This document shows, piece after piece, positions 1 to 24,685 of a stretch of 24,685 nucleotides of DNA. This DNA is from a virus: positions 1 to 24,685 of IMG/VR virus record IMGVR_UViG_3300042465_000466. One strand, 5' to 3'. A model generated the notes under the pieces. That model did no database searches and was not told where the DNA came from. It worked only from the letters and a program-made list of their open reading frames with translations. Within the stretch, counting starts at the first letter, position 1, and each line of letters opens with the position of its first letter. The translations under genes were made by a program, and so were the position numbers.

Positions 1-45
1 CCCCTTTCTAATTAACTGTCTAATTTATAAAGAAAAGGAAATATC

Positions 46-342
46 ATGGCATTTACAACTCTCCCCATCGCAGGTGTAGACCTTGTTGGAACTCAAACCG
101 CAACAGAATTAGCCGCACAAGGCACTCCTGCGAATTTTGGCCCATTAGGTGTACAAACTTTTGCAAATGATGGTTTGCGTTATGTTTGGGCTATTGCTGG
201 TGCAGCTATTACAGCTTCAACAACAACTTGTTCTATTAACGCTTCAACCTTTGTAGCTACCGCTTCTGCTGGTACTTACACTTCACCTACAACCGCAATG
301 GCTTCTGGCGATTATGGTTGGTTTAGCAAGGCTTCAGTCTAA
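46..342 (+). CDS. Small capsid-proximal structural protein (hypothetical)
   Basis: 98 aa, not assigned to a named family. The protein is rich in Ala, Thr, Ser and Gly, with no charged clusters and no signal peptide. Its beta-prone composition (runs such as TASTTTCSINAST and TATSAGTYTSP-like stretches) is typical of small virion proteins. An AAAGGAA ribosome site lies about 6 bases before the ATG. It is the first complete gene in the window, and a strong intrinsic terminator follows 27 bases after its stop. In related phages this position is often next to the major capsid gene, so a capsid decoration or head-associated role is likely, but that is inference from position and composition only. 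Confidence 0.65.
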   Translation: MAFTTLPIAGVDLVGTQTATELAAQGTPANFGPLGVQTFANDGLRYVWAIAGAAITASTTTCSINASTFVATASAGTYTSPTTAMASGDYGWFSKASV

Positions 343-368
343 AAAATTGAAGAATTAGTAGTATCCTA

Positions 369-403
369 GGGACTTCCTCACAAGGGGAGTCCCTTTTTCT
401 TTT
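369..403 (+). terminator. Rho-independent terminator after the capsid-proximal gene
   Basis: GGGACTTCC (369-377) pairs with GGGAGTCCC (385-393) as a 9-bp stem with one T-G wobble and a 7-base loop, followed at once by TTTTTCTTTT (394-403). This is a textbook intrinsic terminator. It separates the capsid-region transcript from the tail genes, and probably lets capsid messages be made in excess by partial read-through. Confidence 0.9.
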
Positions 404-431
404 AATAACCCTAACCACTTAGGAGATTTAA

Positions 432-1055
432 ATGGCTATTGAGTCAGATGTAAAAAACGCAGACGCAAACCTAGCAGTCACATTCTATAAACGGTCAGTA
501 AAGCAAGACATGGCTTCTGAAGAAGCTGGCAGACCGATTTTTAAAGAATTTGATTTTATAAGAATTATGGTTCCTGGCGATAATTTAAGTGAAATTGACA
601 CTTATGCCCAAGAGTCCCATAAACAGCGTTTTCCACGCCATTGGGCGCATTACCAAAATCAAGAAGGTACAAATCAAAACTTTGAAGGTACACCTATTGA
701 ACAATGGCCTCAAGTAAGCCGTAGTCAAGCTGATGAATTAAGAGGAATTAAGTTTCCTACCGTTGAGTCTGTGGCTAACTGTTCAGACCAGCAATTACAG
801 CGTATTGGCATGATTGCAGGTATGTCGCCCCATTCTTTTCGTGAAAAAGCCAAGGCTTTCCTCAATTTAGCTACAGATTCAGCCGAAGTAGCACAAAGAG
901 AAGCAGAATTGCAAGCATTAAAAGAAGAAAATGCTAAAATTAAGGCTGAAACAGATGCGAAGCTATCCAAAATGCAAGAACAAATGGAAGCGCTACTTGC
1001 GGCTGTTGCGGAAAAAACTCCAAAATCACGCAAACCGAAAGTAGTAGAGGCCTAA
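432..1055 (+). CDS. Conserved phage protein with C-terminal coiled coil (virion-associated, function unknown)
   Basis: 207 aa. The first ~130 residues are globular and end in a short helix-hairpin-like stretch around residues 105-140. Residues ~148-190 form a long Glu/Lys/Ala-rich coiled coil (EVAQREAELQALKEENAKIK and onward), and the C-terminus is strongly basic (KTPKSRKPK). AGGAG lies 6 bases before the ATG. It sits between the capsid terminator and the adaptor-like gene, in a compact late operon with one base between it and the next gene. The family recurs in podovirus-like genomes in this position, but I know of no established function. A head-completion or scaffold-like role is possible. 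Confidence 0.75.
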   Translation: MAIESDVKNADANLAVTFYKRSVKQDMASEEAGRPIFKEFDFIRIMVPGDNLSEIDTYAQESHKQRFPRHWAHYQNQEGTNQNFEGTPIEQWPQVSRSQADELRGIKFPTVESVANCSDQQLQRIGMIAGMSPHSFREKAKAFLNLATDSAEVAQREAELQALKEENAKIKAETDAKLSKMQEQMEALLAAVAEKTPKSRKPKVVEA

Positions 1056-1056
1056 T

Positions 1057-1968
1057 ATGTCCCAAACGATGTTGCAAATGGTTCAGCAAGTCACAGCAGA
1101 ACTTAACTTAGCAGTACCTTCCTTTGTAGCTGGAAATCAGTCACAAGATGTGCAACAAATCTTGGCGTTGATGAATGGTGCTGGCTATGATTTAGTTAAG
1201 GAATACAACTGGCAAGCCCTTCAGGTGCAATATCGTTTTTACACACAAGCTATTAATACTTCAGCTACTTCTGTAAATGGTTCTACTACTATACAAATTG
1301 ATGAAAACATTGATTTAAGCGCTGTTACTACTCAATGGCAAGTTACTGGCACAAACATTAACCAAGACACCAATGTAGTGTCAGTTAATAACACTACAAA
1401 GCAAATAGTTATCAGCCAAATGGCTTCTGGTACTGGTTCAGGCGCTATTGTTTTAGCCCAAACCGCTTACACATTACCTGCTGACTTTGAAACCATTACA
1501 GACCGTACTCAATGGGACAAAACTAAGCATTGGGAAGCATTAGGGCCTGAAAGCGCCCAACAATGGCAATGGCTAAAGTCTGGTTATATCTCAACTGGGC
1601 CTCGTATTAGATGGCGTATTTTGGATAACCAATTCCAAATATGGCCGCCAATGAATACCAATGAGTACCTTGGTTGGGAATACCGTAGTAAAGGTTGGGC
1701 AAGGTCATCTACTGGGGCTATACAAAATAGCTTTACACAAGACTCAGATACAACTGTATACGATGACCGTTTAATGGTTATTTATACCAAACTTAAATAC
1801 TTCCAAGTAAAGTCTTTTGATACTACTGCATTGCAACAAGATTATCAGCGCTATTTAAGCGTTGTTAAAGCCAATGACAAAGGTGCGCCAAATCTGTCAT
1901 TTGCACCATACCCAAGCAAAGTGCTTATTGGTTATGCCAATATTCCTGATACTGGTTATGGAAGCTAA
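1057..1968 (+). CDS. Putative head-tail adaptor / tail-tube structural protein
   Basis: 303 aa. The N-terminal ~60 residues are helical (TMLQMVQQVTAEL, then a QDVQQILALMNGAGYDLVKE helix ending in YNWQAL). This helical start with a 'KEYNWQAL' segment is typical of the adaptor-like proteins placed before the tail-hub gene in many podovirus-like phages. The rest is beta-rich and Trp-rich (QWQWLKSGY, RWRILDNQFQIWPP, LGWEYRSKGW). AGAGG precedes the ATG. The gene starts 2 bases after the previous stop and ends 2 bases before the next start, so translation is probably coupled. The adaptor role is inferred from gene order and general resemblance. A minor tail protein is the alternative. Confidence 0.7.
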   Translation: MSQTMLQMVQQVTAELNLAVPSFVAGNQSQDVQQILALMNGAGYDLVKEYNWQALQVQYRFYTQAINTSATSVNGSTTIQIDENIDLSAVTTQWQVTGTNINQDTNVVSVNNTTKQIVISQMASGTGSGAIVLAQTAYTLPADFETITDRTQWDKTKHWEALGPESAQQWQWLKSGYISTGPRIRWRILDNQFQIWPPMNTNEYLGWEYRSKGWARSSTGAIQNSFTQDSDTTVYDDRLMVIYTKLKYFQVKSFDTTALQQDYQRYLSVVKANDKGAPNLSFAPYPSKVLIGYANIPDTGYGS

Positions 1969-1970
1969 TC

Positions 1971-4652
1971 ATGGCGCAACCTAAAGGTCGTACCGCAGTC
2001 ACAGCCTCGGTTTCTAGCCCTATTGGTGGTTGGAACGCTAGGGATTCTATTGCTGAAATGCCGCCATTAGATGCGGTAGTTTTAGACAATATGTTTCCTA
2101 CGCCTACTGATGTTCAGTTGCGCCTAGGTTATACCAAGGCTAGTGTTTTAACCACAACAACTGGCGTACAGACTATTTCTAGTATTACTGTTTCGGGGAT
2201 TACCGCAACCCTTATTACTGCAGCAGCACATGGTTTATCTACTGGTAACACAGTTTCAATTACTGGGGCTACCCCTGCTGGGTTTAATGGCGTTTACACA
2301 ATAACCGTTACAAATTCGACTACTTTTACTTATAAACCTATTGCTGTCCCCGCAGGAAACGCTACAGTAGTTGGTGTTTATGCAATAGGAATAACAACAC
2401 CAATTAATTCTTTAATGAATTATGCTGGGTCTTCTACTCAAGACTTATTTGCTGCTGCTGGTACAACTATTTATGATGTTTCTGGCCCTGTTGCTGTTGC
2501 CTCGCATACCATTTCCAATGACAAAATGCAGCACGTCAACATTACTACTGCTGGTGGTCATTTTCTAGTAGCTTGTAATGGTCAAGATGCCACTACCTTT
2601 TATAACGGTACAAATTGGATTAATATTGCTTCTACAGAAACGCCACAACAAGTAAACAGCATTACTAGAGTAGGTACTTTAGCTACTGCTACCACTAATG
2701 TGGCACACGGTCTTGTAACAGGCAACCAAATTGTAATGTCTGGCATTACACCAGCAGCTTATAACGGTACATTCATTATTACCGTATTAAATGCCACACA
2801 ATTTACTTATGTAATGGCAAGTACGCCAGCTTCTAGTGCTACAGCTAACGGTACTGCTTACGCAATTACTTCTATTACCAATACAGGCACAGGTGCATTA
2901 GTTACTACTGCTTCTGCCCATAATCTGTATACAGGCAACATTATTGTAGTTACAGGTGCTACTCCTGCGGCATATAACGGCACTTATGCTATTACACGCC
3001 AAAGTGCTACAACTTTTACTTATGCTTTAACTACTAACCCAGGTGGTGATGCCACAGTAGTAGGAACTTATAGTGTTGCAGCCAATACTATTACTTATTT
3101 GTCCCATAGTGGGACTCAAGCCAATGTAACAACGGCTACAGCGCATGGTTTGTTAACTGGTAACCAAATTACTGTTTCTGGAAGCACTCCAGCAGACTAC
3201 AACGGTACATTTATTATCACTAGACTTAACGATACCCAATTTACTTATGTAATGGCTACAAGCCCAGCTACAGACGCTACTGTTATTGGTTCTTATGTAG
3301 TGGTTGCCCAAACTATTCTTACCAATGTGCAAACAGGTATCGTTGCAAAGCTAACAACCCCTGTAAACCATGATTTAGTGACAGGCGACCAAGTTGTTGT
3401 TTCTGGTTGTGTACCGATTGCCTACAACGGCACATACAACATAATTGTTATTAGTGCTACAGAATTTAGCTACATAATGGCTTCAGCACCTATTACAGGC
3501 GCTACAACCGTAGGTACTTATGCCACTTTTCAAGGTGGTTACACTATTAATTACGCCATTACAGGTGTAAATAGTAACAAATTTGTTCATGTAAACCTGT
3601 TTAAAAACCGCCTATATTTCACCGAAGAAGGCAGTATGAGGGTCTGGTATTTACCAGTTAACTCTATTGCTGGTGTAGCAGAACCTTTAGAATTTGGTGG
3701 AATTGCACGCAACGGTGGCTTTATTCAAGGTATGGCTACTTGGACTATTGACGCTGGACAAGGTGCTGACGATTACGCAGTCTTTGTAACCAGCATGGGC
3801 GAAGTTATTGTCTATAACGGTACAGACCCTAATGACGCTGCGACTTGGGCGCTAAAAGGCGTATGGCAATTAGGCTATGTATTTGCAAGGCGTTGTTTTT
3901 ACAAGTTTTTGGGCGACATTCTATTGCTTACCCAAGACGGTTTAGTGCCTTTAGCTTCTGCATTGCAGTCTAGCCGACTAGACCCTAGGGTTAACCTTAC
4001 TGACAAAATTTATTACGCTATTTCTCAAGCTGCTACGCTTTATGGCATTAACTTTGGTTGGCAAATTGCGTTTTATGCAAGTGAAAATATGCTAATTATT
4101 AATGTGCCAATTAACTCAGGCATACAGCAATATGTAATGAATACTATTTCTAAGGCTTGGGCTAGTTTTACTGATATTAATGCCCAATGCTGGGAATTAT
4201 CTAATGACCAAATGTACTTTGGTGGCCCAGGTTATGTGGGCCATTTCTGGAACGCTTACTCCGATAATGGCAATAACATTAATGCGTCAGTACAACAAGC
4301 CTACAGCTATTTTGACGCTAGAGGTCAACTAAAACGCTTTACTATGATTCGCCCTATATTCCAAACAGATAACGGTATTCCTTCTGTTTTGACAGGTATA
4401 AATGTGGATTTTGACACCCAAAACAATCTTGGAACGGTGTCATTTAATGCTTTAAACGCTGCTATTGGTTCTTGGGATAACGCTATTTGGGATGAATCCC
4501 AATGGGGTGGTGCATTGTCTATTACTAAGTCATGGCAAGGTGTTACAGGTATTGGTTATTCAGGTGGTATAGCTATGAAAATAGCTTCCCAAGGTATTGA
4601 TGTGCATTGGGCTTCTACAGATTATGTAATGGAACGAGGTGGCGTTCTTTGA
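1971..4652 (+). CDS. Large tail hub/stabilisation-like protein with five internal repeats
   Basis: 893 aa. The N-terminus (GGWNARDSIAEMPP near residues 19-32, then VVLDNMFPTPTDVQLRLGY) matches the start of podovirus-like tail hub or DNA-stabilisation proteins. Residues ~70-140 and ~229-520 contain five copies of a ~70-residue beta unit with the pattern AHGL-TGN-V-SG-TPA-YNGT-IT-FTY-ATVVGTY. The C-terminal ~370 residues return to the conserved beta-rich body (LFKNRLYF, TWTIDAGQGADDYAVF, GDILLLTQDGLVPL). GGAAG lies 6 bases before the ATG. The likely role is the tail nozzle or hub that closes the connector. The repeats probably project from it as Ig-like decorations. Homology to P22 gp10 or T7 gp12 is suggested by context, not shown here. 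Confidence 0.75.
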   Translation: MAQPKGRTAVTASVSSPIGGWNARDSIAEMPPLDAVVLDNMFPTPTDVQLRLGYTKASVLTTTTGVQTISSITVSGITATLITAAAHGLSTGNTVSITGATPAGFNGVYTITVTNSTTFTYKPIAVPAGNATVVGVYAIGITTPINSLMNYAGSSTQDLFAAAGTTIYDVSGPVAVASHTISNDKMQHVNITTAGGHFLVACNGQDATTFYNGTNWINIASTETPQQVNSITRVGTLATATTNVAHGLVTGNQIVMSGITPAAYNGTFIITVLNATQFTYVMASTPASSATANGTAYAITSITNTGTGALVTTASAHNLYTGNIIVVTGATPAAYNGTYAITRQSATTFTYALTTNPGGDATVVGTYSVAANTITYLSHSGTQANVTTATAHGLLTGNQITVSGSTPADYNGTFIITRLNDTQFTYVMATSPATDATVIGSYVVVAQTILTNVQTGIVAKLTTPVNHDLVTGDQVVVSGCVPIAYNGTYNIIVISATEFSYIMASAPITGATTVGTYATFQGGYTINYAITGVNSNKFVHVNLFKNRLYFTEEGSMRVWYLPVNSIAGVAEPLEFGGIARNGGFIQGMATWTIDAGQGADDYAVFVTSMGEVIVYNGTDPNDAATWALKGVWQLGYVFARRCFYKFLGDILLLTQDGLVPLASALQSSRLDPRVNLTDKIYYAISQAATLYGINFGWQIAFYASENMLIINVPINSGIQQYVMNTISKAWASFTDINAQCWELSNDQMYFGGPGYVGHFWNAYSDNGNNINASVQQAYSYFDARGQLKRFTMIRPIFQTDNGIPSVLTGINVDFDTQNNLGTVSFNALNAAIGSWDNAIWDESQWGGALSITKSWQGVTGIGYSGGIAMKIASQGIDVHWASTDYVMERGGVL
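2178..3530 (+). repeat. Five ~70-codon repeats within the tail hub-like gene
   Basis: Repeat 1 spans about 2178-2390. After a 264-base unique insert, repeats 2-5 run in tandem at about 2655-2867, 2868-3080, 3081-3305 and 3306-3530. Every unit carries an HGL/HNL/HDL-x-TG core, a TPAxYNGT core and an F(T/S)Y strand. The copies differ at most third codon positions and many residues, so they are old duplications rather than recent slippage. Confidence 0.85.
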
Positions 4653-5089
4653 GGCAGGTTGTTACTAATAACCAAGATTATATGCGTGCTTGGTTGGGTA
4701 ATAAATTGGGCGAGAAATTGCCAGAGAACACCACTTGTATTGGGCAGGAAAAAGACGGTAATTTAGTAGCAGTAATAGGGTATTGTGGTTTTATGGCTAA
4801 ATCATGCGTAATGCACGTTGCAGCCATAGACGACAACTGGATTAGTAAAGACCTATTGTGGGCAGTTTTTGATTATCCCTTTAATAAACTAGGAGTTAGC
4901 GTTATACTTGCAACAGTTTCCTCTAATAATAAGGAAGCGTTAAAGTTAGACCGACACCTTGGTTTTTTAGATAAAGCGTATATCGAAGATGCCCATTTAG
5001 ATGGGGATTTGGTCATATTAGCAATGAGGCGTGAAAATTGTCAATGGTTAGACATTAAAGCGCCCCTAAAAGGAGTTAAACATGGGTAG
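4649..5089 (+). CDS. GNAT-family N-acetyltransferase-like protein
   Basis: 146 aa from the proposed TTG start. The start overlaps the previous stop as TTGA (4649-4652) with GAGG about 9 bases upstream, which suggests coupled translation. The next in-frame ATG (4682) has no ribosome site and would cut the first strand. A GNAT fold is suggested by the strand pair VAVIGYCGF ... SCVMHVAAID, the helix before LGVSVILATV, the NNKEALKLDRHLGF segment (the usual acetyl-CoA-side N...A...LGF pattern) and the closing DGDLVILAMRREN strand. Small acetyltransferases recur between the hub gene and the ejection-protein genes of phages with this organisation. Substrate unknown; acetylation of a virion or host protein is possible. 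Confidence 0.75.
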   Translation: MRQVVTNNQDYMRAWLGNKLGEKLPENTTCIGQEKDGNLVAVIGYCGFMAKSCVMHVAAIDDNWISKDLLWAVFDYPFNKLGVSVILATVSSNNKEALKLDRHLGFLDKAYIEDAHLDGDLVILAMRRENCQWLDIKAPLKGVKHG

Positions 5090-6185
5090 CGGTGGCGGAT
5101 TATTAGGTGGTGTAACAAATACATTGTTTGGCAGTCCTCAGACTGTAGACACTCCAGACTATACAAGTGCAGCGCAGCAAACTTCTGCGGCTAATGCGGC
5201 TAATAACCGTATTAATCAAGTCACGCCCTATGGTAGTTCTCAATACCAACAAACTGGTACTGACCAGTATGGTAATCCTACCTATACCATGAATACAACG
5301 GCTGCCCCATTTGTGCAAAATGCTATTAATGCACAAGGCGGTCAACTAGCTTCTACCTACGGTTCAGCGTTTCAATCCCCTACATTTAATAGCACAGGCG
5401 ATATGCCAGCTATGAATTATTATGGTTCACGCTTAAATCAACAACAATTTAACCCTGCTACTCAGCTTTTGCCATTACCTAAATATAATGTAAACACGCA
5501 AATTGACCAAGCTGCTTTGCCTTCTTATGGAATTAACCCTGGTGAATCCTACGAAGCAGCTATTATGCGTAGGCTTGAACCTTCACTACAGCGTCAATCT
5601 CAGGCTTCAGATGCACAGTTAGCAAATCAAGGTATTGTGCCAGGCACTAGGGCTTACGAAACAGCCAAACAACTTCTTGCACAACAACAAAATGATGCAA
5701 GAACTAGCGCTATTGTTGGCGGTATGGACACAGGATTGCGTGCCAATCAACAAGCATATGGTCAGCAAGCTGGTCAAATTGGGCTTAACCTTACTGGTCA
5801 AGAACAATCATTTACTCAACCATTACGCACTAATGTGCAAAATATGTCTGCTAATGAATTGGCATATAACCAACAAATTGCTAACCAAGGTCTTGGTATG
5901 CAAGCGCAAAACCAAGCATTTACGCAAGCAATGATGAAGTACATGACTCCATTGCAAGTTGCCCAAGGATTAAAAGGTCTTTCTACACCTACTTATGCAC
6001 CTACAACAACTGTGCCAGGAACAGACTATTTAACTTCTATGGGGCTTACAAACCAAGGAAATGTTGCAAGCGCAAACGCCCAAAATGCTTACAACAACGC
6101 AATGATGCAAGGATTGTTTACTTTGGGCGCTGGTTCTATTGCTTCCCCAAAAGGAACTATTAGTGACTTATTTAAGTTTGGTTAG
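5082..6185 (+). CDS. Putative internal virion / DNA-ejection protein A
   Basis: 367 aa. The N-terminus is Gly-rich (MGSGGGLLGGVTNTLFG), followed by a segment with the NNRINQVTPYGSSQY and GTDQYGNPTYT motifs seen in a broad family of podovirus-like virion proteins. The remainder is rich in Gln, Asn and Ala and is helical (residues ~165-290), with no signal peptide. AGGAG lies 6 bases before the ATG. The gene overlaps the acetyltransferase by 8 bases and is the first of three consecutive Gln/Ala-rich genes between the hub and the fibre. That position and composition match ejection proteins carried inside the head. No enzymatic motif is seen. Confidence 0.6.
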   Translation: MGSGGGLLGGVTNTLFGSPQTVDTPDYTSAAQQTSAANAANNRINQVTPYGSSQYQQTGTDQYGNPTYTMNTTAAPFVQNAINAQGGQLASTYGSAFQSPTFNSTGDMPAMNYYGSRLNQQQFNPATQLLPLPKYNVNTQIDQAALPSYGINPGESYEAAIMRRLEPSLQRQSQASDAQLANQGIVPGTRAYETAKQLLAQQQNDARTSAIVGGMDTGLRANQQAYGQQAGQIGLNLTGQEQSFTQPLRTNVQNMSANELAYNQQIANQGLGMQAQNQAFTQAMMKYMTPLQVAQGLKGLSTPTYAPTTTVPGTDYLTSMGLTNQGNVASANAQNAYNNAMMQGLFTLGAGSIASPKGTISDLFKFG

Positions 6186-6193
6186 GAATTAAC

Positions 6194-7411
6194 ATGGCAA
6201 ATGATATTTCACAATTAATTGCTAATCCAGAACTTGCTGGATTTGAACGCCAACGCAAAATGGCGCAAATGCTTGTACAACAAGGTATGCAAACACCACA
6301 AAGTCAAATGGTTGGTGACAGATATGTCCCAGCAAATCCTTTGCAATATCTTGGTAATTTGTTTAATGTTTATGCAGGCCAAAAAGGACTTGAAGATATT
6401 GATAAAAAAGAATTGTCAATGGCACAAGCATTGCGTCAAAAAGAAGTTGCTGATTTAAATAAATTTGCAGAACTGCAATATGGCACTCCAAGTCAAATGG
6501 TACAACAGGCTGGGCCAATGATGGATGGTGGAAATATTGCACCTCAAATGGTTCAAGGTCAACAACCTAATTTAATAAATGCTTTCAAATTTGGCGCACA
6601 ATCAACAAATCCATTAGTCAGGTCACAATTAGCAGAAATGTTAAAACCTCAAAAGTTTGCTGAAGGCGAAGTTATGCAGCGTTTAAACTTAGCTACAGGA
6701 CAAATGGAAACAGTAGGTCAAGGTGGGCAAAAAGTTGCCCCAGAAATGCGTCAAGCTATGCAATTTTTAGGTATTAATAAACCTTTAGACCAACTATCAC
6801 AACAAGAATTGCAAGCTATTGAGAAAAAAGCTATTGAATTCAAAAAGGCTGGGGCTTCTAGCATAAGTCTTAATATGCCATCTGAAAGCGAAAGAAAAGC
6901 TGGAACAATGGCTAATATTCTTGATAAAAATATTCAACAAATGCAAACAGCTTTAGGAGTAGACCCTACTGCTGCTAAACCAAATGTGCCAGCAAGTGTT
7001 GTAGAAAGCATTACAGGGCCTAATTTGTTGTCTAGAACAATGAAACCTGCACAGCGTCAAATTATTGAAGATTCACAATTAGATGTTCTTGATGCTGCTT
7101 TAACATTGCGTACTGGTGCTGCATATACCAAAGAACAATTAGAAGGTATGCGTGAAACTTATTTTCCTAAATTGGGTGATAAACCTGCTACTGTTCAAGC
7201 TAAAAAACAACGCTTAGAAACATTGCTTGATTCTGCATACATTTCTTCAGGAAGGGCTACACCTCCTAGAACATCTGTGCCTTATGCAACCCCACCTGCA
7301 CAACCAAATGCAAATCAACAATTAAATATTCCTAATATAAAATTGCCGTCTGGCGTTAGTCAACAACTTTGGAATGTAATGACACCTGAAGAAAAGGCTG
7401 CGTTTAAATAA
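6194..7411 (+). CDS. Putative internal virion / DNA-ejection protein B
   Basis: 405 aa, very rich in Gln, Met and Ala, with predicted helical segments (ERQRKMAQMLVQQGMQ; QEVADLNKF-like runs). The C-terminus is Pro/Asn-rich (residues ~350-385) before a short final helix that ends PEEKAAFK. There is no signal peptide or transmembrane segment. AGGA lies about 7 bases before the ATG. It sits between two other ejection-like genes, ending in TAATG with the next gene, so the three are probably translated as a unit. The role is inferred from position and composition. I do not recognise a named family. Confidence 0.55.
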   Translation: MANDISQLIANPELAGFERQRKMAQMLVQQGMQTPQSQMVGDRYVPANPLQYLGNLFNVYAGQKGLEDIDKKELSMAQALRQKEVADLNKFAELQYGTPSQMVQQAGPMMDGGNIAPQMVQGQQPNLINAFKFGAQSTNPLVRSQLAEMLKPQKFAEGEVMQRLNLATGQMETVGQGGQKVAPEMRQAMQFLGINKPLDQLSQQELQAIEKKAIEFKKAGASSISLNMPSESERKAGTMANILDKNIQQMQTALGVDPTAAKPNVPASVVESITGPNLLSRTMKPAQRQIIEDSQLDVLDAALTLRTGAAYTKEQLEGMRETYFPKLGDKPATVQAKKQRLETLLDSAYISSGRATPPRTSVPYATPPAQPNANQQLNIPNIKLPSGVSQQLWNVMTPEEKAAFK

Positions 7412-9036
7412 TGGCTATGACTCAAGAACAAGCTATTGCATTAGCAAGTGCTAGATTAAGACTTTCAGAAATGGGAGGCGGTCAACCTGCTTCATCTGGT
7501 CAATTTGGTGAAACTGGTGGTGGTGCTGCATTAGGCCGACCCATTAATCGTGGACAATTAAATATTGACCCAACACCTCGCCCATTAGAATCTGCAATGG
7601 CAGCATTTACTAAGTCAATGGTTGATATTCCTATTGGCGCAGCACAATTAGCAACTGGTGGAAATTTAGGCACAAGTGAATTAGCACAAAGATTAAGCCA
7701 GCAAGCAGAACCTTATCAACAAGAAAATCCTATTTCTTATGGAACAGGTCGTGTATTAGGTGCTGTAGCCCCTGCTATTGGCGCTTCTAATGTTATCGGT
7801 CAAATTCCTTCTTTTGCTAAAGCATCTCCGCTTTTGCAAAATATAGGTATGGGTGCTGCATTAGGCGCTATGACTCCAGAAGAAACTGGAAAAACTGGCG
7901 CTAATTTGTATACTGAACAAGCAAAACAAGCTGGTATAGGTGCTACTTTAGGTGCTGTTTTAACACCAATACAAAAATTAGTTGGTATGTTGCGTGGCCC
8001 AGAACAAACACCGCAAATGGCTGGTGCAATAGAAAAAGCCCGTCAAGCTGGTTATGTAATTCCTCCTACACAAGCTAAAGGTTCAATTCTTAATCGTGCT
8101 TTAGAAGGTACTGCTGGTAAGATTAGCACAGCCCAAAACGCTAGTGCAAAAAACCAAGAAGTTACTAATAAGTTAGTTTCAAAGGCTTTAGGATTTCCTG
8201 AAGAAGAAATGTTAACACCTGAAGGTTTAGGCAATATTCGCACCATAGCTGGTAAAGCATATGAAAACATAGAAAATATTGGCATTATTAAACCAAGCAA
8301 AGAATATTTAGAAGGTTTAAATCAAATAGCTAGTAAACCATTAAAAGCCCAAGCTGGCTTTCCTAATGCTAAACCTAGTCCTATTATTGATTTAGCTGAA
8401 TCGTTAAAATCTGACGCTTTTGATGGTTCTGCTGTTGTGGCTAAAATTATTGACCTTAGAGATGCTGCTAATACAGCTTACGCCTCTAATCAAAAGTTGC
8501 TTGGTAATGCAAATAAAAAAGCAGCTGAATTATTAGAAGATGAAATTGAACGACATTTAAAAGGCACAAATCAAACACAATTACTTGATGAATTTAGAAA
8601 TGGTCGTCAATTAATTGCTAAAACTTACACAGTAGAAAAAGCTATGAACAAAGTTTCAGGCAATGTGGATGCTAAAGTTTTAGCTAGAGAACTTAAAAAA
8701 GGCAAACCATTAACTGAAGAATTAAAAACTGCTGCTGAATTTGCTACACAATTTCCTAAAGCAACTCAAACTCTTGAATCCATGGGAAGTTTGCCACAAA
8801 CAAGTCCTTTAGATTTAATGGCAGCAGGGGCAGCATCAGCAGCATTAACACCAGCAGCAATGTTAACTTTAGGTATAAGACCTGGCGCAAGGGCAGCAGC
8901 GTTATCAGGCCCAATACAAAATAGACTGGTACAAGGTCAAATATCTCCAGAACAATCTGCTTTGGCTAGATTATTAATGTTACAAGGTGGTATTCCAGCC
9001 ACAAATGCACTAATTCAAGGAGTTGGAAATGAGTAG
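7411..9036 (+). CDS. Putative ejection protein C with hydrophobic Gly/Ala stretches
   Basis: 541 aa. Residues ~105-190 hold several Gly/Ala-rich hydrophobic segments (GRVLGAVAPAIGASNVIG; IGMGAALGAMTPEETG; IGATLGAVLTPIQKLVGML), and residues ~465-495 hold another (LMAAGAASAALTPAAMLTL). The long middle part is helical and charged. This mix of membrane-active segments within a soluble protein is typical of podovirus ejection proteins that line a channel through the host envelope. The start overlaps the previous stop as TAATG, and an in-frame second ATG lies 6 bases on. The function is inferred; no lytic transglycosylase motif was seen. Confidence 0.6.
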   Translation: MAMTQEQAIALASARLRLSEMGGGQPASSGQFGETGGGAALGRPINRGQLNIDPTPRPLESAMAAFTKSMVDIPIGAAQLATGGNLGTSELAQRLSQQAEPYQQENPISYGTGRVLGAVAPAIGASNVIGQIPSFAKASPLLQNIGMGAALGAMTPEETGKTGANLYTEQAKQAGIGATLGAVLTPIQKLVGMLRGPEQTPQMAGAIEKARQAGYVIPPTQAKGSILNRALEGTAGKISTAQNASAKNQEVTNKLVSKALGFPEEEMLTPEGLGNIRTIAGKAYENIENIGIIKPSKEYLEGLNQIASKPLKAQAGFPNAKPSPIIDLAESLKSDAFDGSAVVAKIIDLRDAANTAYASNQKLLGNANKKAAELLEDEIERHLKGTNQTQLLDEFRNGRQLIAKTYTVEKAMNKVSGNVDAKVLARELKKGKPLTEELKTAAEFATQFPKATQTLESMGSLPQTSPLDLMAAGAASAALTPAAMLTLGIRPGARAAALSGPIQNRLVQGQISPEQSALARLLMLQGGIPATNALIQGVGNE

Positions 9037-10210
9037 AAACGGTAGCGGTACATATTCCTTACCTGCTGGTAATCCAGTAGTTACAGGCACAACTATTAGT
9101 TCTACATGGGCTAATAACACGCTTACAGACATTGCTAATGCCCTTACAGGTTCTTTATCTGCTGACGGTCAAACAACCGCTTCTGGCAACCTTAACATGG
9201 GTACAAACCGTGTTATTAATGTGGGTGACCCTACTAGCGCACAAGACGCAGCTACTAAATACTATGTAGACCAACTAATTGCTGCCTTAGGCACAATGGC
9301 TTACCAAAATGCCAATGCTGTTGCAATTACTGGCGGTACTGTTACAAGCGTAACAATTAATTTAAGCAGCATGACTAATCAAATGTTTTTGCCTGTTGGC
9401 CCTACAGCTTTGCGTACTGCTTCACCTATTCAAGGTTTAATGCGTTTTAATACTGACGCAGGTGGTTTTTATGAAGGCTACATTAATGGTGATTGGCAAA
9501 AATTTGTAACTGTAAATCAAGGTTCTTATGTTATTACCTATGTTTCTATAGGTGGTGGCGCAGGCGGAGGCGCTGCTGGTGGTGGCGGTTCTGGTGGTGG
9601 TGGCGCAGGACAATTTACCGCAAGTTCATTTACTGCAATTCCCACTACCGTCTTTACTATGACTATTGGTGGCGGTGGCGCACAAAGCGCAAGTGGTTCT
9701 TCAAGTACTATTCCTGGCATTGTTACAAGTCTTGGCGGTAGTACTGGTTCAACTCCAGGAACAGGTTTTGGTGGCTTTGGTGGTTCTTCAGGAAATGGAT
9801 TTGCAGGTGGTACTGGAGGTGCTAGTACAGGCGGTGGTGGCGGTGGTGGTTCTACTGCCGTTGGTGCAAATGGTTCAGGCGGTGGCGGTGGTAATGGTGG
9901 CGCAGGAACAAACTCAGTTATTACTGGCAGTTCTGTAGATTATGCTGGAGGCGGTGGAGGTGGACCTGGTGGTTCTGGTGCTGCTGGCGGTGGTAGTGGT
10001 GGCGGTGTTGGTGGTGCTGGTACTCCTAACTCAGGTTCAGGAGGTGGAGGAAGCAATGGCGGTGGTGGTGGTAACGGTGGTTCAGGCGTTATTATTTTAT
10101 CTATGGCTACTGCTTCATACTCTGGTACAACTACAGGTAGCCCAACAATCATTACAAGTGGCGCTAATACCATTCTTAAATACAATTCTTCTGGCACATA
10201 CACCGCATAA
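9029..10210 (+). CDS. Glycine-rich tail fibre / receptor-binding protein
   Basis: 393 aa from the ATG at 9029, which has AAGGAG at 9017-9022. It overlaps the previous gene by 8 bases. The N-terminal ~90 residues form an attachment module typical of phage fibres, ending in the NMGTNRVINVGDPTSAQDAATKYYVD segment, which is normally followed by the fibre shaft. A short beta region (to ~165) leads to a Gly-rich domain covering most of residues ~170-355, with many GGGGG and GGSGG runs and a TMTIGGGG strand between them. It closes with a Ser/Thr strand region. Comparable Gly-rich domains form stacked polyglycine-II helices in receptor-binding tips such as that of Salmonella phage S16. Adhesion to the host surface is the likely role. 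Confidence 0.85.
   Translation: MSRNGSGTYSLPAGNPVVTGTTISSTWANNTLTDIANALTGSLSADGQTTASGNLNMGTNRVINVGDPTSAQDAATKYYVDQLIAALGTMAYQNANAVAITGGTVTSVTINLSSMTNQMFLPVGPTALRTASPIQGLMRFNTDAGGFYEGYINGDWQKFVTVNQGSYVITYVSIGGGAGGGAAGGGGSGGGGAGQFTASSFTAIPTTVFTMTIGGGGAQSASGSSSTIPGIVTSLGGSTGSTPGTGFGGFGGSSGNGFAGGTGGASTGGGGGGGSTAVGANGSGGGGGNGGAGTNSVITGSSVDYAGGGGGGPGGSGAAGGGSGGGVGGAGTPNSGSGGGGSNGGGGGNGGSGVIILSMATASYSGTTTGSPTIITSGANTILKYNSSGTYTA
9551..10087 (+). repeat. Glycine-codon-rich tract of the fibre gene
   Basis: Dense GGT/GGC/GGA runs encode the Gly-rich domain. The stretch is far richer in G than the rest of the window, and it produces open, low-complexity reading frames on both strands that are shadows. 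Such tracts are prone to slippage and recombination, which could vary the host-binding tip. Confidence 0.8.
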
Positions 10211-10219
10211 GGAAAGACT

Positions 10220-10384
10220 ATGTTTATTTTTACTTGGTTATTTGACAAGATTGGCTATATGCCAAAAGTAACTGTAGATACTGCATGGTCTTTTCCTACG
10301 CCTAATAAAGTTGCCCCAAAAGCTAAAACTATTGCCCAAAAGCCAACAGTAAAAAAGGCTACTACTCGTAAGAAGAAAGCATAA
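10220..10384 (+). CDS. Small basic protein between fibre and lysis genes
   Basis: 54 aa. A hydrophobic, aromatic N-terminus (MFIFTWLFDKIGYM) is followed by a Pro/Lys-rich middle and a strongly basic tail (KKATTRKKKA). AAGGAAAG sits about 4 bases before the ATG, the gene begins 10 bases after the fibre stop, and 2 bases separate it from the next gene. The hydrophobic start is too short and too charged for a confident membrane segment. Position suggests either a fibre-associated or a lysis-associated role. No family is recognised. Confidence 0.7.
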   Translation: MFIFTWLFDKIGYMPKVTVDTAWSFPTPNKVAPKAKTIAQKPTVKKATTRKKKA

Positions 10385-10386
10385 TT

Positions 10387-10620
10387 ATGGAATGGCAATA
10401 TGTATTTAATTTTCTAGGTGCTGGACTTCTTACTGCTGTAGGTTGGTGGTGCAGACAAATTTGGGACTCAGTACAAACCCTAAAAAAAGATGTTCAAAAC
10501 ATTGAAGTAGTGCTTCCTACTAAATATGTTCTTAAAGAAGATATTGAAACCAAGTTTGACAAATTAGAAAATACATTGCAACGCATTTTAGATAAGCTAG
10601 ACACCAAAGCTGACAAATGA
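10387..10620 (+). CDS. Small membrane protein with coiled coil, lysis cassette
   Basis: 77 aa. One hydrophobic segment (residues ~5-22, VFNFLGAGLLTAVGWWC) is followed by a charged coiled coil (residues ~27-77: VQTLKKDVQNIEVVL, then FDKLENTLQRILDKLDTKADK). This resembles XhlA-like or other phage lysis-accessory proteins that anchor in the inner membrane with a cytoplasmic or periplasmic helix. It overlaps the next gene as ATGA. The lysis role is inferred from its place directly before holin, spanins and endolysin. Confidence 0.7.
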   Translation: MEWQYVFNFLGAGLLTAVGWWCRQIWDSVQTLKKDVQNIEVVLPTKYVLKEDIETKFDKLENTLQRILDKLDTKADK

Positions 10621-10820
10621 GGCGCAAAACTAGGGGTGCTATGCACTCCAAAACCATGTGGTTTTCTTTTGCGTTAGTTGTACTAGGAGTGGTCTATGAT
10701 AATTTTAGCTATATTGAAAATCTTATTGACCCTCGTTTGTATGGCGTATTTCTTATTTTTATTGGTATTGTTGTTGCTGTGCTTAGATTTGTAACCACAA
10801 TGCCTTTAGAGGACAAATAA
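10617..10820 (+). CDS. Putative holin with two possible starts
   Basis: 67 aa from ATG 10617 (ATGA overlap with the previous gene), or 59 aa from ATG 10641. Two hydrophobic segments, roughly MWFSFALVVLGVVY and LYGVFLIFIGIVVAVLRFV, are joined by an acidic linker (FSYIENLIDPR). Length, topology and place before spanins and endolysin fit a small two-segment holin. The longer form adds MRRKTRGA, which carries four positive charges before the first membrane helix. The shorter start has its own AGGGG (10632-10636) 4 bases upstream, whereas 10617 has no clear ribosome site and would rely on coupling. Two products with opposite timing effects, as with lambda S105/S107, are possible. Confidence 0.75.
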   Translation: MRRKTRGAMHSKTMWFSFALVVLGVVYDNFSYIENLIDPRLYGVFLIFIGIVVAVLRFVTTMPLEDK

Positions 10821-11239
10821 TGTTTGGTTTAACAATCCCATTTCAGTTTTATATATACGCAGCGTTGTCTTTGGCTGCTGTTGGTGGTATTGGCTACGGC
10901 AAATATCAGTCTGTTAAGTATGATGCCTATGTATCAAAAGCTGAAGCTGTTGCTAAAGAACAAGATATGATTAATCTTTATAAAGCTAAAGAAGCTGCCC
11001 AAGTAAATGAAAAGGTAAAAAATGATTATGAAAATAAGCTGTCTATTATTAAGCGTACTTATAGTGGGGTGCGCTTCACCAATCCCCAACAAACAGGCGT
11101 TATTTCCAACACCGCCAGCGCAACTGATGGCACAGCCACCGACCCTCAATTTATTGAAAAGTGCGCCATAACGACATTGCAACTTGTTTCATTGCAAGCA
11201 TGGTTAAATGAACAAATAGGCATATTTAATGCAAGGTAA
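10820..11239 (+). CDS. i-spanin (Rz-like)
   Basis: 139 aa. An N-terminal signal-anchor segment (residues ~9-27, FYIYAALSLAAVGGIGYG) is followed by a charged periplasmic coiled coil (residues ~38-80: SKAEAVAKEQDMINLYKAKE, then NEKVKNDYENKLSI). This is the standard layout of inner-membrane spanins, which join an outer-membrane lipoprotein partner and fuse the two membranes in the last step of lysis. The partner is encoded inside this gene in another frame (11022-11171). The start overlaps the holin stop as TAATG, and the 3' end overlaps the endolysin start by 11 bases. Confidence 0.85.
   Translation: MFGLTIPFQFYIYAALSLAAVGGIGYGKYQSVKYDAYVSKAEAVAKEQDMINLYKAKEAAQVNEKVKNDYENKLSIIKRTYSGVRFTNPQQTGVISNTASATDGTATDPQFIEKCAITTLQLVSLQAWLNEQIGIFNAR
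11022..11171 (+). CDS. o-spanin lipoprotein (Rz1-like), nested in the i-spanin gene
   Basis: 49 aa from ATG 11022, or 47 aa from ATG 11028, in a shifted frame wholly inside the i-spanin gene. A short positive N-terminus (MIMK) leads to a hydrophobic core (CLLLSVLIVG) and a lipobox whose Cys17 follows I-V-G, i.e. LIVGC, then a Pro-rich mature part with seven prolines in about 32 residues. AAAGG (11011-11015) lies 6 bases before the ATG. Signal peptide II, small size, Pro richness and nesting are the hallmarks of the lambda Rz1 type. It should be lipidated, anchored in the outer membrane and paired with the i-spanin. Its presence marks a Gram-negative host. Confidence 0.88.
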   Translation: MIMKISCLLLSVLIVGCASPIPNKQALFPTPPAQLMAQPPTLNLLKSAP

Positions 11240-11741
11240 TTTTAAAGAATGTCTTGAGTTAGTATTAAAGGCAGAGGGTGGTTGGGTTAATCATTCTAGC
11301 GACCCAGGCGGTGAAACAAATTTAGGCGTTACTAAGCGTGTTTGGGAAGAATGGGTAGGTCACCCTGTGGAGTCCCTTAAAAGCCTTACAAAAGACCAAG
11401 TAGCACCCTTATATGAACAAAGATATTGGAGGCCTTGCTATGGAGAAGTATTGCCTAGGGGACTCGACCTTGTTGTCTTTTCAATGGGAGTTAACGCAGG
11501 GCCAGGTAGGTCAGTTAAATTGCTTCAATCAGCTATTGGATGTGTACCTGACGGAGTTATTGGCCCAAAAACAAGAGGACTTATTTGTGACTCCAATACT
11601 GCAACTCTTATCTCTAAATTCTCTGAAGCTAGACGGGAATATTACAAGTCATTAAAAACTTTTCCCGTATTTGGAAAAGGTTGGCTAACCAGAGTAGATA
11701 AGGAAGAATCAGAAGCACTTAGTCTGGCTAAGAACTCTTGA
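11229..11741 (+). CDS. Endolysin, glycoside hydrolase 108 family
   Basis: 170 aa. The N-terminal domain has the GH108 signature: the catalytic Glu16 in KAEGGWVN, then DPGGETNLGVT (residues 25-35), and a helix ending LYEQRYWRP (~61-69). The C-terminal half carries the associated peptidoglycan-binding fold (AIGCVPDGVIGPKTR around residues 102-116). The enzyme cleaves the glycan strand of peptidoglycan. There is no signal peptide, so release through the holin lesion is expected. The start lies within the end of the i-spanin gene. At its 3' end it overlaps a convergent - strand gene by 33 bases, and no intrinsic terminator was seen after it. Confidence 0.92.
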   Translation: MQGNFKECLELVLKAEGGWVNHSSDPGGETNLGVTKRVWEEWVGHPVESLKSLTKDQVAPLYEQRYWRPCYGEVLPRGLDLVVFSMGVNAGPGRSVKLLQSAIGCVPDGVIGPKTRGLICDSNTATLISKFSEARREYYKSLKTFPVFGKGWLTRVDKEESEALSLAKNS

Positions 11742-11939
11742 CCCCTTTGTAATCTGTCCTAAAGGCGTTTCTAGGCGTTTTACACGGTTGTCTGGGTGAC
11801 ACACCCACTTTGACCCCATACGCTTAATCATGGCCTTAGAATTGGCTTCATTTTGTGCCATTAATAACTCATACATTGGGTAGCTAAAGCGCCCAGCTTC
11901 AATCATTTGTTTCAATAAACTCTTGTCGTTCTTTGTCAT
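11709..11939 (-). CDS. Small hypothetical protein
   Basis: 76 aa, ATG at 11939. Helical and basic (KNDKSLLKQMIEAGRFSYPM, YELLMAQNEANSKAMIKRMG), with a C-terminal part rich in Lys and Arg and no membrane segment. Its 3' end overlaps the endolysin gene tail to tail by 33 bases. Upstream the start lies inside a 39-residue ORF in another frame. The ribosome site is weak. The amphipathic composition and the tight packing with the other - strand ORFs favour a real gene, but no family is recognised. Confidence 0.6.
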   Translation of the reverse strand: MTKNDKSLLKQMIEAGRFSYPMYELLMAQNEANSKAMIKRMGSKWVCHPDNRVKRLETPLGQITKGSRVLSQTKCF

Positions 11940-12018
11940 GGTTTTCCACTATAGTAATTTCACCACCGTTTAAATTAACGGTAAGTGACCCATTTGCTTC
12001 TTCAATAATTTCGTACAT
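11899..12018 (-). CDS. Very small acidic ORF
   Basis: 39 codons from ATG at 12018 to TGA at 11899-11901. The product begins MYEIIEEANGSLTVNLNGGE, forms a plausible beta hairpin, and ends in a charged helix. Nine or more acidic residues give it a strong negative charge. GGAAGG lies on the - strand about 14 bases upstream, which is rather far. It overlaps the next gene's start by 41 bases and follows the preceding 26-codon ORF within 3 bases. Amino-acid composition looks protein-like; proof is lacking. Confidence 0.4.
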   Translation of the reverse strand: MYEIIEEANGSLTVNLNGGEITIVENHDKERQEFIETND

Positions 12019-12020
12019 AT

Positions 12021-12101
12021 TTAAAAATAATACCTTCCAAAAACACACAAAATCATTAGAAAAAATAAAGCAATTAGAATTTCTTTAGTATTTTTGTTCA
12101 T
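12021..12101 (-). CDS. Possible 26-residue single-span membrane peptide
   Basis: ATG at 12101, TAA at 12021-12023. A short basic head (MNKNTKE) precedes one continuous hydrophobic stretch (ILIALFFLMILCVFG) and an aromatic end (RYYF), the layout of small single-span membrane peptides. It fills the gap between the 79-aa gene and the 39-codon ORF almost exactly. No clear ribosome site precedes it, and T-rich DNA can encode hydrophobic peptides by chance, so confidence is limited. Confidence 0.33.
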   Translation of the reverse strand: MNKNTKEILIALFFLMILCVFGRYYF

Positions 12102-12116
12102 TTTATGTAAAGTTTA

Positions 12117-12356
12117 TTATTCAAATAAATCATTTTGACCTGCTTTTGCTTGTAATGATTTTAGGTAATTTTTTAGGGCTTTATCATCTTCCTTAAATAT
12201 TTTATGAAATAACTGACTAGATGGCATTCTTACTCTGTTTTCGTCAAATGCGCCACGCAATACAAAGCTAGAAAACGCCCTACAAGCTAACTCATCTTTA
12301 CCGCATTTATAAGCTAGTTCGCAATTATCACAAGGGCATATTTCGGTAAAATTCAT
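12117..12356 (-). CDS. Small Cys-rich protein, possible metal binder
   Basis: 79 aa, ATG at 12354-12356. The N-terminal part holds five cysteines with the spacing C-x-C-x2-C-x6-C-x6-C (Cys8, 10, 13, 20, 27; CPCDNCELAYKCGKDELACR), which suggests a zinc or iron-sulphur site. The C-terminal half is helical (LFHKIFKEDDKALKNYLKSL). AAAGGG sits close to the ATG. It is the first gene of a - strand cluster running towards the endolysin, so it may be the main product of that transcript. Similar short Cys-rich proteins are frequent in phage accessory regions; no function is known to me. Confidence 0.7.
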   Translation of the reverse strand: MNFTEICPCDNCELAYKCGKDELACRAFSSFVLRGAFDENRVRMPSSQLFHKIFKEDDKALKNYLKSLQAKAGQNDLFE

Positions 12357-12486
12357 AAACCCTTTTTAGAAGTATCAAGTCAAAGTCTTTTTAGTCGTTC
12401 GTCTACGAGTACTTAAGCTGAATAGTGTCAATGACCTGATGTAAAGAAGTTTAGTCTAAATGCAATAGATTTATGTAGGTGTTTTC

Positions 12487-12524
12487 CCTATGTGTTGTAT
12501 TTTGCCAAACTTTACAAACATAGG
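12487..12524. repeat. Long inverted repeat in the gene-free region
   Basis: CCTATGTGTTG (12487-12497) pairs with CAAACATAGG (12515-12524): 10 base pairs with one bulged G (12494) and a 17-base loop. A smaller dyad, GACAT-CA-ATGTC (12524-12535), follows directly. No T-run follows on either strand, so this is not an ordinary terminator. Confidence 0.6.
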
Positions 12525-12564
12525 ACATCAATGTCACATTTTTGCATAATTTTTTATTGAAATT

Positions 12565-12625
12565 TTATACACTTATTTATTTTCCAAACGGGAATAATGT
12601 AAGAAAAAGTAGCGTATTTTACACA
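12565..12625. other. Two DnaA-box-like 9-mers and a hairpin in AT-rich DNA
   Basis: TTTTACACA (12617-12625) fits the relaxed DnaA consensus TTWTNCACA completely, and TTATACACT (12565-12573) fits at 8 of 9 positions. Between them, TTATTTTCC (12577-12585) pairs with GGGAATAA (12590-12597) around an AAAC loop. In AT-rich DNA such 9-mers occur by chance, so an origin is only a suggestion. Confidence 0.3.
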
Positions 12626-12677
12626 AAAATTCTCAATAGGGGCATTTTGTAAGGTTTAATAAATGATTTTTTACTAA

Positions 12678-12724
12678 GGCTTTAAGCTATTTAAGGACTC
12701 TTTAATAAGCCAACAATTCTGTTG
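12678..12724. repeat. Two adjacent hairpins
   Basis: GGCTT (12678-12682) pairs with AAGCC (12707-12711), extended by three or four pairs past a 2-base bulge. Directly next to it CAACA (12711-12715) pairs with TGTTG (12720-12724) over a 4-base loop. They stand immediately before the proposed promoter of the structured RNA. Confidence 0.4.
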
Positions 12725-12774
12725 ATATGTATACTTTTTGTCAATAAATGTACATATAGGTATTAATATGTATA
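12725..12774 (+). promoter_or_regulatory. Candidate promoter with flanking repeat
   Basis: TTGTCA (12738-12743) and TATTAA (12761-12766) are 17 bases apart, matching the sigma-70 consensus at 5 of 6 and 4 of 6 positions. ATATGTATA occurs twice (12725-12733 and 12766-12774), and TACATAT (12751-12757) is complementary to the first copy, so a regulator could bind around the promoter. Initiation would fall near 12773-12776, exactly where the structured stretch begins. Confidence 0.35.
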
Positions 12775-13019
12775 AGTCTTAGACATAGATTGACCAAGGG
12801 TGATGGGAAACCATCAACCGACCCAATGTCTATGACACCTAGTCCTTCCGAAGATAATGTTCTCTCGATAAAGGGTCTTGTATCACCTTGTCCCCTAAAT
12901 CTTCTGTAGTACCCATTTAAGTCTACGAGGCTTGCAGTCGGGTGCATGACCAGCCTATCTTTTCTTCCACGCCACCGATTTAGGTGCTTAGTACGCCTGG
13001 AGTGCGGACTGCAATAATA
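12775..13019 (+). ncRNA. Candidate structured non-coding RNA with crossing helices
   Basis: No believable ORF is seen; the only long one (12741-12947 on the - strand) lacks protein-like character. Complementary segments include a hairpin with TGATGG (12801-12806) against CCATCA (12811-12816) closed by a GAAA tetraloop and extended by CATAGA (12784-12789) with TCTATG (12829-12834). AGGCTTGCA (12928-12936) pairs with TGCA (12943-12946) and AGCCT (12952-12956). The 8-bp helix CCTAAATC (12894-12901) / GATTTAGG (12977-12984) and the 8-bp helix TTGCAGTC (12932-12939) / GACTGCAA (13007-13014) cross as a pseudoknot. The last competes with the 12928-12956 hairpin. The GNRA loop exists only on the + strand, which with the promoter upstream favours that strand. 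No terminator is evident, and no known RNA family (tRNA, tmRNA, RNase P, group I intron) is recognised. Confidence 0.38.
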
Positions 13020-13583
13020 CTACAAGTATTTATCCCTATGAAATTCTCCATGAAAACCAAAGGTTTCTAAATTTGACAATTCTCTTTCAAAAGAAAAATA
13101 CCTTGCTAATTCTTCTGGCGCAAACTTAATTCCATTGCTTACAAGGTAATCCCTATTTAAATGGCAAATAAGGTCATCTTCATTTCTTTCTTTATAAACA
13201 AACCCAGGGCTTGCAGTCAACTCTAAAAGGCGCTTACTGCGTAGGGAGAAACCCCCATTACCTACACGCAACCCTTCAGGATGCCAAGGCCATACTGCGC
13301 CTATATAGTCATAGTTTAAAAATTCTGGTTGCCAAGCGTTTGCGTTAATTATGTAACCATCCCAATGAACACTTAAAACAAATTCAGTTTTTATGTATTT
13401 ATGTAAATCAAACAACATAAATTTTGAATACTCTTGTATTGATTTAAATGGTTCAACCATTGGTGGCTTTAAAAAAATAACATCTTCAAATTGACATTGT
13501 TTTAAGCATCTATCAATAGCTTTTTGTGCTAAATGTGGATGATTAGTGTCAATGGCAAAAAGAGTTACATTATTTAGTTTCAT
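13020..13583 (-). CDS. DUF5672-like putative glycosyltransferase
   Basis: 187 aa from ATG at 13583; an in-frame TTG 12 bases upstream is less likely. The family core is clear: LSVHWDGYIINANAWQPEFL, then YDYIGAVWPWH and VGNGGFSLRSKRLLEL (roughly residues 89-142), matching DUF5672 proteins that sit in sugar-modification clusters and resemble GT-A transferases (a W-D-G motif in place of D-x-D, and GNGGF at the acceptor side). No signal peptide. The start overlaps the upstream regulator's end by 14 bases, so both are one transcript. In a phage this could modify host surface glycans against superinfection or glycosylate a virion protein. The acceptor is unknown. Confidence 0.8.
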   Translation of the reverse strand: MKLNNVTLFAIDTNHPHLAQKAIDRCLKQCQFEDVIFLKPPMVEPFKSIQEYSKFMLFDLHKYIKTEFVLSVHWDGYIINANAWQPEFLNYDYIGAVWPWHPEGLRVGNGGFSLRSKRLLELTASPGFVYKERNEDDLICHLNRDYLVSNGIKFAPEELARYFSFERELSNLETFGFHGEFHRDKYL

Positions 13584-13845
13584 CTTGTTTACCAAAAGCG
13601 TTGTTTTTTAACAACTCAGGCCATATTAACCAAAAGCTAGTAGGAAACAAGTCTTGTCTGGTTACTAACCCATGACTTTCTGTTTCAATTCTTGCACCCA
13701 ATAACATAAATTTGTCGGCTGGAATTCCCCTAATACGCCAGTTAGATACGGCAGCAGGGTCTACTTTGCACATTCTAGCCACCTTTGCTGTACCACCTAG
13801 TAGGTCAATAATTGCCGTGTCGGTTAGTTTTAATTTTGTGTCCAT
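13570..13845 (-). CDS. Cro/YdaS-like helix-turn-helix regulator
   Basis: 91 aa, ATG at 13845. Residues ~14-46 form the helix-turn-helix: LLGGTAKVARMCKVDPAAVS, then NWRIRGIPADKF. The C-terminal part has the VTRQDLFPTSFWLIWPEL ending common in phage Cro-like and YdaS-like proteins. It is divergent from the early operon starting at 13955, as phage repressor/Cro genes usually are, and probably binds the 13846-13954 interval. Only one such regulator is seen and no CI-type partner with a peptidase domain, so control of early transcription rather than a full lysogeny switch is the safer reading. Confidence 0.85.
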   Translation of the reverse strand: MDTKLKLTDTAIIDLLGGTAKVARMCKVDPAAVSNWRIRGIPADKFMLLGARIETESHGLVTRQDLFPTSFWLIWPELLKNNAFGKQDETK

Positions 13846-13954
13846 TAACGCAGTTTAACTTAAATGTTGTTTATTTGCATAGACTTTACTTTTTATATTC
13901 ACTTGTGTTAAAGTGTGTTTATAGCAATTTTGCTATGCCAAAGGGAGAAATATT
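13846..13954. promoter_or_regulatory. Divergent control region with palindromic operator candidate
   Basis: This AT-rich 109-base interval separates the regulator from the early operon. ATAGCAA-TT-TTGCTAT (13921-13936) is a 7-bp inverted repeat typical of an operator, 18 bases before the first early start codon. TGTGTT recurs at 13904-13909 and 13914-13919. No -35/-10 pair with good spacing could be fixed on either strand, so the start points are not assigned. Confidence 0.5.
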
Positions 13955-14164
13955 ATGGATGAAATGGCACAGGTAATGATGGAAGTAGAAGAACGCTTAG
14001 AAATAGCGTTAGATAACATGGAATACGGCACAGAATTGTCGCAAGACGATGTGGATGTTATTCGTGCAGCGTGCGGTAAACCCAACAACAAACGCAATAA
14101 TCTTTTGCAAGATGTTTTTAATGATTTTGGCAATGTGTTTGGAGGTAAAAATGCCTCAATCTGA
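13955..14164 (+). CDS. Small acidic protein, first early gene
   Basis: 69 aa, acidic and helical in its first ~45 residues (MAQVMMEVEERLEIALDNME, then LSQDDVDVIRAACG), with an Asn/Lys-rich middle and a Gly/Phe-rich end. AAGGGAG lies 8 bases before the ATG. It is the first gene of the early operon and overlaps the ERF gene by 14 bases. No family is recognised. Acidic first genes of early operons often bind host proteins, but nothing here proves that. Confidence 0.7.
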   Translation: MDEMAQVMMEVEERLEIALDNMEYGTELSQDDVDVIRAACGKPNNKRNNLLQDVFNDFGNVFGGKNASI

Positions 14165-14624
14165 TTCTATTAAAGAACTTGCAACCGCATTGTCTAAAGT
14201 TCAAGGGGAACTCACTTATGCTAAAAAAGATTCATCAAATCCTTTCTTCAAATCTCGGTATGCTGATTTGGAGTCTGTTTGGGATGCTTGTCGCAGTCCT
14301 ATGGCTGCAAACGGTCTTAGTGTTATCCAAATGCCTGGCAACTACTTTGAAGGCCGTATGTGGCTGGTAACTAAGTTATGTCATTCTTCAGGTGAATGGA
14401 TAGAACAAGAAATGTCTTTTCCTGTAGGTAAACCAGACGCACAGGGCGTTGTAAAAACCGATGCCCATAGTTGCATGGCTGCAATAACTTATATGCGTAG
14501 AGGTGCTTTAGCAGCGTTTTTAGGCATTGTTCAAGCTGATGATGATGGCAATACAGCCGTTGGCGTTAAAGAACCAATCAAACCAATTTTAAAATCTGTA
14601 GCAAAACCTGTGGAGATGGAATAA
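14151..14624 (+). CDS. erf: ERF-family single-strand annealing protein
   Basis: 157 aa from ATG 14151, with GGAGG (14141-14145) 5 bases upstream; longer readings of the frame run back into the previous gene and lack a ribosome site. The family signature is plain: helix SIKELATALSKVQGELTYAKKD-like at the start, then NPFFKSRYADLESVWDACR (residues ~30-48), MAANGLSVIQMPG, and the ITYMRRGALAAFLGI helix (~112-126) normally followed by an acidic linker. ERF proteins anneal complementary single strands for phage recombination and circularisation. The next genes, an SSB-like-tailed protein and an exonuclease, complete a typical recombination set. Confidence 0.9.
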   Translation: MPQSDSIKELATALSKVQGELTYAKKDSSNPFFKSRYADLESVWDACRSPMAANGLSVIQMPGNYFEGRMWLVTKLCHSSGEWIEQEMSFPVGKPDAQGVVKTDAHSCMAAITYMRRGALAAFLGIVQADDDGNTAVGVKEPIKPILKSVAKPVEME

Positions 14625-14879
14625 ATGGCATTTGTCCCTAAAGAAGGTAGCGGTAGCCTTTTTAAAAATACCCGCAAAACAAGTGAAACTCACCCAGACT
14701 ACACAGGTTCAATTATGAACAATGGTAAAGAACATTGGTTGTCTGCTTGGGTTAAAGAAGGTAAGAATGGTAAATTTTTTAGCGTGTCCATAGGTAAAGA
14801 AAAGTTACCAATGGGCTTTAAAGAAGCTGGCGCTGATGAATTACCTAAAAACACCATTGAAGATGATGTGCCATTTTAG
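14625..14879 (+). CDS. Small protein with SSB-like acidic tail
   Basis: 84 aa. The body is a small beta-rich domain (SGSLFKNTRKTSETHPDYTG, then HWLSAWVKEGKNGKFFSVSI). The last residues, IEDDVPF, match the acidic Pro-Phe tip that bacterial SSB uses to recruit partner proteins (DDIPF in E. coli). It begins directly after the ERF stop with no gap. The body lacks the length of a normal OB-fold SSB domain (about 110 residues), so it may be a reduced SSB or a partner carrying the tail. A role in handling single-stranded DNA with ERF and the exonuclease is inferred. Confidence 0.75.
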   Translation: MAFVPKEGSGSLFKNTRKTSETHPDYTGSIMNNGKEHWLSAWVKEGKNGKFFSVSIGKEKLPMGFKEAGADELPKNTIEDDVPF

Positions 14880-14888
14880 GAATTAAAT

Positions 14889-15089
14889 ATGAATACCCAG
14901 TTGAATTGCATTATTAAAGAACAGGCAATTATTCACACAGAGGAATACCATGTGGATGAAGAAAGACAGCTTATTTCAATGACGCTAGGCGGTCTTGAAA
15001 GCGTTTTAAATACAGCATTTCAACTGGCAGCAGACATGGTTGAAGATGAAACTGATAGAATGAAAATCTTACAGTTGCAAATTAAGTAG
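14889..15089 (+). CDS. Small hypothetical early protein
   Basis: 66 aa, acidic, with a beta-rich N-terminal half (LNCIIKEQAIIHTEEYHVDE) and a helical C-terminal half (LESVLNTAFQLAADMVEDET). AGGA lies 7 bases before the ATG. It sits between the SSB-like-tailed protein and the exonuclease, which makes an accessory role in recombination plausible. No family or motif is recognised. Confidence 0.65.
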   Translation: MNTQLNCIIKEQAIIHTEEYHVDEERQLISMTLGGLESVLNTAFQLAADMVEDETDRMKILQLQIK

Positions 15090-15093
15090 TAAA

Positions 15094-15107
15094 TTTAAAG
15101 GGGAAAT
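15094..15107 (+). promoter_or_regulatory. Recurrent leader/ribosome-binding motif, copy 1
   Basis: TTTAAAGGGGAAAT precedes the exonuclease start. The identical 14-mer stands at 16092-16105 before the 96-aa gene, and a close variant (TTTAAGGGGATTTAA) at 16403-16417 before the exported repeat protein. The AAGGGG core is a strong ribosome site; the conserved flanks suggest a shared unstructured leader. Confidence 0.65.
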
Positions 15108-15110
15108 AAA

Positions 15111-15851
15111 ATGGCTGAACATTGGTATTGCGGTGCAACAGGCGAACCACGCTATACAGTTATTGGTAAAAACGGTAAAGAACGAAACACCAATATAAAA
15201 GACGCTAGAGAGTTAGGGTTAGTACCTAGTGTTACAACAATTAATTCTATGTTGTCTAAATCGGGACTAGATACTTGGAAACAAACCCAAGTGCTATACG
15301 CTGCTGTTGAATATCCAAGATGGGAAAACGAAGATGAAAAAGAATGGGTATCAAGAATACTTGAACTTGCAAAAGGAAAAAGCAGGGAAGCTGCACAAAG
15401 GGGTACTAATATCCACGACATTTTGGATAGTTACTTCTCTAGCGTTTGTTTACCTGAGTGGCCTACTTATATCAATAGGGTTCAAGAACATCTTGACAAC
15501 ACCTTTGGAAAACGCCAATGGGTGTCAGAACAGTCTTTTAGACACCCCGAAGGTTATGGTGGCAAGGTCGATTTGTACTGTAAAGCCGACAATAACCTGC
15601 CTGGCGTAGTAATTGACTTCAAGACGACAGAGAAATCCCCTGGTGAACTAACACCCTACTATGAGTATACATTGCAGTTATCAGCCTATAGAGAAGCCTT
15701 AGTGCCTGATGCAATATGCGCTAATGTGTTTATAAATGGAGATACAGGTGAAGTTGCAATAAAAATTCACCCAGAACAAGAACTTAAAGATGGGTATGAG
15801 GCTTTCCTGTCTTTATTGAAAGTATTTAAATTAAAAAATAAGCTAAACTAG
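15111..15851 (+). CDS. RecB/Cas4-like PD-(D/E)XK exonuclease
   Basis: 246 aa. The catalytic core is visible: QRGTNIHDILDSYF with His102, GYGGKVDLYCK with Asp154, the VVIDFKTTEK strand with Asp169-x-Lys171, and YTLQLSAYREAL with Gln189 and Tyr193 (the QxxxY motif). No Cys cluster for an iron-sulphur centre is evident. The family degrades DNA ends to produce 3' single strands, and here it would supply substrate for the ERF annealing protein. A strong AAGGGG ribosome site follows a TTTAAAGGGGAAAT leader that recurs before later early genes. A hairpin terminator candidate follows the gene. Confidence 0.88.
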   Translation: MAEHWYCGATGEPRYTVIGKNGKERNTNIKDARELGLVPSVTTINSMLSKSGLDTWKQTQVLYAAVEYPRWENEDEKEWVSRILELAKGKSREAAQRGTNIHDILDSYFSSVCLPEWPTYINRVQEHLDNTFGKRQWVSEQSFRHPEGYGGKVDLYCKADNNLPGVVIDFKTTEKSPGELTPYYEYTLQLSAYREALVPDAICANVFINGDTGEVAIKIHPEQELKDGYEAFLSLLKVFKLKNKLN

Positions 15852-15856
15852 ATTAC

Positions 15857-15916
15857 GGGGTGGTTTATGGTTTCCCCTTCCATTACTCCTTCACACGAGG
15901 CCACCCCACCCTTTTT
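15857..15916 (+). terminator. Terminator candidate with large loop
   Basis: GGGGTGG (15857-15863) pairs perfectly with CCACCCC (15901-15907), and TTTTT follows at 15912-15916. Inside the loop ATGG (15867-15870) can pair with CCAT (15880-15883). The 37-base loop and 4-base gap before the T-run are unusual for a simple terminator, so an attenuator or part of a larger fold is also possible. Confidence 0.5.
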
Positions 15917-16091
15917 CAAGGCGTTAAGCCACCATTGTAGGATGCAGTAAGTTAGGGTTTTTGTGGCTTTCCACCTAACGGGTAGCAACTGCTAAATACA
16001 GCCTTGTCGTATTTTGGCAACTTAGGGTAAATAAGTAGTGCAATTAGGGGAAATTTGTAATAAATTGTATTTACTCACTAACGAGTACACA
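15917..16091 (+). ncRNA. Structured non-coding region, possible pseudoknot RNA or leader
   Basis: AAGCCAC (15926-15932) pairs with GTGGCTT (15963-15969), and GTTAGG (15951-15956) pairs with CCTAAC (15974-15979). The helices cross, giving a pseudoknot or two alternative folds. A stable hairpin follows, TAGC-aact-GCTA (15983-15994). The stretch lies between the recombination genes and the second early gene group, and no ORF is present. It could be a cis-acting leader for the 96-aa gene or an independent RNA. No known riboswitch was recognised. Confidence 0.35.
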
Positions 16092-16109
16092 TTTAAAGGG
16101 GAAATTTAA

Positions 16110-16400
16110 ATGAAATATAAGTTACAACATAAAAACGGTGGCGAAGTTACTTATCGTGCTACTGATTATTTTTCTTTTCAACAAGATTTAGACGCCATTC
16201 CTGCCATTGAAATTTGTGATTACACTTTTTTTATTAACGAAAAATTAGTATCTTTTGAAGTTGCAGAAAAAGCTGTTCAAGATTGTATTAATGCTTTTAT
16301 TGCTAAACGCAATGAAACAAAAAAACAAATTTGGGCAAGAAAACAAGGAACGCAAGGAAACTTTAAAAACAATTTTCATCAAATTTGGATTAACAAATAA
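16110..16400 (+). CDS. Hypothetical early protein
   Basis: 96 aa. It starts with a beta hairpin pattern (MKYKLQHKNGGEVTYRATDY), continues through DYTFFINEKLVSFEVAEKAV, and ends in a basic, Asn/Gln-rich tail (KKQIWARKQGTQGNFKNNF). It is preceded by the repeated TTTAAAGGGGAAAT leader, giving a strong ribosome site, and by the structured region 15917-16091. No family is recognised. The basic tail is compatible with nucleic-acid binding, but nothing else supports that. Confidence 0.7.
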   Translation: MKYKLQHKNGGEVTYRATDYFSFQQDLDAIPAIEICDYTFFINEKLVSFEVAEKAVQDCINAFIAKRNETKKQIWARKQGTQGNFKNNFHQIWINK

Positions 16401-16417
16401 CATTTAAGGGGATTTAA

Positions 16418-16744
16418 ATGAAAGATTTTATAGGGGCTTGTTTATTAGGTGCTTTTCTAGGCATTATGTTTGGATATGGCATACCAGCAAAAGCACAAGC
16501 CTTATATGGCCCACAAGGTCAATATTTAGGCAACATTCAACAGTCTGGCAATACTGCCAACTATTATGGCCCAGCAGGTCAATATCAAGGTAGTGCCCAA
16601 ACAAGTGGTAACCAGACCAACTTTTACGGTGCTAACGGTGCTTACCAAGGCACTTATCAAAACCAAGTACAACCAAACTACACACCATACACACCATACA
16701 TACCACAACAACCTTTACAGCCACAAATGCCTAGGGGTTATTAA
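16418..16744 (+). CDS. Exported repeat protein (phage-encoded, envelope or secreted)
   Basis: 108 aa. A signal peptide is evident: MKDF, a hydrophobic core IGACLLGAFLGIMFGYG, and an AKAQA cleavage site near residue 28. Next come three copies of a 20-residue unit at residues 30-49, 50-69 and 70-79 onward, of the form YGPxGQYxGxxQxSGNxxNY, then a Pro/Gln/Tyr-rich tail. Similar repeats occur in bacterial exported proteins of unknown function. Exported early phage proteins may block superinfection or alter the envelope. It follows the TTTAAGGGGATTTAA leader and overlaps the next gene as TAATG. Confidence 0.78.
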   Translation: MKDFIGACLLGAFLGIMFGYGIPAKAQALYGPQGQYLGNIQQSGNTANYYGPAGQYQGSAQTSGNQTNFYGANGAYQGTYQNQVQPNYTPYTPYIPQQPLQPQMPRGY

Positions 16745-17046
16745 TGAACGATGAACGCAGTCTTGCCAAAGAAATAACAGAAGGATTTGAAGCACTTAAA
16801 TCTATGAGAAACAATGAACCAGTAGCGTGGATTACCAAGAAAGGCACAAAAGAAATGACTACTTTTACAACTGAAGATAGAATTGACGCTGAAAAGCTAA
16901 CGCAAGCTACCATAGTAATTACCGCTAAAGGCAACGAAGTAGATGTCCATACCGAAGGTGAAGGACAGGCTTTATTTATTGCTAATTTAATTGTTTCTAT
17001 GATGGACAACGAGGTTAAAAATGCTAATAAAAATAATCAAGGTTAA
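16744..17046 (+). CDS. Hypothetical early protein
   Basis: 100 aa, acidic, with an N-terminal helix (LAKEITEGFEALKSMRNNE), a beta middle (PVAWITKKGTKEMTTFTTED; ATIVITAKGNEVDVHTEG) and a C-terminal helix (LFIANLIVSMMDNEVK). It has no membrane segment or recognised motif. The start overlaps the previous stop as TAATG, and its end overlaps the next gene by 26 bases, so it is part of a tightly coupled series. Confidence 0.65.
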   Translation: MNDERSLAKEITEGFEALKSMRNNEPVAWITKKGTKEMTTFTTEDRIDAEKLTQATIVITAKGNEVDVHTEGEGQALFIANLIVSMMDNEVKNANKNNQG

Positions 17047-17281
17047 AGAAAACCCTGATGGGTCTGCTGATGTTTTAGTGCGCTACGACAAAGCTGGTTT
17101 AAATTTCTTAGTTCAACAAGGCCTAACAGCAACAATGGTAGAGGCCATAGTTCAATATCAGACAGGGGATGATTACAATGTTTGCGACATTCTGGGGACT
17201 TTACCCAAAAAAAGTAGCAAAGGGGGCAGCAATAAAAGCGTGGGTAAAATTAAAACCAGAAGAACACAAAGAAGTGATTGA
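17021..17281 (+). CDS. Small hypothetical protein overlapping the replication-protein-like gene
   Basis: 86 aa, ATG at 17021 with GAGG 6 bases upstream. The first ~55 residues look like a normal small domain (IKVKENPDGSADVLVRYDKA, VQQGLTATMVEAIV). The last ~28 are Lys/Ser/Gly-rich (PKKSSKGGSNKSVGK), because they share DNA with the next gene in another frame over about 104-113 bases. No family is recognised. Confidence 0.6.
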   Translation: MLIKIIKVKENPDGSADVLVRYDKAGLNFLVQQGLTATMVEAIVQYQTGDDYNVCDILGTLPKKSSKGGSNKSVGKIKTRRTQRSD

Positions 17282-17549
17282 TGCCCTTGCAAGTCATATA
17301 AAATACTGGAGGGTCAAAGGCACAGATAAGGAGTTTATTCCTTACCCAGCTTCTTGGCTTAATCAAATGAGGTATCTTGATGAACTTGATTTTGAACCGC
17401 CCAAAAAGCCAGCATTACCTTGGTATTCATCGGAAGAATTAACACTTGCTAAAGCATTTGAACTTGGAATTACTCCCTACGCAGGAGAGTCATATGCCCA
17501 ATTACGACAAAGAATTTCAACACAAATCAGCCGTCAGGCAACTGTGTAA
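17178..17549 (+). CDS. Replication-protein-like domain (phage O/DnaT-type C-terminal region)
   Basis: 123 aa from ATG 17178; an ATG at 17169 gives 126 aa, but the AGGGG at 17164-17168 touches it and is well spaced (9 bases) only for 17178. The stretch FWGLYPKKVAKGAAIKAWVK, a helical segment, then FIPYPASWLNQMRYLDEL is the conserved C-terminal domain of many phage replication proteins that load the host helicase. It normally follows a winged-helix origin-binding domain, which is missing here. It may work with a host initiator or a separate DNA binder. It overlaps the genes on both sides, by about 104 and 56 bases. Confidence 0.7.
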   Translation: MFATFWGLYPKKVAKGAAIKAWVKLKPEEHKEVIDALASHIKYWRVKGTDKEFIPYPASWLNQMRYLDELDFEPPKKPALPWYSSEELTLAKAFELGITPYAGESYAQLRQRISTQISRQATV

Positions 17550-17685
17550 GTTTCGTAAAGACATGGGGCTAACCAAGTTTCGTATGTACATTAGTGAAAA
17601 AGTTGTTTTACATCAATACTTTGCAGACTTTCAAAACCAGTATGCAAAAGGAAACAGGGGAGAATGGGGATGTTGGAAAAAATAA
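17494..17685 (+). CDS. Small basic hypothetical protein
   Basis: 63 aa, ATG 17494 with AGGAG (17483-17487) 6 bases upstream. The longer frame from 17446 lacks a ribosome site. Strongly basic and aromatic (KSAVRQLCKFRKDMGLTKFR, then YFADFQNQYAKGNRGEWGCW). The RKDMGLTKFRMYI stretch has some helix-turn-helix character. It overlaps the replication-protein-like gene by 56 bases and the next membrane ORF by 16. No family is recognised. Confidence 0.6.
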   Translation: MPNYDKEFQHKSAVRQLCKFRKDMGLTKFRMYISEKVVLHQYFADFQNQYAKGNRGEWGCWKK

Positions 17686-17816
17686 TAGTAGGTGCTACTG
17701 GGTTAGGCTACCTTATAGTCTGTATAGCCCAGTTTAATAAAGGTGCTACATCTAACGCTATGATTTGGGGTGGCTATGCTTTCGCCCAAATTGGATTGTG
17801 GTTGGCATTAAAATGA
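17670..17816 (+). CDS. Small two-span membrane protein
   Basis: 48 aa, ATG 17670, TGA 17814-17816. Two hydrophobic segments (residues ~5-20, IIVGATGLGYLIVCIA, and ~31-47, MIWGGYAFAQIGLWLAL) are joined by FNKGATSNA. A ribosome site is visible (AGGGGAGAA, 17656-17664). It overlaps its neighbours by 16 and 4 bases (the latter as ATGA), which argues that it is real. It is placed among early genes rather than with lysis genes, so superinfection control or another membrane effect is more likely than holin action. Confidence 0.6.
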   Translation: MLEKIIVGATGLGYLIVCIAQFNKGATSNAMIWGGYAFAQIGLWLALK

Positions 17817-18376
17817 TTGCCGTATTATTTGCACGGCAAGACAGCCGTTACAAAGATTTACCTGGTTATGATGTTTATGACATTGACAGAGATGCTAGAA
17901 ATTTTAATGAAAGTTACCCTGTTATTGCCCATCCACCATGCCGTGCTTGGGGTCGTTTAAGCCACATGGCTAATCCACGCCCAGATGAAAAAGATTTAGC
18001 TTGGTTTGCATTAGATAAAGTTCGTAAAAACGGTGGCGTTTTAGAACATCCAAAAGGCAGTAGATTGTGGAAAGAAGCGCCATTGCCTATGCCTGGCGAA
18101 TTTCCTGATGAACACGGTGGTTTTACTATACTTATTGACCAATATCATTTTGGTCATGTAGCTAGAAAATGGACACATTTATACATAATTGGAATTACTC
18201 CTGACCAATTACCTGAAATACCAATTAGGGGGGGGCTGCCTTGGAAAACTATTTGTGGGATTACAGGTCAACCAGGTCGTAGATGTACTCAATACGAAAG
18301 AGAATATAGTCCTGACGGTTTAATTGAGTTTATGACTAAAATTTGCGAGAAAATTAATGAAAGATTACGACCCTAA
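17813..18376 (+). CDS. Conserved phage protein with HPPC motif (methyltransferase-like?)
   Basis: 187 aa, ATG 17813 overlapping the previous stop as ATGA. Conserved features of this recurrent phage family are visible: IAVLFARQDSRYKDLPGYDV at the start, VIAHPPCRAWGRLSHMANPR (residues ~37-56), GGVLEHPKGSRLW (~74-86), a Tyr/His/Gly segment QYHFGH (~110-115) and KWTHLYIIG. The early acidic YDIDRDAR and HPPC layout recall SAM-dependent DNA methyltransferases with their motif-IV region, and Cys43 could correspond to the C5-cytosine nucleophile. The usual AdoMet glycine loop is not obvious, so the activity is uncertain. Modification of phage DNA would fit the setting. Confidence 0.72.
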   Translation: MIAVLFARQDSRYKDLPGYDVYDIDRDARNFNESYPVIAHPPCRAWGRLSHMANPRPDEKDLAWFALDKVRKNGGVLEHPKGSRLWKEAPLPMPGEFPDEHGGFTILIDQYHFGHVARKWTHLYIIGITPDQLPEIPIRGGLPWKTICGITGQPGRRCTQYEREYSPDGLIEFMTKICEKINERLRP

Positions 18377-18686
18377 CGATGCTATTGACTTTATCTTTAA
18401 AACAGCGCCAGCGTATGCCAAAGCGAAGGGCGAATTGGCCCAGCTTGAGGCGTTTAAAAGTTCTCTTAAGGCGATTAAAATGGCACAGACAGACGAACAA
18501 AGTCTGGGCGCACAAGAACGAGAGGCTTATAGAAGCCAAGAGTATCAAGATTTGTGCAAGGCGATTGGATTGGCGACTGAATCTACAGAAGCATACAGAT
18601 GGCAATTAGAAGCTGCCAAGATGAGATTTGAAGCATGGCGCACAGAACAAGCTAACAACCGTAATATTGAAAGACTAACCAAATGA
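18357..18686 (+). CDS. Conserved helical phage protein of unknown function
   Basis: 109 aa, almost wholly helical, with the recurring pattern DPNDAIDFIFKTAPAYAKAK, then a charged middle, AQEREAYRSQEYQDLCKAIG and EAYRWQLEAAKMRFEAWRTE. This family is found often in Proteobacteria phages near recombination genes, but I know of no function. Its start is 20 bases inside the previous gene, and it ends in an ATGA overlap with the next. The placement suggests a role in DNA metabolism or as an adapter. Confidence 0.75.
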   Translation: MKDYDPNDAIDFIFKTAPAYAKAKGELAQLEAFKSSLKAIKMAQTDEQSLGAQEREAYRSQEYQDLCKAIGLATESTEAYRWQLEAAKMRFEAWRTEQANNRNIERLTK

Positions 18687-18859
18687 GTGATTACTCAGAA
18701 AATTACCTTAAAATTCAAAGACTTCTAAGAAAATACCATGAAGCTACACTTAAAAACAATTATGAAAAAGCCACTCAAATTGCTTGTGAATTAGCAGAAG
18801 AAACAATACAACTAGAGTTTGCTACTTATGACCAAGTAAGAAAGCAATGGCTAAAATGA
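18683..18859 (+). CDS. Small helical hypothetical protein
   Basis: 58 aa, ATG 18683 overlapping the previous stop as ATGA. Entirely helical and charged (YLKIQRLLRKYHEATLKNNY, then ATQIACELAEETIQLEF). It overlaps the nuclease-like gene that follows by 13 bases. The composition and the overlaps on both sides suggest a real gene in a coupled series. No family is recognised. Confidence 0.6.
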   Translation: MSDYSENYLKIQRLLRKYHEATLKNNYEKATQIACELAEETIQLEFATYDQVRKQWLK

Positions 18860-19248
18860 GGTCAATGCGTACTTTGTTTCCAAAAGTTGTAGATTATGGA
18901 GAACTTATAGGGTTAATACCTAGTAATGAAAAGTTTTCTCCTAGCGATATAGACGGTATATGTGAACGCAATGGGCAATTCTTTGTAATGGAATGGAAGC
19001 GCCCAAAAGACGATGAATATGAAGGCGAAAAGATAAGTTATGGTCAGCAAAGGCTATTACAGGCTTTAGCTGCTAAAGAAGGATTTATTGTTGTAATTGT
19101 TTACGGTCACACCGATAATGAAATGAAAATTGAAAAGTTTTTTAGAGTACAACCAGAAGGCCCATGTATTCAATTAGGCGTAGGCACACAAATGTTTAAA
19201 AAGTTTTATCAACAATGGTATGAACTAGCTGATGGCTACAAAAAGTGA
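18847..19248 (+). CDS. Small PD-(D/E)XK nuclease-like protein
   Basis: 133 aa. The nuclease core is readable: SPSDIDGICERNGQFFVMEWKRPK with Asp36, Glu49-x-Lys51, preceded by a short helical region, and followed by SYGQQRLLQALAA with the Gln67/Gln68 helix. The last part is beta-rich. Length and motif spacing fit compact restriction-endonuclease-fold proteins, for example Holliday-junction or end-trimming nucleases. It lies directly before the Ref-like nuclease gene, whose start it overlaps by 17 bases. Whether it cuts single-strand, double-strand or branched DNA cannot be read from the sequence. Confidence 0.75.
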   Translation: MAKMRSMRTLFPKVVDYGELIGLIPSNEKFSPSDIDGICERNGQFFVMEWKRPKDDEYEGEKISYGQQRLLQALAAKEGFIVVIVYGHTDNEMKIEKFFRVQPEGPCIQLGVGTQMFKKFYQQWYELADGYKK

Positions 19249-19525
19249 AAAGAACACTCTCAATAAGATTGCAGAACTCGGATGTATTTTATGTTCCGAA
19301 GTCTATGGGTTTGAAGGCACTCCGTCAGAACTCCATCATGTGCGCAGGTATGGAAATGTTCGGTCTGCATCCCCTGTGCTTGCATTATGCCCAGAACACC
19401 ATAGGAACGGAAATGATAGCCTTCACAGAATGGGCATCAACGCTTTTGAAGATAAACACGGAATTACCTGTGAGAGGTTATTGGAATTACAAGATAAAAG
19501 ACTTGGAAAAGACTTTAACAAATAA
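19232..19525 (+). CDS. Ref-like HNH nuclease (RecA-dependent nuclease family)
   Basis: 97 aa. GCILCSEVYG with Cys18 and Cys21, TPSELHHVRRYGNVR with His35 and His36, LCPEHHRNGNDSLHRMG with Cys53, His56, His57 and His65, and FEDKHGI give the compact Zn-bound HNH fold of the phage P1 Ref family. P1 Ref cuts DNA at RecA-made displacement loops; this one is small and lacks the disordered N-terminal part of Ref, so RecA dependence is assumed by family only. It is the last gene of this + strand run. A zincin gene on the other strand ends 24 bases after it. Confidence 0.85.
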   Translation: MATKSEKNTLNKIAELGCILCSEVYGFEGTPSELHHVRRYGNVRSASPVLALCPEHHRNGNDSLHRMGINAFEDKHGITCERLLELQDKRLGKDFNK

Positions 19526-19549
19526 AAAAGTTAAGTATGGCAGACCCAC

Positions 19550-19903
19550 TTAAAGTTCAAGAGGGTCTACAAAGCCAATTTCAGACCAAATACGGTAGGC
19601 TTTTTTACGAAACTCCTTGTCGTGGTGTGTCCATTTATTTGTCCGATGACGGGACATATGGATTGCTTCATGCAACAACACCTTTAACACCGTGTCCAAA
19701 GTCCCACAACGAACCTCAGAAATAGTAATGATGTGTTCGTATTTGTCATTAGAGGGGTCATACAAATATGTCCCCATGTCATCACCTTTATCTACAATAA
19801 ACTCAATTTCATCTGGCAATGGCATACCACGCCAATTACAAAAAGGCTTCATACAGTAGATAGCGCTGTATAGATTTTTAAGGATAGATGGCGTTAAGTG
19901 CAT
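19550..19903 (-). CDS. Small zincin (HEXXH) metallopeptidase-like protein
   Basis: 117 aa, ATG at 19903 overlapping the upstream gene's TAA by one base. The motif VLLHEAIHMSRH places His78, Glu79 and His82 as a zincin-type HEXXH site, with His93 or His94 in NKWTHHDKEF as the likely third ligand. This resembles SprT-type or phage zincin domains with an insert. The N-terminal ~70 residues contain beta strands (DEIEFIVDKG; YEHIITISEV). Substrate unknown; SprT-like relatives act on DNA-protein crosslinks, while other phage zincins act on host factors. The pair with the phosphoesterase is an isolated - strand module. Confidence 0.82.
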   Translation of the reverse strand: MHLTPSILKNLYSAIYCMKPFCNWRGMPLPDEIEFIVDKGDDMGTYLYDPSNDKYEHIITISEVRCGTLDTVLKVLLHEAIHMSRHRTNKWTHHDKEFRKKAYRIWSEIGFVDPLEL

Positions 19904-20892
19904 TAGTAATGGTGTAACTTTCCTCTAAAATCTACAAGACCTTTGCCTTCATCAAATACCCGAATTAACTCAGGTTGCAATAAATGGCCCTGTTCGTAGG
20001 TTAATAACGCTAAACCTGATGTCCAATCAGTCGGTGAGTCCTCGGTATAGTGTACAAACTGTTCACCTCTTGGGTCAGCTAGGCAGCCTGTTTGCACGCC
20101 CCAACGCCCATGACTGTTGTAATCATTGTATTGAACAGCACTTAAATGATGGGTATGACCACTAATGACATGAGTGCCAGCAGCCAAAGTATTGTTTCTA
20201 CCCCCTGACCAAGAACCTTTCCACTTATGGCGAAACACCGTATTCATTGTGCCTGGGTTCTCAACCCAATATGTCCAACACCCTTTCCACATAGGAAAAT
20301 GGTCTTTAAGGGTAAACCCTTGTACACCTTGATAACTATGCGCCCCGCCATTAGACAAGAATGTTTCAAACCTAGCGTCATGGTTGCCAAGAGTCCAAAT
20401 TAACTCAGCACCTTTAGATACTGCTTCAATGCCAGACATCATTTCTTGACAGCACTCTAATTCTTCTTTTACTGTAGGGGTGTTAGACCAGCCAATTCTA
20501 GGGTGTCTACTTGCTTGGCTACCGTCAAAAGCATCGCCTATGCACACTACAACCTTGGGTTTAAATTCTTTTATGGTTTCTAATAAGGCTTTATAAGCGG
20601 TGGTATATGAAACATCGGGCCAAAAATGACAATCGCCAAACGCTACAATATGCCCTTTTTGCAATTCTGAACCACGCCTAGCGTGTCCAGCAGTTTCAAA
20701 TATTCTTTTTGTTTGGTCTAGTCTTTGGTCATTAAAAGCTGTAAGTACAATGTTAAGTCTTTGTTCTATAGACCTTCTTCTGTTGTAGACTGCCCTTTCA
20801 GCCATTCCATGTTTCTGGGCAAACTTCATTGCCGAACCAAGATTATTCCATTCCGCTATAAACTGGTCGTCTGTCAAATGATATTTGTCCAC
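19903..20892 (-). CDS. Calcineurin-like metallophosphoesterase with N-terminal HTH-like segment
   Basis: 329 aa from GTG at 20892 with AGGGG 6 bases upstream. All metallophosphoesterase motifs are present: D87-C-H89 in FGDCHFW, GDAFD (119-123), GNHD (169-172), His241 and GHTH (245-248). The first ~45 residues carry an HTH-like segment (MKFAQKHGMAERAVYNRRRS) seen in phage proteins of this type. The family hydrolyses phosphodiesters or phosphomonoesters with two metal ions; the substrate (nucleic acid, cyclic nucleotide, dNTP or protein phosphate) is not evident. A cyclic-nucleotide role in countering signalling-based defence is possible but unproven. Confidence 0.88.
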   Translation of the reverse strand: MDKYHLTDDQFIAEWNNLGSAMKFAQKHGMAERAVYNRRRSIEQRLNIVLTAFNDQRLDQTKRIFETAGHARRGSELQKGHIVAFGDCHFWPDVSYTTAYKALLETIKEFKPKVVVCIGDAFDGSQASRHPRIGWSNTPTVKEELECCQEMMSGIEAVSKGAELIWTLGNHDARFETFLSNGGAHSYQGVQGFTLKDHFPMWKGCWTYWVENPGTMNTVFRHKWKGSWSGGRNNTLAAGTHVISGHTHHLSAVQYNDYNSHGRWGVQTGCLADPRGEQFVHYTEDSPTDWTSGLALLTYEQGHLLQPELIRVFDEGKGLVDFRGKLHHY

Positions 20893-20937
20893 TAAGAACC
20901 CCTATAATCTATAAGTTACTGAATACTAACCTAAAAT
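20893..20937 (+). promoter_or_regulatory. Divergent intergenic region with a consensus -10
   Basis: TATAAT (20903-20908) matches the sigma-70 -10 box perfectly on the + strand, 30 bases before the VRR-NUC start. No good -35 is found at normal distance. The AGGGG ribosome site of the phosphoesterase GTG start shares this interval on the other strand. Confidence 0.45.
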
Positions 20938-21237
20938 ATGGCATACGCTAAAAAAGTTGATAAAAATCAAGGTGATGTGGTAAAAGCGCTACGAAAAATG
21001 GGGGCAGATGTGTTTCTGCTTCACATGGTTGGCGGAGGGATACCAGACTTAATGGTTGCCTACGCAGGACACACTATTCTAATCGAAGTTAAAGACGGTG
21101 AAGATAAGAAATTAACCCCACAACAATTAACATTATTTGCTAATTGGAAAGGTGGTCAATTAGCTAGAGTAAATTCCGTGCAAGAAGCTGAAGAACTGTT
21201 AAAATGGCTTGAAATTGATGAGGACTCTTATGAATGA
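20938..21237 (+). CDS. VRR-NUC-type nuclease
   Basis: 99 aa. HMVGGGIPDLMVAYAGHT carries Asp37 after Pro36, ILIEVKDGEDKKLTPQQ carries Glu50-x-Lys52 and Gln62, all in the arrangement of the minimal VRR-NUC nucleases of phages. The N-terminal basic helix (KVDKNQGDVVKALRKMG) completes the fold. Members act on branched DNA or flaps, by family knowledge. It is the first gene of the + strand run that leads to terminase and overlaps the next gene by 8 bases. Confidence 0.88.
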   Translation: MAYAKKVDKNQGDVVKALRKMGADVFLLHMVGGGIPDLMVAYAGHTILIEVKDGEDKKLTPQQLTLFANWKGGQLARVNSVQEAEELLKWLEIDEDSYE

Positions 21238-21589
21238 CAACATGGCTTTATTTGCTGCTACGATGCTGCATAGCGCTACTAATACCCATTTCTTTCATTG
21301 GTCTACTGATAGTTTCAGCAAGCATATGGCTTTGGGAACTTATTATGACGGTATTGTTGACCTTACGGACAATTTGCTTGAGGCTTACATGGGTTGTTAT
21401 AACAAAATTACAACATTCCCAAGCGTATATCATCAGCCTAAAGAAGCGGTTAAGTACTTGGAATCATTAAAGAATTTTGTAAATGATGCCCGCAAAGATT
21501 TGCCACAAGAAAGCCAAATTCAGAATATTATTGACGAAATAGCACAGCTTATTGACTCAACCCTTTACAAACTACGCTTTTTAAAATAG
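21230..21589 (+). CDS. DUF5856-like, ferritin/Dps-fold helical protein
   Basis: 119 aa from ATG 21230 with GAGGA 5 bases upstream, overlapping the nuclease end by 8 bases. Nearly all helical, with HSATNTHFFHWSTDSFSKHM and LGTYYDGIVDLTDNLLEAYM at residues ~15-55, the pattern of small ferritin-like domains (DUF5856) in phages. His and acidic residues on the helices could bind metal. Such proteins may be Dps-like DNA binders or cargo of the head; neither is shown. Confidence 0.75.
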   Translation: MNDNMALFAATMLHSATNTHFFHWSTDSFSKHMALGTYYDGIVDLTDNLLEAYMGCYNKITTFPSVYHQPKEAVKYLESLKNFVNDARKDLPQESQIQNIIDEIAQLIDSTLYKLRFLK

Positions 21590-21597
21590 GAAGCTAT

Positions 21598-21789
21598 ATG
21601 CCATTAGATAAGTCAGGTAGCGCCCAAAGCGTAGGTAAAAACATTAAAGCTGAAATGAAAGCTGGAAAGCCTAAAAAACAGGCAATAGCTATAGCACTCA
21701 ATGTAGAACGAGATAACGCCAAAGGTAAGCGTAAAGCTACTTTGGAAGAAGCCTATGGCAAGTTTATTGGAAAGCGTGAAGCCAAATGA
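21598..21789 (+). CDS. Small basic protein (DUF6496-like)
   Basis: 63 aa. The pattern LDKSGSAQSVGKNIKAEMKA, then GKPKKQAIAIALNVERDNA is the conserved core of a widespread small phage family, ending in a basic helix. It lies at the start of three consecutive short basic genes ahead of the zincin and terminase genes. The excess of Lys and the common placement near packaging genes suggest DNA binding, but no function is known to me. Confidence 0.8.
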   Translation: MPLDKSGSAQSVGKNIKAEMKAGKPKKQAIAIALNVERDNAKGKRKATLEEAYGKFIGKREAK

Positions 21790-21968
21790 AAGACGGACTT
21801 TACGCCAATATTCACCGCAAAAGGGCTAGGATTGCACAAGGGTCAGGCGAAAAGATGAATAAGCCAGGTAGTAAAGCTGCCCCAAGCGCTTCAGACTTTA
21901 AAGAAGCTGCTAAAACTGCCAAACCAAGCAGAAAAGAAATGATTGCCTCAAAGATGAAGGATATGTAA
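21786..21968 (+). CDS. Small basic conserved phage protein
   Basis: 60 aa, ATGA overlap with the previous gene. It begins MKDGLYANIHRKRARIAQGS, followed by GEKMNKPGSKAAPSASDFKE, a pattern repeated across phages and prophages in this position. Strongly basic and probably disordered until folded on a partner. It ends one base into the next gene (TAATG). Function unknown; structural or packaging accessory is possible. Confidence 0.75.
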   Translation: MKDGLYANIHRKRARIAQGSGEKMNKPGSKAAPSASDFKEAAKTAKPSRKEMIASKMKDM

Positions 21969-22195
21969 TGGAACACATGACAAGAACTTACAAAAAAGAA
22001 GATGCTATGTTGCGCCCAGAACATGAGTCAACGCTTGAAAAACAACAGCGTATGCGTAGAGATAAGAAGAAGCCACCATTACTAGCTGTAGGCGGTAAAG
22101 GCGAAATGCTTAATCCTAAAGAGAACGCTAGAATGAAGCGTAAACAAGCATTAGCTGACGCTATGAACAAGATACACGACCCTGATATTGCTTAA
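21968..22195 (+). CDS. Small basic hypothetical protein
   Basis: 75 aa, TAATG overlap with the previous gene. Rich in Lys, Arg, Met and Glu (TYKKEDAMLRPEHESTLEKQ, RMRRDKKKPPLLAVGGKGEM, ARMKRKQALADAMNKI), predicted largely helical with a flexible Pro/Gly middle. The third of three small basic genes before the zincin gene. No family is recognised. Confidence 0.7.
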   Translation: MEHMTRTYKKEDAMLRPEHESTLEKQQRMRRDKKKPPLLAVGGKGEMLNPKENARMKRKQALADAMNKIHDPDIA

Positions 22196-22197
22196 AT

Positions 22198-23337
22198 ATG
22201 GCAACGCTGGCTGATGTTTTACGCAAAACAGGGTATTCCCAAGATGGGAAATTAACGCCCGTTGCGCCAACTGCACCAACATTAACAACAATTCTTGGTG
22301 AACATATTAAGACTTTACCCCAGCAAATAGAGGCAAACCAAAGGGCTATGGATAAAACCACGGCTGGAATGGATAAAACAGACATTTTTGGTAAGCCAAA
22401 TCCTAATTACTATCCTGAAGCAATGGGTGAGTTTACTCAAAACTATATGCCCAACTTTATGGGTACATTCATTGGGGCTGGGTCTAAATTATGGAATTCC
22501 AAAAGCGCATTTGAAGCAGCAAAAATGCTTAAACAAGGCGTTTTACCAGAAGAAGTATGGAAAACCACAGGAACAACAAAAGGTTTAGAAAACGCATTTA
22601 GACAAGAAATATCTGATGCACCTGCTTTTTTAAAGGGCGGTGGAACTTTTCAAGATATAGTTGAAAAAAGAATGTCTGCTTTAGGTGTAACTACTCCCAC
22701 AGTAGAAGAAATAATGCGTCATCCTCAATTATTTGAAGCCTATCCTCAATTAAAGGGTATTCAAGTCCAATATTTGCCAAAAGGGGATTCTGGAAAAGCG
22801 TCATATTCTCCCTTAGAAGGAATTATTAAGGTAAATAGAGATTTAGACTCTAATACAGCAACTTCTTCTATGTTGCATGAATTACAGCATGGTATACAAG
22901 AAATAGAAGGATGGAATAAGGGTGCTGATGCTAATTATTTTTTATGGAAATATCAGAAACAGTTAGGTGAAATAGAGGAAAGATTAAAACAAGCAAATGC
23001 AAGTCTTTCAAAATCTATTGGAACAGACGATTACGATAAGCTAATGAAATTAAGAGATTCAATAGGCGCAGAATATCGTGATTTTATAGGCCCAAACAGT
23101 ATGGGTGTTCAGGAAAAAGCGCTTGCAGAATATAAATCTTATGGTGGTGAAGCTGAAGCTAGACTTACTCAGGCAAGACAAAGAATGACTGATGAAGAAA
23201 GAAAAGCCGTTTTTCCATTCGCCAAAGGTAAAAATGCGTTAGATATGAACCCTGAAGATGCAATTATTAAGATGGAACACGATAGCCCTACAATTACTCG
23301 CAAAGAATTATTGCAAAAATTAATGTCAAAAGACTGA
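22198..23337 (+). CDS. Large zincin of polyvalent-protein type
   Basis: 379 aa. ATSSMLHELQHGIQEIEGWN puts His227, Glu228 and His231 in an HEXXH site; the downstream YKSYGGEAEARLTQARQRMT (residues ~312-331) supplies the conserved Glu-rich motif of zincin-like domains found in large polyvalent phage proteins. The N-terminal 90 residues are Thr/Pro-rich and flexible. The middle holds helical regions. It begins 2 bases after the previous stop and ends 38 bases before small terminase. Such domains are often fused in huge proteins injected with phage DNA; here it stands alone. A host-takeover or anti-defence role is possible; substrate unknown. Confidence 0.78.
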   Translation: MATLADVLRKTGYSQDGKLTPVAPTAPTLTTILGEHIKTLPQQIEANQRAMDKTTAGMDKTDIFGKPNPNYYPEAMGEFTQNYMPNFMGTFIGAGSKLWNSKSAFEAAKMLKQGVLPEEVWKTTGTTKGLENAFRQEISDAPAFLKGGGTFQDIVEKRMSALGVTTPTVEEIMRHPQLFEAYPQLKGIQVQYLPKGDSGKASYSPLEGIIKVNRDLDSNTATSSMLHELQHGIQEIEGWNKGADANYFLWKYQKQLGEIEERLKQANASLSKSIGTDDYDKLMKLRDSIGAEYRDFIGPNSMGVQEKALAEYKSYGGEAEARLTQARQRMTDEERKAVFPFAKGKNALDMNPEDAIIKMEHDSPTITRKELLQKLMSKD

Positions 23338-23343
23338 TATACT
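23335..23343 (+). promoter_or_regulatory. Extended -10 promoter candidate before terminase genes
   Basis: TGATATACT (23335-23343) is an extended -10 box (TGn + TATACT, 5 of 6). TTGCAA at 23311-23316 is 21 bases upstream, too far for a standard -35, but extended -10 promoters need none. Start of transcription near 23350 would serve the terminase and following structural genes. Confidence 0.4.
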
Positions 23344-23375
23344 AAAAGCCTTATAAATCAAACACTTGAGTTTAT

Positions 23376-23696
23376 ATGACTAATAAAGTAGAAGAAAATA
23401 GAAAAAAGACAGGTGGTCGTAAGGCTGGAGTGCCTAATAAGGTCACTCAAGAGGCTAGAGAGGCTGTCAAAGCGTTACTTGATGCTAACCTACCATTCTT
23501 GCAGACATGGCTTCAGACGACTGCTGATGGTGTCTTTGACGACAACACAGGAAAATACATTGTTTTACCTAATCCAGGCAAAGCCTGTGACATAGTACAA
23601 AACTTAGTTGAATATTCTGTGCCTAAACTTGCAAGGACTGAAGTTGTAGGTGATGAGAAAGCCCCACAAAGGATGGTTATCTCTTGGAAGAAGTAA
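23376..23696 (+). CDS. terS: Terminase small subunit-like protein
   Basis: 106 aa. A basic N-terminus (RKKTGGRKAGVPNKVTQEAR) matches the start of many phage small-terminase-like proteins, followed by a helical region (AREAVKALLDANLPFLQTWL) and a short C-terminal extension (QRMVISWKK) that reaches into the large subunit gene. The small subunit recognises the packaging site and feeds DNA to the large subunit. The direct 13-base overlap with the large terminase gene is strong support. A clear HTH cannot be marked by eye. Confidence 0.75.
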   Translation: MTNKVEENRKKTGGRKAGVPNKVTQEAREAVKALLDANLPFLQTWLQTTADGVFDDNTGKYIVLPNPGKACDIVQNLVEYSVPKLARTEVVGDEKAPQRMVISWKK

Positions 23697-24685
23697 TCAA
23701 TATTGAACTAGACTACAAACCTAGGGATGTATTTATAGATTTCCACGATAGAGAACAACGCTGGGCTGTAATTGTTGCCCATAGACGCTGTGGCAAGACT
23801 GTTTCCTGCATTAATGAATTGATATATAAAGCCCTAATTGAGGGCAAAGATGACGCTAGATATGCGTATATAGCACCGTACTATAGCCAAGCAAAGAATG
23901 TGGCATGGGACTACTTGCTAAGATTTAGTCAGCCTGTACTAAATAAGGCCAATCAATCAGAACTGTGGGTAGAATTAATAAATGGCGCAAGGATTCGTTT
24001 GTTTGGTGCTGATAACGCTGACAGTTTGCGTGGTCTGTACCTTGATGGCGTAGTTTTAGACGAATACGCTGATATGCGCCCTAGAATATGGGGTGAGATT
24101 ATTCGCCCATTACTTGCTGACCGTAAGGGTTGGGCTGTGTTTATTGGTACACCCAAGGGCCATAATGCTTTTTGGGATGTATATAGCAGCGCCACCAAAG
24201 ACCCAAGCTGGTATGTAAAGACACTTAGGGCTGACCAGACTGATTTGATTGGTGATGAGGAACTAGCAGACGCTAGAAAGGCTATGACTCCTGACCAGTA
24301 CGAACAAGAATTCCTATGTAGCTTTGAAGCAGCTATTCTTGGTGCTTATTATGGTCAAGAAATGAGGTCAGTTACAGATTTGGGCCACATAACCCTAATA
24401 GAATATGACCCCTTGTTTCCTTTATGTTCAAGCTGGGACTTGGGCTTTTCAGACGATACAACAATCTGGACTTGGCAGGTATGCCACGGAGAGGTACGAT
24501 TCCTTGACTATCACACTAGCAATGGTAAGAGTATTCCCTATTACACAGGGTACATACAGCAGAAAGAATTAGAGTACAACTGCAAATATGACACACATTG
24601 GTTGCCTCATGACGCTAGGGCAAAAACACTAGCAAGTGGAGGAAAGTCAATAATTGAACAACTTTCTTTGAAAATTCCGTTAAAA
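23684..24685 (+). CDS. terL: Terminase large subunit (partial, runs off the window)
   Basis: 334 codons are visible from the TTG at 23684, the only usable start because in-frame TGA codons stand at 23651-23656 and no ATG precedes the ATPase motif. Walker A is AHRRCGKTV (residues 32-40), Walker B is VVLDEYAD (123-130) with the catalytic Glu127, and FIGTPKG (153-159) is the coupling motif. The nuclease domain begins with SWDLGFSDDTTIW (Asp252) and LPHDARAK (Asp310). Large terminase cuts concatemers and drives DNA into the head with ATP. The frame stays open to the end, so roughly the last third of the nuclease domain is missing. Confidence 0.95.
   Translation, partial: MEEVINIELDYKPRDVFIDFHDREQRWAVIVAHRRCGKTVSCINELIYKALIEGKDDARYAYIAPYYSQAKNVAWDYLLRFSQPVLNKANQSELWVELINGARIRLFGADNADSLRGLYLDGVVLDEYADMRPRIWGEIIRPLLADRKGWAVFIGTPKGHNAFWDVYSSATKDPSWYVKTLRADQTDLIGDEELADARKAMTPDQYEQEFLCSFEAAILGAYYGQEMRSVTDLGHITLIEYDPLFPLCSSWDLGFSDDTTIWTWQVCHGEVRFLDYHTSNGKSIPYYTGYIQQKELEYNCKYDTHWLPHDARAKTLASGGKSIIEQLSLKIPLK

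Follow-up and report, generated by a model that had tools for sequence, protein, structure and literature searches.

Orphan structured RNAs that come partly from phages include GOLLD and ROOL, and a further orphan, Betaproteobacteria-1 (RF02932), is also present in bacterial genomes, with no obvious gene directly after it. Two other points of reference are the put element of phage HK022, about 70 nt long with two hairpins, and the nutR-tR1 region of phage lambda, which sits between cro and the replication genes. The window analysed here is a 24,685-nt stretch (IMG/VR virus record IMGVR_UViG_3300042465_000466), and the gap studied within it spans positions 12775-13019. From sequence comparison, this gap is concluded to hold the gene of a predicted, previously undescribed structured RNA, supported by strong covariation in related phages.

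Inspection of open reading frames found no plausible gene in the interval, in agreement with the first-pass annotation, and the complementary words on which that annotation built its model were located in the window where it had placed them. The fold-energy comparison with shuffled controls that it had suggested gave a z of -0.82 for the + strand, with 41 of 200 shuffles folding equally well, and a z of -0.15 for the minus strand, so that the single window sequence lay within the shuffled range on both strands. Since complementarity in one sequence did not rise above chance, homologues had to decide. Its statement that no known family could be recognised was borne out for this new structured RNA: a search of the window against Rfam 15 returned no match at the gathering threshold, positions 11700-14100 gave none at E up to 10, RF02932 included, and 11 homologue loci gave none, GOLLD and ROOL included. 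A description of the gap RNA was likewise not found in literature searches on put and on GOLLD/ROOL.

Homologues were recovered in more than 100 IMG/VR contigs and in one deposited podovirus, MW202674, by blastn, pattern scans and a covariance model, so that a hundred or more freshwater phages appear to carry the RNA. A non-coding stretch of MW202674 matched the gap by blastn (E 6e-7, 74% over 102 bases) and shares with the window the identical word GTACCCATTTAAGTCT; a search pattern built on this word retrieved 83 IMG/VR stretches, and at least 120 were recovered once the pattern was loosened to accept compensation at two pairs. The covariance model R1, built from 25 sequences with the window among them, matched 82 loci at E below 1e-37 and reached loci outside its training set with E down to 1e-43; its match in the window, itself a training sequence, covers 12829-13006, and downstream of the modelled part a 3' portion (CACCCUUGG...CUAUGUC) is kept in homologues. 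Core length among the covariance-model matches varies from 174 to 187 nt, so a reading frame is not kept. In MW202674.1 (5007-5377), three hypothetical proteins, UOF80262-UOF80264, are annotated over the RNA or beside it; they are read from the other strand and are probably spurious annotations. R1 matches were absent from 398 sampled Pseudomonadota genomes and from 349 genomes belonging to the same order as a bacterium that carries Betaproteobacteria-1, both weak negatives for want of a positive control, and no match was found in a plasmid collection. Three exact-pattern matches in genome contigs lacked the flanking structure and were attributed to chance.

The first-pass annotation had assigned the RNA to the + strand; the homologues instead place it on the minus strand, with approximate ends at 13007 and 12782. 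Evidence for this strand comes from an excess of G.U pairs, the folding of a 5' domain present in most homologues, the occurrence of C(UNCG)G-type loops on that strand, and a minus-strand -10-like box. Read as minus strand, the 5' domains contain 291 G.U against 38 A.C oppositions, core pairs 27-34 and 62-72 contain 11 and 8 G.U, respectively, with no A.C in either, and pair 31-38 of alignment A5 is U-G in 26 sequences with zero mismatches. Mean fold z of the 5' domain is -6.2 on the minus versus -3.7 on the plus strand, while the core alone folds weakly (-0.8 minus, -0.4 plus). On the minus strand, nearly all homologues have TATAAT or a close variant ahead of the RNA, TATAAT itself in most, and a clear -35 element was not seen with it; the 5' end of the RNA is predicted at about 13008-13005. 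The sigma-70-like + strand promoter previously proposed to end at 12766 is not supported: the box that is conserved lies on the minus strand. Just downstream of the RNA lies an imperfect 33-nt inverted repeat (ATATGTATAC...GTACATAT; window 12725-12757).

Covariation among homologues, a check that had also been proposed, was strong both against slid partners and against a tree-aware null. The A5 alignment comprises 62 distinct sequences with a mean pairwise identity of 0.70 (minimum 0.49) and was fitted to a model derived from its own sequences; the same core pairs recur in A2, a MAFFT alignment. Across the 62 sequences, a 36-pair model (Table 1) yields 95.9% standard pairs versus 30-41% when partners are slid, and 28 of the 36 pairs vary on both sides. 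With a home-made null in which Fitch events were reassigned randomly over a FastTree tree, in 40 replicates, 13 pairs were supported at E<0.05, ten of them at levels never reached by the null. Among these 13 are pairs that fall outside the model: two in the PD loop, one between the UNCG-type loop and a downstream base, and pseudoknot pair 37-55, which is C-G in 34 sequences, G-C in 23 and otherwise in 3 (tree-null E 0.000).

The hairpin PE is 94-95% paired with many two-sided changes, and its closing pair shows all four Watson-Crick types. PD is paired in 100% of cases, with AC/GU to CG/CG compensations inside what had been drawn as loop; the near-invariance of its UUAAAUGG loop was partly imposed, since the search patterns required the loop. 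The UNCG-type loop base covaries with a downstream purine (A5 181-193), and this pair and A5 178-186 are both at E 0.000 with 61 of 61 Watson-Crick. The pseudoknot, AUC with GAU in the window, becomes AUG with CAU in other lineages, and comparative data thus support one small predicted pseudoknot, distinct from the crossing helices described earlier.

Table 1. Features of the RNA locus in window coordinates, with the evidence for each.
Feature	Position	Strand	Evidence
Cro/YdaS-like regulator, syntenic neighbour of the RNA locus	13570-13845	minus	Pfam PF15943 (E 3.9e-7), phrog_35, phrog_8008
DUF5672 upstream cargo gene, 191 aa, not part of the RNA	13020-13595	minus	Pfam PF18922 (E 2.6e-18)
-10-like box TATTAT, immediately behind the stop codon of DUF5672	13014-13019	minus	Conserved in homologues
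RNA conserved core, about 225 nt	12782-13006	minus	R1 match 12829-13006 plus conserved 3' part
Helix PF, CCA/UGG plus inner CACC/GGUG hairpin	12967-13000	minus	Every cell paired (100%) in A5 helices 1 and 3, with as many as four pair types
Pseudoknot, PF loop AUC with downstream GAU	12957-12981	minus	A5 pair 37-55
Hairpin PE, AGGCU...AGCCU, inner GUC/GAC, loop AUGCACCC	12928-12956	minus	A5 helices 5 and 6
Hairpin PD, nearly invariant loop UUAAAUGG (loop 12913-12920)	12906-12926	minus	A5 helix 7
Helix PC, GAUnnAGGG / CCCUnnAUC	12867-12901	minus	A5 helices 8 and 9: 81-93% paired, all pairs vary two-sidedly
Small hairpin with UNCG-type tetraloop C(UUCG)G	12845-12854	minus	A5 178-186
Variable hairpin PB, UGUC AUA GACA (candidate)	12827-12837	minus	Homologues have a hairpin of varying length here
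Hairpin PA, GGU.GAUGG UUUC CCAUC.ACC (candidate)	12799-12819	minus	Homologues have a hairpin here, with variable sequence

A 5' domain of a further 100-150 nt precedes the core in most homologues. It starts directly behind the TATAAT box, closes with a long helix and then a U-tract, and may also terminate transcription of the upstream gene. In dozens of different sequences the crossing helices of this domain keep their mutual complementarity. Near-identical cores bear quite different 5' domains (L009 and L012), which suggests that the domains behave as recombining modules. A hypervariable double-pseudoknot form of the domain was noted upstream of the core in L009, L012, L023, L027 and L034. 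The window, L030 and several close relatives are without the domain, and there the -10-like box stands directly before the core.

The Cro-like regulator is the conserved neighbour of the RNA locus in related phages, and the locus is flanked on one side by this regulator, often with a cargo gene, and on the other by small genes or a replication operon. In the window and in L113, L140, L016 and L168, the slot between regulator and RNA holds a DUF5672, PAPS-reductase-like or GDP-mannose-dehydratase-like gene. A survey of 80 IMG/VR phages whose regulators are 68-96% identical to that of the window found the gap RNA at the locus in 17, Betaproteobacteria-1 in 40 (called by motif; all ten calls tested were confirmed by cmscan), a third RNA in six, sharing GUCGACACC-like and UUGGUCGUUC-like words, and no RNA in nine, where a promoter-like palindrome comes right after the regulator; the remainder were cut off or unclear. 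Two RNAs at one locus were found in none of the 80. The words GUCGACACC and UUGGUCGUUC mark the structured-looking third RNA in L144, L166, L171, L179, L124, L170 and L093; those tested against Rfam (L093, L144, L166, L171 and L179) gave no match, and it is a candidate for a new family in its own right. The RNA-less alleles (L148, L150, L152, L154, L158, L161, L163, L164 and L165) show the regulator, then the TTGACCTAGGTCAA palindrome, then the next operon. Betaproteobacteria-1 was common beside a Cro-like regulator in freshwater phage contigs (L089 and ten further loci); L089 carries it at 3481-3605, followed by an HNH endonuclease ORF. As relatives carry either Betaproteobacteria-1 or the third RNA in the same locus, the three are probably functional alternatives.

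The best reading, and one we think rather likely to be right, is that the gap encodes an exchangeable, self-standing minus-strand phage ncRNA acting in trans. A structured RNA of about 225 nt would be transcribed from a promoter located where the DUF5672 gene ends, within a locus bounded by the Cro-like regulator (with a cargo gene, where present) and by the operon that follows, and it would present both the UUAAAUGG loop and its compact fold to a host or phage factor; although its near-invariance is in part a product of the search patterns, this loop is the obvious candidate contact. The varied next genes and the exchangeability favour such a self-standing, trans-acting RNA. Points on this side are the mutually exclusive replacement of RNAs, the RNA-less alleles, the bacterial contexts of RF02932, and next genes that range from replication genes in MW202674 to terminase in L228 and a ParB-like gene in L210. 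The RF02932 analogy itself adds little, because the function of that RNA is not known. The main rival is a cis-acting leader, in which the RNA would be the 5' part of the next operon's transcript and act on RNA polymerase or ribosomes, for example as a put-like antiterminator; this appears unlikely, if far from negligible. The locus can be likened to the place of lambda nutR-tR1, with the Cro-like regulator on one side and an Erf/SSB operon opposite. In MW202674 the RNA stands first in a unit, mostly co-directional, that comprises replication, terminase, structural and lysis genes; terminase genes follow the RNA directly in L228, the 5' domain has a terminator-like end, and inspection by eye revealed no intrinsic terminator beyond the RNA. 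It is this position together with the missing terminator that keeps the leader hypothesis alive, and a next gene that is co-directional in most lineages, with no terminator noticed, is what a leader would show and counts against the trans-acting reading. That the window is without the 5' pseudoknot domain weighs against the trans-acting reading too. Against a leader, the window has only a few small, unassigned minus-strand ORFs between the RNA and the convergent lysis genes, a separate promoter-like TTGACA/TAATAT follows the RNA in several lineages, and L007, a 4.2-kb contig in a comparison where many contigs are fragments, has no co-directional gene after the RNA at all, a convergent lysis-cassette ORF ending about 45 nt beyond.

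The remaining explanations fare far worse. Inverted repeats in DNA, as at a replication origin or a packaging site, could mimic RNA structure, and such a DNA-level element would fit the proximity of regulator and replication genes; yet only one strand tolerates G.U pairs, and the compensations extend to a pseudoknot that a DNA site does not need, which leaves this explanation very improbable. The other two turn on the pair of crossing 8-bp helices that the first-pass annotation had put forward as a pseudoknot. The helix CCTAAATC/GATTTAGG (12894-12901 / 12977-12984) is fully paired in one of 67 aligned homologues, with a mean of 54% of positions, and the 5' word of the second (TTGCAGTC; 12932-12939 / 13007-13014) occurs in six of 61, so both helices are coincidental; in the comparative model CCTAAATC forms part of the PF hairpin with its pseudoknot, and GATTTAGG lies in PC. 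A known ribozyme or intron of group I type, suggested by the P3/P7 crossing order of these helices on the minus strand, is about as improbable as the DNA element: a conserved P3/P7 pseudoknot was not found, and neither was an Rfam match even at E 10. A + strand RNA switching between competing helices is scarcely credible, for although the words are complementary, strand and conservation evidence contradict it, and the proposed switch falls with the crossing helices. The local hairpin at 12928-12956, cast as the competitor, is real and corresponds to PE, conserved with compensatory changes; that at 12801-12816 also exists, but its GNRA loop does not survive, as GAAA lies on the non-transcribed strand and the minus strand reads UUUC. 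A TnpB/IscB-associated RNA was rejected, such a nuclease gene being absent beside the RNA.

As a tentative possibility, a single locus in freshwater phages would be reserved for an RNA effector. Any of three or more structured RNAs, unrelated to one another, could occupy it and perform one shared function in trans, in many cases preceded by a recombining 5' pseudoknot module of hypervariable sequence. The exchange of unrelated RNAs at one locus is unusual, and would mean that for phages structured RNAs are interchangeable cargo in the way small proteins are. The work also adds a well-supported RNA class absent from Rfam.

Among described systems, HK022 put resembles the gap RNA in position, since the place between a Cro-like gene and the next operon recalls that of nut and put, and a put-type leader position before a co-directional operon is seen in MW202674 and most lineages, L007 excepted; the core differs from put in being 225 nt long and pseudoknotted and, in L007, in having no gene after it. 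GOLLD and ROOL, named as precedents by the first-pass annotation, hold as such only in being orphan phage RNAs: they are much larger and neither matches. Betaproteobacteria-1 shares with the gap RNA the same locus in close relatives after the same regulator and cargo genes, a similar -10 box, and the character of a small structured orphan RNA, whereas its sequence and helices are different, neither model detects the other, and it is found in bacterial genomes in contrast to the gap RNA in the 398 plus 349 sampled (no positive control). Its placement in phages as an allelic alternative to the gap RNA gives this orphan bacterial RNA, and the gap RNA with it, a testable shared context.
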